From positions 50,773 to 109,031 of the forward strand of contig NZ_MCVI01000094.1 in assembly GCF_002873135.1 (NCBI RefSeq): a stretch of 58,259 bases of DNA, in the 5' to 3' direction. Numbering within the stretch: the stretch's first letter is position 1; every line of letters starts with the position of its first letter. Positions 1 to 58,259 of this stretch are shown here, one piece after another. Below the pieces are notes generated by a model. That model ran no database searches and had not been told where the DNA came from. It was given only the letters and a program-made list of their open reading frames with translations. The stretch comes from Shewanella sp. 10N.286.48.A6. Lineage in GTDB: Bacteria; Pseudomonadota; Gammaproteobacteria; Enterobacterales; Shewanellaceae. The translations under genes were made by a program, and so were the position numbers.

Positions 1-71
1 ATGAACGAAATGAACGAAATCAACACAATTACTAATAGGAAATTAAACCTGGCTTGGTAAATTTCAAGCAC

Positions 72-96
72 AAAAAAACCGACTTACGTCGGTTTT
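72..96 (-). terminator. Intrinsic terminator of tRNA-Leu
   Basis: A 9-bp inverted repeat (AAAACCGAC / GTCGGTTTT, loop TTAC) ends in a run of T on the minus strand, just downstream of the tRNA-Leu 3' end. It fits a rho-independent terminator for the minus-strand tRNA. Confidence 0.75.
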
Positions 97-112
97 ATCC
101 TCAAAGAGGAGA

Positions 113-197
113 TGGTACCAGCGGTCGGACTCGAACCGACACGTCTTTCGACAGGGGATTTTGAATCCCCCATGTATACCAATTTCATCACGCTGGC
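113..197 (-). tRNA. tRNA-Leu (anticodon CAA)
   Basis: An 85-nt minus-strand class II tRNA with encoded CCA. The acceptor strands GCCAGCG and CGCTGGT pair (first pair G-U). The anticodon stem is GGGGA/TCCCC around loop TTCAAAA, giving anticodon CAA (plus-strand 161-163). A long variable arm follows, then a T arm GTCGG-TTCGAGT-CCGAC. The length, variable arm and anticodon fit the E. coli leuX type, which reads UUG. No second tRNA is seen next to it; the left edge of the window is 112 bp away. Confidence 0.95.
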
Positions 198-385
198 ATC
201 ATATTGTAGTCAATCAAGCTTGGCTCAATTGAGTGACGGAATTATACCTAGGCCAATGACAATGGCAAGCCCTTTCATAAGCAAAATGATCAAATCAATC
301 TCAATAGCTTAAATCTCATTCAAGTAGAGTAAATTTGCGCTAATCGACATTAATAAATCTTCCCCATTAAAAAGCACTGACTTTA

Positions 386-399
386 TTGATCAAGATCAT
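386..399. promoter_or_regulatory. FNR/EtrA-type binding site
   Basis: TTGATCAAGATCAT matches the FNR consensus TTGAT-N4-ATCAA at 9 of 10 positions. It lies about 60 bp upstream of the DUF3149 gene start, a usable distance for an activator. FNR (EtrA) and CRP sites overlap in this genus, so either regulator could bind. Confidence 0.5.
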
Positions 400-459
400 A
401 AATGTTAAAAAATGAAAATAGTATGTTAAGGCTAGTTTTACAATGAAAGGATAATGATT

Positions 460-591
460 ATGGCTTTTTGGTTAGATTTAATGTTTGGTAACGCAATCGG
501 ATTGCTGTCAATGATTGTTATCTTCTGCACCATGGGGATCATGTCTTACATGATGTGGATGTTTATTGTGAAATCTGCTCCTAAGGAATAG
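460..591 (+). CDS. DUF3149-type small membrane protein
   Basis: A 43-residue protein beginning MAFWLDLMFGNAIGLLSM. It has one long hydrophobic segment (about residues 10-37) and a short Lys-containing tail. The N-terminal pattern FW-x-D/E-LMFGN-x-IGLLSMIVIF is that of the DUF3149 family of single-span proteins found in marine gammaproteobacteria; their function is unknown. AAAGGA lies 11 bp before the ATG. An FNR-type site lies about 60 bp upstream and a G/C hairpin terminator follows, so it is a single-gene unit. A similar single-span micro-protein is encoded at 29489-29614. Confidence 0.8.
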   Translation: MAFWLDLMFGNAIGLLSMIVIFCTMGIMSYMMWMFIVKSAPKE

Positions 592-639
592 TTACTACCC
601 TCCTTCTATAATTTTTGTTATTTGTTATTTGTTTCTTTA

Positions 640-661
640 GGGGGCTTTCGCCCCCATTTTT
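640..661 (+). terminator. Intrinsic terminator
   Basis: GGGGGC-TTTC-GCCCCC hairpin followed by ATTTTTATGTTT. It terminates the DUF3149 gene on the plus strand; the convergent minus-strand gene ends 26 bp further on. Confidence 0.8.
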
Positions 662-686
662 ATGTTTATTAAACCTAATTTTTAGA

Positions 687-1301
687 TTACGCGGCATGCT
701 TTCTAGATTGCACTAGACCATTTACAAACTGTGGTCGCGCTTTAATAAGGTGATTAAGCTCTTCCTTACTTGGCTCGCCTGCGGGTAATCTCAATACTTC
801 ACGATTTAAATACAAACGCGCTTTCATTGAAATTTTATACTCAGCAGTCGGTCCTTGAATCGCATAGTGACGCTCATTACCCACTAACTCTAAAATATTA
901 CTGTCCACTAGACCTTTAACTGCCAATTCGTTTTGCGGTAGCGCCAAAATTGTCGCTCCCTGTAAAAAGAACTCTCGCAGTAACGCTCGCTCAGCGGGAT
1001 CGAGTAACTTAACTTTGGCTTCTATGGTTTCAACAGCGCGTTTTTCTTTTAAAATCCCAATCGACTCGTCAACCACAAAGGTGAATAATTGGCTTAAGAA
1101 AAAAGCGGCACCAACAATGAGCCCTAAGCCAATAAAATGGCCATAATCTGACACCAGAGCCGACAAAGAAAGCGTCTCAAGCACGTGCTGAGGTGCAACT
1201 AATAATACCGCACAAGCGATCACTAACCACAGCATAGTGCTGACTAAAACGCGTTTGATATTCACTAAATTTACAGCCTTTAATTTCATTTTCATCATCA
1301 T
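687..1301 (-). CDS. Superinfection exclusion B (SieB) family membrane protein
   Basis: A 204-residue protein with two hydrophobic spans in the N-terminal third (about residues 20-40 and 53-73) and a soluble C-terminal domain. The segment LLDPAERALLREFF followed by LPQNELAVKGLVDSNIL is typical of the SieB family, named for the lambda/P22 exclusion protein. Chromosomal members are common in Proteobacteria and mostly uncharacterised. No phage gene lies nearby, so phage exclusion is only a family-name hypothesis. A GTG three codons upstream (1310) is possible, but the run of ATG codons beginning at 1301 is the more likely start. No strong ribosome-binding site is visible for either. Confidence 0.7.
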   Translation of the reverse strand: MMMKMKLKAVNLVNIKRVLVSTMLWLVIACAVLLVAPQHVLETLSLSALVSDYGHFIGLGLIVGAAFFLSQLFTFVVDESIGILKEKRAVETIEAKVKLLDPAERALLREFFLQGATILALPQNELAVKGLVDSNILELVGNERHYAIQGPTAEYKISMKARLYLNREVLRLPAGEPSKEELNHLIKARPQFVNGLVQSRKHAA

Positions 1302-1540
1302 GCTATCCACAGTGTCAGATTTTTGAATCTAGACTTAGTAAAGCAATTTCAATGCCAATAAAATGAGAAATGAATAAAAGCAGTTAACGCAATGACTTAT
1401 TTAGAGGGAAGAGCAAACAACGGCAGTTAGGCGCATCAAATAAGCTGTTTAATGCGCCATGAAGATCGAAACTAAGCTATAGGTTAAATGAGATTGATAA
1501 GCTAAACGTTAAGCTTAAAAATATTGGCATTCTGTATACA

Positions 1541-2338
1541 TTATTTGGCTGCCAATTTGGCTAATACTCGACTTGCAGCAATAAAACCAAAAGTGCCAGT
1601 AACCATAGTCACTGCGCCAAAGCCTGACGCACAATCCATTCTCATACTGCCATCGGCGCTATTTTTAGTACTGCAGACGCTACCATCATTTTGAGGATAT
1701 ACCAGTTGTTGCGTTGAAAACACTGCGTCAACGGCAAACCTGCGGGCAACATTTTTTGAAAAGTTATATTCTCTACGCAAAATGTTTCTGACTTTCGCTA
1801 ATAATGGGTCTTGATAAGTTTTAGCTAAATCGGTTAACTGAATTTGAGTGGGATCGGTTTGACCTCCCGCGCCACCTACGGTGACAATTTTCAGCTTATT
1901 TCTTTTACACCATGCAATTAACGCCGCTTTTTGTTTGACGGCATCAATACAGTCAACCACATAATCAATCGCTAACGGACTGGCTTTACTACCCAGATGC
2001 TCCGCCAAATTATCGACAGTGATAAAGTCTTCGACTTCATTCACCACGCACTCAGGATTAATTTCAATAATTCGCTGCGCCATTACTTCAACTTTGGACT
2101 GGCCGATGGTGGATGCAATTGCGTGAGATTGACGATTGGTATTAGTGACACATATGTCATCTAAATCAATCAGTGTTATTTGCCCTATACCACTTCGAGC
2201 CAGCGATTCAGCGACCCAAGTCCCTACCCCACCAATACCGATGATCACGACATGTGCATTAGCAAAGTTTTCCAATGCCGCTTGACCGTATAGTCGACCT
2301 ATACCACCAAAACGATTTAAGTATGATTCAGACAACAT
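1541..2338 (-). CDS. tcdA: tRNA threonylcarbamoyladenosine dehydratase
   Basis: A 265-residue E1-like ThiF/MoeB-family protein. TcdA (CsdL) uses ATP to dehydrate t6A37 in ANN-decoding tRNAs to the cyclic form ct6A. The nucleotide-binding loop is VVIIGIGGVGTWVAESLARSG (residues 29-49). The acidic adenylation segment LIDLDDICVTNTNRQ follows, then VDCIDAVKQKAALIAWC. The N-terminal YLNRFGGIGRLYGQAAL is characteristic of this family rather than of ThiF or MoeB. A hydrophobic C-terminal segment (GFGAVTMVTGTFGFIAA) fits the membrane anchor described for the E. coli enzyme. The length is normal, and AAAGAG lies 6 bp before the ATG. It is monocistronic, with its own upstream region. Confidence 0.92.
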   Translation of the reverse strand: MLSESYLNRFGGIGRLYGQAALENFANAHVVIIGIGGVGTWVAESLARSGIGQITLIDLDDICVTNTNRQSHAIASTIGQSKVEVMAQRIIEINPECVVNEVEDFITVDNLAEHLGSKASPLAIDYVVDCIDAVKQKAALIAWCKRNKLKIVTVGGAGGQTDPTQIQLTDLAKTYQDPLLAKVRNILRREYNFSKNVARRFAVDAVFSTQQLVYPQNDGSVCSTKNSADGSMRMDCASGFGAVTMVTGTFGFIAASRVLAKLAAK

Positions 2339-2413
2339 GTATTGCTCTTTAAACTCTCAATGTGGGGGCGGTATTTTATACGAAATCAACGCAGATCTGA
2401 ATGTATTCCTCAA

Positions 2414-2446
2414 TTAAACCTTAGTTAAACCCTAGTTAAACCCTAG
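2414..2446. repeat. Tandem 11-bp repeat, 3 copies
   Basis: Three contiguous 11-bp copies of TTAAACCCTAG; the first copy has T for C at one position. They lie in the intergenic region upstream of the first porin, about 140 bp before the CRP-type site. The period is close to one helical turn. Confidence 0.8.
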
Positions 2447-2586
2447 TTACACACTGAAACACCTATTACCTAAACCCGCAACATGCAGCAAAAACAAAGA
2501 AAGCCAGTTAACCGCACCAATAAAACTGTTAACTACGATTTAAGTCATTGTAAATCATAATGATACGTATAAATTAAATCCAACCT

Positions 2587-2608
2587 AAAGTGACATAGAT
2601 CACACTTT
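2587..2608. promoter_or_regulatory. CRP-type operator upstream of porin 1
   Basis: The core GTGACATAGATCACAC is flanked symmetrically by AAA and TTT. The half-sites GTGA-N6-TCAC match the CRP consensus TGTGA-N6-TCACA with one mismatch in the outer position. It lies 144 bp upstream of the porin start. Catabolite or respiratory control by CRP is inferred. Confidence 0.7.
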
Positions 2609-2751
2609 GGTATGAGCTTTTTGTGGCAATATCCTCCACAGAACAGGAATTACTATGAATAACGATAAGGTTGATAACCCAGTCGTTATTTTCTATCAAT
2701 ATCAGCAAGCATAGCTGATAAAAATCAAGCCCTTACCAAAGGAAGATTAAG

Positions 2752-3786
2752 ATGATGAAAAAAAACCTGATCACTGCAGCTATTTTATCTTGCACTGCAA
2801 TGACCTCTTTTACTGCTCTAGCTGATGGCCCAAATTTTTATGGCCGCGCCGATCTTGCAATCACTAACTCTAGTGAAGGTATTGCAACTCAAAACCAAAA
2901 AGATGGCACTGTCCTTGAAAATAACTTTTCATGGTTAGGTGTTAAAGGTTCTGAAAAAATCAGTGATGACGTAGAAATCTTATATCAAATGGAGTTCGGC
3001 GTTTCTAACTTTGATAACTCTGGTAATACTTTTGCTGCTCGTAACAGCTTTTTAGGTATTAAAACAGTTGCAGGTACTGCATTAGTGGGTCGTAACGACA
3101 CTGTGTTCAAAGCAGCAGAAGGTGGATTTGATTTATTTGGTAACAGTAACTCTGATATCGATTTATTAGTTGTTGGTCAAAACCGTGAAGCTGATGGCAT
3201 TAGCTATTACTCACCAAAAATTGCAGATTTAGTGACATTAAATGCGACTTATTTAATGGATGATAATCACGAATCAACTAGCAGTTCTATGTATGCATTA
3301 AGCGCAACTGTTGGTGATAAAGCATTTAAAACACATAACTTTTATGCAGCTGCAGCATACCAAGATGGTATCAGCGATGTAGAAGCATACCGTGGTGTAG
3401 TACAAGCTAAATTTGGTGACTTTATTGTTGGCGGTTTATACCAAAACAGTAAAAGCCAAAAAGCTGAACTGGCTCATCTTGAAGGTGATAGCTACTACGT
3501 AAACCTAGCTTACCTAATGGGTAACCTAAAGCTTAAAGCCGCTTACGGTTATGATGATTCAGGTCTTGGTAAGTACGCTAGCCGTTTTGCTAATGATACT
3601 TCTAGCTTAGAAAACATGAGCGATTTCGAAATCAACCAGTTCAGTGTTGGTGCAGATTACCGCGTTAGCCCAAGTACCTTAGTATATGGTCACTACACTA
3701 AGTATGATGGCGACATGGTACTAAACCAAACTAGCCAAAGCTTAAATGACGATATCGTGACTGTGGGTTTACGCTACGATTTCTAA
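2752..3786 (+). CDS. Outer-membrane general porin (copy 1)
   Basis: A 344-residue porin. The signal peptide ends ...SFTALA before mature DGPNFYGRADLAITN. The FYGRxDL opening, the LLGVKG-SEKI-like second strand, the YQMEF segment and a C-terminal strand ending in Phe (VGLRYDF) mark a 16-stranded Gram-negative porin of the trimeric OmpC/PhoE-like superfamily; the C-terminal Phe is the BAM recognition signal. It forms a diffusion channel in the outer membrane; the substrate cannot be told from sequence. AAGGAAG lies 6 bp before the ATG. A CRP-type site lies upstream and a terminator downstream. The next gene is a paralogue, so the pair probably arose by tandem duplication, but each has its own promoter region. 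Confidence 0.9.
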   Translation: MMKKNLITAAILSCTAMTSFTALADGPNFYGRADLAITNSSEGIATQNQKDGTVLENNFSWLGVKGSEKISDDVEILYQMEFGVSNFDNSGNTFAARNSFLGIKTVAGTALVGRNDTVFKAAEGGFDLFGNSNSDIDLLVVGQNREADGISYYSPKIADLVTLNATYLMDDNHESTSSSMYALSATVGDKAFKTHNFYAAAAYQDGISDVEAYRGVVQAKFGDFIVGGLYQNSKSQKAELAHLEGDSYYVNLAYLMGNLKLKAAYGYDDSGLGKYASRFANDTSSLENMSDFEINQFSVGADYRVSPSTLVYGHYTKYDGDMVLNQTSQSLNDDIVTVGLRYDF

Positions 3787-3857
3787 CTCATCACAGCGAC
3801 TTATTAACGGCTTAATCATCGTTTTTAAGCGTTAATTTATCTACCGATATGATGATT

Positions 3858-3886
3858 AAAAACGGTCTATTTAGGCCGTTTTTTTT
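3858..3886 (+). terminator. Intrinsic terminator of porin 1
   Basis: AAAACGGTC / GGCCGTTTT stem with a 6-nt loop followed by eight T. Confidence 0.75.
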
Positions 3887-4133
3887 GTTTTAGTCATTAG
3901 AGGTTGATTTTAATGACCTAATAGCTAAAAAAACTGCAATAACAACACTTCAAAGCTCCCACTTAAGCAATCCCTAAACCTGATGTAGATCTCATAAATT
4001 ACTGGGCTAGCGCATTTTTAATTAGATGTGAACCTCTCTAAATAGGTATAACGCTATAAAAGTGTTAACCAAAACCCAAATACACAGCATTTATCACATC
4101 TTTTACACACCAATTTCACCTCAAAACAAAAAA

Positions 4134-4151
4134 CTTGATCTAGGCCACAAC
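4134..4151. promoter_or_regulatory. Weak CRP-like site upstream of porin 2
   Basis: TTGATCTAGGCCACAA resembles the CRP consensus TGTGATCTAGATCACA with several mismatches. It lies about 130 bp before the second porin start, a position similar to the much better CRP site of porin 1. Confidence 0.3.
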
Positions 4152-4276
4152 TTTTTAACGATAAACCTGTAAATATTGCAACAAGTTTGTTACGCAGAGT
4201 GTTCTGCGAAAAATACCACTAAAACAATCCCATATAAATGGGGATAGAACATCATGTTCTAAAGGGAGTATGAAAG

Positions 4277-5308
4277 ATGAAAAAGACATTATTATCTGCA
4301 TCAGTTGTATCGGTTTTAACCCTCACTTCGTTCGCTGCGCTAGCCGACGGTCCTGATTTTTACGGTCGCTTAGATTTATCTATCACCAACTCCGAAACCG
4401 GCGCAACCCTGCAAGGCGGCACTAACGGTGTAACCCTAGGTGAAAGTGGCACTTACATTGAAAATAACTTCTCGCTATTGGGTGTGAAGGGCAGTGAAAA
4501 AATTACTGATGGCGTTGAAGTGCTATACCAAATGGAATTTCAGGTAGAGAACACGTCTGGCAAAGGTGATGTTTTCAAAGCGCGTAACACCTACTTAGGA
4601 ATTAAAACTGAAGGCGGCTCAGTGCTAGTCGGCCGTAACGATACCGTATTTAAAGCTGCTGAAGGTGGTGTGGATATTTTTGGTAACACCAATGCCGATA
4701 TGGATCGTTTAGTTGGCGGCCAAACCCGTAGTGCCGATGGTTTTTGGTACTATTCACCGCTGATTGCTGACATGTTTACCATTAATGCCACTTATTTAAT
4801 GGAAGATAATCAAGCCTCTGATGACTCTCAATATGCCTTAAGCGTGACCTTTGGTGACAAAGGCCTTAAAAAACACAATTACTATGTTGCTGGTGCTTAT
4901 AACAAAGCCATTGGTGGTATTGATGCATACCGCGCAGTAGCACAATTTAAAGCCGGCGATTTTAAAATTGGTGGTTTATTCCAAAACTCAGAAAGTGTGA
5001 CTAATTCAGATCAAGACGGCAATACTTACTTTATTAATCTAGCTTACAACTTAAATGGCGTAAACTTGAAAGTAGAGTACGGTGCTGATGAAGCAGGTTT
5101 TGGTAACTACTACAAAAATCTAGGTGAAGCAGGCGCAGATGATGTCAATGTGCAAAATATCACAGTGGGTGCTGATTATCGCGTTGCTAAATCAACCTTA
5201 GTGTTTGCTCATTACGCTATGTATGAAGGTGATTACACCATGGCTAATGCTAAGACAGATCTTGAAGACGATAATGTCTTCAGTGTTGGTATGCGTTACG
5301 ACTTCTAA
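4277..5308 (+). CDS. Outer-membrane general porin (copy 2)
   Basis: A 343-residue porin closely related to its upstream neighbour. Both share ADGP-x-FYGR-x-DL, ENNFS-x-LGVKGSEKI, the segment LVGRNDTVFKAAEGG and a C-terminal Phe after VGMRYDF. The signal peptide runs to ...SFAALA. The copies differ most in surface-loop regions, for example an insertion after residue 37 (LQGGTNGVTLGESGT), as expected for porins adapted to different solutes or phage pressure. An ATG at 4270 is out of frame; 4277 after GGGAG gives the signal peptide. It is probably a separate transcription unit with its own terminator. Confidence 0.9.
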   Translation: MKKTLLSASVVSVLTLTSFAALADGPDFYGRLDLSITNSETGATLQGGTNGVTLGESGTYIENNFSLLGVKGSEKITDGVEVLYQMEFQVENTSGKGDVFKARNTYLGIKTEGGSVLVGRNDTVFKAAEGGVDIFGNTNADMDRLVGGQTRSADGFWYYSPLIADMFTINATYLMEDNQASDDSQYALSVTFGDKGLKKHNYYVAGAYNKAIGGIDAYRAVAQFKAGDFKIGGLFQNSESVTNSDQDGNTYFINLAYNLNGVNLKVEYGADEAGFGNYYKNLGEAGADDVNVQNITVGADYRVAKSTLVFAHYAMYEGDYTMANAKTDLEDDNVFSVGMRYDF

Positions 5309-5329
5309 CAACGAGTTAGTCTACAACTG

Positions 5330-5356
5330 AAAAGCGACCTGATGGTCGCTTTTTTA
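5330..5356 (+). terminator. Intrinsic terminator of porin 2
   Basis: AAAAGCGACC-TGAT-GGTCGCTTTTTT hairpin with T run. It may also stop the convergent tpm transcript from the other side. Confidence 0.8.
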
Positions 5357-5390
5357 TTGTCTGCAGCTCACTAAAACAATAGAGAAAAGT

Positions 5391-6053
5391 TTATGATGAT
5401 TTGCGGGTTAACAAATAAGCCGCTTCATTTAGCCAAGAAACATTCTTATTAATAAAGCGTGGGTTTTCCGCTAATACATCAGCACACTCGAGTAATTCAA
5501 TCTCGAAATATGGCGCCAGGTATTGTTCAATCCACTGCGGGCTCACCGCAAATGGCGGGCCATTAAGCTCGGCTTGTGGGTAATCTAAGGTAATCAATAA
5601 CCCTTTAACTTTAGCCGGAATTAACTTGGCAAGCTGTTGTGCATATTGCTGGCGCATTTGCTCTGGCCAAGCAATTAAGGCGGCGCGATCGTAAAAAGCC
5701 TGAATCGACTTTGTCGCCGTTAATGGTAGGGTAAAAATATCACCTTGAATAAGGGTTACTTGATCAGCACAAAAAAATTGATGCTCAGCTTGCGAAGTCA
5801 TGCTCACAGGCAAATTATTGTCGCTAAAAAAGTCCTCAACAGCGGTTTGGCTTAGCTCACAGCCAACAACATCATGGCCTTGCTCTGCAAGGTAACACAT
5901 GTCTAATGACTTGCCACATAAAGGTACAAACACCTCTGCGCTGTTATCGACGGCAAGTGTAGACCAATACTTTACTAAAAATGGATTCACTTGCGGCTGA
6001 TGAAAACCGATTTGTTGTAACTGCCACTTCTCATGCCAAAAACTCGCTTCCAT
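5391..6053 (-). CDS. tpm: Thiopurine S-methyltransferase
   Basis: A 220-residue SAM-dependent class I methyltransferase of the bacterial TPMT family. In other bacteria it methylates thiopurines and detoxifies selenite/tellurite; the natural substrate is uncertain. Family hallmarks seen are [19 protein letters not shown] at the N terminus, [28 protein letters not shown] (SAM-binding motif I and post-I), and [19 protein letters not shown]. The length equals the usual 215-220. It is convergent with porin 2. No strong ribosome-binding site precedes the ATG, but the N-terminal motif begins right there. Confidence 0.92.
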
Positions 6054-6217
6054 GTAGATAAACTCAAGTCAGTAAATAATGCGTCTAACTCTAATCACTC
6101 TAAAAGTGAGATGCAACACTAAAAAGCTTAAACCCGTAAACCACAGTTTGAACCCGACAAACGACAACTTTGATTGACTAAACCTAAGCTATAAAGCAAC
6201 AGTAATGGCAATGTCTG

Positions 6218-6574
6218 CTACTCTTGTTCAGCTTTACCTTGAAGCACATGCTGAACTTTTTTAAGCCACTTGCAGTTATCACATTGACAATTACGACGTG
6301 ATAAATGATGTGGGCTCAAATTCGAGTCAATAAAGTCCACCGCAATCAACAACTGTTGTTTCAGATCTTCCACTGATTTTTTCTCAAGGGCCACCAGTTC
6401 ATCATTATGATTCATCCAAATGCACTCTTCGCCCTGATGACAAGTAGTACATTGCTCATCACTGGCATTATAAAACACCGCATGTGGACAGTGAGTAACT
6501 TCCATCGACTGTAAAATACGTTGCCGTGGAAAAGGAAATAGTGAAATTAAATCCGCTTTGTTAATGGTAGGCAT
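6218..6574 (-). CDS. Cysteine-rich small protein of unknown function
   Basis: A 118-residue soluble protein. Cysteines cluster in two groups: a central set (CPHAVFYN, then CTTCHQGEEC) and a C-terminal set (CQCDNCKW). This suggests a zinc or iron-sulfur site. There is no signal peptide, and CTTCH is not in an exported protein, so haem attachment is unlikely. The start at 6574 was chosen because AAGGAG (6580-6585) is 5 bp upstream; a GTG at 6580 overlaps that ribosome-binding site. A TTTGAC-N4-GTCAAA palindrome 68 bp upstream resembles an FNR site, hinting at oxygen- or redox-linked expression. I do not recognise the family. Confidence 0.75.
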   Translation of the reverse strand: MPTINKADLISLFPFPRQRILQSMEVTHCPHAVFYNASDEQCTTCHQGEECIWMNHNDELVALEKKSVEDLKQQLLIAVDFIDSNLSPHHLSRRNCQCDNCKWLKKVQHVLQGKAEQE

Positions 6575-6641
6575 AAGCACTCCTTGATTAAACCGAATAT
6601 TTTTACTTACTTAAATACTACCTACCTAACGCACAAAACAA

Positions 6642-6657
6642 TTTGACTCACGTCAAA
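6642..6657. promoter_or_regulatory. FNR-like palindrome upstream of Cys-rich gene
   Basis: TTTGACTCACGTCAAA is a perfect 6-bp inverted repeat with a 4-bp spacer. It resembles FNR/ANR sites (TTGAY-N4-RTCAA). It lies 68 bp upstream of the Cys-rich gene start and on the far side from the kinase gene, which begins about 190 bp away. Confidence 0.5.
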
Positions 6658-6850
6658 GTTTACAACAGCTAATTTTTACGATAAGTCGGTTTGAGATCTA
6701 GGTGAGGTTAATTTGCTTTATAAAGGCTAAAACAGAAAAAAAATCGGCTCAATCAATCCAATAGCTTGCCAGCAATGTGTAAATATGAGTTTATGAGATA
6801 AGCCAATACCAATACACTCAACAGGCACCTTGGTACATAGGAAGTTAATT

Positions 6851-8659
6851 TTGCAAACACCGCAGTTACAGCATTTTTATATCAATGAAGAGCAATCAGT
6901 TTACCTGCTCAAGGCTGAAGATGCCCGTAAGCATCGAGCCTGGATCCGTTTATGTAAACAGCAACTAAGCAAGCTTGGTTATCATGATATCGAGTTTATC
7001 GGCAAAGGTGCCTATGGCTTTGTGTTTGCGGGTATCAATGATATTAGCCAATCCCATGTGTTTAAGTTTTCCCGCATTACCCTGCCACGAAGCGTGCAAG
7101 ATAGACTTGAAGAAGAAGCCTTCATGCTCAGTCAATTAGTGCACCCTAATGTCCCTAACGCCATCAAATTTGAGCGGGTCGGCAAGCAAGGCATTATGGT
7201 CATGGAGCGAGCCAAAGGTGAAGATCTCGATAAAATCTGTCACCGAATGGGGACGTTACCCATAGCCATGATCATCAGCATTGCACGGCAATTGGCCAAT
7301 TTATTGTACTACCTGCGCACAGGTAAATGCTTAGTCCATGGCGATATTAAGCCATCAAATTTAGTGTATGACATTGAAAACGACCATTTATCACTCATTG
7401 ATTGGGGCTCGGCGGTGTTTGCCCAACGTGATGAGCATAATAACTCGGTTGAAGACAATGTGATGTCCTTGATGTCGAGCGATCAACAACACACCAACGC
7501 CAGAATGGGCGATGTGTACTTTATCGGTGAAGATCAGCTTAATGGGGCGTTATCCAGTCCAAGATTTGATGAGCAAGGGGTGGCAGCCACCTTATACGCA
7601 CTGGCATCAGGGCAAATTAGCCGCTTTGGCAGTAAAGTGATCACCGCCAGTAGTTTAGGTTTACCCATTGAGCTGGCCCGCACTTTAGATGGCATGCTTA
7701 GCGATGACCCCAGCAGACGTAATTTAGCCGGTGATTATTTTTTAAAGAGCATGCGCCACAATCACCGTATGCACTTGCCACACCTTGGGGCTCAGCCGTT
7801 AATTGAAGATATACCACTGTGGGTTTTACCAAAGCAAAAACAAGTCGAAACCGTGAGTTACAGTTCCAGAAAATCATTTTTAAAGGAACATAACACCCAA
7901 GACCCCATTACGAAGATGGATGATATTCAATTAGAAAAATATTACCGTAATTTTCTTGCGGGCATGGGTGACACTGAAAAAGGCTTTATTGCCGCAGTGG
8001 GTAAATTAGCCCAATACCCGATTGTGGGAGGCCTTGCCATTCATTGGCGTAAAAGCGGCGTCTATATCGACTCTAACCTTGCTATTTATGACCCCGACAC
8101 TAAGGAAGTGTTAATCCAAGCGGTCAATAATATGGTGACCTTAGCCCGCGGCATTCGACGTATCGGGGTATTTAAAGCCTGCTTTTTTAACGCTAAAGAC
8201 ACCTTACATTTAGAGCGAAACAATCCATCTGAGCCATATAAAATGGTCAACGATGCGCAATTAAGTTTTGAAGTGGGTGATGTGCCCGCATCAGAAGGCC
8301 GTTCGCGGCTACATTCTTACTTTGAAGATGGTAAAGATCCTGAAGAGAACCTTGAGCTGCCCACCGAGATCATGACAGAACTGGGTTGGATAAACCAAAT
8401 TCATCATACCGGCTGTATTATTTTTGAAGCCTTACCTAACCATCTAAAAATACACAGTTATTTGCGCTTATTAAACCCGAGAAAACAAGCAGCTTTTAGA
8501 GCTTCTCTGGATAGAATCTTATTTCATGCCAGTAAGATTCAAGGCCATGGGGTCTCAGGTTTTATGAAACTGCCTTATAAAAATACCCGTCAGTTTTCCC
8601 ATATTGATCATAAAGCGGATCATTTTTACCCTAAAAATCCAAAGCAAATAGCAGAGTGA
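6851..8659 (+). CDS. Ser/Thr protein kinase-like protein with C-terminal unknown domain
   Basis: About 602 residues. A eukaryotic-like kinase domain fills roughly residues 45-300: glycine loop GKGAYGFV, a Lys in HVFKFS, the catalytic segment HGDIKPSNL (HGD replacing HRD, with Lys and Asn kept) and a DWG metal-binding motif in place of DFG. The features suggest an active kinase of the divergent bacterial type. The C-terminal 300 residues match nothing I recognise. No membrane span is seen. No in-frame ATG lies near the start. TTG at 6851 has AGGAAG 6 bp upstream and is preferred; TTG at 6830 is an alternative. It ends in a hairpin terminator shared with the convergent protease. No cognate phosphatase or FHA protein is adjacent. 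Confidence 0.75.
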   Translation: MQTPQLQHFYINEEQSVYLLKAEDARKHRAWIRLCKQQLSKLGYHDIEFIGKGAYGFVFAGINDISQSHVFKFSRITLPRSVQDRLEEEAFMLSQLVHPNVPNAIKFERVGKQGIMVMERAKGEDLDKICHRMGTLPIAMIISIARQLANLLYYLRTGKCLVHGDIKPSNLVYDIENDHLSLIDWGSAVFAQRDEHNNSVEDNVMSLMSSDQQHTNARMGDVYFIGEDQLNGALSSPRFDEQGVAATLYALASGQISRFGSKVITASSLGLPIELARTLDGMLSDDPSRRNLAGDYFLKSMRHNHRMHLPHLGAQPLIEDIPLWVLPKQKQVETVSYSSRKSFLKEHNTQDPITKMDDIQLEKYYRNFLAGMGDTEKGFIAAVGKLAQYPIVGGLAIHWRKSGVYIDSNLAIYDPDTKEVLIQAVNNMVTLARGIRRIGVFKACFFNAKDTLHLERNNPSEPYKMVNDAQLSFEVGDVPASEGRSRLHSYFEDGKDPEENLELPTEIMTELGWINQIHHTGCIIFEALPNHLKIHSYLRLLNPRKQAAFRASLDRILFHASKIQGHGVSGFMKLPYKNTRQFSHIDHKADHFYPKNPKQIAE

Positions 8660-8700
8660 TTATCTGCAGATGTCATCTCATCGGCTAAATTACTGCCAAT

Positions 8701-8746
8701 AAAAAGCCCTGTTAGTCCGAGCATACCGGCTTAACAGGGCATTTTT
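8701..8746. terminator. Bidirectional intrinsic terminator
   Basis: AAAAAGCCCTGTTA pairs with TAACAGGGCATTTTT around a 16-nt loop. It sits between the convergent kinase and metalloprotease genes, with A/T runs on both sides. Confidence 0.75.
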
Positions 8747-8783
8747 AGCCACCCACTTATAACGAGCAGTTCATAGCAAAAAA

Positions 8784-11183
8784 CTAAATTGGCGAACCCG
8801 GTGGCATCATTAGAGGTTTGGCAATAAAGCGATACTCCGCTGACTCAAGCCCTTTGGCTAAACCTTGCAATAACCATTCAAAATGGGCAGCTTGATAATT
8901 ACTGGCGCGATTGCTACGGCGCTTTAATTGCTTCTCGGCATACGTTAAGCGCGCTAACAATTGCGCTTTTACTTCAGCTGAGGTGTTGTCGTTATGGTAG
9001 CTAGATAGTAACTCATCTAATACCACGGTATTGACACGCATCTGCACAGCTAACAACTGCCCACGCTGTAAATCTTGAAAAAGCGTTTTCGCCAATAACT
9101 TATCGATGAGACTCACCACAGATAACTGCTCTGAATCATCCATAAAGCCTTGATTGACACGGTTTAATCTTTCTGGAACTAATATTCGGCTTACCACATG
9201 GCGGCTCATCACCTCTGCCATTCCTATGGGGTCGGTTAACACCCCAATGCCAGAATCAAAGCTTTCTCGGGTTTTGCGGTAATTACCTGCTTTAGGCACT
9301 AATAACTCAGTGACTTCAGTCGGTACTGCTAAGCTTTCAGCCGATAGTAGCGCTAATAAAGAGCTTAAGGCTTCAGTTTGTAACTTGGGCGATAAATAAT
9401 GCCAGCGCTCAGCTGAGCCATGCTGCTGATAGCTATAATCACTGCCACCAATCCACTTCGCTGCGGCATCCACTTGAAAACGGGTCAGTAAGTAAATTGG
9501 CACAAACACATCGGCAAGTTCACCTAGTGGCTGCTCTTGCAGTAAGGCATTGGCATTAAACTGCTCAATTGCCTTGCGGCGCACTTGCTCTAATCGTGTT
9601 AGTTCTGCTGCTGCAGAGTTACCGTTATCCCATAAACTTGCATAGGCATGGCTTGCTGATGCTGAGCGGGAATCTGCTTCACCAATGTAACGCAATCCTG
9701 CTGTTCTGGCTTGTTTCACTAGCTCGTCAGCATTAGCTTTATCGCCATAGCCGTAAGCAATAGTAAACTTGTCCCACTCACCAATGCCTTCAACGTATGG
9801 CGCTGAAATATCAACTTGCTCCCCTTTAAGGGTAATGTTGGGATGGGGATAATCCATCACCGAAGCATTGTCATTGGTTGAGGCGGCAAAGTTATGATCT
9901 AGCCCCAAGGTATGGCCAATCTCGTGAGCTGACAATTGGCGTATACGCGCCAATGCTAAGGCCATTGATGCCTCAGCAGCGGCATCTCGGTCTTGCCAAC
10001 CTGCGGTTAAACCGCGAGCAATAAGGTGGTCTTGTTTAACCCGCAAACTCCCAAGGGTGACATGGCCTTTAATGATCTCACCGGTGCGCGGATCTTTAAT
10101 TGACGCGCCATAAGACCAGCCGCGAGTCGCACGATGCACCCATTGGATCATGTTATAACGAATATCTTGTGGGTCGGCATCTTCTGGTAATATCTCCAGC
10201 TTAAAACCATTAATAAAGCCTGCTTCATTAAAGGCTTCTTCCCACCAGCGGCCACCATCGAGTAATGCTGAGCGAATAGGCTCTGGCACGCCAGGATCAA
10301 GATAATAAGTAATCGGTTTAACCACTTCACTAGGAGCAATACCTGGGGTGACTTTTTCAAGTCGATGACGTAAAAGATATTGTTTGCTTACTGGCGAGTC
10401 GATAGGCGCAGAGTAATCAAAATACTCATCTGATAAATAACCACTCATCGGCTGATAAGCGCGGGGCTGATAACCCGCTTCTGGCAAGGCCACAAAAGAG
10501 TAGCGCATTCGCACTGAAACAAACTTGCCATCTGGAGTCACCTGCTTAACAAATTCGCCAGCTTTAGCGCTATTGAAAGTCAGTAAAACATCGACATCGG
10601 CATTTTGCTCAAATGACTTAACTCCTTGGGGTAAGATAACTGAGCGGGATTTATCCAAGGTATAACTGCCTTGCTTAGTGTCAGCTAAACGCTGAGAAAC
10701 CCCATGTAAATCATTAATCATTAGATCATTAACCGCAACTAGCGGCGTTTTACCTTCGACCACTTTACCGCGCCATAATACCGATTCAGCAAACGCCTCT
10801 TTGACCGCTAGCTGTTCCGCTGGGTTATCGCTTGATGCCCGATAAAAGGTATTTAACTGTTTAAGCAGAATATAAGGACCGTGGCGCTCAAATTGCACCA
10901 TGCGTGTTTGCCCGAGTTGGCCTCGGTCTAGGCCTATATCATTAGAACCAACGCCATGGGGTAAACTGCTGATCAGTAAAAAGGGCTCATTGAGTCGGTT
11001 TGCTTCTAAAAACAATTCCCCAGAGCTATTTTGGAAATAAAAGTTGATAAACCCTTGGGCTTTGTCACTTTGCTTTATCACTTTCTGCGCCGCTGAGGTC
11101 GCAGCGTAAGTCATAATTGGGGTTGCCATGAGTACTGGCGTTAATGCCATGACTGAAGCAAGCGCCATACTTTTACGATCCAT
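8784..11183 (-). CDS. Secreted zinc-dependent metalloprotease (metzincin, DUF4953/DUF5117 type)
   Basis: A 799-residue protein with an N-terminal signal peptide (MDRKSMALASVMALTPVLMA... to about residue 28), so it is exported. The zinc site HEIGHTLGLDH lies at residues 420-430 (H420, H424, H430, catalytic E421). A Met-turn SVMDYPHP follows at about 441-448; together these define a metzincin fold. The flanking regions (PFLLISSLPHGVGSNDIGLDRGQ, ITYYLDPGVPEPIR) fit the large DUF5117-DUF4953 family of bacterial metalloproteases. Its substrate is unknown. GGGAGAG precedes the ATG. It lies 73 bp downstream of the hybrid kinase on the same strand, so co-transcription is possible. Confidence 0.85.
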   Translation of the reverse strand: MDRKSMALASVMALTPVLMATPIMTYAATSAAQKVIKQSDKAQGFINFYFQNSSGELFLEANRLNEPFLLISSLPHGVGSNDIGLDRGQLGQTRMVQFERHGPYILLKQLNTFYRASSDNPAEQLAVKEAFAESVLWRGKVVEGKTPLVAVNDLMINDLHGVSQRLADTKQGSYTLDKSRSVILPQGVKSFEQNADVDVLLTFNSAKAGEFVKQVTPDGKFVSVRMRYSFVALPEAGYQPRAYQPMSGYLSDEYFDYSAPIDSPVSKQYLLRHRLEKVTPGIAPSEVVKPITYYLDPGVPEPIRSALLDGGRWWEEAFNEAGFINGFKLEILPEDADPQDIRYNMIQWVHRATRGWSYGASIKDPRTGEIIKGHVTLGSLRVKQDHLIARGLTAGWQDRDAAAEASMALALARIRQLSAHEIGHTLGLDHNFAASTNDNASVMDYPHPNITLKGEQVDISAPYVEGIGEWDKFTIAYGYGDKANADELVKQARTAGLRYIGEADSRSASASHAYASLWDNGNSAAAELTRLEQVRRKAIEQFNANALLQEQPLGELADVFVPIYLLTRFQVDAAAKWIGGSDYSYQQHGSAERWHYLSPKLQTEALSSLLALLSAESLAVPTEVTELLVPKAGNYRKTRESFDSGIGVLTDPIGMAEVMSRHVVSRILVPERLNRVNQGFMDDSEQLSVVSLIDKLLAKTLFQDLQRGQLLAVQMRVNTVVLDELLSSYHNDNTSAEVKAQLLARLTYAEKQLKRRSNRASNYQAAHFEWLLQGLAKGLESAEYRFIAKPLMMPPGSPI

Positions 11184-11256
11184 TCAACACTCTCCCTTGT
11201 TGTTGTGCTCAGGTTAATTGTTATTATTGGCGACTTAACTGACGCCATTATTGTTG

Positions 11257-14200
11257 TTATTTTTGCTGCTGATTTTTATAGTCAATCCAATGCTCTAAGG
11301 TATCAAACAATTCATTTAATACTATCGGCTTGGTGATATGGGCATTCATGCCCGCTTGAATACTTTTCTCTCTGTCACCAGACATGGCGTGGGCCGTCAT
11401 GGCAATAATCGGCATTTGCTCTGTAGTGTAACGCTTACGTAATTCTCTGGCAGCAGTCAAGCCATCCATGACCGGCATTTGAATATCCATCAATACGGCA
11501 TCAAACGGACGAGTATCGATCATATCTAGTGCTATTTGACCATTATCAGCCACTTCAACTTCATAACCGGCGCTTTTAAGTAGCTCGGTGGCTACCTGCT
11601 GATTAATAAAGTTATCTTCAACCAGCAAGACTAATCCGGTTTGTTTGGCAGCTTCGGAATCCTCTTCAACCACAGGCGCTACATTCAATTGAGGCTCAGC
11701 GGCAAAGGCGCCAATAATCTCATCAAACAAGGCTGATGCTTTAAAAGGCTTTTGCAATACAGCAAACACACGACTGACATCAAACTCGGCCTCTAACGGC
11801 TCAGCACTATAAGCGGTCATTAAAATAATCACCGGACGCTTTTTAATCCGCCCTTCAGCAACCATTTCATCAATGATATTAATCACATCGCCGCCGCCCA
11901 TTTCAGGCATCATCCAATCAAGCAATAATAAATCTATTGGGCTGTGGGCTAAAACATCTAGTGCCTGTGCACCACTTTGCGCGGTTTTCACCCCAAAGCT
12001 AAAGTCGCGCATCAAGGTGGAATATATCTGCAAAGCACTTGGGTTATCATCCACCACTAAGGTAGTTAAGTTATTTAACTGCTTTGGCACCACCAATGGC
12101 TCAACCACATTTTCTTCAGCAATTTCAAAACTAATGGTAAAGCTGAAAGTACTCCCTTGATTGAGCTCTGATTCAACGGCCATGGTGCCGCCCATCAGCG
12201 AGACTAAATGCTTACTAATAGACAGGCCTAATCCGGTACCACCATATTTTCGAGTGGTAGAACCATCAGCTTGGGAGAAGGCATCAAACAAGTTCGCTTG
12301 TTGCTCTTGGCTAATACCAATACCGGTATCGCGTACCCAAAACTTAAGGGTAATACGGTGATCTCGCTCGCCTACATCTTCACAGCCCAGTTCAATCTCA
12401 CCATTTTGAGTAAATTTAACCGCGTTAGATAATAAGTTAACTAAAATTTGCCCTAAACGCAGAGGGTCACCACTGAGAATTAGCCCAGCGGTAACCGGGG
12501 CATATAGTAGTAACTCAACGCCTTTTTCTTGAGCCTTTTGCGCATTCATATCAATGACATGATCAAGCACTTTATCCAGTGGGAATGACACCCTTTCAAG
12601 CTCTAATTTACCCGCTTCAATTTTAGAGAAATCCAAAATATCATTAATAATGCGCAGTAATGACTGAGCAGAGAATCCCGCTTTATTTAAATAATCTTTT
12701 TGCTGAGCGGTTAACTGAGTTCGCAGCGCCAATTGCAACATACCGATAATGGCATTCATCGGTGTACGAATTTCATGGCTCATATTGGCCAAGAATTCAC
12801 TCTTATACATGTTGGCTAACTCAGCATCTTGCTTAGCTTCAAGCAAGGCCACTTCGTTACTCTTTTGGCGGGTAATATCTTTATGCGTACCCAGCATTCG
12901 CTTAGACTGACCATCGGCAGCAAACTCCACTGCTCGGCCCCGAGACAGCACCCAATGATACTTTCCAGATTTAGAGCGCATACGGTATTCAATCTCATAG
13001 GTTCCTTTGGGCTTTAGCGCATATGCACTTCGATACTCTTCGACTCGCATGCGATCGTCTGGGTGAATAAGTGCATCCGTTGCTGAAATAAGCGCTGGAA
13101 ATTCGTTCGGCTTATAACCTAGCATTGAATAAAATGCGGGGTTACAAATCAGCTGCTCTGAATCTAAATACCAATCCCACAAGCCATCTTCTACTGCATC
13201 CATGGCTAAATGGTAACGCTCTTCAGATAATCGTAATTGCTCAGCCGATTCATATTCACGGGTGACATCACGCCATACTGAAATAAGCCCTAATAACTCG
13301 CCGCGGCGGTTATAAAATGGCAGTTTTAAGGTATCGAGCAGTACCGTTTTACCACCAATATCGGCTTTTTCTTGATAACGCATCAGTGAGCGTTCGGTTA
13401 ATACTTTTTGATCTTCTTCGCGGCTACGCACGCCTTGATCGTAACTGGTATCAAGGGACAATTGCCCGATCATGTCACTTTCTTTGCAGCCCAGCATGTA
13501 CTCAGCCGATTTATTACAGCCTAAATACTTACCTTCTTTATCTTTGTAAACAATCGCCTCTGGGATTGAGTCAATCAATGAGCGTAATAGTGCAAACTCA
13601 CGTTCTCGGCGCTCAGTAGTATCGCGCAAACGTTGGGTGCGCCTTGCGACTAAGTTATCCAGACGTTTATTTTGCTCGGCTAGATGACCGGTATATTGTT
13701 TGTTCTCTTCAAAAATACGACTCACCAGCAAGAACCACGGCTCCCAACCTTCAGTGATTTTTTCAGGTGGCGATTTAGGCTCGCGAGAACACTCTTCCAA
13801 ATGGGTCAATAAACGTGAGGCAGGGTTAACGAATGAGCGGCGAGTTTGCCAGTGAACAATGGTCACCAGCACTGACAAGGCGAAAACCACCAGTAAGAAA
13901 CTCACTTTTAACTTATCCCAAGCGTCTTGGAATAACAGGTCTTCATCTTGCAGATATAGCAAGCGCCATGGCGGGTTTTGCAGCGCGACTGAGTGAATAT
14001 AGTAGCCGTTGCGCAGTATGCCATCATGGGCATCGAACATTTCTGATTCAGGCAAAGAATGCAGCTCTGACGGAATGCGCTGACTGATATGATAAACCCG
14101 GTTCATATCGCTGGCTTCAAAATCACTGTGGGACAATATATTGTTATATTGATCCAGCAAAATCACTGTACCCGGCATTTTAAAATACATCCGCATTTGC

Positions 14201-14964
14201 TTAGCTAACGATGCCAAAGTCATGTCTAAATTGATTGAACCAATAAACTCATCTTCAAGATATACTGGCAGACCTAGGGTGGTTAACAAACCTTGATCGG
14301 CTAAATCTACATAAGCTTCACGCCAAAAAACACTGCGCTGCGGATTCATGGCAGGAGTAGCAAGTTGGAATTGTTTTTTATTAAGCAGCTCTTCTCGAAA
14401 ACGGTACTCGTCATTGGTCCACGGAAATGACGACATGATCCTTTGTTTGGATATGTAATAAATCGAAGAAGCTTTAGGGGCGGCCTCTTTCGCAACAGGG
14501 AAAGACAACGACAGCTCAAATAGCATTTCTAATTCTTGATAAAACCTGTCGCTGCGGCCATCAAGGGTACCCATACCGGTAATGCGCCCCATATTGGTAA
14601 AGGGCTCACCACTAGTGGCATAACTTGGCTCTAAGGTAAAAAATTGACCATCTTCATTGAATTTTTCGTATTGAGGTAAGCGATCTTTACGGACTAACTC
14701 GCCTAAACGTAAGTTATCTACGGCGACGTTACGTAAGCTTTTTACTGCACGGATACTCGACTCCAGCAGTAAATCAATTTGCAAGACATGACGCAATACT
14801 TGCTCTTCACGCTCTTTAATTAGCTGGGTTTTTTCACGCTCAAACAATACCCATGCCGATAAAAGTGCCATAACAATTACACCAATATAAGTATAAAAAA
14901 CGGCTCGGTTATACTTTCTTTGAATAAGCGATTTTAATTGTAATTCTGGCTCGGTCGATTTCAT
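11257..14964 (-). CDS. Hybrid sensor histidine kinase with two receiver domains
   Basis: A 1235-residue inner-membrane kinase. Order: transmembrane helix about 22-41; periplasmic Cache-like sensor 42-350; second helix about 354-372; coiled coil 425-455; PAS domains about 456-575 and 584-700; HisKA with phospho-acceptor H730 in ANMSHEIRTPMN; HATPase with N box NLLSNAVKF, G1 RDTGIGIS and G2 GGTGLGLSIS; REC1 about 968-1090 (D1016 in LLDWMMPEMGG, K1072); REC2 about 1111-1230 (D1160 in LMDIQMPVMDG, K1212). No Hpt domain, so the phosphate must pass to a separate HPt protein; none is in the window. The ligand is unknown. Confidence 0.9.
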   Translation of the reverse strand: MKSTEPELQLKSLIQRKYNRAVFYTYIGVIVMALLSAWVLFEREKTQLIKEREEQVLRHVLQIDLLLESSIRAVKSLRNVAVDNLRLGELVRKDRLPQYEKFNEDGQFFTLEPSYATSGEPFTNMGRITGMGTLDGRSDRFYQELEMLFELSLSFPVAKEAAPKASSIYYISKQRIMSSFPWTNDEYRFREELLNKKQFQLATPAMNPQRSVFWREAYVDLADQGLLTTLGLPVYLEDEFIGSINLDMTLASLAKQMRMYFKMPGTVILLDQYNNILSHSDFEASDMNRVYHISQRIPSELHSLPESEMFDAHDGILRNGYYIHSVALQNPPWRLLYLQDEDLLFQDAWDKLKVSFLLVVFALSVLVTIVHWQTRRSFVNPASRLLTHLEECSREPKSPPEKITEGWEPWFLLVSRIFEENKQYTGHLAEQNKRLDNLVARRTQRLRDTTERREREFALLRSLIDSIPEAIVYKDKEGKYLGCNKSAEYMLGCKESDMIGQLSLDTSYDQGVRSREEDQKVLTERSLMRYQEKADIGGKTVLLDTLKLPFYNRRGELLGLISVWRDVTREYESAEQLRLSEERYHLAMDAVEDGLWDWYLDSEQLICNPAFYSMLGYKPNEFPALISATDALIHPDDRMRVEEYRSAYALKPKGTYEIEYRMRSKSGKYHWVLSRGRAVEFAADGQSKRMLGTHKDITRQKSNEVALLEAKQDAELANMYKSEFLANMSHEIRTPMNAIIGMLQLALRTQLTAQQKDYLNKAGFSAQSLLRIINDILDFSKIEAGKLELERVSFPLDKVLDHVIDMNAQKAQEKGVELLLYAPVTAGLILSGDPLRLGQILVNLLSNAVKFTQNGEIELGCEDVGERDHRITLKFWVRDTGIGISQEQQANLFDAFSQADGSTTRKYGGTGLGLSISKHLVSLMGGTMAVESELNQGSTFSFTISFEIAEENVVEPLVVPKQLNNLTTLVVDDNPSALQIYSTLMRDFSFGVKTAQSGAQALDVLAHSPIDLLLLDWMMPEMGGGDVINIIDEMVAEGRIKKRPVIILMTAYSAEPLEAEFDVSRVFAVLQKPFKASALFDEIIGAFAAEPQLNVAPVVEEDSEAAKQTGLVLLVEDNFINQQVATELLKSAGYEVEVADNGQIALDMIDTRPFDAVLMDIQMPVMDGLTAARELRKRYTTEQMPIIAMTAHAMSGDREKSIQAGMNAHITKPIVLNELFDTLEHWIDYKNQQQK

Positions 14965-15285
14965 TGAAAACCCTTTGGCTTTTCTTAGCAGCGTAGATAT
15001 TTAATAAGGTAAAAAAGGAGGTACGCTAACAATGTCTATTTATGCATATTATCAGGAACATATTCGCAATCACACGAATAAATGTTCACAAAACATGACT
15101 AATTTATTTTTCACTCCATTCCACTAAAAACATAGCAAAAATCTGACCATTATTCTTGGCAATAACCCGTAAACTGGCCGCTTACATAAAAGGCGCGTTA
15201 AAAGAGCTCGTTGAAACAGATTGCTTAAAAATAAAAAATGGCCACCTAACAGGTAGCCATAAACGGTACTTTAAAGCAGAAGTGC
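14965..15285. other. Intergenic region, hybrid kinase to PhoH
   Basis: 321 bp. It holds the promoter region of the minus-strand hybrid kinase and the terminator of the minus-strand phoH-like gene (15230-15260). A 60-codon TTG-initiated frame at 15156-15338 runs through the terminator and into phoH, and is judged not to be a gene. Confidence 0.6.
15230..15260 (-). terminator. Intrinsic terminator of phoH-like gene
   Basis: ATGGC-C-ACCT / AGGT-A-GCCAT hairpin with one mismatch; read on the minus strand it is followed by TTTTTTATTTTT. Confidence 0.7.
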
Positions 15286-16680
15286 TTATAAGTTCTCTTC
15301 AGCAAACTCTGCTAAGCGAGATCGCACCACACCATTAAGGTAAATATTGGCACTGCCGTCAAAGTCTTTAAAACGCTCCACAATATAGGTTAAACCTGAT
15401 GTCACCGCCGTCAAATAGGTTGAGTCTATTTGCGCCAAGTTACCACAACACACTAGTTTGGTGCCCTCGCCCATGCGGGTGATCATGGTTTTGATTTGTG
15501 ATGCGGTCAGGTTTTGGCATTCATCTAAAATGACCACTGAATTTTGAATCGAGCGGCCACGCATAAAGTTAATCGATTTAAACTGCACGTTCGCCTTCTC
15601 CATGATGTAGTTCATGCTGCCGGTGGGGTTAACATCATTTTTATGCAGCACCTCAAGGGTATCAGTAATTGCCGCAAGCCAGGGCGCCATTTTTTCCTCT
15701 TCGGTGCCTGGTAAAAAACCGATGGACTCGGCAATTTCAGGGGTGTTACGGGTTACAATGACTTTTTCGTACTGGTTTTGCTCAACCACCAGCTCAAGCG
15801 CAGCCGCCATGGCAATTAAGGTTTTACCACAACCGGCGGGGCCGGTGAGGATCACTAAGTCAATATCTGGATCTAGCAAAGCATTTAACGCCATCCCCTG
15901 ATAAATATTCTTAGGTTTAACACCCCAAGCTTGCAAATGATTAAGCCTTTCGCGGCCATAATCGATGATATTAAGATGTGTTGCGGTTTTGCTGGCAACC
16001 TTGCCGCAAAAATCAGAGGTTTCATCGATAAGGTATTGATTACTGTAGAAGGGCTCGTTACCTACGGCATCGATATCCACCTGATGGACGACTTTGCCAG
16101 CTTCTCTATCAGTAGAGACTTTATCCACCTTGTCCCAAAAATCACCGTCAAACTGATAAAAGCCTTTCGCCAAAAAGCGAATATCATCAATTAACTGATC
16201 GGTGCGATAGTCTTCAACTCGCTCAATACCCGCCCCTTTAGCTTTAAGGCGCATATTAATGTCTTTGGTGACTAATACGACCTGACGAGGCTGATGCAGA
16301 TTTTGTAGATGAAGTGCGGTGTTAATAATACGATTATCGTTATTATCGCCTGGCAGAGCGCCAATGATAAAGTCGATTTGATGGTCGGGGAAAATAGATA
16401 AACTACCTGATACGTCTAAATGTCCTTCGCGGCTTGGGAGTGCAACGCCGTTTAGAATTTGTTCCGGCGAGGTCTTACCGCCAAGTATGTCTTCCAATGC
16501 CCTAATCGCGACCCGGGCATCACGGCTAATATCGTGCTTTCTATCCTTTATATTGTCTAATTCTTCTAACACAGTCATGGGAATTATTACGTCATGTTCT
16601 TTAAACGAATATATCGCTAAAGGTTCATGTAGTAACACATTGGTATCCAGTACAAACAACTTTCTGTCGTCTCGTTCCAT
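15286..16680 (-). CDS. PIN-PhoH family ATPase (PhoH2 type)
   Basis: A 464-residue protein with an N-terminal PIN ribonuclease domain (LFVLDTNVLLHEP at residues 8-20, acidic residues in LEELDNIKD, then VLVTKDINMRLKAKGAG) and a C-terminal PhoH ATPase. The Walker A is GPAGCGKT and the Walker B VVILDECQN. PhoH2 proteins are reported to be RNA helicase/ribonucleases; here the role is inferred. The start at 16680 was chosen because TGGAGG lies 4 bp upstream and the PIN fold begins immediately. A longer frame reaching 16770 adds 30 residues (MMIRLIQLMNRS...) with no family similarity. It is divergent from rapA. Confidence 0.88.
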   Translation of the reverse strand: MERDDRKLFVLDTNVLLHEPLAIYSFKEHDVIIPMTVLEELDNIKDRKHDISRDARVAIRALEDILGGKTSPEQILNGVALPSREGHLDVSGSLSIFPDHQIDFIIGALPGDNNDNRIINTALHLQNLHQPRQVVLVTKDINMRLKAKGAGIERVEDYRTDQLIDDIRFLAKGFYQFDGDFWDKVDKVSTDREAGKVVHQVDIDAVGNEPFYSNQYLIDETSDFCGKVASKTATHLNIIDYGRERLNHLQAWGVKPKNIYQGMALNALLDPDIDLVILTGPAGCGKTLIAMAAALELVVEQNQYEKVIVTRNTPEIAESIGFLPGTEEEKMAPWLAAITDTLEVLHKNDVNPTGSMNYIMEKANVQFKSINFMRGRSIQNSVVILDECQNLTASQIKTMITRMGEGTKLVCCGNLAQIDSTYLTAVTSGLTYIVERFKDFDGSANIYLNGVVRSRLAEFAEENL

Positions 16681-17036
16681 GGCGCCTCCAGAGTGCTCAA
16701 TACAAAATGTAACTATGGGATTAAAGCAATATAAACTCCTGTTCATAAGCTGGATTAATCGAATCATCATGATTAATTTTCAACCAAACTTAAATTTACT
16801 ATGCCAGTAATTATATCAAGTCTCAATATCATTTTATTGATTAAAGGTTCGAGTTTAAGTTGTTAAAGTTGGCACTGAGATGACACCAAGATGACACTAA
16901 GATGTCAAAAATTCGCTGGCGTAAAAGTGAAATTCCTTCAGATGAATATTTAAATCACTGCTAGAATTTAAATTGAGTAGCGTTTGGTATAACATACGCG
17001 CCCTTTGTGTTTATCCGTCCCGAATGAGAGTAAAAA
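16681..17036. other. Divergent promoter region phoH-like / rapA
   Basis: 356 bp between divergent genes. It carries four 11-bp imperfect direct repeats (16869-16912). No convincing -35/-10 pair stands out, and no small gene is seen. Confidence 0.5.
16869..16912. repeat. Four imperfect 11-bp direct repeats
   Basis: Consecutive 11-mers TTGGCACTGAG, ATGACACCAAG, ATGACACTAAG and ATGTCAAAAAT. The middle two differ at one base; the core is TGACAC. The spacing of one helical turn would put bound proteins on one face of the DNA. Confidence 0.6.
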
Positions 17037-19943
17037 ATGCCGTTTTCTTTAGGTCAACGCTGGATTAGTGATACCGAGTCAGAACTTGGTTTAGGAACTG
17101 TGGTTGCTGTTGAAGGCCGTATGGTGACAGTATTGTTTCCTGCCGCCGATGAGAACCGTTTGTTCTCCCGCAGTGAAGCGCCATTAACTCGTGTAATTTT
17201 TAATCCCGGTGACTCCGTAGAAAGCCATGAAGGCTGGAGCCTAACCATCAGTGAAGTCGAAGAAAAAGATGGTTTAGTCACCTATGTTGGTATCCACAGT
17301 GAGACCAACGAGACGGTACGTCTGCGTGAAACCTTACTAAACCACAACATTCGTTTTAATAAACCACAAGACAGATTATTTGCCGGTCAAATTGATCGTC
17401 TAGAGCGCTTTGGTATTCGTTACCAAAGCCAAATGCTACGCCATAAACTTGCCACCTCAGATTTGCTTGGGCAACAAGGCCCACGTGTTGGTTTAATTCC
17501 ACATCAACAGTGGATTGCCCATGAAGTCGGTCGTCGCTATGCCCCTAGAGTACTTTTAGCCGATGAAGTAGGTTTGGGTAAAACCATTGAAGCTGGCCTT
17601 ATTATCCATCAACAATTATTGACTGGCCGTGCTGAACGTATCTTAGTGATTGTGCCTGACACTTTGCGCCATCAGTGGTTAGTTGAAATGCTGCGCCGCT
17701 TTAACTTACGTTTTTCTATTTTCGATGAAGATCGCTGCGTTGAAGCCTATGCCGATAACGACAACCCTTTTTACACTGAACAATTAGTCATTTGTTCATT
17801 AGAACTATTACGTAAAAAGCGCCGTTTAGAACAAGCTGTCGATGCCGATTGGGACTTAATGGTAGTGGATGAAGCCCATCACCTTGAGTGGAGCGAAACC
17901 GCCCCAAGTCGCGCTTATCAAATCGTAGAAGCCTTAAGTGAAGAAGTGCCTGGAGTGTTATTGCTCACGGCAACGCCAGATCAATTAGGCCATGAAAGTC
18001 ACTTTGCTCGTTTACGATTACTGGATCCAGATCGCTTCTACGACTACAACGCGTTTCTTGAAGAAGAAAAAAGCTATCAAAGCGTTGCCGAGGCCGCCGA
18101 AGCATTAGCTGCCAACGACAAGTTAGCTGACAGTGCTGTTGTCAGCTTAACCGAATTACTCAGCGAGAAAGACATCAGCGCAAGCATTAAGCTTATCCAA
18201 GCAGATGATGTCGATGCTGACGCCCAGCAAGCTGCCCGCGCTGAGTTATTACAAGATTTACTCGACCGTCACGGTACTGGCCGCATTTTATACCGTAACA
18301 GCCGCGCCTCTGTCAGTGGCTTCCCGACCCGTATTTTTAATCCGCATCCACTGGCTATGCCGCAAGAATACGTCACGGCTGAGCGCGTTAATGCCATGAT
18401 GGGATCGAAAAAATCAGCTCAAGATCAAGCTAAGCAATCTCTAAGCCCTGAAAAACTGTATCAAGCCTTTGAAACCGATAGTGCCAGTTGGTGGAAGTTT
18501 GATCCGCGAGTCGATTGGTTAATTGAATTCTTAAAAGATAATCGCAGTAAAAAAGTGCTGATTATTGCTAGCCAAGCAGAAACGGCATTAAGCCTTGAAG
18601 AAGCACTGCGCACCCGTGAAGGTATTCAGGCAACCGTTTTCCATGAAGGGATGTCGATTATTGAACGTGACAAAGCCGGCGCGTACTTTGCTCAAGAAGA
18701 AGGCGGCGCTCAGGCGTTAATTTGTTCTGAAATTGGCTCTGAAGGGCGTAACTTCCAATTTGCGAGTCAATTAGTGCTATTTGATTTACCGCTCAACCCT
18801 GACTTACTTGAGCAACGTATTGGTCGATTAGATCGTATTGGTCAGCAAAATGATATTCAAATTCATTTGCCATACCTTGAAGACACCGCCCAAGAAAGAC
18901 TGATGCATTGGTATCATCAAGGCTTAAACTCATTTGAACTTACCTGCCCAAGTGGCCATGTATTGTTCAATGAATTTGCTGATGAGCTAATGAACGTACT
19001 CAACGATGACAACCCAGAGCTAATGACAGCGCTGCTTAACGGTACCCAAAGCCGTTACCAAGCACTTAAGCAAGCGATGGAGCAAGGCCGCGATAAGCTG
19101 TTAGAGATTAACTCCCATGGCGGCGAGCAATCTAAAAAGTTAGTTGAACGCTTAGCGGAGCGAGACTCAGATACCCACTTAATTGGTTCGGTGATCCGCT
19201 TGTGGGACATTATCGGTGTGGATCAAGAAGATCGCGGCGAGAACTCAATCGTATTACGCCCAAGTGAGCACATGCTATTCCCATCGTACCCAGGTCTGCC
19301 TGAAGATGGTATTTCTGTGACATTTGATCGTGAAACGGCCCTATCACGTGATGATATTGCCTTTATCTCCCAAGAGCATCCATTAGTGCAAACGGCGTTA
19401 GACTTAATCACTGACTCAGAAACCGGAACCACCAGTGTTGCAGTGCTTAAAAACAAAGCCTTACCTGCTGGAACCTTGTTCCTTGAGTTAATTTACATGG
19501 CTGATGTTTCGGCACCTAAGTCATCACAGCTTTATCGCTATATGCCACCAACCCCTATCCGAGTGTTATTGGATAAAAGTGGCCAAAACTTAGCTGACAA
19601 AGTCGATTATAAGAGCTTTGATAAACAGTTAAGTGCGGTTAACCGTCATATTGCCAGTAAGCTTGTGAATGCATCACAACCTATTTTGCACCCGTTACTG
19701 GCCAAAGGTCAGCAACAGGCTGAAATAGAATTAGCCAAACTGGTTGAGCAAGCCCGTGAAAAAATGACCACCCAGCTAACTAGTGAGTTGACCCGACTTG
19801 AAGCGCTAAAGGCCGTGAATCCGAATATTCGAGATTCTGAAGTGGACTTTATTCGCAATCAAATGGCTGAATTAAATGGCTATATTGATGATAGTCAATT
19901 CCAACTTGACGCTATTAGAATGGTATTAGTTAGCCACGTATAA
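17037..19943 (+). CDS. rapA: RNA polymerase-associated ATPase RapA (HepA)
   Basis: A 968-residue Swi2/Snf2-type ATPase, the same length as E. coli RapA. It binds core RNA polymerase and helps recycle it after transcription. An N-terminal Tudor-like pair lies at about 1-107 ([20 protein letters not shown]). Helicase motif I is [15 protein letters not shown] (173-187) and the DEAH box is [10 protein letters not shown] (276-285). Motif III is [10 protein letters not shown]. The C-terminal helicase lobe shows [19 protein letters not shown] and motif [13 protein letters not shown]. All catalytic motifs are intact. It is monocistronic, with a strong terminator 20 bp after the stop, and divergent from the phoH-like gene. 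Confidence 0.97.
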
Positions 19944-19962
19944 TACACTGCTAATTCGAAGC

Positions 19963-19990
19963 AAAAAGCCCTGAACTTCAGGGCTTTTTT
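19963..19990 (+). terminator. Intrinsic terminator of rapA
   Basis: AAAAAGCCCTGAA-CTTCAGGGCTTTTTT hairpin with T run, 20 bp after the stop codon. Confidence 0.85.
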
Positions 19991-20099
19991 GTATCTATTT
20001 TTTGTCATTGTTTTAAGTGTTTAGCGTAAAAATAAGCTCATAAACATAAGCGCACAAGCCTATAGTGATGACATCGCAAGATTCGTTAAGGAAGCCACA

Positions 20100-20972
20100 T
20101 TGCTGCTAAAGCCTCTGTTTGTTTTATCTGTTACCAGTCTTTTTAGCCTCAGCCTTTTCTGTCACAATGCTATGGCAGCCAGTGAGTTGCCTACTGCTAA
20201 TGCTGGAAAACAATTTATCAGCGTCCAAGATCAACAACAGCCAGTTTGGGTCAAACCTTGGCAAGGCCCGCACCAGCGCGGCGCAGCTATTATCGTCGGT
20301 CCAACCGATTCCCCCGCCAGTGGCAGTGGCCTGATTCGCTATTTACGTGATGAGATCCCCGCATTTGGCTGGGCAAGCTTGAGCATAAAACCCACTGAAG
20401 GTTTATACCGACCAAATTTTGCCACTGACGCCGAAGAAATTCCCAAAGCCGGTGAAGCGCAGTTAACCCTGAGTCGTCACCAGCAAGCCCCCAAATTTAG
20501 CTCAAACCAACTACTTGAACTGCGTAACTTTCAGCAAGAACTTATGGTGGACAGTCTCGACCAATTGCAAGCTATTGAGGCGCAGTTCCCAGGAAAAAGA
20601 CTATTAATCGTCACCGATGATAGTGCGGGCATGGTCATTAACTTACTTTTTGAAGCTAAGCTAGCCAAGCCCGACTTATTAGTGGTGATCAACCCCTATC
20701 GTGAATATGAGCAGATTATTGCGCCGCAACATCGCGGTTTATCCATTGCCCAACAGCTCAGAGAAATCGATATCCCAATACTGGATCTGCAATCAGCCGA
20801 TGCTCATCAAATATCTATGACTGAAATTGCTAGCAGAAAAGCACTCAATAAAGCTAAATCGAGCCAGTATTACCGCCAATATCAATTAGCGCTTAATCTC
20901 GATAATCAAAGTGGTTGGGAGCAAGTGCTGCATCATATTGCAGGCTTTAGTAAAGTCATTACCGCACGATAA
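20100..20972 (+). CDS. DUF3530 family exported protein
   Basis: A 290-residue protein with an N-terminal signal peptide (LLKPLFVLSVTSLFSLSLFCHNAMA). The region RGAAIIVGPTDSPASGSGLIRYLRDEIPAFGWASLSIKPTEG and the later LLIVTDDSAGMVINLLFE are typical of DUF3530, an alpha/beta-hydrolase-like family of unknown function common in Alteromonadales and Pseudomonas. The usual nucleophile-elbow Ser may be the S of TDDSAGM, so activity is uncertain. The start is TTG, with AAGGA 7 bp upstream; no ATG is available before the signal peptide. Confidence 0.8.
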   Translation: MLLKPLFVLSVTSLFSLSLFCHNAMAASELPTANAGKQFISVQDQQQPVWVKPWQGPHQRGAAIIVGPTDSPASGSGLIRYLRDEIPAFGWASLSIKPTEGLYRPNFATDAEEIPKAGEAQLTLSRHQQAPKFSSNQLLELRNFQQELMVDSLDQLQAIEAQFPGKRLLIVTDDSAGMVINLLFEAKLAKPDLLVVINPYREYEQIIAPQHRGLSIAQQLREIDIPILDLQSADAHQISMTEIASRKALNKAKSSQYYRQYQLALNLDNQSGWEQVLHHIAGFSKVITAR

Positions 20973-20999
20973 AAAGGGCCAGCATATTGCTGCCCCTTA
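20971..20999 (-). terminator. Terminator of the crotonase gene
   Basis: AAGGG-C-CAGCA / TGCTG-C-CCCTT hairpin with one internal mismatch. On the minus strand it runs into TTTTTAT, so it likely ends the minus-strand crotonase transcript. It overlaps the stop codon of the DUF3530 gene. Confidence 0.5.
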
Positions 21000-21172
21000 A
21001 TGGCTATTTGCTTATTTTAAGACTGAGTAATAAAGCGTATTTTCAATTTTTTCAATAACATCGCATAATAATCAATCTCCAATGGCCTTTCAGCTATTCA
21101 CTAAATTTGTGCAATGCAGTATTGGCCGCACTAGTCTAAAAGCTGATTAACTCACAACTGACTCGCTCATTA

Positions 21173-21979
21173 TCACCACCAAGGCTGACGAGACTGATAA
21201 GCTTGCTCGGTTTGCTTTATTTCACGATTAGCGGCAATGATACGGTTTTTACCCGCTAACAGGCGAACTTGGCTTAAAGACTCACGACTTAATAACCGCC
21301 TTGTTGAGGCTGACCAACTATGATTAATGCTCATTTTAATGGCCGCATTCACATCAGGAGAGCGGGTCATAAACTGCTCGGCAAGCTCAATAGCACGCTG
21401 CAATGGCTGTGAACTTTTCTCGGTCACTAAACCAAAATCTAGCGCCTGTGCGGCTGATAGCACTTCTGCGCTATAGGTAATTTTTAAGGCCTTATCTTTG
21501 GGCATCACCTGTCTAAGCGCTGCCAGTCCTGCCATATCAGGCACTAAGCCCCATTTTGATTCCATAATAGACAGCTTGGCATCATCACTTGCAATACGAA
21601 TATCTGCCCCTAGCGCAATTTGCATACCGCCACCAAAACAGCAGCCATCTAATACTGCAATCACAGGGATGGGTAAACGCTGCCAGCCAATAGACACCCG
21701 CTGGGCTAAGTTGGCATTACCTGGTAGCCATTTGAACAGCAATTTGGCAATCATGGAGGGGGATTTAGCAATCGCTTTAACATCTAAGCCCGAAGAGAAA
21801 TTACCATCGGCGCCGGATAATATGACCGCATTAATTTCGCTATCTTTTCTAATATTTTTAATGGTTTTATCAATGGCTTTAAACATTTCATAATTGAGCG
21901 CGTTATATTTATCTGGTCGGTTTAGCGTCACAAAAGCAATACCGTTTTGTTTTTTTAACGCCACTAACTTCTTATTCAT
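21173..21979 (-). CDS. Enoyl-CoA hydratase/isomerase (crotonase) family protein
   Basis: A 268-residue crotonase-fold protein. The first oxyanion-hole segment is GNFSSGLDVKAI and the second is DGCCFGGGMQIALGADIRIAS. One of the two catalytic glutamates of hydratases (in GGGCE-L) is Gln here (GGGMQ). The second is kept in MESKWGLVPDMAG. This suggests an isomerase-like or altered reaction rather than a standard hydratase; that is inference. GGATGA-type ribosome-binding sequence precedes the ATG. A FadR-like operator lies 24 bp upstream, placing the gene in fatty-acid metabolism. It is monocistronic. Confidence 0.85.
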   Translation of the reverse strand: MNKKLVALKKQNGIAFVTLNRPDKYNALNYEMFKAIDKTIKNIRKDSEINAVILSGADGNFSSGLDVKAIAKSPSMIAKLLFKWLPGNANLAQRVSIGWQRLPIPVIAVLDGCCFGGGMQIALGADIRIASDDAKLSIMESKWGLVPDMAGLAALRQVMPKDKALKITYSAEVLSAAQALDFGLVTEKSSQPLQRAIELAEQFMTRSPDVNAAIKMSINHSWSASTRRLLSRESLSQVRLLAGKNRIIAANREIKQTEQAYQSRQPWW

Positions 21980-22359
21980 TGTTCATCCTTAATATAAATA
22001 ATAACTGGTCAGTCCAGAAGTTACGTTAGCATAAATTGGCTTACTGGCGAATAGTTAAGCTAATTTGATATTCTTCATAAGCTGCTAAAACTACAACAAT
22101 ATATATGTTCCCGCAGGAACAAAAGTGCCGTCAAAATTCAGATTTACTGAATTTAAGAGCATTTTTTCGTTAAACGCCAAAAAATTGTCGATTTTTGGTG
22201 CGAAAAGTCAGCAATAAGTTGTAGTATGTTTGCCCATAAAAAGTAACATTACTCATCGACTCATTTTTCTTGTTTAATCGGAGTTCGTTTAAGTGCTCGA
22301 TCGAGTAATAGCTAATGAATTCAAAATAATAATACCCTGTAAAAGGATCTGCTGTAGCC
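21980..22359. other. Divergent promoter region, crotonase / REC-CheC gene
   Basis: 380 bp holding a FadR-like operator (22003-22019), a perfect inverted repeat TGTTCC-CGCA-GGAACA (22106-22121) and a longer imperfect inverted repeat at 22176-22202 (GCCAAAAA ... TTTTTGGTGC). No gene is seen. Confidence 0.5.
22003..22019. promoter_or_regulatory. FadR-like operator
   Basis: AACTGGTCAGTCCAGAA resembles the FadR consensus (A-N-C-TGGTC-N-GACC-N-G). It lies 24 bp upstream of the crotonase start, so it could overlap the promoter and repress until fatty acyl-CoA is present. Confidence 0.5.
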
Positions 22360-23355
22360 ATGACTATTCCTATTTTAATCTGTGATGACTCAGGATTAGC
22401 CAGAAAACAAATGGCGCGAACACTTCCCAAACATTGGGATGTTGAAATCAGTTACGCCACCAATGGTGAAGAAGGCTTGGAGGTGATCCGTCAAGGAAAA
22501 GGGGAAATTGTCTTTCTCGACCTTAATATGCCCGTCATGGATGGCTATGAAGTACTAGAAGCCATTCAGCGAGAAGACTTGCCCGCCTTAGTCATTGTGG
22601 TCTCTGGTGATATTCAATTAAAAGCCCATGAGCGAGTAAAAGCCCTTGGCGCATTAGATTTTATTCAAAAGCCGGTTAGTGCTGAGTCCATCAGCAATAT
22701 CTTAGAAGAATACGGCATTTTAACTTTAGCCCTTAAACAATCAACCAATGACACGCCGATGTTTAAAGTTGATTTACGTGACGCTTGCCAAGAAATTGCC
22801 AATGTCGCCATGGGCCGCGCTGCCGACTTATTAGCGAAACTACTCGATGTTTTTGTAAAACTGCCAATCCCCAACGTCAATGTTTTAGAAGTCAGCGAAC
22901 TGACCATGGCACTTAAAGCCACCGAAGAAAGCTCGAAGATTTCTGCATTATGCCAAGGTTTTATTGGCGCTGGGGTTGCTGGTGAGGCGTTATTACTGTT
23001 CCATGACTCAAGCTTTGCTGACATGGCTAAACTCATGGGCCACAGTGATCCTGAAGATGCTAACAATGAAATTGAAGTGCTCATTGATACTGGTAATGTG
23101 CTTATTGGGGCATTCTTGAATGGCATTTCAGAGCAGCTTGATATGAAATTTAGTCAAGGTCACCCCGTTGTACTTGGTCGCCACTGCACGGTAAATGAGC
23201 TTATCCATGACAACTCAGAAAAATGGCAACGCACCCTTGCCATGGAAATCAATTATCAGATTGAAGACCACAATATTCAGTGTGACTTATTACTGTTATT
23301 TACGGAAGACTCAATCCCTACATTGAATGCAAAGCTTCACTATATATATGAATAG
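22360..23355 (+). CDS. Response regulator with CheC-like phosphatase domain (REC-CheC)
   Basis: A 331-residue cytoplasmic protein. The N-terminal receiver (1-120) has the acidic pair in ICDDSG, phospho-acceptor D54 in FLDLNMPVMDG, and K104 in IQKP. The remainder (about 135-331) resembles the CheC/CheX/FliY phosphatase fold: the first active-site helix carries E145-x-x-N148 (CQEIANVAMG) and the second DTGN at 243-246 in place of the usual E-x-x-N. CheC proteins dephosphorylate CheY-P, so the fused phosphatase could act on its own receiver or on another regulator. AAAGGA lies 17 bp before the ATG, rather far. It is 88 bp upstream of a diguanylate cyclase on the same strand, and is probably co-transcribed. 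Confidence 0.8.
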   Translation: MTIPILICDDSGLARKQMARTLPKHWDVEISYATNGEEGLEVIRQGKGEIVFLDLNMPVMDGYEVLEAIQREDLPALVIVVSGDIQLKAHERVKALGALDFIQKPVSAESISNILEEYGILTLALKQSTNDTPMFKVDLRDACQEIANVAMGRAADLLAKLLDVFVKLPIPNVNVLEVSELTMALKATEESSKISALCQGFIGAGVAGEALLLFHDSSFADMAKLMGHSDPEDANNEIEVLIDTGNVLIGAFLNGISEQLDMKFSQGHPVVLGRHCTVNELIHDNSEKWQRTLAMEINYQIEDHNIQCDLLLLFTEDSIPTLNAKLHYIYE

Positions 23356-23443
23356 ATTAAGATAATAATCATATAAACAGTTAGTTAATTGCAATGACTT
23401 AACATTGCATATAAAAAGAATAATACAATACGGATGTTAGAGC

Positions 23444-24403
23444 ATGGCTACTGATCAAAGCGCAATGAACGAGCTACACTGGCTTATTGATATGGTACAA
23501 ACCATTGAAGTTGGCTTGGTGGTGTTAGATCGTGACTACAATATCCGGCTTTGGAATGGTTTCATGGAAAACCATAGCGGTGTGTCACCTAACAGTATTA
23601 AAGGTCGCAATCTTTTTGAAGCGTTTAACGATTTACCCTCTGAATGGCTTAAGCAAAAAATGGAGTCGGTATTTCTACTCAAAAACCGATCTTTCATCAG
23701 CTGGGAGCAGCGCCCTTATGTCTTCCAGTTTAAAAATTATCGCCCGATCACTGGCCGCGCTGATTACATGTACCAAAACATTACTTTGCTGCCACTGGCG
23801 TCGCTAACGGGTGAAATCACCCATATTAGTATTATCGTTTATGATGTGACTGATATCGCCATCAATAAATTACAGCTAAAATCAGTCAATGAGCAACTAG
23901 AAACACTCAGCCAAACCGACAGCTTAACCCAGTTGTATAATCGCCGTCATTGGCAAGTTTGCTTTGAAAAAGAATACGAGCGCTTTGCCCGTTATGGTGA
24001 AAAAGCCAGTATGATAATGATTGATATCGATCATTTTAAAGCCATCAATGATAAATACGGCCACCCTGCAGGTGACAAAGTCATTCAAAGCCTCGCCAAC
24101 ATATTAAAGCAATCATTACGTGAAACTGATTTTGCCGGCCGCTATGGCGGTGAGGAGTTTGCGGTAGTATTGACTTATACCACCGCTGCTGAATCAAAAT
24201 ACTTCACTGAGCGACTGCGTAAAAAAGTCGAAGCCTCGCAAGTGGTTTATAACAATCAAATCATTAAAATGACCATCAGTATTGGCGTTAATGATTTATC
24301 CTCTGCCACCACTAGCAGTGTAAGTTGGTTATCTGGCGCCGATAAAGCTTTATATCAATCGAAAGAAAATGGCCGTAATCAAACCACGGTATTTGAAAAA
24401 TAA
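23444..24403 (+). CDS. PAS-GGDEF diguanylate cyclase
   Basis: A 319-residue cytoplasmic protein: a PAS-like sensor at about 12-140 (VGLVVLDRDYNIRLWNGFMENHSG), a short coiled coil and a GGDEF domain (about 155-318). The active-site motif GGEEF (235-239) is intact, with SLTQLYNRRHW and MIDIDHFKAINDKYGH at the usual places. An RETD inhibitory site lies five residues before GGEEF, so product feedback by c-di-GMP is expected. It makes c-di-GMP from two GTP. Its upstream partner is a REC-CheC protein, so the pair may link a phosphorelay to c-di-GMP signalling. Confidence 0.92.
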   Translation: MATDQSAMNELHWLIDMVQTIEVGLVVLDRDYNIRLWNGFMENHSGVSPNSIKGRNLFEAFNDLPSEWLKQKMESVFLLKNRSFISWEQRPYVFQFKNYRPITGRADYMYQNITLLPLASLTGEITHISIIVYDVTDIAINKLQLKSVNEQLETLSQTDSLTQLYNRRHWQVCFEKEYERFARYGEKASMIMIDIDHFKAINDKYGHPAGDKVIQSLANILKQSLRETDFAGRYGGEEFAVVLTYTTAAESKYFTERLRKKVEASQVVYNNQIIKMTISIGVNDLSSATTSSVSWLSGADKALYQSKENGRNQTTVFEK

Positions 24404-24443
24404 CCTGCAGAGGTTCATTTTATCCCCACCGCGATAAGCCATT

Positions 24444-24474
24444 AAAAAGCCCACAATTAAGTGGGCTTATTTAT
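24444..24474. terminator. Bidirectional intrinsic terminator
   Basis: AAGCCCAC-AATTAA-GTGGGCTT hairpin with T-rich flanks on both strands. It lies between the convergent diguanylate cyclase and rraB genes. Confidence 0.7.
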
Positions 24475-24513
24475 TAAACGAGTGACGCTAGTTAAGCGAT
24501 AGTCGTTAATGAT

Positions 24514-24915
24514 TTAGAAACCGTCGTCATCTTGGTCTTCATCTTCATCAAGCTCTTCTTCGTCACCAATAAAGAAGGTGCCCCAGCCGTCATAATCAAC
24601 TTTTTGCTTGGCAGCAAGCAGCATTAACTGCTCGCATGCTTTATCAAGTAACGATGCTTCAAGAGCATGATTGGCGATAGCATCAAAGCAAATAATGGTT
24701 GAGCCATCTTCAAGCTCCATCTCTTCAGCGTCGTTAACTTCAAAACCTAATTTGAAAGCATCAACTGCGGCTTTTTCTAAACGATCAAAGTTAGTCGAAG
24801 AGAAATGATGCTCGATAGTATATTCAGCATCAGCTTGTGAACCATCATCAAGCAGCGCCTGAATAATTTCACGGTTCTCGGCAAATTGCTCTTTAAGTTG
24901 AGCTTCAATAGACAT
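24514..24915 (-). CDS. rraB: Ribonuclease E inhibitor RraB
   Basis: A 133-residue acidic protein. RraB binds RNase E in E. coli and adjusts mRNA decay. Family features are the N-terminal [27 protein letters not shown], the conserved KLGFEV and YDGWGTFF, and a very acidic C-terminal tail ([13 protein letters not shown]). The length is normal. GGAGAG lies 5 bp before the ATG. The next minus-strand gene (plsC-like) ends upstream of it with a 57-bp gap, so plsC and rraB may share a transcript. Confidence 0.93.
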
Positions 24916-24972
24916 GGATTCTCTCCGTTAACAAATTTAAATACGCTATAGGGCTAATTATACGTGATAAAG

Positions 24973-25761
24973 CTACTGAGGTTTAGCCATTAATAGCGAT
25001 GCTTCTTGATTTAATTCAGCTAAACGCTGTGACATCACTTGATGCACCTTAGCACAAAGCTTTTTCGCATCGGCTTTATCCACGTTTGCGGTCGACATAG
25101 GTGCCATCATTTCGACAATGACCACACCATTATTCCACTTGTTAAGTTTAATATGATTTTGGCAAGATGCTAATACTGGCACAATTGACGCTTTGGCGGC
25201 AATAGCAGTATGGAATGCGCCGACTTTAAACGGCAGTAGACCGCGCCCTCTAGAGCGTGTCCCCTCAGGGAAAATCCATACAGATAACAGTTTTTCTCTC
25301 ATTCTCTTAACAGTCTTGGCCATAGTATCAAAGGCACTATGACGGTTTTTACGGTCAATCAGAATATTGCCTGATAGCCAATAAATCTGCCCAAATAATG
25401 GCATCCAAGCTAAGCTTTTTTTACCTAAACTCACCGTGGCTTCCGGCACTGCAGAGGTATGGGTAAATAAATCAAAATTATTTTGATGATTCGCTAAATA
25501 GATCTTAGGTTGCTTAAGGCTTGCTTCGGTTTCAGTGTCAGTACCAGCGTTAGCCTCAGCGCCAGTGTCTACTTGAGGGTTAATCACCGCGTTACGGGTA
25601 ATCACTTTAATCCCTAAAATAGGAGCAACAGATGAAAATAGTTTAGCAATCACATGGACATTATCACGATGCATAGGTCTAACAATACAAAGGATGATTG
25701 CGAAAAAAAACGCCAGTGTTAGTAACACTGCTAGAATAATTGAACGAGCAATTAACAGCAC
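24973..25761 (-). CDS. plsC: 1-acyl-sn-glycerol-3-phosphate acyltransferase
   Basis: A 262-residue inner-membrane acyltransferase that makes phosphatidic acid from lysophosphatidic acid. An N-terminal membrane helix spans about residues 5-27. Motif I is NHQNNFD (91-97; N-H-x4-D) and motif III FPEGTRSRGRG (164-174). A non-conserved acidic insert of about 22 residues (DTGAEANAGTDTETEA) lies just before motif I, where most relatives have none. The start is GTG, with AGGAG 6 bp upstream. It lies upstream of rraB on the same strand. Confidence 0.9.
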   Translation of the reverse strand: MLLIARSIILAVLLTLAFFFAIILCIVRPMHRDNVHVIAKLFSSVAPILGIKVITRNAVINPQVDTGAEANAGTDTETEASLKQPKIYLANHQNNFDLFTHTSAVPEATVSLGKKSLAWMPLFGQIYWLSGNILIDRKNRHSAFDTMAKTVKRMREKLLSVWIFPEGTRSRGRGLLPFKVGAFHTAIAAKASIVPVLASCQNHIKLNKWNNGVVIVEMMAPMSTANVDKADAKKLCAKVHQVMSQRLAELNQEASLLMAKPQ

Positions 25762-25979
25762 AGCAGACTCCTACAAATAAAGTGGCGACAGTATAGCCAG
25801 CACATCTGCTGGACTCAATAGCTTAAGTTAATTTCGGTGTACAAATGTAAGCTTAAAGTAGTTATACCAAGCGGATTAATGCTCTGAATAGCTCAGATAA
25901 TTAATATGCTTGGCATTATACACTGCTAAAAGTGAATTAATGATGCCTTAAACATTAACGCATCATTAATTCTGCAGCG

Positions 25980-26753
25980 TTACATTTCAGCCTTATTAGA
26001 ACGATTACTGAGCAGTAAACGCATTAATACAGCACTGACCGCTAATGCCGCAACAATGGCTGCGCCACTAGGTAAGTCATAACTAGCCGAAAGTATAAGC
26101 CCTGCTAGGTAACCAACAAATCCCACCACATAAGCCAGCAGCAAGGTATATTTACCCACATACTGATTTAACGCTAACGCTGGCAAAATTAAGGTGCTGA
26201 AAACAAGATAAACACCCACTAATTCAACCGATAGTGTAATCACTATGGCAAATAGAAAGTAAAAACCTGCGCCTTCGAGGATCTGAGGCTTCAATGCAAT
26301 TAAAGCGAGGATCGCTACTGACACCAAAGCCGGCAGCACAAGCTGCGACCAATTTACCCACAATATCTGCCCCGACATTAGCTGCTTTAACAGCTCTGCG
26401 CCATGGGGATCATTAGACAATAACAACATTGCCCCAACCGCGCTAAGCACATAAAAACAACCAATAAAGGCTTCTAATTCATCGGCAAAACGCTTGGATA
26501 ACCAAGCAATAAGCCCAGCGCCGCCCAAGGCAAATATGGCAGGCATCCACACATGAGAATAAGGAATATCTTCAATTCTATGATCCATATGAGCCACAAT
26601 AGCCCCCAGCGCAGCCACTTGGGCAATCGCTAAGTCGATGAAAATAATACCGCGTTTAAGTACTTGTCGACCTAACACCACATGGGTAGACAAAATGATG
26701 ATTCCGGCAATAAATGCCGGAAACAAAATCAATAGCAGCTCGATATCTAGCAT
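25980..26753 (-). CDS. Metal (zinc-type) ABC transporter permease
   Basis: A 257-residue polytopic protein with 7-8 hydrophobic helices, of the ABC-3 (ZnuB/MntB) family. The segment GRQVLKRGIIFIDLAIAQVAALGA is the family's coupling region, and VGVYLVFSTLILPALAL is the conserved later helix. It works with the upstream binding protein (4-bp gap, so translation is likely coupled). The operon lacks the ATPase subunit; the downstream gene is plsC. The metal is inferred as zinc from the context. Confidence 0.85.
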   Translation of the reverse strand: MLDIELLLILFPAFIAGIIILSTHVVLGRQVLKRGIIFIDLAIAQVAALGAIVAHMDHRIEDIPYSHVWMPAIFALGGAGLIAWLSKRFADELEAFIGCFYVLSAVGAMLLLSNDPHGAELLKQLMSGQILWVNWSQLVLPALVSVAILALIALKPQILEGAGFYFLFAIVITLSVELVGVYLVFSTLILPALALNQYVGKYTLLLAYVVGFVGYLAGLILSASYDLPSGAAIVAALAVSAVLMRLLLSNRSNKAEM

Positions 26754-26757
26754 AGGC

Positions 26758-27666
26758 TTATTGCGCCTCAGTTAATAACGTCAGTACGCTGTCATATAAG
26801 CTAATCAAATCCTGACTTTGACTGTTGCCACCTACTGACATTGGCAAAATCACCACAGGCAAATCAGTGCGCTCACCTAACCAATGTGCGCCACGCTCAT
26901 CCTGATATGAGGCCACTATCACCGCCATCACATCACCTTGTTGGCTGCGACTTACAAGTTTAGCTAAATGGCTACTACTGGGTGGGATGCCCGGCTTCGG
27001 CTCAAGATCTGCCACTTGCTCCATGCCGAGCCAGTTAAACAAATATCGAAAGCTTGAGTGGTAAGCAATGACCTTTTTGCCCTTCAGCGATTGCGCTTGC
27101 GCTTCCCAGCGCGGAATAGCTTGCTGCCACTGCTCAGTAAACTCAGTTAATGCAACTTGATACTCAGCACTTGAGTTAGGATCTAACTCAATCATTTTCG
27201 CTGATAACGCCTGCGCCACTTTAAGGAACTTTCTAGGGTCAAAATGTAAATGCGGATTACCTTTGGCATGGACATCACCCATAGAGCGATCCACTTGCTC
27301 AAGTTGATCTAAGGTCTCGATATGATCCGCGGCATAAAAAAGCCCAGTATCAGTTGAAAGCACCTTGTTGTTTGAGGCTTTCATCTGCAACATTGGCAAC
27401 CAACCAATTTCGAGATCGGCGCCAGCACACACCACTAAGTCAGCTTGACGCATTTTAGCAATTAAGCTTGGACGCGCTTGCACTTGATGTGGATCTTGCT
27501 GCGCACTCGTGGCTGAATAGACTTTAGCATCAGGAGCTAATGCCTTTGCTAATGCGCCATACTCAGGCTCACAAGCAAATACATTAAGCGCTGCATTTGC
27601 AGAACTCGTTAACAAGCTGGCAAATATGCCAGCTGCTAATATTAATTTTTTAGAATTGATGCGCAC
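26758..27666 (-). CDS. ZnuA-like metal ABC transporter substrate-binding protein
   Basis: A 302-residue periplasmic cluster A-I binding protein. The signal peptide runs to about residue 25 (LLTSSANAALNVFAC). Candidate metal ligands are His in DPHQVQ, NPHLHFDP, and YHSSFRYL, and an acidic residue in SYQDERGAHW. These fit zinc/manganese binding proteins of the ZnuA/TroA family, without the long His-rich loop of E. coli ZnuA. The start is GTG with AGGAG 6 bp upstream; it overlaps the last 17 bp of the upstream outer-membrane protein gene, so the genes are translationally coupled. Confidence 0.88.
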   Translation of the reverse strand: MRINSKKLILAAGIFASLLTSSANAALNVFACEPEYGALAKALAPDAKVYSATSAQQDPHQVQARPSLIAKMRQADLVVCAGADLEIGWLPMLQMKASNNKVLSTDTGLFYAADHIETLDQLEQVDRSMGDVHAKGNPHLHFDPRKFLKVAQALSAKMIELDPNSSAEYQVALTEFTEQWQQAIPRWEAQAQSLKGKKVIAYHSSFRYLFNWLGMEQVADLEPKPGIPPSSSHLAKLVSRSQQGDVMAVIVASYQDERGAHWLGERTDLPVVILPMSVGGNSQSQDLISLYDSVLTLLTEAQ

Positions 27667-28867
27667 CGTGAGCTCCTAATGACATAACATATTGTAGAGT
27701 AATGATATTATCGTCTTCAAAACCATCAAAGTTGGTGCCTTTCTGGTTAGTATATTGTAGACGTACGGTGGAGAAATGGCTCTGATGCCACGCCAAACTT
27801 AATTCGGTTTCTTTTAGCTTTTGTGGGTCTAAGTGATCGCCGTGGGCTTCAAAGCTATCCACTTCACCATAACGTAAACCAGCAGACCAATTTGGCGAGA
27901 ACTGATACACGCCACTTAAGTACCAACCTTGATGGTAATCGTCATGGCCTTCAGCACTGAGTATCTCATGTTCATGTTCATCTTCATGATCTTCTTCATG
28001 ATCTTCTTCAAATGAGAAAATATCAGTTACCCGGAAGTACTCGCCGCTAACAGTTAAGTGTTGGTATTTGTAATTACCATTTGGTGCCCACTTGTAGACA
28101 AAGTCTGCAATATAGGTATTTTCACCAGTATAGGCTGCGCTATGGCTATGACCTTCATGGTCGTGATCGTCATCAACATGGGGCTCATGCTCATCTTCTA
28201 GATAAGTTTTACCGTTTTCATTACGTAAGTAACTTAAACCCACTTGCCAAGAACTCGAGATACCAATATCACCGCCAAACTTGGTGAATGCCGAATACAC
28301 CCCTACTGAACTAAAGTCACGTTCGTCATGCTCATCTTCAGCGCGCATTTTTTTACCACTAAAGGCTTCAACACCCATAGTCCAATACAAATCTGTCGGC
28401 GCTACATAAGTTAATCTGACACCATCATCAAAGTAATGCCCGCCCATAAAGGCGCGATAAACCCCAGGACGATCAGCAAAAGCGTCGGTATGAATGTGCT
28501 GATTATTTAAATAACCCACATCAGACAAGAAACGACCAGCGCGAATACCAAAACCGCCAGGCATACCCATGGTTTGAATAAAGGCTTCTTCAAGCTCAAG
28601 TTCAGTTTCGCCGTCATGCACTTCTAATATCGCAGTGACTTTACCGTAGAACATATCATCGATATTAGCGCTGATAGCAAATTCAGTTTCACCCAAACCA
28701 AAGCCTTCACTTCTGCCACCTAAACCACGATCACCTGATTGATAAAAACCATCTAACACCGCACTGATATTAGGATTGGTTAAGCTTGAATCTTCTGCAA
28801 AAACAGAGCTTGAAGAAAAGGCACACGCGATTGCGACTGCTGACAGTCGTTTATTTGAACTAAACAT
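27650..28867 (-). CDS. His/Asp-rich outer-membrane protein of the metal-uptake operon
   Basis: A 405-residue beta-barrel-like protein with signal peptide MFSSNKRLSAVAIACAF...VFA. Alternating strands run to a C-terminal Phe (GAHGAHQF). Two acidic, His-rich stretches (about 224-242, containing DDDHDHEGHSH, and about 287-301, EEDHEEDHEDEHEHE) probably form metal-binding loops. At DNA level the second is built from a 12-bp repeat (27981-28010). No TonB box or plug is seen, so passive or binding-assisted metal entry is inferred. TTGGAG precedes the ATG at 28867. An extension to 28888 is possible but would spoil the signal peptide. Confidence 0.75.
   Translation of the reverse strand: MFSSNKRLSAVAIACAFSSSSVFAEDSSLTNPNISAVLDGFYQSGDRGLGGRSEGFGLGETEFAISANIDDMFYGKVTAILEVHDGETELELEEAFIQTMGMPGGFGIRAGRFLSDVGYLNNQHIHTDAFADRPGVYRAFMGGHYFDDGVRLTYVAPTDLYWTMGVEAFSGKKMRAEDEHDERDFSSVGVYSAFTKFGGDIGISSSWQVGLSYLRNENGKTYLEDEHEPHVDDDHDHEGHSHSAAYTGENTYIADFVYKWAPNGNYKYQHLTVSGEYFRVTDIFSFEEDHEEDHEDEHEHEILSAEGHDDYHQGWYLSGVYQFSPNWSAGLRYGEVDSFEAHGDHLDPQKLKETELSLAWHQSHFSTVRLQYTNQKGTNFDGFEDDNIITLQYVMSLGAHGAHQF
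27981..28010 (-). repeat. 12-bp tandem repeat coding for Glu-Glu-Asp-His units
   Basis: TCTTCATGATCT occurs twice and is followed by half a unit. On the coding (minus) strand this gives repeated Glu/Asp-His codons inside the predicted metal-binding loop. It may vary in length between strains. Confidence 0.7.
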
Positions 28868-28891
28868 AAAATCTCCAAAATACAACAAACA

Positions 28892-28917
28892 CCCGGCTAT
28901 TTTACTTAATAGTCGGG
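28892..28917 (-). other. Hairpin between small His/Cys protein gene and OMP gene
   Basis: CCCGGCTATT-TTACTT-AATAGTCGGG forms a 10-bp stem with one G-U pair. It is followed on the minus strand by a T-rich but interrupted tract. It may be a partial terminator or an mRNA processing/stabilising element within the operon. Confidence 0.5.
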
Positions 28918-28952
28918 AAATATAATTTATAATTATTAATTAAACTGTTGAA

Positions 28953-29243
28953 TTAAATAAAGATTGGCGGTGCGCGGCTATGGTAATAAGCCTGATGTGA
29001 ACTAAGAGATTCTGAATTGGCTAACGGTGTGAGTTCATACTCTTGACGTACAACCGGAATGCTAAATTCAATACTTGGAAGGGTTTTGTGAACCTGATGC
29101 TTATGAAAACATAAGCTGCAGTGAGTGTTAATGCTTTCATGTTTATGAACAGATCCGTGAGCGGATGCGGCAAAAGACAATAATACGAGCATGGCGCAAA
29201 GCCACATCGCAATATTTCGTCTTATGTGCAAAGCAAATCTCAC
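28953..29243 (-). CDS. Small exported His/Cys protein (DUF2607-like)
   Basis: A 96-residue protein with an N-terminal Arg-containing hydrophobic signal (IAMWLCAMLVLLSFAASA) and a mature part rich in His and Cys: HGSVHKHESINTHCSLCFHKHQVH. It resembles small metal-linked exported proteins found beside zinc-uptake loci in Vibrio and Shewanella. Metal binding is inferred. The frame opens with GTG at 29243 without a clear ribosome-binding site; TTG at 29231 or ATG at 29207 are alternatives. It is the first gene of the metal-uptake operon. Confidence 0.65.
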   Translation of the reverse strand: MRFALHIRRNIAMWLCAMLVLLSFAASAHGSVHKHESINTHCSLCFHKHQVHKTLPSIEFSIPVVRQEYELTPLANSESLSSHQAYYHSRAPPIFI

Positions 29244-29488
29244 TTAACTAGTCTCATCCATTAAATCATATCAGCGAATACCCAGTAACAATGGCTGCTA
29301 TTCTTATAAATTAAAACTAAAAAATCAACTACAAGTTTGTTACAAATCACTTCTACTGAAAATTTGTGATCAACAAGGGCGCTTTAACCCTCTCAACATT
29401 ATGCTATTTTAAGATTAGCTTAAGCTGAAAAGGCTAATATATTTACTATAAATACCAATTTAATCTGCCAATGACAGAGGAATTATCT

Positions 29489-29614
29489 ATGATGAATTTA
29501 TTAAAAGACAATGTGGGCATTATTTTAACAATGGTGATCATCGGTGTTGTAGTTCTTGGCGGTATTTACTACGTTGAAACATCACTAGAAAATCAAGTTC
29601 AAGTAGTAGATTAA
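29489..29614 (+). CDS. Single-span micro-protein, DUF3149-like
   Basis: A 41-residue protein: MMNLLKDNVGIILTMV, a continuous hydrophobic helix (about 9-29), then a short acidic tail. AGAGGA lies 7 bp before the ATG. It resembles DUF3149 micro-proteins in layout, including the N-terminal NVGIIL segment. The function is unknown. Its stop codon overlaps the stop of the convergent gene by 3 bp. Confidence 0.65.
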   Translation: MMNLLKDNVGIILTMVIIGVVVLGGIYYVETSLENQVQVVD

Positions 29615-29928
29615 TTTGTTTGAGAGCCCTCTTCAGGCGCTTCAATAACCAATAAATGATCCATTAAATGCGTTACCCCTGTAAGGATCAGCGACAGCAT
29701 GATTACGGGGGTAATGATATTGGCTAATCCTGCCACAAAATAGCCTGTCAGCCCCGCACCTACCGCAGTATAAAAGCCAAGTATTTTTAACATCGTAAGA
29801 TAACGATGGCGACCAAGCCAAGCCTGGCAGTGATAGCACTGAATATGCGATGAGAACCCCTTACCTCGAGTTCCACTGATCTTACTAATCGACATAGGCT
29901 TGTGACAATGTGCGCATTGCAGTGCCAT
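29611..29928 (-). CDS. Zinc-ribbon small membrane protein
   Basis: A 105-residue protein. The N terminus has two CxxC pairs (CAHC and CYHC) spaced as a zinc ribbon, preceding two hydrophobic helices (about 48-68 and 72-92). I do not recognise a named family. The ATG at 29928 is preferred, with AGGTT 7 bp upstream; a TTG at 29937 is possible. The gene is convergent with the 41-codon gene, sharing the TTAA at the stop codons. No intrinsic terminator separates them. Confidence 0.65.
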   Translation of the reverse strand: MALQCAHCHKPMSISKISGTRGKGFSSHIQCYHCQAWLGRHRYLTMLKILGFYTAVGAGLTGYFVAGLANIITPVIMLSLILTGVTHLMDHLLVIEAPEEGSQTN

Positions 29929-30038
29929 GATGAGCAACCTGTAGCTGAAAATAAAAAGTGCGTTAGTCTAGCAAATTATCGTCAAACTTCCTTCAATAAC
30001 TTATGATAAAGTCATTATCAATATACAGGACGTTTATC

Positions 30039-31664
30039 ATGCCTAGAATCTTGCTTATCTTATGTTGTTTCGTCAGCTTAATGAGCTTTTCACAAAGCAG
30101 TGTTGCAGCGCCAGCTGACCCTGCAACCATTAATAAAATAGCCCAACTACAACAACGCATTGATGCCGATGTAAGCTACCTTAAAACCGCAAAAGGTGAA
30201 TTAAAAGCAATCAGTGAATTCCGCATTCTGAATAAAAACAATCAACTACGAGAAAAATTAGATTCATTAGTTAATCAAGAAAACCCGGATTTAGCCTATC
30301 TCACCCCGCAAATACAGCAACAATTGGGCTTTTTAGATAATGTCGGTAAATATTTAGATGATGACATCACAGCCCTGAAACTGGCATTAGATGACGAAAA
30401 TCAGACTCAAACAATGAAAGCGGTTATTGATCGTGAAGCCGACAGGGATCTTTACTTACAGGCTGAACTACAAACAATCAATTGGGCCAACACCTTAAAT
30501 ATTAATGTCGACAGTGCCAAAACAGCATTAACCAATGAGCTAACCCTGCGGGCTGACTATCTTGAAAGTATCGTCAACTATACCCAAAACCAACTTAAAC
30601 AAGCGATTAGTGACGCATCAACTGCTGGCGCTGATATCACTGCCGAGCAAAAATCCAAAGTTATTGAACTCAAAGAGCGATTATCACAGCACAGCAGCAG
30701 TTTAAGTATTGCCGCCGATATGCTTGATGACTTAGGCCAAGACACTGCGCAAATTAAGCAAACGCTATTTAGTGTTTCAGGGGATATTACTCAAGATGTT
30801 TTAAACTTTGATGTAGCGTCAAGTTTACTGAATGACTGGATGGATATAGCTAAAAATCAAGCGCTGGAAAATGGCACAGGGCTTACCTTTAAAGTGGTTA
30901 TCTTCATCATCATTTTATTTTTAACCAGCTTAGTGTCTAAATTAGTTAAAAAAGTGGTTCGCAAAGCAGTTAATTCTTCCCAGCTTAATTTCAGCATGCT
31001 ATTGCAAGATTTCTTCACCTCTATTTCTGGTAACGTCATCTTCGCGTTAGGTTTGCTTATCGCACTATCACAACTTGGCTTTGAATTAGCACCACTGCTG
31101 GCAGGTTTTGGTATCGCTGGTGTGATTATCGGTTTTGCCTTGCAAGATACCTTATCTAACTTTGCCTCAGGAATGATGATTTTAATCTACCGCCCTTACG
31201 ATGTCGGTGACTTAATCAATGCTGCAGGTGTTACGGGGCGCGTTAGCCATATGAGCTTAGTCTCTACCACAGTGAAAACCTTAGATAACCAACGCTTGAT
31301 TATTCCTAATAATAAGATTTGGGGCGATACCATCAATAACATCACCGCCGAGCAAGAACGTCGTGTGGATATGACCTTTGGCATTGGCTATGGCGATGAT
31401 ATTCCTAAAGCGGAAAAAATCTTAACCGATATTGTTATGGCTCACCCAAAAGTGAAAAAGTTTCCAGAGCCGACGATTAAGTTACATACACTCGGTGAAT
31501 CGTCAGTAGACTTTGTGGTTCGCCCTTGGGCAAATCCAGTGGATTACTGGGAAGTCTATTGGGATATTACTCGTGAAGTGAAAATGCAGTTTGATGCCCA
31601 AGGCGTCAGTATTCCATTCCCACAACGAGATGTGCATATTTATCATGAAAAGGCGGCAGACTAA
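30039..31664 (+). CDS. MscS-family mechanosensitive ion channel
   Basis: A 541-residue inner-membrane protein. The signal peptide runs to about residue 24 (MPRILLILCCFVSLMSF...VAA). A long, mainly helical periplasmic domain (about 25-275) follows, then three to four membrane helices. The MscS pore region reads GFGIAGVIIGFALQDTLSNFASGMMIL, followed by the beta domain (YDVGDLI, RLIIPNNKIWGDTI). Such proteins release solutes on osmotic downshift. AGGA lies 8 bp before the ATG at 30039; the longer frame to 30003 lacks a ribosome-binding site and would disrupt the signal peptide. Confidence 0.9.
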   Translation: MPRILLILCCFVSLMSFSQSSVAAPADPATINKIAQLQQRIDADVSYLKTAKGELKAISEFRILNKNNQLREKLDSLVNQENPDLAYLTPQIQQQLGFLDNVGKYLDDDITALKLALDDENQTQTMKAVIDREADRDLYLQAELQTINWANTLNINVDSAKTALTNELTLRADYLESIVNYTQNQLKQAISDASTAGADITAEQKSKVIELKERLSQHSSSLSIAADMLDDLGQDTAQIKQTLFSVSGDITQDVLNFDVASSLLNDWMDIAKNQALENGTGLTFKVVIFIIILFLTSLVSKLVKKVVRKAVNSSQLNFSMLLQDFFTSISGNVIFALGLLIALSQLGFELAPLLAGFGIAGVIIGFALQDTLSNFASGMMILIYRPYDVGDLINAAGVTGRVSHMSLVSTTVKTLDNQRLIIPNNKIWGDTINNITAEQERRVDMTFGIGYGDDIPKAEKILTDIVMAHPKVKKFPEPTIKLHTLGESSVDFVVRPWANPVDYWEVYWDITREVKMQFDAQGVSIPFPQRDVHIYHEKAAD

Positions 31665-31699
31665 GCTGTGACAAGTTAATCTAATAGCCTTAAAATACT

Positions 31700-31737
31700 A
31701 AAAAGCCCGCTGCAATTTCTTGCTGCGGGCTTTTTTG
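31700..31737. terminator. Bidirectional intrinsic terminator
   Basis: AAAAGCCCGC ... GCGGGCTTTTTT hairpin between the convergent MscS and MaoC-like genes. Confidence 0.8.
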
Positions 31738-31765
31738 TTATGCATTTACCGATAACGCTAGGGTA

Positions 31766-32635
31766 TCAATCTAAGTACGACATGGTACCCATTAGATGTG
31801 GTCTGCGGCCTTTAATATCACGCATTTCAAAACGCTTACCATTTTCTATGCTTTCAAAAGCAAAGGTGACATCCGAAGGCATAAATACTGGCAACTTAAA
31901 CTCTACGTCCACCTTAAATGGTCTATCACCAATAAATTGCATCAACCCAGCAAGTGAACGGGCTTTAGACCACATTCCATGGGCTAAAACACGATCAAAA
32001 CCAAAACGCTTAGACACCATTGGGTGCAGGTGGATCAGGTTATAATCACCTGAGGCTTTGGCATACTGACGGCCTAAATTTTCAGCTAATGACCAGGTAT
32101 TGACGTCTTCCCACACCATATCAGAAGCTCGCGGTGGTCTTGCTCTGCGGCCTTTAGACTCAATACGGTATAGGTAAGTTGATAAGGCTTGCCACACGAG
32201 TTCATCACCAACATAGACTTTAGATTCTAGTTCAAATTCAAGTCCTGCATCCGTGGTTTGGCTAGTAATAAGGTTGCACTCAACCTTAAAAACCTCATCA
32301 GCGTTAATAGGCCGATACAAGCTAATGCTATTTTTAAGATGGATCATCCCCAATAAAGGAAAGGTAATCGCTTTATGGGTAAAAATGGTGGCATGTAATC
32401 TAAATGCAAGCACGTACAAAAATGTTGGCGGTAACACTTTGCCATCATAATCAAACTGACATACCTCAGCATATTGACGAATTTTCTTATCTGATAATCT
32501 AATGCCATCCGTCTGTACATGGATCTTTGGTAAAGGTTGCTGATCCCAACCAGGCTTACGCGATAATAATATTTTGCGGTATAAAGACAACAACGACGGC
32601 ATTGACGTTAATGCTATAGAGTAATCGTTACTCAA
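31766..32635 (-). CDS. MaoC-like hot-dog dehydratase
   Basis: A 289-residue protein with two hot-dog folds. The C-terminal half has the hydratase-2 motif YAKASGDYNLIHLHP (Asp and His catalytic) followed by VLAHGMWSKA. The N-terminal half (about 50-170) is a degenerate copy. This layout fits R-specific enoyl-CoA/acyl-ACP hydratases of the MaoC family; the acyl substrate is unknown. The start is TTG at 32635 with AAGG about 8 bp upstream. It is convergent with the MscS gene and lies downstream of the TraB/GumN gene on the same strand (141-bp gap). Confidence 0.85.
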   Translation of the reverse strand: MSNDYSIALTSMPSLLSLYRKILLSRKPGWDQQPLPKIHVQTDGIRLSDKKIRQYAEVCQFDYDGKVLPPTFLYVLAFRLHATIFTHKAITFPLLGMIHLKNSISLYRPINADEVFKVECNLITSQTTDAGLEFELESKVYVGDELVWQALSTYLYRIESKGRRARPPRASDMVWEDVNTWSLAENLGRQYAKASGDYNLIHLHPMVSKRFGFDRVLAHGMWSKARSLAGLMQFIGDRPFKVDVEFKLPVFMPSDVTFAFESIENGKRFEMRDIKGRRPHLMGTMSYLD

Positions 32636-32713
32636 GTGGCTTACCTTTTTATACGGTGAAATTACTGTGCAAAATAACGGTATTTCTCCGTTTCACACTA
32701 CTCACAAATGCTT

Positions 32714-32727
32714 TAATGCGCGCATTA
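32714..32727. promoter_or_regulatory. 14-bp palindrome upstream of the MaoC-like gene
   Basis: TAATGCGCGCATTA is a perfect 14-bp palindrome, 79 bp upstream of the MaoC-like start. It is a candidate operator; I cannot name the regulator. Confidence 0.3.
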
Positions 32728-32776
32728 TACTACAGTGTAAAAATACCGCACAGCCCCAAAGTTTACTCACTGGCGT

Positions 32777-33688
32777 TTATAAACACTGGGCATGCCAACA
32801 ATCTGTTACCTCAGCCCCTGTTTGCTTTAATATCATCGGCATCGATTGGCGGCCCACCAAGTGGCCTGCACCGACAATGATAAACAGCTGCTGATAATTG
32901 CCTTCGTTTAATAGCGCTATGGTGCGCTGACTCATTTGCTGATTCCGCTGCCACAGCAGTTTTTCAACTAATTCTTTGGCTACATCATCGCTTTGATGCT
33001 CCATGATATCGGCAAGTTTTTGTTTATCTCCACCGCGCCAAGCGGCCACCATTTCCAGCATTTCTTCATCACTTGTCTCAACCGCTTCATCTAACATTTG
33101 CCGTTGCGTTTGCTGACTAAAAGATGAAATCAACTCAAACTGGTAGGCCACACTTTCAAGCTCTAACAAAGTGCGCCCTTGATTTTTAGCTACAAAAGTC
33201 ACATCCACCCCTTCTTCAGCGCTAAACCCTAACTGACTGAAACGCACTAATGCTACTTGCGCAGCCTGAAGCCATGGCGCTAAAGGCGATAATCCCTGAC
33301 AAACCGCTAAATTGAGTTTACAAAAAGCTGGATAAGCCTGCCCTAAATCGACGCTGCTTGCTGGAGTTGCTAGGCCATATTGACCTAATAGTTGTTGAGT
33401 ATCGGCTTTAGTCACATCCGCTTCAATTACCAATGCATCAGCCTGAGAAAAAGCCTGCTCAATAACCGGTGCCATCGGGTAAAAATCAGCTTTGCCCACA
33501 TGAATTGAGCCTAATATGAATGCCTGTTTACCTTGATAAGTGACTTTATAAAAAGGCGGCGTGTCGGTTTCAGCTGCAGTCGCTAAACCACAGCTTAAAA
33601 TAGCGACGATTAACAAACTCAAATAAGCAGAGCAACGCTTTGTTGCAGCAAACGTTAATTTAAAATCCATTAGACTTGTTAGTCCCAT
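32777..33688 (-). CDS. TraB/GumN family protein
   Basis: A 303-residue exported protein with a signal peptide (LSLLIVAILSCGLATA). The family motifs are GSIHVGKADFYPM near the N terminus, VIEADV, and the C-terminal IVGAGHLVG. The conserved His and Glu residues resemble Tiki-type metalloproteases, but activity is unproven in bacteria. AAGGG lies 6 bp before the ATG at 33688. It is divergent from the 103-residue gene at 33739, sharing a 50-bp promoter region. Confidence 0.85.
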   Translation of the reverse strand: MGLTSLMDFKLTFAATKRCSAYLSLLIVAILSCGLATAAETDTPPFYKVTYQGKQAFILGSIHVGKADFYPMAPVIEQAFSQADALVIEADVTKADTQQLLGQYGLATPASSVDLGQAYPAFCKLNLAVCQGLSPLAPWLQAAQVALVRFSQLGFSAEEGVDVTFVAKNQGRTLLELESVAYQFELISSFSQQTQRQMLDEAVETSDEEMLEMVAAWRGGDKQKLADIMEHQSDDVAKELVEKLLWQRNQQMSQRTIALLNEGNYQQLFIIVGAGHLVGRQSMPMILKQTGAEVTDCWHAQCL

Positions 33689-33738
33689 AGCAGACCCTTA
33701 TAATTTAGCTTAATTTGAAGATGTTGAATGAGGCTATC

Positions 33739-34050
33739 ATGCCGTATACCAAAGTTATCCAGCAAATAAAAGAAAGCCTGCAAACAGGATACCGTCAAGC
33801 CATTGATGCCGATAAAAGACTCGATGAATTACACCAAGTCGGCCACGGTAAGTTTGTAGCAATTTTTACCGAAGAACAAGGCTTTAGCCAAAGTAGTAAC
33901 CGCTTCTTGCCTTATGTACAAGAATTAGCTGACGAGTTAGATGAGATCCAAGAACTCAGACATATTCCGCCTGAAACCTTAGAGGCTTATGTGAAAAAGC
34001 TCGGTGCTTTGCTGCAAACCTTGCACTTATTCAAACAGAACACCAAATAG
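33739..34050 (+). CDS. Conserved hypothetical helical protein
   Basis: A 103-residue soluble protein predicted mostly alpha-helical (MPYTKVIQQIKESLQTGYRQ, LDELHQ, ELADELDEIQEL). I do not recognise the family. No signal peptide or metal motif is seen. The start at 33739 was chosen for GAGG 5 bp upstream; a longer TTG-initiated frame begins at 33715. It is divergent from the TraB/GumN gene. Confidence 0.7.
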   Translation: MPYTKVIQQIKESLQTGYRQAIDADKRLDELHQVGHGKFVAIFTEEQGFSQSSNRFLPYVQELADELDEIQELRHIPPETLEAYVKKLGALLQTLHLFKQNTK

Positions 34051-34082
34051 CTGACATCAGCACTTAGTGATGTTTAGGCACA

Positions 34083-34110
34083 AAAAAGCGGCTTGTCAAT
34101 AAGCCGCTTT
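34083..34110. terminator. Intrinsic terminator, mainly for DUF3016 gene
   Basis: AAAGCGGCTT-GTCAAT-AAGCCGCTTT hairpin. Its minus-strand side runs into TTTTTTG, so it chiefly ends the minus-strand DUF3016 transcript; the plus-strand T run is shorter. Confidence 0.75.
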
Positions 34111-34149
34111 AGATTTTAAATATAACATAAACTACTGAATCATAGATAT

Positions 34150-34680
34150 TTATAACTTAGGTGCTACGGTTTTCTTTAACCAATCTTCAAGCATTTTAGT
34201 CTCATACTCAAACGGCTTTTGATTACGGGTTGAATGGGTGCCATACATAAAGTTCATATCAACTAACTTTTCATCACCGGCCATAATCACTTGCTCACCT
34301 TCAGTGATGCTGTAGCTAAAGGTCATACGTGGTGGGTATAAGTCTTTTACAATCCGCAGTTCACTAGCGGAGGTCGCGCCAAATGTTGGCCGCAGATCAC
34401 CGGCTAAATCCACATCAGAAACCACCATCTCAAGTTTCTGCTCTGGTTTTAAAATCTTTTCAGCTTCTTTGTTGATATTTTTAGTCATAGTGTCGAAAAA
34501 GCGCTGCTGAAAACGAGATTTCACTTCATTGGCCGTTTTTAAATCTCGGTACTTTTTAGGTTCTTGCCATTGAATTTTAACCACACCGTCTTCAGTCACT
34601 GGGTTGACCACGACTTCGTCCTTAGCTGCAGCAACATTACATACCAATGCACCTGCTAATAGTAAATATTTCATTTTCAT
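34150..34680 (-). CDS. DUF3016 domain exported protein
   Basis: A 176-residue exported protein with a signal peptide (KMKYLLLAGALVCNVAAA). The mature part, with VKIQWQEPKKYRD, a central VVSDVDLAGDLRPTFG and ending DWLKKTVAPKL, is typical of DUF3016, of unknown function. AGGGG lies 6 bp before the ATG at 34680; the ATG at 34683 is the alternative. It is monocistronic, with a large upstream region. Confidence 0.8.
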   Translation of the reverse strand: MKMKYLLLAGALVCNVAAAKDEVVVNPVTEDGVVKIQWQEPKKYRDLKTANEVKSRFQQRFFDTMTKNINKEAEKILKPEQKLEMVVSDVDLAGDLRPTFGATSASELRIVKDLYPPRMTFSYSITEGEQVIMAGDEKLVDMNFMYGTHSTRNQKPFEYETKMLEDWLKKTVAPKL

Positions 34681-35037
34681 CATTTTCCCCTAGCTATGAA
34701 CCTAGTGTTTAAAAAATCAACAATTCTATACTTGTCGGATTATACAAGCAGTTACCTGAATATAAGCTTAACCTACTCTAGCAATACTTGCTGAAACAAC
34801 ATTTGATAGAGATTAATACCGACCAACCCAAAACCTGCTCAAATAACAAACTAACTGTTCAGTAATCATTCAGTAAAAATAGGTTAATGTGTCTCTCAAC
34901 AAGTACTAGCGCCTTATTTCCCTTAACAATATCAAGGTGAATATCGCGAAAGACTGACCAACGAATAAAATTTGGACATATATATCGCTCAAGGATTCAG
35001 CGCTAATAGCAATTAACGTATCAATACTGGAGTTAAT
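34681..35037. other. Divergent intergenic region
   Basis: 357 bp between DUF3016 and a small exported protein. A pair of direct half-sites GTAAT-N6-GTAAA (34862-34877) recalls a CpxR box, but the spacer is one base off the common 5. Nothing else is seen. Confidence 0.4.
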
Positions 35038-35373
35038 ATGAATAACATCGAAACCAATACAGCAATCGGCACAACTACCAGCAATAAGATGATTAAGCCT
35101 ATCGCTCTCGCAGCGACAGTTTTTATCGCCATGCTGGTGTCATCTTCAAGCTTTGCCCATCAATTTGATATCGATTCAAAAGGCGCCGAAGCGATAAAAC
35201 AACACCAGCAATTAATGAACCAGCATATACAAGTCGCTGAGCAAGAGTTTAATGCTGAATTAGAGAAAAACCTTGATCAGCAGTTACAAACCGCTGCACA
35301 CAAGTTTATGACTCAAGCCTGCGCTAAATACGGTTTAGAGTTTGATACTCAATCAGAAACTTGCAGTAGCTAA
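35038..35373 (+). CDS. Small exported protein of unknown function
   Basis: A 111-residue protein. A hydrophobic stretch at about 21-40 (PIALAATVFIAMLVSSSSFA) is followed by a likely cleavage site before HQFDIDS; the 17-residue N-terminal extension is unusually long, and cleavage could start from M18. The mature part is helical and Gln/Glu-rich, with two Cys near the C terminus (C95 and C109) that could form a disulfide. GGAG lies 5 bp before the ATG. I do not recognise the family. Confidence 0.7.
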   Translation: MNNIETNTAIGTTTSNKMIKPIALAATVFIAMLVSSSSFAHQFDIDSKGAEAIKQHQQLMNQHIQVAEQEFNAELEKNLDQQLQTAAHKFMTQACAKYGLEFDTQSETCSS

Positions 35374-35407
35374 GTCTGCCGATTGACAGGCTTACATCTC
35401 AATTACA

Positions 35408-35438
35408 CTAAAAATGCAGCTATAAAGCTGCATTTTTT
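35408..35438. terminator. Bidirectional intrinsic terminator
   Basis: AAAAATGCAGC-TATAAA-GCTGCATTTTTT hairpin between two convergent genes. Confidence 0.8.
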
Positions 35439-35467
35439 GTGGATGCTTAATTAACTTTCAGCGATAT

Positions 35468-35977
35468 TTAAAATGGAAAACGCTGGCTTAATAAAGGATA
35501 GTTTTTACGGAGATCTTTTTTCTTGGTACTGAACTTTTTACCTTGAGGAGTATGCTGACCAGAGGGTACAAAAGGCAGCTCTTCACCGCAGCGGTCTTCA
35601 TAGATTTTTCCGGCAATCAAATCATAATCTTCAATAAAGGGATAAGCATAGTCATCTTTTGTTGGCCATAACTCAAGCTCGCCCAAACAGTCGGGGTTAG
35701 CAATAATCTTGTTATACCAGGTCTCACCTAAGGATAAAATAAACCCTCGAAACTCCACAAAGCCATAATCTGAATCACAGCCAGTAACAATGTAAGCTGC
35801 GCCCCAAATATCCCAGCGGTAACTGCGGCGCATTTGTTGGCCAAATATCTTATCAAAAGCCGCTAAGTCAGCATCATCGAGCGCCGACAATTTTTCCACT
35901 AATTGATCATGGCACGCTTGCTCTGATTGCTCAGGATGGCTACGGGTCACCAAAGACCAAAATTCCGCCTCAGTCAT
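35468..35977 (-). CDS. DUF4240 domain protein
   Basis: A 169-residue cytoplasmic protein. The opening MTEAEFWSLV, RSYRWDIWGAAYIVTGCDSDYGFVEFRGFILSLG and PYPFIEDYD-like segments are characteristic of DUF4240, whose role is unknown (some members accompany WGR or other repeat proteins). The extra C-terminal basic tail (KKFSTKKKDLRK) is not usually part of the domain. AGGA lies 6 bp before the ATG. Confidence 0.82.
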   Translation of the reverse strand: MTEAEFWSLVTRSHPEQSEQACHDQLVEKLSALDDADLAAFDKIFGQQMRRSYRWDIWGAAYIVTGCDSDYGFVEFRGFILSLGETWYNKIIANPDCLGELELWPTKDDYAYPFIEDYDLIAGKIYEDRCGEELPFVPSGQHTPQGKKFSTKKKDLRKNYPLLSQRFPF

Positions 35978-36080
35978 TACTTATCCTAATTTCTTAAAAA
36001 ACGTTTTCACAAACTATCTCTACTCACGCTATTCTACACCACATGACCACTCACATAGTTCCAATAATGATAATAATACT

Positions 36081-36467
36081 ATGAATAAACCACCGTTAAG
36101 ATTAACCCTATTAATTGCATTGTACGTGTTACTGTCTATTGTGGCCCTTTGGCGCTCTTATAGCATTCAAAGTATAGATTTATTCAGTATCGGCGTTATC
36201 CCTGTGTTGGTTGGCTTATTAATGCGAACACACTGGGCCAGCATTGCCTTAAAGGTATATTTAGCCATTCAAACCTTAGCGATATTAGCACTGTCTACCA
36301 CTGCTATTATCGCCTATCAAATCACTCCTGAAGATGTAAAAGTGGTGTTCAATGGCTTTAATATCCCTATTCCTGCCATTGCTGCGGTACTATTTTCATT
36401 GCTGGTGTTTCAATACTGGGTGGCATTTTGTAAAGAAACAGCGATTTATTTGAAGCCCAAAAGTTAA
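36081..36467 (+). CDS. Small polytopic membrane protein
   Basis: A 128-residue protein with four hydrophobic helices (about 9-24, 34-50, 55-80 and 93-115). It has no named family that I recognise. No strong ribosome-binding site precedes the ATG. The next gene, 87 bp downstream on the same strand, is a double-receiver regulator, so the two may be co-transcribed. Confidence 0.65.
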   Translation: MNKPPLRLTLLIALYVLLSIVALWRSYSIQSIDLFSIGVIPVLVGLLMRTHWASIALKVYLAIQTLAILALSTTAIIAYQITPEDVKVVFNGFNIPIPAIAAVLFSLLVFQYWVAFCKETAIYLKPKS

Positions 36468-36554
36468 CAAAGGCGCCCTGCTGACTATATTCATCCCTTA
36501 GCATAAGTTAATATGCGCCCATAAAACTCAGATCGAATAATAAGAAGCTATATA

Positions 36555-37352
36555 ATGAGCCATTTATCGCCCAGTGAATTATCCATTTTGCTAGTTGAAC
36601 CATCTGATGTTCAGAGAAAAATAATTATTTCACGCCTGCAACAAGAAGGCGTACATAGCATACAAACCGCCGCTAATCTTGCTCAAGCTAAAGAGATTAT
36701 TGTTCGACACACGCCAGATCTCATTGTCAGCGCTTTACACTTTACTGACGGTGAAGCGACTGAACTACTCAGTTTTATTAAACAAAACTCTGACTATCAA
36801 GATATTCAATTTATGTTGGTATCCAGTGAATGTCGCCGTGAGCAACTGGAAATATTTAGGCAATCTGGAGCCGTCGCGATTTTACCTAAGCCTTTCGATG
36901 CCGATCATTTGGCCACAGCACTGAATTCCACTATTGATTTAATCAGTAATGACGAACTGGACCTAAGCCATTTTGATGTTCAGGATATTCGCACTTTAGT
37001 GGTTGATGATAGCCGCATGGCGCGAAACATTATCAAACGAACTATTACTAATTTAGGTATTCGGATGATAAGCGAGGCAACTGATGGCGCTGAAGCTATC
37101 GAATTAATGCAACAGCAAATGTTTGATTTAGTAATCACCGATTACAATATGCCAAGTGTTGATGGACTGGCATTGACCCAATATATACGCCACCAAAGCC
37201 AGCAGTCTCATGTGCCGATTTTGATGGTGTCATCAGAAGCTAACGATACCCACCTAAGCAACGTATCAAGCGCAGGTGTTAATGCGCTATGTGATAAACC
37301 CTTTGAACCTAAGTTAGTGAAGCAACTCCTGTATCAACTGTTAGAAGATTGA
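36555..37352 (+). CDS. Double-receiver response regulator with pseudo-receiver
   Basis: A 265-residue protein of two CheY-like domains and no output domain. REC1 (about 8-130) lacks the phospho-acceptor: its segment reads DLIVSALHF with S59 where Asp belongs, and its acidic pair is reduced to VEPSD. REC2 (about 144-265) is complete: VVDDSRMARN, D196 in ITDYNMPSVDG, SSEAN, and K248 in CDKPF. REC1 is therefore expected to be a protein-interaction pseudo-receiver and REC2 the phosphorylated one. No kinase lies next to it. Confidence 0.88.
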   Translation: MSHLSPSELSILLVEPSDVQRKIIISRLQQEGVHSIQTAANLAQAKEIIVRHTPDLIVSALHFTDGEATELLSFIKQNSDYQDIQFMLVSSECRREQLEIFRQSGAVAILPKPFDADHLATALNSTIDLISNDELDLSHFDVQDIRTLVVDDSRMARNIIKRTITNLGIRMISEATDGAEAIELMQQQMFDLVITDYNMPSVDGLALTQYIRHQSQQSHVPILMVSSEANDTHLSNVSSAGVNALCDKPFEPKLVKQLLYQLLED

Positions 37353-37593
37353 TAGCTAACAAATTTTTGTAGGCCAAAGTTCAAAATGAGCAGCAACAAA
37401 TCAATAAACTTGATAAAAACGGCAGAAGCAGTTAATTCACTCAGCCGAGTTTAAGCTAACTAGATCACTAAAAAGTTACTTATTTGCAATATAGCAGCAC
37501 ATTTATCAGATAAAATGCTTTCAAAGCCTTATGGCTTATGGCATGTTAATCTAGTTCTAAATAAATACATCTATGGAAAGCAGAGAATACAAC

Positions 37594-37866
37594 ATGAACA
37601 AAAGTGAATTAATTGCAAAAATTGCAGAAAATGCTGAGTTAACAAAAGCTGAAGCGGGTCGTGCACTAAAGTCTTTTGAAGAAGCGGTAACTGAAGCCAT
37701 GAAAAACGGCGACAAGATTTCTATCGTAGGTTTTGGTTCTTTCGAAACATCAGTTCGTGCTGCACGTACAGGTCGTAACCCACAAACCGGCCAAGAGATC
37801 CAAATTGCTGAAGCAACAGTACCTAAGTTTAAAGCAGGTAAAACGCTAAAAAATAGTGTTAACTAA
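37594..37866 (+). CDS. HU family DNA-binding protein
   Basis: A 90-residue HU-type nucleoid protein. [23 protein letters not shown]..., [25 protein letters not shown] and the C-terminal [15 protein letters not shown] are the canonical HU sequence; the DNA-intercalating Pro lies in RNPQTG. It matches HU-alpha and HU-beta about equally, so hupA versus hupB is not assigned. The reading frame extends 7 codons upstream to 37573, but MNKSEL is the family start. A strong terminator follows. Confidence 0.95.
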
Positions 37867-37882
37867 AAACCGCTAAAACGAT

Positions 37883-37909
37883 AAAACCTCCTTTTTTGGA
37901 GGTTTTTTT
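37883..37909 (+). terminator. Intrinsic terminator of the HU gene
   Basis: AAAACCTCC-TTTTTT-GGAGGTTTTTTT hairpin with T run, 17 bp after the stop codon. Confidence 0.85.
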
Positions 37910-38155
37910 ATGTCTTTTTTTTGCATAAATAAGTAAAAACAACACTTAAACTGCACAATTAAAGTGCAACTACGCATCATTAAGTGGCAACATAAATGCA
38001 ACATAAATGTGCAGTAATTTTTAAGCTATTGATTAATTTAACTTTATAAACATGGCACATCATTAGCAACACGTACCTCAGATAAAACAACATTTAGCGT
38101 TGACCCGACTTTATGCAAGATGCTAATTGAATAATAAAACTTTGAGGGAATGAAA

Positions 38156-38845
38156 ATGAAAAAATCTCTGTATCAAGCTATTGCGCTATCAACAGGTTTA
38201 CTTTTAAGCACTACAGCTTTAGCTGAAGTCACGGGTAATATTGGCGCGACGTCAGACTATATTTGGCGTGGTGTGTCACAAACTAGTGGTGCTGCGGTTC
38301 AGGGGGGCATTGATTATGGCCATGAGTCAGGTTTCTATGTCGGTGGTTGGGCATCAAATGTAGATTTTGGTGACGGCACCTCTTATGAGCTTGATGTGTA
38401 TGCCGGTTTCGGTGGTGACATTACAGAAGACTTAAGCTACGACATTAACTACCTTTATTACGCTTACCCAGATTCACCGGGCAGTGTTGATTTTGGTGAA
38501 GTAACAGTTGGTCTCGCGTGGAAATGGTTAGATGTCGCATACTCTTACACAGTCAATGGCGGTGATGATATTGCTGAAAGCCCATTAGATTCAAAAGATA
38601 TGATGTATGCTCAAGCTAACCTGACTTTCCCATTAACTGAAAAAGTGTCACTGGGTTTCCATTATGGTTACTCAAACGGTGATGTAATCACCAGCTGGTA
38701 CGGCACTGATAGCTATTCTGAGTACAACGTATCACTAAGCACTGATACTGATTTCGGTACTATCTCGTTCATGGCAACAGATACTGATTTAGAAGATGAT
38801 GATGCTAAAATTGTTCTTGGTTACTCATATAGCTTCGATCTATAA
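38156..38845 (+). CDS. TorF family putative porin
   Basis: A 229-residue exported beta-barrel protein. The signal peptide ends ...STTALA before EVTGNIG. The motif ATSDYIWRGVSQTSGAAVQGGIDYGHESGFYVGGWASNVDFG is the hallmark of the TorF/Gcw_chp family of outer-membrane proteins of unknown transport role. GAGGGA lies 6 bp before the ATG at 38156; the ATG at 38150 would abut it directly and is not favoured. It is monocistronic with its own terminator. Confidence 0.88.
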   Translation: MKKSLYQAIALSTGLLLSTTALAEVTGNIGATSDYIWRGVSQTSGAAVQGGIDYGHESGFYVGGWASNVDFGDGTSYELDVYAGFGGDITEDLSYDINYLYYAYPDSPGSVDFGEVTVGLAWKWLDVAYSYTVNGGDDIAESPLDSKDMMYAQANLTFPLTEKVSLGFHYGYSNGDVITSWYGTDSYSEYNVSLSTDTDFGTISFMATDTDLEDDDAKIVLGYSYSFDL

Positions 38846-39149
38846 CCATCAAAAGTATTAAATGATGTTAGCTATTTAATCTAAATTATTAAAAAATCAA
38901 AAAACGTCACCTTAGGGTGGCGTTTTTTATTGCTCTGAGCCTCAAAATCCTCACCACAGAAGTGCGCATTTTTTTTATTAGCTGCTACATTCAAATTATG
39001 AGGTTATTTTTCTGCTGCCTAGCAAATTATTGCTCAGCAATAAAGTAGCAATATTGTGCTCACGGTTTCAAGCCGTTCAGGCTGTGATTACCGTTTATGT
39101 AAAGCCATTAATTATGCTTTACGAGTACCACCCATGTGAGGATAAAGTG
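38846..39149. other. Intergenic region after TorF-type porin
   Basis: 304 bp. It holds the porin terminator and a 13-bp palindrome ATTGCT-C-AGCAAT (39029-39041) with further AGCAA motifs around it. A frame that opens at 39030 runs into the following gene, but the real start is later. Confidence 0.5.
38900..38928 (+). terminator. Intrinsic terminator of TorF-type porin
   Basis: CGTCACC-TTAG-GGTGGCG stem (one G-U pair) in AAAA...TTTTTT context. Confidence 0.75.
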
Positions 39150-39326
39150 ATGGCTAATATTACTGAGACTATCCCAAATGATACTGAAATCGAGGCAATG
39201 GTTTCACCAAAAAATCAACGCTCCGCTGAAATTATTGAACGTAAAAGGCAGGTTAAACGCCGCTTAGATGATTATCTAGAACAAGCTGAATTGCGAAAAA
39301 GCTTAGGGGAAGATGACTTCTTTTAA
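39150..39326 (+). CDS. Small conserved protein, PA3496-like
   Basis: A 58-residue protein with a basic helix ERKRQVKRRLDDYLEQAELRKSLG near its C terminus, as in PA3496-like putative envelope-integrity proteins of Pseudomonas and Shewanella. GAGGA lies 7 bp before the ATG at 39150. The longer open frame back to 39030 has no ribosome-binding site and adds an unrelated segment. The function is unknown. Confidence 0.6.
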   Translation: MANITETIPNDTEIEAMVSPKNQRSAEIIERKRQVKRRLDDYLEQAELRKSLGEDDFF

Positions 39327-39390
39327 CCCAGTTCCTTGTCCGGGCTCATCAGGCCAATAGTTTTTATAAGCTTAAAGCTTCACTTTAAGA

Positions 39391-39775
39391 TTAAGACTTT
39401 AATAAGTATGCAAGACCATTGCACTCTAAATAAATTGAACAGGCTGGGTAAATCTTTTTGCCGCAGTCTGTGATAATGAGTGCATTACCGCCCCTTTGTT
39501 GGGTTTGCACTTTTAATTCTTTTTTCAGCATGCTGATACTGGGGACACCAACCTCTATTACTTCAGGTTTGTTAGCGCAATAAGTCGTCACCACCTCACC
39601 TAGCGGTTCATTGTCATGGTTATACAATTCACTAGGCTGATAGATTTCAACCGTTGAGGCAATCGCTTGATTAGTAATATATTTATCAGCATTGGTTCTT
39701 ATAGAGATACCATTACAGCCACCGACGAGCCATAAGCAAAAAACTCAATGGAAATATTTGGTTTGAAAGTTTCAT
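39391..39775 (-). pseudogene. rcsF: RcsF-like outer-membrane lipoprotein gene, frameshifted in the signal peptide
   Basis: Two overlapping minus-strand frames form one gene. The 5' part starts at ATG 39775 (AAGGAA 8 bp upstream) and encodes MKLSNQIFPLSFLLMARRWL, then stops. Another frame encodes ...WLVGGC, a lipobox, followed by about 100 residues. Removing one T from the T6 run at 39738-39743 (A6 on the plus strand) joins them into a 127-residue lipoprotein with signal peptide MKLSNQIFPLSFCLWLVGG and lipid-bearing Cys. The C-terminal cysteines follow C-x7-C-x5-C, close to E. coli RcsF (C-x8-C-x5-C), with NALIITDC as the matching core. RcsF senses envelope stress for the Rcs phosphorelay. Without a frameshift the product is not exported. 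Sequencing error and a real mutation cannot be told apart here. Confidence 0.65.
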
Positions 39776-39844
39776 CGATAATATTCCTTCTCAGTAAAGG
39801 CATACACTCCCCGTGTATGCCTTCATCATTCATCAACAGCGTTA

Positions 39845-41212
39845 TTAGCTCTCTAATGCCTTAGCTTTTTGCTTGGCAAAATACTCTCGGGTTAAACCAA
39901 AGACCACAGGACTTAATAGGACTAGCGCAATTAAGTTAGGAATGGCCATCATTGCATTAAGCGTGTCAGCCAACAGCCAAATAAACTCTAATGAACTCAC
40001 GGCGCCTATGGGTACCACAAGGGTCCATATTAAACGAAATGTTTTTACCGCTTTATCGCCAAGCAAGTATTGAACACACTTCTCACTATAAAAACTCCAC
40101 CCTAGAATAGTCGTGAAGGCAAACACAGCAAGTGCTACCGCCACAATATAATTACCCATAGGTAATGCATGTGAAAAGGCATATGAAGTTAATGCGGCGC
40201 CGTTCTCGCCTGATGTCCAAGCACCGGAAACAATAATCGCTAAACCAGTAATAGAGCACACAATGATGGTATCAATGAATGTACCTAGCATGGCCACTAA
40301 GCCTTGCTTTACCGGATCATTGGTTTGCGCTGCAGCGTGAGCAATGGGCGCACTACCTAAGCCCGCTTCATTGGAGAACACACCACGGGCGACACCAAAA
40401 CGAATCGCAGCCCAAACAGCTGCGCCAGCAAAACCGCCTTGAGCAGCAACTGGGTTAAACGCACTGTGAATAATTAATTCAAATGCTGCAGGAATTTGGT
40501 CTGCATATACCACTAAAACAGCTAAACCCGCGGCAATATAAAACAGGGTCATTAACGGCACGAGTTTACCAGCAACTTCTGCAATACGTTTAATACCGCC
40601 CATGAGTACTGCACCGACGAGTACCATTAAGACTAAACCAGTAACCCAGCTCGGCACGCCAAAGTTAGCACTCATGGCATCTGCCACTGAGTTAGTTTGC
40701 ACGGTATTACCGATCCCAAAACCGGCAATAGAGCCCAGTATCGCAAACGCTGTCCCTAACCAGGCCCATTTGCTGCCTAAGCCATTTTTAATGTAATACA
40801 TCGGTCCACCGACGTGATTGCCATTACTGTCTTTTTCACGATACTTAACTGCCAATACCGCTTCGGCAAATTTGGTCGCCATACCCACTAATGCGGTGCA
40901 CCACATCCAAAATAATGCCCCTGGCCCACCAATAAAAATAGCGGTAGCCACACCAGCAATATTACCTGTTCCTATGGTGGCTGAGAGCGATGTCATTAGC
41001 GCATTAAAAGGACTAATTTCACCTTTATCAGTGCTATCACTGTCGGTTGCTCGACCCGACCACAGCAGTTTAAAACCAGTGCCTAATTTTAGGATTGGCA
41101 TTAATTTTAATCCGATAGATAAAAATAATCCCACTCCTAAAATCATCACCAACATGGGTACGCCCCAAACGATGCTGTTTACTGCATTAATAAATGCCGT
41201 TAATCCTTCCAT
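39845..41212 (-). CDS. Sodium:alanine/glycine symporter (AGCS family)
   Basis: A 455-residue inner-membrane transporter with about 10-11 helices. Family signatures are SATIGTGNIAGVATAIFIGGPGALFWMW, KFAEAVLAVKYREKD, GGPMYYIKNGLG, and FSNEAGLGSAPIAHAAA. It imports alanine or glycine with Na+. The ATG at 41212 has TGAGG 6 bp upstream and is preferred to 41224, which has none. No glycine riboswitch is seen in the 303-bp upstream gap. It is monocistronic. Confidence 0.92.
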   Translation of the reverse strand: MEGLTAFINAVNSIVWGVPMLVMILGVGLFLSIGLKLMPILKLGTGFKLLWSGRATDSDSTDKGEISPFNALMTSLSATIGTGNIAGVATAIFIGGPGALFWMWCTALVGMATKFAEAVLAVKYREKDSNGNHVGGPMYYIKNGLGSKWAWLGTAFAILGSIAGFGIGNTVQTNSVADAMSANFGVPSWVTGLVLMVLVGAVLMGGIKRIAEVAGKLVPLMTLFYIAAGLAVLVVYADQIPAAFELIIHSAFNPVAAQGGFAGAAVWAAIRFGVARGVFSNEAGLGSAPIAHAAAQTNDPVKQGLVAMLGTFIDTIIVCSITGLAIIVSGAWTSGENGAALTSYAFSHALPMGNYIVAVALAVFAFTTILGWSFYSEKCVQYLLGDKAVKTFRLIWTLVVPIGAVSSLEFIWLLADTLNAMMAIPNLIALVLLSPVVFGLTREYFAKQKAKALES

Positions 41213-41515
41213 TGAAAACCTCATAATGAGTTAAATATTTATAGTTATTATTAATCGTTATCACTAAACGTTATTTTTACGGTTACTGCATTCACACTAC
41301 TAATACATCAGTGCGTGAATTTCAGATTACCTTCATTGGCACTAAATTGGAAACATCGGTACGATTCAAACCGAACAAATCAGCAAATAACAGTTTTTTA
41401 TCAGCCAATTAAATTAATTTAATTATAAAAAAAGCGCTAACTAAATTAGCGCTTAAATCTTATTGAACCATTACAACCTAGCCTAAACACCCTGAATAAG
41501 CAGTCATTAAGGCCT
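41213..41515. other. Intergenic region, AGCS symporter to CWC gene
   Basis: 303 bp with the promoter region of the symporter and the terminator of the CWC gene at 41425-41455. No open frame or riboswitch-like element was recognised. Confidence 0.5.
41425..41455 (-). terminator. Intrinsic terminator of the CWC gene
   Basis: AAGCGCTAA-CTAAA-TTAGCGCTT hairpin; the minus strand reads into TTTTTTTATAATT. Confidence 0.8.
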
Positions 41516-41773
41516 TCACTGGGACAGTTTTTGATAGCAGCTTTGACAGACGCAGGCTTTGCCCTTTAACTCTGTGCGCAGCTTGTCACTGATCACAGCT
41601 TTAGCTGAAGCGCTTAAACACCAGCAGTCTTCAATCGGTTTACCCGCACTAACCGCGCATTGATTAACCTGCTGGCAAACGGGGCAAGCTAATGGCTCAA
41701 AAATCGCGTCTTGTGCCTCAGATACTAATGGTTCAATTGCTTGGTTTGGTGAGTATATTTCTACATCTTTCAT
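41516..41773 (-). CDS. Cysteine-rich CWC family protein
   Basis: An 85-residue protein with the CWC pattern: CPVCQQVNQC, then CWC in DCWCLS, then CVCQSC at the C terminus. This fits the small Cys_rich_CWC family, probably a zinc-binding fold of unknown role. The start is uncertain: GTG at 41782 or ATG at 41773 are close, and neither has a strong ribosome-binding site. Confidence 0.8.
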   Translation of the reverse strand: MKDVEIYSPNQAIEPLVSEAQDAIFEPLACPVCQQVNQCAVSAGKPIEDCWCLSASAKAVISDKLRTELKGKACVCQSCYQKLSQ

Positions 41774-41885
41774 CTGGTTCACTTTGTTTCGTTAACTGGT
41801 TTAATTTCCATAAAATGCTTTATGAGATAAGGCTATGCCTTAACGATTGTAGCTTAAAAGCATAAGCTTGAAACTGGTTAAAGTC

Positions 41886-42929
41886 CTACTTATTAACAGG
41901 AAAATTTGGATAAGCTTCGGCGCCTAAAACATTACCAAGCTGCTGCTTGCCATAAAAACCATCATGTTGATGATAACTTTTTTGGGTTTGTGGCAGGTCT
42001 CCTTTAAAACGCGGATCTTGCGGCCTTTCATGGGCATTAACAAAAGCTGCCACATCCCAAGCCTGCTGCACTGTTAGCTGAATACTTTTACCCAGCGGCA
42101 TATTCTCATAGATAAAATTAGCTGCAGTGTTCACTCTATGCATCCCTGCGCCCCAGTTGTAGCTTTGCGGCCCCCATAATGGCGGTAAAGCGCTCACATT
42201 AGCCATTTTAATGCCTTGACCATCAACGCCATGACAAGCCTGACAATGGGTTTGATAAACTATTTCGCCTCGCTCAGTTGAATAAGCTTGTTCTGGCGCT
42301 TCTAACTTGGGAAAACCTCGGCCAGCAAGTGAAGTTAAGGCTTTTTGATCCCATTTAGCTTTCACTGCAGCTGGAATTGGGAACTCTTCTCTATTGCCAC
42401 CTTTTACCAGTTCTACATCACTCAACTCTGCTACTTTGCTATCGAGATTAAATTGATTCAGTAAACCGCTCATGGCTAGCCAATAAGAATAAGCTGAGAT
42501 AGCCACAAGTTCCTTACTGCCTGATGCGGGGGCTGTACCATTCATTGAATAAGTAAAGCAACCTTGAATCCGTTCCTGGTAGCTATTCACTTTGTCATTT
42601 TTCTTTCGATAAGCGGGATAAGCCATATAGGCAGCCCATAGCGGTGAAGCATTGGCTTTATTACCTGCGTTCATATGACAATTAACGCAATTAAGCTCAT
42701 TGCCGACATATTTATCTCTTAATTGCTGAGTATTAACAAATATCTGATAGCCCAAACGTACTTTGTCGCCAAACTCACCCTCTGGAATAGCTGATAAATC
42801 GCTAGGTTGCAGATACTGCGCTGCGGGATCTTTTGCTATAGCGGGAATCTGAGCTTGCCTATCGGGTAATTCTGCAGCGCTAACTGAACTGATAAACACA
42901 CCTGCGACTAAATAATTAAACAGTTTCAT
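41886..42929 (-). CDS. tsdA: Diheme thiosulfate dehydrogenase / tetrathionate reductase (TsdA-like)
   Basis: A 347-residue periplasmic c-type cytochrome with a signal peptide (MKLFNYLVAGVFISSVSA). Two haem sites are C81-V-N-C-H and C229-Q-A-C-H. Between them is the TsdA segment QERIQGCFTYSMNG, whose Cys (C124) is the unusual axial haem ligand of the active site in characterised TsdA. Met in ENMPLG is a candidate ligand for the second haem. The enzyme links thiosulfate and tetrathionate; the direction cannot be told here. AAGGA precedes the ATG. It is 9 bp downstream of the partner cytochrome. Confidence 0.85.
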   Translation of the reverse strand: MKLFNYLVAGVFISSVSAAELPDRQAQIPAIAKDPAAQYLQPSDLSAIPEGEFGDKVRLGYQIFVNTQQLRDKYVGNELNCVNCHMNAGNKANASPLWAAYMAYPAYRKKNDKVNSYQERIQGCFTYSMNGTAPASGSKELVAISAYSYWLAMSGLLNQFNLDSKVAELSDVELVKGGNREEFPIPAAVKAKWDQKALTSLAGRGFPKLEAPEQAYSTERGEIVYQTHCQACHGVDGQGIKMANVSALPPLWGPQSYNWGAGMHRVNTAANFIYENMPLGKSIQLTVQQAWDVAAFVNAHERPQDPRFKGDLPQTQKSYHQHDGFYGKQQLGNVLGAEAYPNFPVNK

Positions 42930-42938
42930 GGTATGTCC

Positions 42939-43622
42939 TTATTTTTGTGCCAAAGGCTGTTGAGCAGCAGCATTTTGAACCAGAGGTTTTAAAGCTGAAA
43001 AGTACGCTGACAATGCGTCAATTTCATCAGCAGTCAGCTTAGCGGCAATATTAGCCATCATATTATCGACATCACCTTTTCTAGTACCATTTTGCCAAGC
43101 CAATAGTTGGTTTTTTAAATAGCTAGGTTCTTGGCCTGCAAGTCGAGGGAAGTTGGCTGCGCCAATGCCTGAAGGTCCATGACAGCTAGTACAGGCAGGT
43201 ATATCGCGGCCCCAATCTCCCTGATAAGCCATTTTTTCCGCCGTATCAGTTATCACAACCTTGTCACCGCGGTATTGCAATGGGATCTCAGCTACTGGTT
43301 TAGCGGCAAAGAAATCAGCAACGACTTGGATAGCATCACCTTGTACTGTCGCAGCCATCGCCGACATTGTGGGACTTTGTCGATTACCCATTTGAAAATT
43401 AACCAGCTGCGAGGCGATATACTCACTGGATAAACCCGCCAACCTAGGCCCTATAACACCTAAACCCTCACCATTAACACCATGGCAAGTTAAACAAACT
43501 TGCGCCTGTGTGGGTACGGTTTGCAATAACTCTTTGGGAGATTGAGCAGGAATATCGGCAATAGCCAAGTTACGACTTGCCCCTATTGCTATTATCGTGA
43601 TGACTTGTAAAAGGAATTTCAT
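42939..43622 (-). CDS. tsdB: Diheme cytochrome c, TsdB-like electron partner
   Basis: A 227-residue periplasmic diheme cytochrome c with a signal peptide (MKFLLQVITIIAIGASRNLAIA). Two CXXCH sites are at C43-L-T-C-H and C144-T-S-C-H, each with the class I GxG downstream (HGVNGEG, HGPSGIG) and later Met residues in MSAMA and NMMAN. It lies directly upstream of the TsdA-like gene in one operon, as TsdB does in known tsdBA loci, where it carries electrons. AAGGAGAGG precedes the ATG. Confidence 0.75.
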   Translation of the reverse strand: MKFLLQVITIIAIGASRNLAIADIPAQSPKELLQTVPTQAQVCLTCHGVNGEGLGVIGPRLAGLSSEYIASQLVNFQMGNRQSPTMSAMAATVQGDAIQVVADFFAAKPVAEIPLQYRGDKVVITDTAEKMAYQGDWGRDIPACTSCHGPSGIGAANFPRLAGQEPSYLKNQLLAWQNGTRKGDVDNMMANIAAKLTADEIDALSAYFSALKPLVQNAAAQQPLAQK

Positions 43623-43960
43623 ATACCGCCCTCTCCTTGGATGATGTTTAGCTACTGGAATAATAAATGTAGTCCATCAGATCCACTTTATGTGACTTAA
43701 TTGAATACTCTCCACCAAAGAAAAAGTAACCCAAATACGCTTACCAAAGAACAGACAGCGAACATTTGCAGGCTAAAGACTGATAATGAAAAGGTCGTTG
43801 TCGATTAATCATCAGCAAATCGACTGGGAGTGAAGTTAACTCTGAGCTTATGCTTTTAGCGCTATTTTATGACAATAAAAAAGGCCTATTCCGTTAGGGA
43901 ATAGGCCTTTAAAGTTAATCTTTCAACCACGTTAATCGTCGTTTAACTCGCGCTTAAGGA
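43623..43960. other. Intergenic region, tsdB to metL
   Basis: 338 bp with the tsdBA promoter region and the metL terminator (43875-43910). No additional gene or convincing operator is seen. Confidence 0.5.
43875..43910 (-). terminator. Intrinsic terminator of metBL
   Basis: AAAGGCCTATTCC pairs perfectly with GGAATAGGCCTTT around a 5-nt loop; the minus strand continues with TTTTTTATT. It ends the metB-metL transcript. Confidence 0.85.
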
Positions 43961-46354
43961 TCACTCCTGCAGTAAATCCTTACAGATTTGTACTAAGTCA
44001 GACTGCACAGCTGCTGCGGTAACTTCTCGGCCAGCACCTGGGCCGCGAATAATTAACGGATTGCCCTGATAAAAAGTGCTGCGGATGACAAACACATTAT
44101 CTCCAGGGGTTAAACTGGCATAGGGATGGTTCGAGTCGACCCATTGAATGCCTACTTCAGCATGCATTTTGCCATCGACTTTATCTAAAGATGCCACATA
44201 CCTTAAGACTTTATTTTGCTCAAAGGCTGCACTATATTGCTGCAACATAAACTCATCTAACTCGCCAATGCGCGCTAAAAAGTCATCTAACGACAAGTCG
44301 GCTAATTCAGCTGGCACTAATGAATTTAATTCAATGGCATCAAGCTCAATCTCAAAGCCAATTTCACGGGCCAGAATAAGTAACTTTCGCTGCATATCTC
44401 GGCCAGATAAATCATCTCGAGGATCTGGCTCTGTAATGCCTAATCCGCGGGCTTCAACCACGAGTTCAGAAAAAGATTTTTGCCCATCGTAATGCTCAAA
44501 CAGCCAACATAAAGTACCTGAAAAAATACCGCCAACAGCTTCGATATTGTCGCCACTATTGCGTAAATCGTTTAGGGCATGCTGTACTGGTAAGCCAGCG
44601 CCGCAACTGGCATTGTAACGCCAAAATAAACGCCGGTTACTTAGCTGCTGCTTAAGCTCACGGTAAAAAGGTAACGGCCCTGAGCCTGCAAGTTTATTGG
44701 CGCTCACCATATGAATCCCTCGAGCGAAAAACTCTGGGTATTGTAAGGTTAAGCTGGCGCTAGCACTGATATCCAAGGCCACCAGCTCATCGCAGTCGAG
44801 CAGCTCAAGCTGCTCAAATAAACTAGGGTAGTCCCATGTTGTTGCTGTGGTATCAAAGTCATCTTGCCAGTTATTGGCATCTATTCCTTGCTGGCAAATG
44901 AGCGCCTCTTTTGAACTCACTAAACCCACAAGTTGCACATTGGCTTCTAGTTCACGGTTAAGCATGGTGGATGAGCGCTGAAATAAATCAATCCAGGCTT
45001 CACCAATATTACCGACCCCAAGCAATAATACCCCAATACGCAATCGCGGGCCTGCGCAGCGTCGGTGTACTTTTTGGGTGAGTAAGTTAACCTGAGATTT
45101 AGGCACTAAGGTCACTAAACTCAAACCATCTTGATACAGGGGTTTGGCATCGCGACTTAATAATCGGGCAAAGCTGCGGCGGTAGTGCTCTGCATCAGCA
45201 CTAACCAAAGCGACTAAACCTAAATCAGTATGAGCATGGATATCGCTAATTAATAGCTCATGACTATGTAGCTCCAGTAACGCTTGTACCTGCTTTTGGT
45301 TTTCAGCAGTGAATGCCAGTTCAACTTTATGATGGGCAGAGCACCAATATGCTAGCGGCGCAATACCGGCTTGCTCAAGTAATTTGAGTGTGGTTTGAAT
45401 TAGCGCTTGCTGCTTAAAGCGAAACAGCACCACTTCATTTAAACTGGTAACCACTGGAGCACTGGCTGACGAACTTTGGGGCGCAATAAGGGTAAAGTCA
45501 GTATGTGATGCGTAACTTGAGCGCACCGCGAGACTAACATTAGTATCAAATAAGGGCTGTAAAGTTCGGCTGTGCAGTACTGGCGAGCCGAGTTTAGCTA
45601 AACGATCGGCTTCAGCAAGTGACATGCTTTCAAGTAATTTGGCATCATTAATTTTATTCGGATCAGCGTTAAATACCCCTTCAACATCGGTCCAAATAGT
45701 CACTCGTTCAATGTCCGCTAAGCTGGCAATTAAGGTGGCGCTGTAATCTGAGCCATTGCGGCCAAGTAATAATGTATCCCCTTTACTGTTGGCGCAGATA
45801 AAGCCGGTGATCACTAAGCGTGTATTTGGATTAGCATCCAGCAGCTTTTGGACTTTTTCGCGGGACTCATCAAGACGAATATTCGGCACAGGCCCTTCAT
45901 CAGCCACCAGCAGTGAGCAGGCATCAATATTCGCGGCAGCAACGCCAGACTCTCTTAATAAGGCTGCCATTAATCGTGCTGACCAACGCTCACCAAAGCT
46001 TAATACATGATTGAGCTGAAATTCATTGCGCTCTTCAAGGGACAATAAACTGACTAATTGCGATTTATCGGTTGATAGGCGCTCACGTAAATCGCGCGCT
46101 TGTTCGTTTGAGAGAAGTTGCTCAATCAGGTTTTGCTGATAGCTCACCAGTACTTGTAGCTCTTCTTGCCACAAGTCACCGTTTTCTCTTAAGGAGAGTA
46201 ATTTATATAAAAAGTTAGTACTTTTACCCGCAGCTGAAACAACGACTAAATCATCACTGTTGCCATGAGTCAGTAAAATATGGGCAACGCGGCGATAGCA
46301 ATCTGCATCAGCAAGACTTGAACCACCAAATTTATGTAAATGACTGCGGGCCAT
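43961..46354 (-). CDS. metL: Bifunctional aspartate kinase / homoserine dehydrogenase II
   Basis: A 797-residue bifunctional enzyme of the aspartate pathway. The N-terminal aspartokinase shows HKFGGSSLADADCYRRVA and VVVSAAGKSTNFLYKLL; the second nucleotide region is LLGRNGSDYSATLIASL. A linker domain follows, then homoserine dehydrogenase with a Rossmann motif (GVLLLGVGNIGEAW) and VSANKLAGSGPLPFY, KLLILAREIGF. MetL is the methionine-branch isozyme. It lies 62 bp downstream of metB, as in E. coli metBL. AAGGAG lies 6 bp before the ATG. The operon is preceded by met boxes, so MetJ repression is likely. Confidence 0.95.
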   Translation of the reverse strand: MARSHLHKFGGSSLADADCYRRVAHILLTHGNSDDLVVVSAAGKSTNFLYKLLSLRENGDLWQEELQVLVSYQQNLIEQLLSNEQARDLRERLSTDKSQLVSLLSLEERNEFQLNHVLSFGERWSARLMAALLRESGVAAANIDACSLLVADEGPVPNIRLDESREKVQKLLDANPNTRLVITGFICANSKGDTLLLGRNGSDYSATLIASLADIERVTIWTDVEGVFNADPNKINDAKLLESMSLAEADRLAKLGSPVLHSRTLQPLFDTNVSLAVRSSYASHTDFTLIAPQSSSASAPVVTSLNEVVLFRFKQQALIQTTLKLLEQAGIAPLAYWCSAHHKVELAFTAENQKQVQALLELHSHELLISDIHAHTDLGLVALVSADAEHYRRSFARLLSRDAKPLYQDGLSLVTLVPKSQVNLLTQKVHRRCAGPRLRIGVLLLGVGNIGEAWIDLFQRSSTMLNRELEANVQLVGLVSSKEALICQQGIDANNWQDDFDTTATTWDYPSLFEQLELLDCDELVALDISASASLTLQYPEFFARGIHMVSANKLAGSGPLPFYRELKQQLSNRRLFWRYNASCGAGLPVQHALNDLRNSGDNIEAVGGIFSGTLCWLFEHYDGQKSFSELVVEARGLGITEPDPRDDLSGRDMQRKLLILAREIGFEIELDAIELNSLVPAELADLSLDDFLARIGELDEFMLQQYSAAFEQNKVLRYVASLDKVDGKMHAEVGIQWVDSNHPYASLTPGDNVFVIRSTFYQGNPLIIRGPGAGREVTAAAVQSDLVQICKDLLQE

Positions 46355-46416
46355 TTTTCACTCCTTAAACAACATATACCAGCCTGACTACATGAATATA
46401 GCCAAGGGAGATTAAC

Positions 46417-47577
46417 TTAAAGCGCAGCGACAGCAGCTAAGCCTACTTCAATATCGGCAACCAAGTCTTCAGCATCTTCAATCCCGACAGATAGTCGCAG
46501 TAAAGTATCTTTAATGCCAGCTTCATACCGTGCTGCAGGCGCCATTGCTCTATGGGTCATGGTTGCAGGTACGGCAACTAAGCTTTCCACTCCGCCTAAG
46601 CTTTCAGCAACACTGAAAATAGACAGTGCATTTAAAAAGGCGACCACTTCTGCTTCACCACCTTTAAGTTCGAAACTTAACATAGCGCCGAAGCCTTGTT
46701 GTTGCTTAGCTGCAATATCGTGACCTGGGTGGTCTTTTAAGCCTGGATAATACACTTTTTCGACAAGATTGCTGGCCTGAAGTACGTCAATAACTTGCTC
46801 AGCATTTTTTTGATGCTCGCGAATACGTACAGCTAAAGTACGAATGCCACGTAAGGTTAGGTAACTATCAAAAGCCGAGCCTGTTAGCCCTAAGGTGTTT
46901 GACCACCAGTGTAGTAACTCACCCAGTTCAGGGTCTTTTGCCACCACAGCGCCACCTACAACGTCACTATGACCATTGATATATTTGGTGGTGGAATGCA
47001 TGACGATATCAGCGCCTAGCTCTAATGGCTGTTGCAAAATTGGCGATAAAAAGGTGTTATCAACCACAACTAAGGCATCGACTTTATGGCTTTGCTCAGC
47101 AATAGCTTTGATATCAACAACACGTAATAATGGGTTTGACGGCGTTTCTAACCACACCATTTTAGGTTTCTGAGCAATCGCATCACTGAGTGCTTGCTCA
47201 TCTGTTTGATCAATCACCAGTAATTTAAATTGGCCTTTGTTGGCAAGATTTGTGAACAAACGGTAACTACCGCCATAACAATCGTGAGGCACAATCAGTA
47301 AATCATCGGGGCCTAATAAACTAGTGACCAAGGTAATCGCAGCCATACCGGTACAAGTAACCACCCCAGTAGCGCCATGTTCAAGTTTGGCAATGGCTTC
47401 ACCTAACACGCAGCGCGTCGGGTTTCCTGAACGACTATAATCAAACTCTCTAGGGTTTTTATGGCCATCAAAAGAATAGTTTGTTGATAGATAAATCGGC
47501 GGGACTACAGCGCCGTATTGGGTATCTGACTCGATACCTTGGCGTACTGCTAGCGTAGCTGCGCGATGTTTGCTCAT
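46417..47577 (-). CDS. metB: Cystathionine gamma-synthase
   Basis: A 386-residue PLP enzyme that joins O-succinylhomoserine and cysteine into cystathionine in methionine synthesis. The PLP lysine is K198 in STTKYINGHSDVVGG. The conserved YSRSGNPTR and DNTFLSP are present, as is the later ESLGGVESL. The length equals that of E. coli MetB. AGGAG lies 6 bp before the ATG. It begins the metBL operon and is divergent from metJ; tandem met boxes lie between. Confidence 0.95.
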   Translation of the reverse strand: MSKHRAATLAVRQGIESDTQYGAVVPPIYLSTNYSFDGHKNPREFDYSRSGNPTRCVLGEAIAKLEHGATGVVTCTGMAAITLVTSLLGPDDLLIVPHDCYGGSYRLFTNLANKGQFKLLVIDQTDEQALSDAIAQKPKMVWLETPSNPLLRVVDIKAIAEQSHKVDALVVVDNTFLSPILQQPLELGADIVMHSTTKYINGHSDVVGGAVVAKDPELGELLHWWSNTLGLTGSAFDSYLTLRGIRTLAVRIREHQKNAEQVIDVLQASNLVEKVYYPGLKDHPGHDIAAKQQQGFGAMLSFELKGGEAEVVAFLNALSIFSVAESLGGVESLVAVPATMTHRAMAPAARYEAGIKDTLLRLSVGIEDAEDLVADIEVGLAAVAAL

Positions 47578-47606
47578 TGTAAACTCCTAAAGAATACACA
47601 CTAAAG

Positions 47607-47630
47607 AGATGTCTAGATGGCTAAATGTAC
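47607..47630. promoter_or_regulatory. Tandem met boxes (metB side)
   Basis: AGATGTCT-AGATGGCT-AAATGTAC are consecutive 8-bp units. The first two match the met box consensus AGACGTCT at 7 and 6 positions. They lie 30 bp upstream of metB. Confidence 0.75.
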
Positions 47631-47660
47631 CTAAGCTAAGTCACATCGTCAATACAAATC

Positions 47661-47684
47661 AGCCGTTTAGACGTCTAAACATAA
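47661..47684. promoter_or_regulatory. Met boxes (metJ side)
   Basis: A perfect met box AGACGTCT (47669-47676) is preceded by AGCCGTTT. MetJ binds such tandem units with S-adenosylmethionine. It lies about 100 bp before metJ, so autoregulation is likely. Confidence 0.8.
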
Positions 47685-47784
47685 AGAAATCTATTTCCAT
47701 TCGTTATAGAATAACCGCAATAATTTGACTGTTATTATTTAGCGGTTAAAATCTGCCACGAATCTATCGTATAAAGGTGAGTTA

Positions 47785-48099
47785 ATGACTGAATGGAATG
47801 GCGACTATATCAGCCCATATGCCGAACATGGCAAAAAAAATGAACAAGTTAAAAAAATCACGGTATCCATACCTTTAAAAGTTTTAAAAGTATTGACTGA
47901 TGAACGTACCCGCCGCCAGGTTAATAACTTACGTCATGCAACCAATAGTGAACTACTGTGTGAAGCATTTTTGCATGCCTACACTGGGCAACCACTGCCA
48001 AATGACGGTGACTTATCAAAAGAAGGGCCTGATAGCATCCCATCTGAAGCAAAAGCTTTGATGGATGCCATGGGAATTGAGTGGGAAGATCTTGATTAA
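47785..48099 (+). CDS. metJ: Methionine repressor MetJ
   Basis: A 104-residue ribbon-helix-helix repressor, the same length as E. coli MetJ. The DNA-contacting strand [20 protein letters not shown] and the helices [26 protein letters not shown] are canonical. It represses methionine genes with S-adenosylmethionine as corepressor. AAGGTGA lies 4 bp before the ATG. It is divergent from metBL and surrounded by met boxes. Confidence 0.96.
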
Positions 48100-48122
48100 G
48101 TCAAGCTAGCGACTAGCGCTGA

Positions 48123-48164
48123 AGTACTTGCGCTAAAGTACTTGCGCTAAAGTACTTGCGCTAA
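48123..48164. repeat. 14-bp tandem repeat, 3 copies
   Basis: Three perfect contiguous copies of AGTACTTGCGCTAA between metJ and the TauE/SafE gene. Each unit contains the palindrome AGTACT. The sequence just before the array (AGCGCTGA) resembles another partial unit. It may vary in copy number between strains. Confidence 0.9.
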
Positions 48165-48263
48165 AGCATAAGCCTGCTCAATTAATCAAACACTGCTCGT
48201 CATTTAACGCATCGAGCTCTCAAGCTGAGAGTGAGTTGCAGTATTGCGCCTAAAGAGTCGACA

Positions 48264-49004
48264 ATGGAATTTATCGATCCGCAGACCTTGATGCTTGCAT
48301 CGGTTATCATTTTTCTAGGCGCATTAACCCAAGGCCTTATCGGTTTTGGGCTTGCGGTTGTTGCCAGTCCACTTCTCTATATCATCGACCCACAATTAGT
48401 CCCAGCCCCTGTGATTATGATGGGTTTTTCCATCGCCTTATTGACCTTATTGCGTGAACTTACTCAACTGGAGTTTAATGGGCTGCAATATGCGCTGCTG
48501 GGGCGAATACCTGGTGGCTTTATGGGCGCAGGTTTATTACTGTTTGCCCCCCAAGCAGTACTGGGGTTAGCCATTGCCTTTATTGTCGGCGCAGCGGTGT
48601 TGCTGAGTATTTTTAAGATCACAGCGCCAGTAAATCGGCTTTCGCTATTTATTGCAGGTGTCTTGTCGGGGGTATTTGGAAATATTGCCGCCATTGGTGG
48701 GCCACCATTAGCGATTTTATTAGCCGGTAAAGATGCGCCGCAGTTTAGAGCCGCGCTATCGATCTTTTTTGTTTTCAGCTCAATGATCGCACTGATTATT
48801 TTAATGCTTGCAGGCTTAGTGGAAGAAAAGCATCTGTGGTTGTCATTGATGCTATTGCCATCTGTCATACTCGGAAATATTGCCGCAGGAAAGCTAACCA
48901 ATAAGGTTGATAAAAATAAGACTCGCATCGCCACTATGGTGTTATGTAGCTTAAGTGCATTATTGCTAACCCTTAAGTCGTTAATTGAATTATCAGCAGG
49001 CTAG
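48264..49004 (+). CDS. TauE/SafE family permease (putative sulfite/organosulfur exporter)
   Basis: A 246-residue polytopic protein with about 8 hydrophobic helices. The first repeat GALTQGLIGFGLAVVASPLLYII and the second SGVFGNIAAIGGPPLAILLAG are the family signature. Members export sulfite, sulfoacetate or related anions; the substrate is not clear here. AAGAG lies about 6 bp before the ATG at 48264; the frame opens earlier at 48231, but the first membrane helix begins after 48264. It is downstream of metJ and perhaps sulfur-linked, though no met box precedes it directly. Confidence 0.88.
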   Translation: MEFIDPQTLMLASVIIFLGALTQGLIGFGLAVVASPLLYIIDPQLVPAPVIMMGFSIALLTLLRELTQLEFNGLQYALLGRIPGGFMGAGLLLFAPQAVLGLAIAFIVGAAVLLSIFKITAPVNRLSLFIAGVLSGVFGNIAAIGGPPLAILLAGKDAPQFRAALSIFFVFSSMIALIILMLAGLVEEKHLWLSLMLLPSVILGNIAAGKLTNKVDKNKTRIATMVLCSLSALLLTLKSLIELSAG

Positions 49005-49065
49005 TCGATCATCTTTTTGTGGCAGATATAAATGCAACAATGATGACAGCTAAAAATGATAACGC

Positions 49066-50259
49066 TTAAAAGTGATAAGAAGTTTGCAGCACAGCGCCAA
49101 TGGCATCATCACCATAGCTGCCGCTCATATCCAGCTTAAAGGCTTGGCCGATGGCAAAGCCGGTGCCGAAAGAGTAAATATCTACGCTATTATCTTTTAA
49201 GTCATGGCGGTAGCCCATGCGTAAAAACAGCCAGTCAGTGGCTTTAACTTCACCGCCCACTCGCCAATACTGCACCGCATCAAACTCGCCAAAACGGCTT
49301 TGCTCCACCAGATCAATATCCGTGGTTAAGGTGACTCTGGACCAATCATAAGCAGCTCCCACTGTGACTAACGGCTCAATTTGGTATTCAAATGTCCGTC
49401 CTTGAGCTTCAACTGTGGTTATTTTTTTACTGAATAAATTACGAGCAGACAGCCCTAAGGTTAAGCTTTCTGTTGGCTCAATAGCCACCCCAAGATCAAG
49501 GTTAAATAAGCTGTCATCATTTCGATATTTATCATCATCAAAATCATCGACATCAAAGTTATTGGCACTGGCACTGTAATGATAGGTATCAATGCGTTGA
49601 AACTTAGGTGAAATCCCAACTTTTACAGGCATGTTAACTATAGATAGTGGAAAGCTTAACGCCACCCCAAAATCTGTGACTCCGGCGGCTAATACAATGC
49701 CTTGAGAGTCTAAGTCAGTGAGATCTGCAGGAGGGTTGGCGGGATCGAGATTAGTCAGCATATCAATATCACCTTGAGCAATATCAGCAACGCCCATAGC
49801 GTCAAGATGACTTTTGTAAAATAGCGCCATTGGCACGGTTTGAGTTGGCAATACTAATGCTGCGCCAATTGCGGCTGATACCGAGGCGTTAGTGCCGTTG
49901 AGGGCATTTAAATTAATAACTAAATCATCACGAAAACCAGCAATATCATCAGTATCATTGCCGTTTATGGCCGTTTCTAAGTCATCAAAACTGTCTTGTA
50001 GTGAGTCAAACTTATCAAGCATATTGTCGCTATCATCCACTTCAGCAGCCACAACCGGTAACAGTAAGGAGAACTCATTGGTTTTTGGGGCGTAAATAGC
50101 CAGTAAAGCGGGATTAATAAAACTTGCGCCGATACGGCTTGATGAGGCTACACCTGTACCGCCCATGCTATCACTGCGAGCTTCAAAATAAAGCTGACCC
50201 GCTTGCGTATTTATCGCAAACAGCAGTAAAAACAATAGCAGCGCTAAGGATCTCATCAT
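49066..50259 (-). CDS. TraF-like outer-membrane protein (TraF_2 family)
   Basis: A 397-residue exported protein with a signal peptide (RSLALLLFLLLFAINTQA). The FEARSDSMGGTGVASSSRIGASFINPALL segment resembles FadL/OmpP1-like and TraF_2 barrels, and the C terminus ends in an aromatic residue (LQTSYHF). It is annotated as conjugal transfer TraF in related genomes, but no conjugation gene lies nearby, so that name is not functional evidence. The ATG at 50256 is as likely as 50259. A run of Asp (DVDDFDDDKYRNDD) lies in the middle. Confidence 0.75.
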   Translation of the reverse strand: MMRSLALLLFLLLFAINTQAGQLYFEARSDSMGGTGVASSSRIGASFINPALLAIYAPKTNEFSLLLPVVAAEVDDSDNMLDKFDSLQDSFDDLETAINGNDTDDIAGFRDDLVINLNALNGTNASVSAAIGAALVLPTQTVPMALFYKSHLDAMGVADIAQGDIDMLTNLDPANPPADLTDLDSQGIVLAAGVTDFGVALSFPLSIVNMPVKVGISPKFQRIDTYHYSASANNFDVDDFDDDKYRNDDSLFNLDLGVAIEPTESLTLGLSARNLFSKKITTVEAQGRTFEYQIEPLVTVGAAYDWSRVTLTTDIDLVEQSRFGEFDAVQYWRVGGEVKATDWLFLRMGYRHDLKDNSVDIYSFGTGFAIGQAFKLDMSGSYGDDAIGAVLQTSYHF

Positions 50260-50378
50260 TCACCATTTTCATTTTTAATTATCTAATAAAGATAGTCGAA
50301 AAAATTAAAAATAGGCTTCAATCCCGTTAGACTTTTACGGCATAGATGAATTTAATCAGCCGTTTTTTAAATGTTATT

Positions 50379-51284
50379 TTATGAATCAGGTAGATAGCGC
50401 TTAAAATTTTCCATGGTGAATTGAATAAATTTTTTCAGCCTTTCTGGTTGGAATTTATCTTTATGGTAAAGCATATAAAAAGGCGTGTCGGGAATATGCC
50501 AATCATTAAACACATTCACTAATTGACCCGCTGCAATTTCATTAGCGCAATATAAATAAGGTAATCGCACAATGCCATTTCCTGCTAAGGCGCTGGCTTT
50601 CATAGCGCGGCCATTTTTACACTTAAAACCGCCCTTAATGGCAACGTCTACAGCTTGAGCATCTTGCCTATGGCCAAAGCGCCAATGGCTGATCGAGCCA
50701 GTAATACACAGGTGATTATTAAGCTCGCTTGGATGCTGCGGTTGACCATATTTCGCTAAGTATTCAGGGGCGACTAAAGTGCGGTTTTCGATATCCATCA
50801 GCTTTCTGGCCACCAAGCTTGAATCTGCCAGTTCGCCCATGCGAAATACAATATCAAAATGGCCCTCGATTAAATCAACCCGCTGGCTACTAAAATCAAG
50901 ATCGATGGTAATTTCAGGATACTGTTTAATAAAATCATTCACCAAGGCCACTAAAATATCTTCACCAATCACCCCGCCAACGCAATTAATGTGAATATTG
51001 CCCTGTAATGTTTCAGCGCTGTCTAATGTCATTGCCACCACCTGATCGATTTGCGCTAACGCTTGCTGGCATTGCAACAGCAATTGCTGACCTTGCTCTG
51101 TCAGTCTTTGGGTTCTGGTGGTTCTAATAATTAGGCTAACACCAAGAAATTTTTCTAAACTTAATAATTGCTTTGATAAATGCGAACGTGAGCAGCCTAA
51201 TACCTGTGCAGCTTCAGTAAAATTACCTTGCTCAGCAATCACCACAAAGGCTCTGATATCAATCAAATTTATGTCTAAGTTCAT
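50379..51284 (-). CDS. LysR family transcriptional regulator
   Basis: A 301-residue LysR-type protein. The N-terminal winged helix reads LIDIRAFVVIAEQGNFTEAAQVLGCSRSHLSKQLLSLEKFLGVSLIIRTTRTQRLTEQG. The effector domain (about 90-295) follows, with IHINCVGGVIGEDILV and FRMGELADSSLVARKL as in the CrgA-like branch. It is divergent from the SDR gene, whose promoter it probably controls. The effector is unknown. Confidence 0.9.
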   Translation of the reverse strand: MNLDINLIDIRAFVVIAEQGNFTEAAQVLGCSRSHLSKQLLSLEKFLGVSLIIRTTRTQRLTEQGQQLLLQCQQALAQIDQVVAMTLDSAETLQGNIHINCVGGVIGEDILVALVNDFIKQYPEITIDLDFSSQRVDLIEGHFDIVFRMGELADSSLVARKLMDIENRTLVAPEYLAKYGQPQHPSELNNHLCITGSISHWRFGHRQDAQAVDVAIKGGFKCKNGRAMKASALAGNGIVRLPYLYCANEIAAGQLVNVFNDWHIPDTPFYMLYHKDKFQPERLKKFIQFTMENFKRYLPDS

Positions 51285-51421
51285 AATAATGTCTATTTTA
51301 GTTTGTGGTCATCAACAAGCGATTAGGAGCCATGTGTAAACAATGATGTTCTTTGTGGATTATATATCAACAATGAGCCATTACCTATAATGGACACAAC
51401 TTAACGAACGAGGTAAAAATC

Positions 51422-52141
51422 ATGAAATCACTTGTTGTCATTACTGGCGCATCATCAGGTATTGGCGCCGCTATGGCGAATGCATTTAGCGCTAAAGGTC
51501 ACCCACTACTTTTACTTGCTCGTCGCGTTGAACCAATGCAAGCACTTAACCTGCCCAACAGCTTATCTGTTAGCGTTGATGTTACTGATGCTGCAGCGAT
51601 GAAAACAGCGATTGCGACTGCTGAAGCAAAGTTTGGCCCTGTTGGCTGTTTAGTCAATAACGCTGGCGTAATGCTACTTGGTCAAGCAGATGTACAAGAT
51701 CCTGCCCAGTGGAGCCAAATGCTCAACATCAATGTGATGGGCGTGCTTAATGGTATTCACGCTGTGCTTGCTGATATGAAAGCCCGTAAAACAGGCACTA
51801 TTATCAACGTAAGCTCTATAGCGGGTCGTAAAACATTCCCTAACCATGCAGCATATTGCGCCAGTAAGTTTGCTGTGCATGCGCTAACTGAAAATATCCG
51901 CGAAGAAGTGGCGATGGATGATGTGCGAATGGTGACTATCGCTCCAGGCGCTGTTGAAACGGCCCTGCTTAGCCACACAACCGATGAAGATATTAAAGCC
52001 GGCTACCAAGAATGGAAAGAGTTCATGGGCGGCGTTATCGAGCCTACAGCAGTTGCTGATGCGGCTGTATTTGCCTTTGAAATGCCGCAAAATGTTTGTG
52101 TACGAGAAATTGTCTTAGCGCCAACTCGCCAACAACCTTAA
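51422..52141 (+). CDS. Short-chain dehydrogenase/reductase (SDR) oxidoreductase
   Basis: A 239-residue classical SDR. The cofactor loop is TGASSGIGAAMANAF (residues 8-22), with ARRVE suggesting NADP preference. The NNAG motif is at VNNAGVMLL, catalytic Ser in INVSSIAG and Tyr-Lys in YCASK. The substrate is not clear. GAGG lies 8 bp before the ATG. A TATAAT lies at 51386. The divergent LysR regulator is the likely controller. A terminator follows. Confidence 0.9.
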   Translation: MKSLVVITGASSGIGAAMANAFSAKGHPLLLLARRVEPMQALNLPNSLSVSVDVTDAAAMKTAIATAEAKFGPVGCLVNNAGVMLLGQADVQDPAQWSQMLNINVMGVLNGIHAVLADMKARKTGTIINVSSIAGRKTFPNHAAYCASKFAVHALTENIREEVAMDDVRMVTIAPGAVETALLSHTTDEDIKAGYQEWKEFMGGVIEPTAVADAAVFAFEMPQNVCVREIVLAPTRQQP

Positions 52142-52490
52142 GAATATATCAAGTCTAGATAGGTCTACATTTCAGCTAAAAACCATGAGTTATTACTCAT
52201 GGTTTTTTATTATCTTTGCATTAATTTTAATAAGCGGCCTCCCTTTACATACTCCACGCGTACCTCATGCAAACTCATTCTCTTATCCCTCGTAATAATG
52301 CCGCCATTTCTAGCAAACTCGCTGCATCTGATTAAAAATCAGTTTAACCCCAAGATGTTATATTGATTGCTTAATATTTAAACTAAGTTAGATTAAGGTA
52401 AGGAAAACTGACTAAAACAAGCTACGCTTAAATCATTGGTTTATTGATTGCTTAGTCGTTACGCATTGCGATAAAAAGGACATTTTTTGT
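52142..52490. other. Intergenic region before the type I secretion operon
   Basis: 349 bp holding the SDR terminator and the promoter region of the secretion operon. A 22-codon frame starts at 52268 without a ribosome-binding site and is not called. Confidence 0.5.
52178..52208 (+). terminator. Intrinsic terminator of the SDR gene
   Basis: AAACCATGAGT-TATT-ACTCATGGTTTTTT hairpin. Confidence 0.85.
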
Positions 52491-54173
52491 ATGCAGGAAA
52501 ACTTCAGTTTATTTTCCAGGAATAAAGCCTTTCCCGAGCTATTATTGTCATCGACATTTATCAATTTATTGTCGCTTGCACTGCCATTCACCATGCTACA
52601 AATCTACGATCGTATTCTGCCAAATCAAGGTTATGGTACTGCCACTATTCTTGTTTCTGGTGTGGCGATTGCGATTTTGCTGGAATTATTACTCAGATAT
52701 GGCCGCAGTTGGCTACTTGCAGCATCAGCAGCCAATTTTGAATTAGAAACCACAACCAAGGTGGTTAACAAGCTCATGCAAGCGGACTATCACCATGTTG
52801 AAGCCATGGGAACAGGTAAAGTTACTAATGGTTTAGCCAGTATTGCGAGTATGCGAGAGCTCTATTCAGGGCAAGCAATTGTGGCACTCATGGATTTTCC
52901 ATTTGTGCTCATTTTTCTTGCATTGGTTGCCTATATTGGTGGCCCGCTGGTATTCATTCCGATAGTCGTCTGGGTACTTGTTGGCGCTCTGGTTTATGTC
53001 ATTGGCAAAAAACTCGCCATAGCCACTGAGGATCTCGCTCTTTCAGATGCTGAACGAACCCGAATGTTGATACTGGTGTTATCAGGGCTAACCACAGCCA
53101 AGGCCCTATCTTTAGAAGACCGATTAGCCAGTATTTATAATAAAATAAACCACCAGCGACTAGCGCAACAGCAACAAGTCGATTGGTTATCAGCTAAGTT
53201 ACAAGAAGTCATCCAAGCAGCATCGCAAGGAACAACACTAATATTAGTGATGCTAGGTTGTTTAGAAGTCCTTAACGGTTCGCTTACAACGGGTGGACTG
53301 GCTGCATGTTCAATATTAGCGGGTCGCGCCATCGCACCATTAAGTGCAATTATTAGCCTTCGTTCTCGACTTGTGAGTGCCAAAACGGCGATGTCACACG
53401 TAGATGATTTGACCGCCATTCCAGCCGAAGCGTTTAGTGCTGAAAAAATCTATCAACAAAAAATCCCTAACGGCCCTATTAGGTTTCAAAAAGTCGATAG
53501 CAGTAATTTAGGCACTGTCATTCAACAGTTGAATTTAGAGATCCTCCCTAAAACCTTAGTTACCCTGCAATCAAATCCCCTGAGTCATGCTAGCCACTTA
53601 CTCAGTATCATTGCTGGATTTCAAAAGATAAGTACAGGTGAAGTCGCCATTGATGGGGTTTTACTTCATGCACACGATAGTAAAGAGTTTCGACAGTCCG
53701 TTAACTATGTTGCCCCTTGGCCAACCTTATTTGCAGGTAGTTTACTTGAGAATATGACGATGTTCCGAGCAGAGTATGAACCACAAGCAATGGCAATTGC
53801 TGACAGTTTAGGCTTAACGGCTAAAATTGCCGAATTGCCCAATGGTTATCAAACTTCAGTCGGTGAAAATGACAACCGAATGCTAAATAAAGGGGCAATT
53901 AAACTCATTGCAATAGTCAGAGCGATAGTCCAAAAACCGTCGATATTGCTATTGGATGAGCCGATGATTTCACTTGATGCCGATGCCCAAAATAAACTAC
54001 TCACTTTATTGGCCCAACTGAAACAACAAATGACCATTGTAGCGGCATCCCACTACCCTGAAATCGGTAAAATTAGTGATGAAGTTGTCACAATTGAGGG
54101 ACATGCTCAGCCTAAAGAAACTAATAAATCGCCGCACGTGGATAATAGTGATTCACAGGAGGTGATCCTATGA
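52491..54173 (+). CDS. Type I secretion ABC transporter with degenerate ATP site
   Basis: A 560-residue exporter of the T1SS permease-ATPase class, without an N-terminal peptidase. The membrane domain occupies about 18-300. The nucleotide domain follows from about 325. The Walker A region reads LQSNPLSHASHLL: A367 stands at the position of the catalytic Lys, and the P-loop glycines are gone. The signature LSGGQ is LNKGA (465-469). The Walker B ILLLDEP (485-491) and an H-loop H521 remain. ATP binding at this site is therefore unlikely. It overlaps the next ABC gene by 4 bp (ATGA), so a heterodimer is expected. AAGGA lies 10 bp before the ATG. Confidence 0.85.
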   Translation: MQENFSLFSRNKAFPELLLSSTFINLLSLALPFTMLQIYDRILPNQGYGTATILVSGVAIAILLELLLRYGRSWLLAASAANFELETTTKVVNKLMQADYHHVEAMGTGKVTNGLASIASMRELYSGQAIVALMDFPFVLIFLALVAYIGGPLVFIPIVVWVLVGALVYVIGKKLAIATEDLALSDAERTRMLILVLSGLTTAKALSLEDRLASIYNKINHQRLAQQQQVDWLSAKLQEVIQAASQGTTLILVMLGCLEVLNGSLTTGGLAACSILAGRAIAPLSAIISLRSRLVSAKTAMSHVDDLTAIPAEAFSAEKIYQQKIPNGPIRFQKVDSSNLGTVIQQLNLEILPKTLVTLQSNPLSHASHLLSIIAGFQKISTGEVAIDGVLLHAHDSKEFRQSVNYVAPWPTLFAGSLLENMTMFRAEYEPQAMAIADSLGLTAKIAELPNGYQTSVGENDNRMLNKGAIKLIAIVRAIVQKPSILLLDEPMISLDADAQNKLLTLLAQLKQQMTIVAASHYPEIGKISDEVVTIEGHAQPKETNKSPHVDNSDSQEVIL

Positions 54174-56242
54174 AGACTTTAGAACTAAAACCATTACTAG
54201 TTGAGCTGTTACAACAATTAGGTCTTTACACTCAAGCCAGTAACGTGGCTAGTGGCACTGAAAACGATCTCAATACTCTCGCTGTTTCCCGCTTATTAAA
54301 AAAACATCAAATTGGTTTCTCTGTTATTAAACCGTCAGATAGTACCCTGCATTTAACCATCTACCCTTTCTTAGTTGTCCCAGCGAAAGACAATGCCTTT
54401 ATAGCAAGAAGACAGGGACATCAGTTCGAAAAACTAGAGAATAATCATTGGCAAACGGTCGATATGACTCAGCTAACAGATGATGCATACTTATTTGTTA
54501 TTGATGCCTTACCTCGTAGTAAAAAGAGTGTTCAAGCATTCGCCGCTCACATGAGTAAGAGAACTAAATGGTATCGTCCCGTTTTCTGGCTGAGTTTACT
54601 GTCCAGTATTACAGGGTTAGCAGTACCTCTGTTTACCATGGCTGTATATGACCGAGTCATTGGTGGTCAAACACCCTCCATACTCCCCAGCATAGCCTTA
54701 GGTGGAGCGCTTGCTGTTGGCGTATTAGTATCAACCCGCTTAGCGCGGGCGCAAATTCTTGCCACCACCAGTAATCGATTTGCTAGAGACCTTTCCCAGA
54801 TAACCTTTTATCGACTATTACACATGCCGTTAATGGTACTGTCACGCGTCGGCATTTCAAATCATATCGCTAGAATGCGTAATGCAGAAAAAGTCAGAAT
54901 GCTCTTATCTGGCCCTGGAGGCGGCGGCTTAGTCGACCTGCCCTTCACTATTATTGCGCTGCTGGCGATTATGTTTTTAAGTGGCTGGCTAGTATTAGTG
55001 CCTATTGGCATGTTGATGCTGTATTACTTGGTGATGAAAGTCGTCAGCCGCTATGTTCAGGCAGCCTCGCCAACAATTAGTGGCGAGTATCAAAATACCC
55101 TAAGCGAACTAGCGAAAAATCTACTGCAACTCAAAGCGGCTGGTGATACTGAAGGCTGGCAAACAAAATTTATTCGTCAATGCCGTGAAAATAGTCGCCA
55201 GAATTTTCTTTATGCTAAACGAAATGGCCTAAATGCAGCCATTGCTCATTCACTGAGTTTATTCACTGCACTCATCACAGTGTTTACGGGAATATTTTTA
55301 GTACTAAATCAAACGATTTCCTCCGGTGCATTAATTGCCTGTGTGATGATGATTTGGCGGATTACAGGCCCTGCACAACTGGCATTTTCATCTCAACAAA
55401 AATTCACCATGATGGATGTTGCCGTAAAACAGTTTGATCGGTTCATGCAGGCAACAACGGAACAATCAGAATTACGCTTAGACACCCCTGATAACACTCA
55501 AGCACCAGCAATTTCATTTCAGCATTTAACCCTGAGATATAAAGCTGAAGGAGAGCCGGCACTATCAGGTGTGAATGTAGACATAGAACCCGGTGAATTA
55601 GTTGCCGTTATAGGGCCCAATGCCTGTGGTAAATCAACCTTGCTACTGAGCGCCTTAGGCGTGTTGGAAGCACAAGCTGGATTTGTCACCGTGAATGGGA
55701 AAAATTTAAAACAATATGACACTGAAATATTTAGGCATTGGGTGGCTTATAGCCCATCACAACCTGATATTTTCCCAGGGACTTTAGCTGAAAATATTCG
55801 GATAGCGAAACCAGATGCTACCGATGATGAAATTAAAACCGCAATAATTGCCGCTGGTGGGGCCAGCTTTTTTAATAGCATCAATAATGACTTATCGGTT
55901 GATTTACTCGGTGAGAATAACGCCATGCTTTCCGCTATCGAAGGGAGTTACATCAACCTTGCCCGCGCACTGATAAAACAATCGCCATTGTTATTGCTTG
56001 ATGAACCATTACCTCATCGAAATCCAGAATCAAAACAGCAGTTGATAAAGACCTTATTAAACTTAAAAGGACAATCAACCGTAATGTTTACTAGCCACGA
56101 TCAAGATTTAATTAAACACGCTGACAAGGTCATTATTCTTGATAAAGGCGCTGTGGTTTATGCAGGCCCAATTCCAGACCAAGCACCTCAAACGCCAGAT
56201 GCCACTAACACCGTCATGCAGGAGTCTCCAACCAATGGATAA
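54170..56242 (+). CDS. Type I secretion ABC transporter with N-terminal C39-like domain
   Basis: A 690-residue exporter. Residues 1-130 are a C39-like domain without the catalytic Cys (so non-proteolytic). The membrane domain spans about 135-420. The nucleotide domain has an intact Walker A GPNACGKST (482-490), a Q-loop near Q531, Walker B LLLLDEP (to E612) and an H-loop H643. The signature is LSAIE (587-591) instead of LSGGQ, and the D-loop is replaced by PHRNPE. Paired with the upstream ABC protein, its intact Walker A would face that protein's LNKGA. It overlaps the HlyD gene by 8 bp. Confidence 0.88.
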   Translation: MKTLELKPLLVELLQQLGLYTQASNVASGTENDLNTLAVSRLLKKHQIGFSVIKPSDSTLHLTIYPFLVVPAKDNAFIARRQGHQFEKLENNHWQTVDMTQLTDDAYLFVIDALPRSKKSVQAFAAHMSKRTKWYRPVFWLSLLSSITGLAVPLFTMAVYDRVIGGQTPSILPSIALGGALAVGVLVSTRLARAQILATTSNRFARDLSQITFYRLLHMPLMVLSRVGISNHIARMRNAEKVRMLLSGPGGGGLVDLPFTIIALLAIMFLSGWLVLVPIGMLMLYYLVMKVVSRYVQAASPTISGEYQNTLSELAKNLLQLKAAGDTEGWQTKFIRQCRENSRQNFLYAKRNGLNAAIAHSLSLFTALITVFTGIFLVLNQTISSGALIACVMMIWRITGPAQLAFSSQQKFTMMDVAVKQFDRFMQATTEQSELRLDTPDNTQAPAISFQHLTLRYKAEGEPALSGVNVDIEPGELVAVIGPNACGKSTLLLSALGVLEAQAGFVTVNGKNLKQYDTEIFRHWVAYSPSQPDIFPGTLAENIRIAKPDATDDEIKTAIIAAGGASFFNSINNDLSVDLLGENNAMLSAIEGSYINLARALIKQSPLLLLDEPLPHRNPESKQQLIKTLLNLKGQSTVMFTSHDQDLIKHADKVIILDKGAVVYAGPIPDQAPQTPDATNTVMQESPTNG

Positions 56243-57560
56243 TCGTCAACTAGCTAATCGAGTCTGGCCAGAACATGAATTTGCAGAAGCAATTGAAGCC
56301 CCTGCTGAGCGTAAATTAATTCGAAATATCATCTTATTGATCACCGGCTCAATTTTAATCATGTTGGTTTGGTCTGTTTTTACCAGCGTAGAAGAAATTT
56401 CAAAATCCAAAGGACAAGTGGTGCCGTTAGGCCATAGGCAGGTTATTCAAAGCCGTGCTGGTGGCACTATTGCTTCTGTCGTAGTCGAAGAAGGTGACGT
56501 TGTTAAACAAGGTGATATTTTGGCAAGCTTTGTCTCAATAGACAGCTTGTCAACTGAGGAAGAACTATCCAGTAAACGTGCTAACTTAATGATGCGAATT
56601 GAACGTTACGAAGCCTTCATTGATGCTCGCGATGCCAATTTTGATGAGTTCGCCTATGAGTACCCGCAACTGGTTAAGCTGCATCAGTCTTCGCTTAATC
56701 GCATGATCGATGAACGAGTGGCAATTGAGCAGCTATCAGAATCTGAAATAGCCAAATCTCAAGCGGAATTGGATGGTTTGAAAACTGAAATACCTCCCCT
56801 TAGCGATCAAATCCAAACCGCAGAACAAACGTTAAAAATGATGTTGTCAGTAACAGAAGAGCAAGCCGTTTCAAAGTTACGCATTTTAGAATCACAGCAA
56901 AAGCTTGATTCTTACATGCGAGAGCTAAAGGCGATGGAAAGCAAACAACAAGTTCTCACCAAGAACCTGCTAAATCTGCAGCAACAACTCAAACAAAGAC
57001 AGGCTTCATTATTAAAAGAAGTCGGTGAAAAACGTACTGACACCCAAGCTGAATTATTAGGTGTCACAGCAAGGCTTAAATCATCCAGCTCACTGGTATC
57101 TCAAAACACCGTAACCGCGCCTGTTGACGGCATCATTCAATCAATCCCAACATCTTCAACTGGCAGCGTCATTCAACCAGGTGGGACTGTGGCTGTAATT
57201 GTTCCCATGACCAAAACGGGTTTGATGGAAATTAAGCTGTCACCAAGAGATATCGGCTTTGTCCATGTTGGTCAATCAGCAAGAATCAAAATCGATGCGT
57301 TTGATTACAGCCGTTATGGCGCGTTAGATGGAATCGTAAAACGTATTTCACCAAGCACAGATAAAGATGAAAAAGGCGGTGTATTTTATAAAGTGCAGCT
57401 TGCCATTGATAAGCCCTACTTTTTGGATAATCCCGATAGTTTTGCATTAATTCCTGGAATGACTGGCGAAGCAGATATTGTGACAGGTGAAAAAAGTGTC
57501 TTCCAGTACTTATGGAAACCAGTGTTCACCAACATTAACGAAGCATTTGGCGAAAGATAA
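56235..57560 (+). CDS. HlyD-family periplasmic adaptor subunit
   Basis: A 441-residue membrane fusion protein of type I secretion. One N-terminal transmembrane helix (about 29-51: IILLITGSILIMLVWSVFTS), a lipoyl-like half (RAGGTIASVVVEEGDVVKQGDIL), a long coiled coil (about 95-290) and the second lipoyl half with TVTAPVDGIIQSIP. The C-terminal beta-barrel domain ends near VTGEKSVFQYLWKPV. It links the inner-membrane ABC proteins to a TolC-type channel, which is not in this window. ATG 56235 has AGGAG 9 bp upstream. The frame opens earlier, but that stretch overlaps the ABC gene. Confidence 0.93.
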   Translation: MDNRQLANRVWPEHEFAEAIEAPAERKLIRNIILLITGSILIMLVWSVFTSVEEISKSKGQVVPLGHRQVIQSRAGGTIASVVVEEGDVVKQGDILASFVSIDSLSTEEELSSKRANLMMRIERYEAFIDARDANFDEFAYEYPQLVKLHQSSLNRMIDERVAIEQLSESEIAKSQAELDGLKTEIPPLSDQIQTAEQTLKMMLSVTEEQAVSKLRILESQQKLDSYMRELKAMESKQQVLTKNLLNLQQQLKQRQASLLKEVGEKRTDTQAELLGVTARLKSSSSLVSQNTVTAPVDGIIQSIPTSSTGSVIQPGGTVAVIVPMTKTGLMEIKLSPRDIGFVHVGQSARIKIDAFDYSRYGALDGIVKRISPSTDKDEKGGVFYKVQLAIDKPYFLDNPDSFALIPGMTGEADIVTGEKSVFQYLWKPVFTNINEAFGER

Positions 57561-57576
57561 ATGGTAGGAGCATCCC

Positions 57577-58259
57577 ATGAGCACGGATAATAAAGATAAT
57601 AAAAATAAGCCAAATGAAAAAAATAAACTCAAAAAAGATCTGCCCGAAAATAAAATCCAGCAAGCAATAAAGAAAATTGATAATGATGCTAAAAAGTTGC
57701 GGGCAAAAGAATCTCGAGATACGGGGAACATAACCCCAAATAGACAAAATGATCTGGTAGCTGACAAGTCTTGGCAGACGAATATAGCGAATGCATCTGA
57801 GGATGATAAAGCAACTGAAGCAGATTTTACTCATGCAGCTACTAATCCAGAAGCTACTCAGCAAGACGTTTTAAAAACATCCACAACGCCACAACAGTTA
57901 ACAAGCTCAACACTTAAAAATGCCAGTCAAATCGCTGATAGCAACCCGATAGAACCGAGTCAGCAGCAGCCATTAAATAAGCTTATTGTAGAAACAGGTT
58001 CAACTCAAACAACAGGACTAGCAGCGGGTGCACATTTTCATAATGGTAATGTCACAACCCAAGACATAAGCCAATTTAGAACATCTCAAATTTCGTTACC
58101 TGAACAAAACTTTCAGACTGCTTTTACCATTAATTCATCATCTCATTCAGTATCAAATGTAATCACACCACAAACTGCAACACATGAAGTGACTGAGACA
58201 CTAAAAGGTGCCCCAACACCTGACATTACCCCTCCCTCTACTGGCACTGGCACTGGCAC
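57577..58259 (+). CDS. N-terminal part of a large T1SS-linked protein, probably an adhesin (runs off window)
   Basis: At least 227 residues and open at the right edge. ATG 57577 has AGGAG 6 bp upstream and lies 16 bp after the HlyD stop. The sequence is low-complexity: Lys/Asn-rich at the start (NKDNKNKPNEKNKLKKDL), then Ser/Thr/Gln-rich, ending in a Thr-Gly repeat (GGCACT units) that continues off the edge. There is no signal peptide, as expected for a type I substrate whose signal is at the C terminus. The position behind the exporter and HlyD genes suggests an RTX/VCBS-type adhesin, but no calcium repeat is visible, so this is inference. A regulator or linker protein is the alternative. 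Confidence 0.6.
   Translation, partial: MSTDNKDNKNKPNEKNKLKKDLPENKIQQAIKKIDNDAKKLRAKESRDTGNITPNRQNDLVADKSWQTNIANASEDDKATEADFTHAATNPEATQQDVLKTSTTPQQLTSSTLKNASQIADSNPIEPSQQQPLNKLIVETGSTQTTGLAAGAHFHNGNVTTQDISQFRTSQISLPEQNFQTAFTINSSSHSVSNVITPQTATHEVTETLKGAPTPDITPPSTGTGTG

Follow-up and report, generated by a model that had tools for sequence, protein, structure and literature searches.

A predicted heterodimeric type 1 secretion ABC exporter in Shewanella with ATP-site losses sorted to one of two composite sites

The window analyzed here, 58,259 nt of Shewanella sp. 10N.286.48.A6 (contig NZ_MCVI01000094.1), contains two overlapping genes for ABC proteins, termed P1 and P2, that have lost different parts of the ATP-binding machinery. 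Mapped onto the two composite ATP sites of a putative heterodimer, these losses suggest that one site is retained and the opposite one is erased from both proteins' sides throughout the clade to which the window belongs (clade A). P1 and P2 are likely the two obligate partners of a heterodimeric type 1 secretion system (T1SS) ABC exporter that hydrolyzes ATP at one composite site and, together with an HlyD-like adaptor, exports the adjoining giant adhesin. Both reading frames are intact and share a 4-nt overlap (Table 1).

Table 1. Features of the exporter locus, with positions in the window.
Feature	Positions	Strand	Basis
P1, 560-aa ABC half-exporter without Walker A	52491..54173	+	Pfam ABC_membrane, ABC_tran
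P1 former Walker A SNPLSHASH, residues 361-369	53571..53597	+	alignment
P1 former Q-loop YVAPWPTLF, Gln gone	53706..53732	+	alignment
P1 signature LNKGA, residues 465-469, Gly468 retained	53883..53897	+	alignment
P1 Walker B ILLLDEP and D-loop ISLD (Asp496)	53943..53978	+	alignment
P2, 690-aa ABC protein: C39-like N-terminal region, TMD, and NBD whose Walker A is intact	54170..56242	+	Pfam
P2 Walker A GPNACGKST, residues 482-490	55613..55639	+	alignment
P2 eroded signature LSAIEGS, residues 587-593	55928..55948	+	alignment
P2 Walker B LLLLDEP (607-613, Glu612) and eroded D-loop PHRN (615-618)	55988..56023	+	alignment
P2 H-loop TSHDQ	56090..56104	+	alignment
HlyD-type periplasmic adaptor, 441 aa, ATG start	56235..57560	+	TIGR01843, 400 bits against a cut-off of 209
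Giant adhesin gene, start only	57577..58259	+	ORF open at the window end, which is the contig end

P1 consists of a TMD and an NBD. Its Ala367 occupies the Lys position of GxxxxGK[ST], and the loop SNPLSHASH replaces the P-loop, a loss that the original prediction had described and that both the alignment and an alignment-free pattern search bear out. The Walker A Lys is present in 0/37 full-length P1 proteins of clade A and 0/41 of its sister clade B, and the alignment-free search, with the window left out, detected the Walker A pattern in none of 36 and 41, respectively. Because this motif state recurs in the 37 clade-A proteins, whose median pairwise identity is 61% (window included), chance or sequencing error is excluded. 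P1 also lacks the Q-loop Gln and the A-loop aromatic residue. Neither loss had been remarked on, nor had the retention of a fourth-position signature Gly and a normal SLD D-loop; this Gly and the D-loop Asp are each found in 37/37 clade-A P1 proteins and in 96/96 P1 proteins among the best matches listed. The substitution of LNKGA for LSGGQ is present as predicted but is a conserved variant with the critical Gly retained rather than a decayed signature; it is still non-canonical, with Asn instead of the signature Ser in 34 of the 37. The Walker B Glu persists in 32/37, which counts against a wholly dead site, where this residue would be unneeded. The replacement loop itself is under strong purifying selection, with pN of 0.015 at the former Walker A versus 0.165 across the P1 NBD.

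Residue mapping of P2 agrees with the earlier description of intact Walker A and Walker B motifs, an LSAIE signature, and an altered D-loop. In clade A, the Walker A Lys is present in 39/39 P2 proteins (77/77 among the best matches listed), the H-loop His in 39/39 (76/77), and the catalytic Glu in 38/39 (70/77), while the signature Gly and the D-loop Asp are each absent throughout (0/39 and 0/77), as is the Q-loop Gln (0/39), another loss absent from the earlier description. The alignment-free search, again with the window left out, recovered the Walker A pattern in 38/38 clade-A and 40/40 clade-B P2 proteins; of the 155 P1 and P2 proteins of both clades, 11 contained a pattern resembling LSGGQ, each time off the signature position. 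The larger sets comprise the best 98 of 472, 78 of 161, and 120 of 159 matches, before short rows (P0083, P0095, P0197, P0310, P0336, P0343, and P0361) were dropped.

The elements retained in P1 (signature Gly and D-loop Asp) face those retained in P2 (A-loop, Walker A, Walker B, and H-loop). Of 14 motif elements, seven per site, one site has lost 6/7 and its counterpart retains 6/7 (Fisher p = 0.015, for elements that are not independent); the exceptions are the Q-loop, lost in P2, and Walker B, mostly retained in P1. The earlier statement that neither site would be canonical is correct in that even the retained site departs from the consensus, with the P2 Q-loop Gln gone, Asn for Ser in P1, and the P2 Glu replaced by Asp in 7/77 proteins among the best matches listed, but it hides the sorting of losses into one kept and one erased site. 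In 14 more distant pairs, the P2 Lys, the P1 signature Gly, and the P1 D-loop Asp are each present in 14/14. The idea that all losses fell on one pair of matching branches fails on counterexamples among P2 relatives: the signature Gly is already absent in 5/14 P2 relatives whose partner is intact, and one P2 (locus L138) still has the D-loop Asp.

Heterodimer formation, previously proposed from gene overlap, gains support from constant pairing, natural fusions, and phylogeny. P1, P2, and an HlyD-type adaptor occur together in 79/80 loci fetched from other genomes, with the 4-nt P1/P2 overlap in 48/77 loci. All eight long open frames fetched, from other Proteobacteria, are P1-P2 fusions, which supports a heterodimer. 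In both whole-protein and TMD-only trees, P1-like and P2-like proteins form two separate deep groups; the genome's own LapB branches outside both, with P2 nearer to it than P1, which rules out a recent duplication of this LapB. We assigned clades A and B by identity and gene layout, and the trees subsequently separated their sampled members; the clade counts leave out one contig-cut P1 (L037, 429 aa), the P1 pieces of L077, and the P2 pieces of L095, and L094 lies outside the family.

From motif states, conservation, gene order, fusions, and trees, we infer the following mechanism for a physical P1-P2 dimer. The active site would be built from the P2 A-loop, Walker A, Walker B Glu, and H-loop and closed by LNKGA and the SLD D-loop of P1. 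At the mirror site, formed by the former Walker A, A-loop, and Q-loop of P1 and the signature and D-loop of P2, normal ATP binding would be gone, and this site probably serves as a fixed hinge. Since P1 lacks the N-terminal C39-like region, the dimer would carry one such domain, on its ATP-binding half, P2. Its export partners would be the HlyD-like adaptor, which passes the TIGR01843 cut-off, and a TolC-like channel encoded elsewhere: no TolC-type gene adjoins P1-P2, and TolC/LapE-like genes are present elsewhere in the genome. As anticipated, the gene for a giant repeat protein adjoins the operon, and long repeat proteins also neighbor the pairs of relatives. The cargo is probably a giant cadherin/VCBS-repeat adhesin, a link based on gene position.

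Clade B, found in Vibrionaceae and Ferrimonas and including the pair of the squid symbiont Aliivibrio fischeri, differs at the retained site. The catalytic Glu is present in 0/40 of its P2 proteins and 0/116 among the best matches listed, where the position holds Asn in 111, Ser in 3, and Gly in 2, yet the Walker A Lys and the Walker B Asp are each present in 116/116 and the NBD evolves under strong constraint. At the P2 D-loop, 13/40 clade-B sequences show a gap, so the alignment of that column is uncertain in this clade. Tentatively, secretion of giant adhesins free of hydrolysis may have been reached stepwise, with one site erased from both sides and the last Glu then replaced, mostly by Asn, in Vibrionaceae/Ferrimonas, leaving an ATP-gated channel through which folding outside the cell would pull the adhesin. 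If true, nature would here provide an exporter that lacks any usable canonical catalytic base.

A related but rather unlikely alternative extends such gating to the system as a whole: ATP binding at the remaining site would open or reset the channel in a single stroke with little or no hydrolysis, Ca2+-dependent folding outside would pull the adhesin, and clade B would represent the pure form. The constrained, Glu-less P2 proteins of clade B fit this model, as do reports that ATP binding alone drives translocation in TmrAB/TAP (PMC7205462, PMC13040083) and that a TAP D-loop mutant is a nucleotide-gated facilitator (PMC7756269). However, the pull by folding is itself conjectural, and the P2 Glu kept by 70/77 clade-A proteins among the best matches listed argues for hydrolysis.

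It is very improbable that P1 and P2 act as a non-motor regulator or receptor while a canonical LapB-type exporter moves the adhesin. In the same genome, LapC- and LapE-like genes do accompany a canonical LapB gene beside another giant repeat protein gene, and P1 has no P-loop, but P1-P2 is accompanied by its own adaptor gene (79/80 loci) and its own giant gene, and P2 retains Walker A, Walker B, and H-loop. Decay or assembly error might be suspected from the broken-looking motifs and from interrupted frames in two relatives (P1 of L077, P2 of L095). This explanation is ruled out by intact frames and identical motif states in independent assemblies and by how strongly purifying selection acts at the former P-loop itself. 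Conservation of the degeneracy in orthologues also speaks against a decayed gene: an intact P1 Walker A was seen in none of the 37, the 41, or the 96 among the best matches listed.

HlyB, a single gene with canonical motifs, is the closest solved relative of P1 by sequence profile and of both proteins by fold. The AF2 model of P1 matches HlyB, and that of P2, of low confidence (pTM 0.45), can be aligned with HlyB 7sgr_A from end to end. The matched chains of HlyB 8dck have 691 and 570 residues; judging from these lengths, they look like one chain with and one without a resolved N-terminal domain, an arrangement that in P2 and P1 is set by the genes. The best NCBIfam match of both proteins is TIGR03375, for ABC exporters of the LssB/HlyB/PrtD type, below its cut-off of 693 bits (P1, 336; P2, 316). 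The HlyB/HlyD complex comprises three HlyB dimers and six HlyD (PMC11026475).

LapEBC likewise exports giant adhesins and is present in the same genome (L015), with a single LapB that, unlike P1/P2, is canonical (GRNGSGKST, LSRGQ, DEPTASLD, and His). At the position of the di-alanine LapG site, the substrates read LAAG (window and L016) or GSG / HSG (L022, L030); a common LapG-cleavable N-terminus is not conserved among these loci. The MARTX T1SS is described as requiring two ABC proteins, RtxB/RtxE, in the order rtxB-D-E, divergent from the toxin operon (PMC3034196); the window's order is ABC-ABC-adaptor followed by the adhesin start. The BapP cluster of Pseudoalteromonas tunicata, which may or may not be the same system, is described as containing a LolD-like ATPase in addition to tandem ABC genes (PMC12153261). 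ABC genes are also reported near craA (PMC6890996). Among the open-licence papers listed, whose silence is weak evidence of absence, we recognized none on the P1/P2 pair or on any Walker A-less ABC protein of a T1SS.

Like P1/P2, TAP, TmrAB, TM287/288, and BmrCD have two unlike halves with one retained and one degenerate composite site. The most eroded degenerate-site example in one review is yeast Pdr5, which lost the Walker A Lys, catalytic Glu, H-loop His, and opposite signature (PMC7756269). In P1/P2, by contrast with the TAP type and Pdr5, the entire P-loop is gone rather than a single Lys, the D-loop opposite the dead site is lost too, the pair probably belongs with type 1 secretion, and in clade B the retained-site Glu is missing as well. 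On our best reading, the pair carries the degeneracy of one site to an extreme, the Glu-less clade being the surprising part.

Symmetric HlyB-type motors make it difficult to test if very long proteins depend on repeated ATP hydrolysis for their export, and at what number of sites. Here, an apparent one-site motor (clade A) and an apparent base-less motor (clade B) are both conserved, and both lie beside giant repeat proteins. The P1 orthologue of Shewanella oneidensis MR-1 is 63% identical, which would make the question testable in that laboratory strain. The pattern of one apparently erased and one kept ATP site recurs in many marine bacteria.

The pair in the window consists of two ABC half-exporter proteins of 560 aa (P1) and 690 aa (P2), whose reading frames share 4 nt; they are followed by a gene for an HlyD-type adaptor, which passes the TIGR01843 cut-off, and by the start of a long open reading frame (ORF), an adhesin gene truncated by the contig end. 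Both ABC proteins have TIGR03375, the LssB-type ATPase of type 1 secretion systems (T1SSs), as their best match (P1 336 bits, P2 316 bits, cut-off 693), and the closest P1 found, in Shewanella sp. 3_MG-2023, is 99% identical. Re-reading the sequences bore out the motif changes of the original prediction, namely the lost Walker A and altered signature of P1 and the altered signature and D-loop of P2.

Coordinates of the export loci discussed
Feature	Sequence	Positions	Strand
P1, half-exporter without Walker A	window	52491..54173	+
P2, partner with intact Walker A	window	54170..56242	+
HlyD-type adaptor	window	56235..57560	+
Adhesin gene start	window	57577..58259	+
Close outgroup pair of clades A and B	L138	4886-8667	
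Second, very diverged ABC pair, own genome	L014 (contig C37)	4553-8326	
Canonical Lap locus, own genome	L015 (contig C15)	1-12043	

An ATP site of an ABC dimer is built from Walker A, Walker B and the A-, Q- and H-loops of one protein together with the signature of its partner, with the D-loops lying between, as described in an excerpt of PMC7756269. Read against this scheme, the window's clade of P1-P2 pairs (clade A) is predicted to retain one composite site, with the mirror site erased on both proteins. The degeneracy recurs in orthologous pairs, as had been proposed as a check: including the window, P1 has the Walker A Lys, the A-loop Tyr/Phe and the Q-loop Gln in 0/37 and the H-loop His in 18/37, and P2 has the signature Gly and the D-loop Asp in 0/39. 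The P1 signature Gly and D-loop Asp are present in 37/37, and the P2 A-loop Tyr, Walker A Lys, Walker B Asp and His are each present in 39/39, with the catalytic Glu in 38/39. The exceptions to this clean split are the P2 Q-loop Gln (0/39), the P1 signature Ser, replaced by Asn in 34/37, and the P1 Walker B Glu, still found in 32/37. Larger sets of 96 P1 and 77 P2 concur among the matches listed, where the catalytic position of P2 is Glu in 70/77 and Asp in 7/77.

Decay of the two genes was rejected on the basis of gene order and of substitutions in the loop that replaces Walker A. Among named genomes, a scan yielded 80 loci, at 79 of which the P1, P2 and HlyD-like genes lie in the same order (including three with one gene cut or interrupted); at 77 all three exceed 350 aa. 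In 15 pairwise comparisons among the window's P1 and its counterparts in five close relatives, the columns of the former Walker A show 0.015 nonsynonymous differences per site and the P1 nucleotide-binding domain (NBD) as a whole 0.165; synonymous differences are saturated (0.91 and 0.78, respectively). The P1 loop replacing Walker A is thus under constraint itself. P1 of Vibrio halioticoli (L077) and P2 of V. maritimus (L095) are each broken into two frames, through sequencing error or real damage. Clade A occurs in Shewanella, Agarivorans, Colwellia, Psychromonas and some Vibrio, mostly with a same-strand long ORF downstream, and its sister, clade B, in Vibrio, Aliivibrio and Ferrimonas, mostly with a long ORF converging from the opposite side. 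Counted by score, P1-type matches occur in 37/146 Shewanellaceae genomes (E <= 4.8e-137) and in 26/295 genomes sampled from the order (E <= 1.3e-124).

The most surprising result is the loss of the catalytic Glu in clade B, which concerns the sister group and not the window's own pair. Clade B P2 keeps the Walker A Lys and Walker B Asp (40/40) and mostly the His (35/40), and has the Glu in 0/40, with Asn in 37/40; among the matches listed, the count is 0/116 (Asn 111, Ser 3, Gly 2). Clade B P1 has Walker A in 0/41, the D-loop Asp in 41/41 and the signature Gly in 35/41; its equivalent of the Glu position is Arg or Lys in 31/41 and Glu in one (L089), P1 itself having no P-loop. The P2 NBD is under constraint: dN/dS is 0.015 for a V. 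splendidus-group set and 0.070 for Aliivibrio, and the corresponding P1 NBD values are 0.063 and 0.128. Both systems are found together in V. halioticoli (L072/L077), V. ezurae (L048/L084) and Vibrio sp. UCD-FRSSP16_30 (L049/L089), so clade B is not a simple replacement of clade A. The clade B operon of V. europaeus (L074) lies on a contig labelled p251-like plasmid.

Searching a P2 alignment against 398 genomes of the phylum gave 17 matches in open frames of more than 1300 aa, and in all eight fetched (1292-1386 aa) the N-terminal half matches P1 and the C-terminal half P2 or LapB, the canonical giant-adhesin exporter. The remaining 12 fetched regions comprise six unfused pairs, two clade A pairs and four LapB-type genes. 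Across 14 distant pairs, the Walker A Lys survives in 13/14 P1-like halves, the signature Gly and the D-loop Asp each in 14/14, and the H-loop His in only 2/14; P2-like halves have the Lys in 14/14, His in 13/14, D-loop Asp in 14/14 and signature Gly in 9/14. These states show the same composite site protected throughout and suggest that erosion of the other started with the P1 H-loop and the P2 signature.

P1-like and P2-like proteins form separate groups both in a quick-method tree of the whole proteins and in one built from transmembrane domains (TMDs) alone, where each group has 100/99 support; LapB is closer to P2. The Walker A-less P1 proteins of clades A, B and L138 share a single branch with 99/93 support, and their partners share a second one, whose 91/95 falls slightly short of the starred level. 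The suggested order of losses would run from the P1 H-loop and P2 signature, through the P1 Walker A and both Q-loops, to the P2 D-loop (clades A and B) and finally the P2 Glu (clade B); the Q-loop Gln present in L138 P2 places that loss after the L138 split. L138 comes from a family other than the window's within one and the same class. Its P1, too, is without Walker A, and its P2 carries DD within Walker B but retains the D-loop Asp; this intermediate merits a closer look.

The AF2 model of P1 (pTM 0.60) retains the NBD fold, with block pLDDT of 72-93 there and a helix that begins early, at residue 365; its top PDB match is HlyB from the HlyB/D complex. For the weaker P2 model (pTM 0.45), the alignment with chains of HlyB and PCAT1 spans the full length and takes in an N-terminal region absent from P1. 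An excerpt of PMC11026475 describes the C39-like domain of HlyB as the main specificity determinant, touching HlyD. In the predicted dimer the genes would encode one C39-like domain, and any effect of this would be conjectural.

By gene content the locus belongs with T1SSs; the predicted pair would work in the manner of heterodimeric exporters in which one site is degenerate, and Pdr5 is nearest in depth of erosion. The heterodimer idea is not new for T1SSs, given the two-ABC precedent of MARTX RtxB/RtxE (PMC3034196, in part). As far as the literature was searched, what is new is a T1SS half that lacks a P-loop yet is conserved across genera, the complementarity of losses on both proteins, natural P1-P2 fusions and a clade that has lost the catalytic Glu.

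Judging from position, the neighboring giant repeat proteins are candidate cargo: the adjoining ORF in a related complete genome (G036) encodes a 4734-aa protein carrying cadherin-like, Big_9 and VCBS repeats, and that beside a clade B operon (G386) a 5147-aa protein carrying VCBS and tandem-95 repeats. Near residue 150, the adhesin N-terminus of the window carries the recurring stretch ETTGLxxGxxF; at its center the window and L016 have AA, and L022 and L030 have GS or HS.

The diverged second pair of the same genome (L014; 719 and 536 aa), present in 6/146 Shewanellaceae genomes, adjoins a cadherin-type repeat protein and neighbors TolC-like, HlyD-like and hybrid-regulator genes. Both of its Walker A Lys are retained, its signatures, D-loops and H-loops are eroded, and on long branches the 536-aa protein groups with P1 and the 719-aa protein with P2. 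Following another giant repeat protein, L015 holds canonical LapB/LapC/LapE with LapG- and LapD-like genes, which brings this genome to at least three giant-adhesin export loci.
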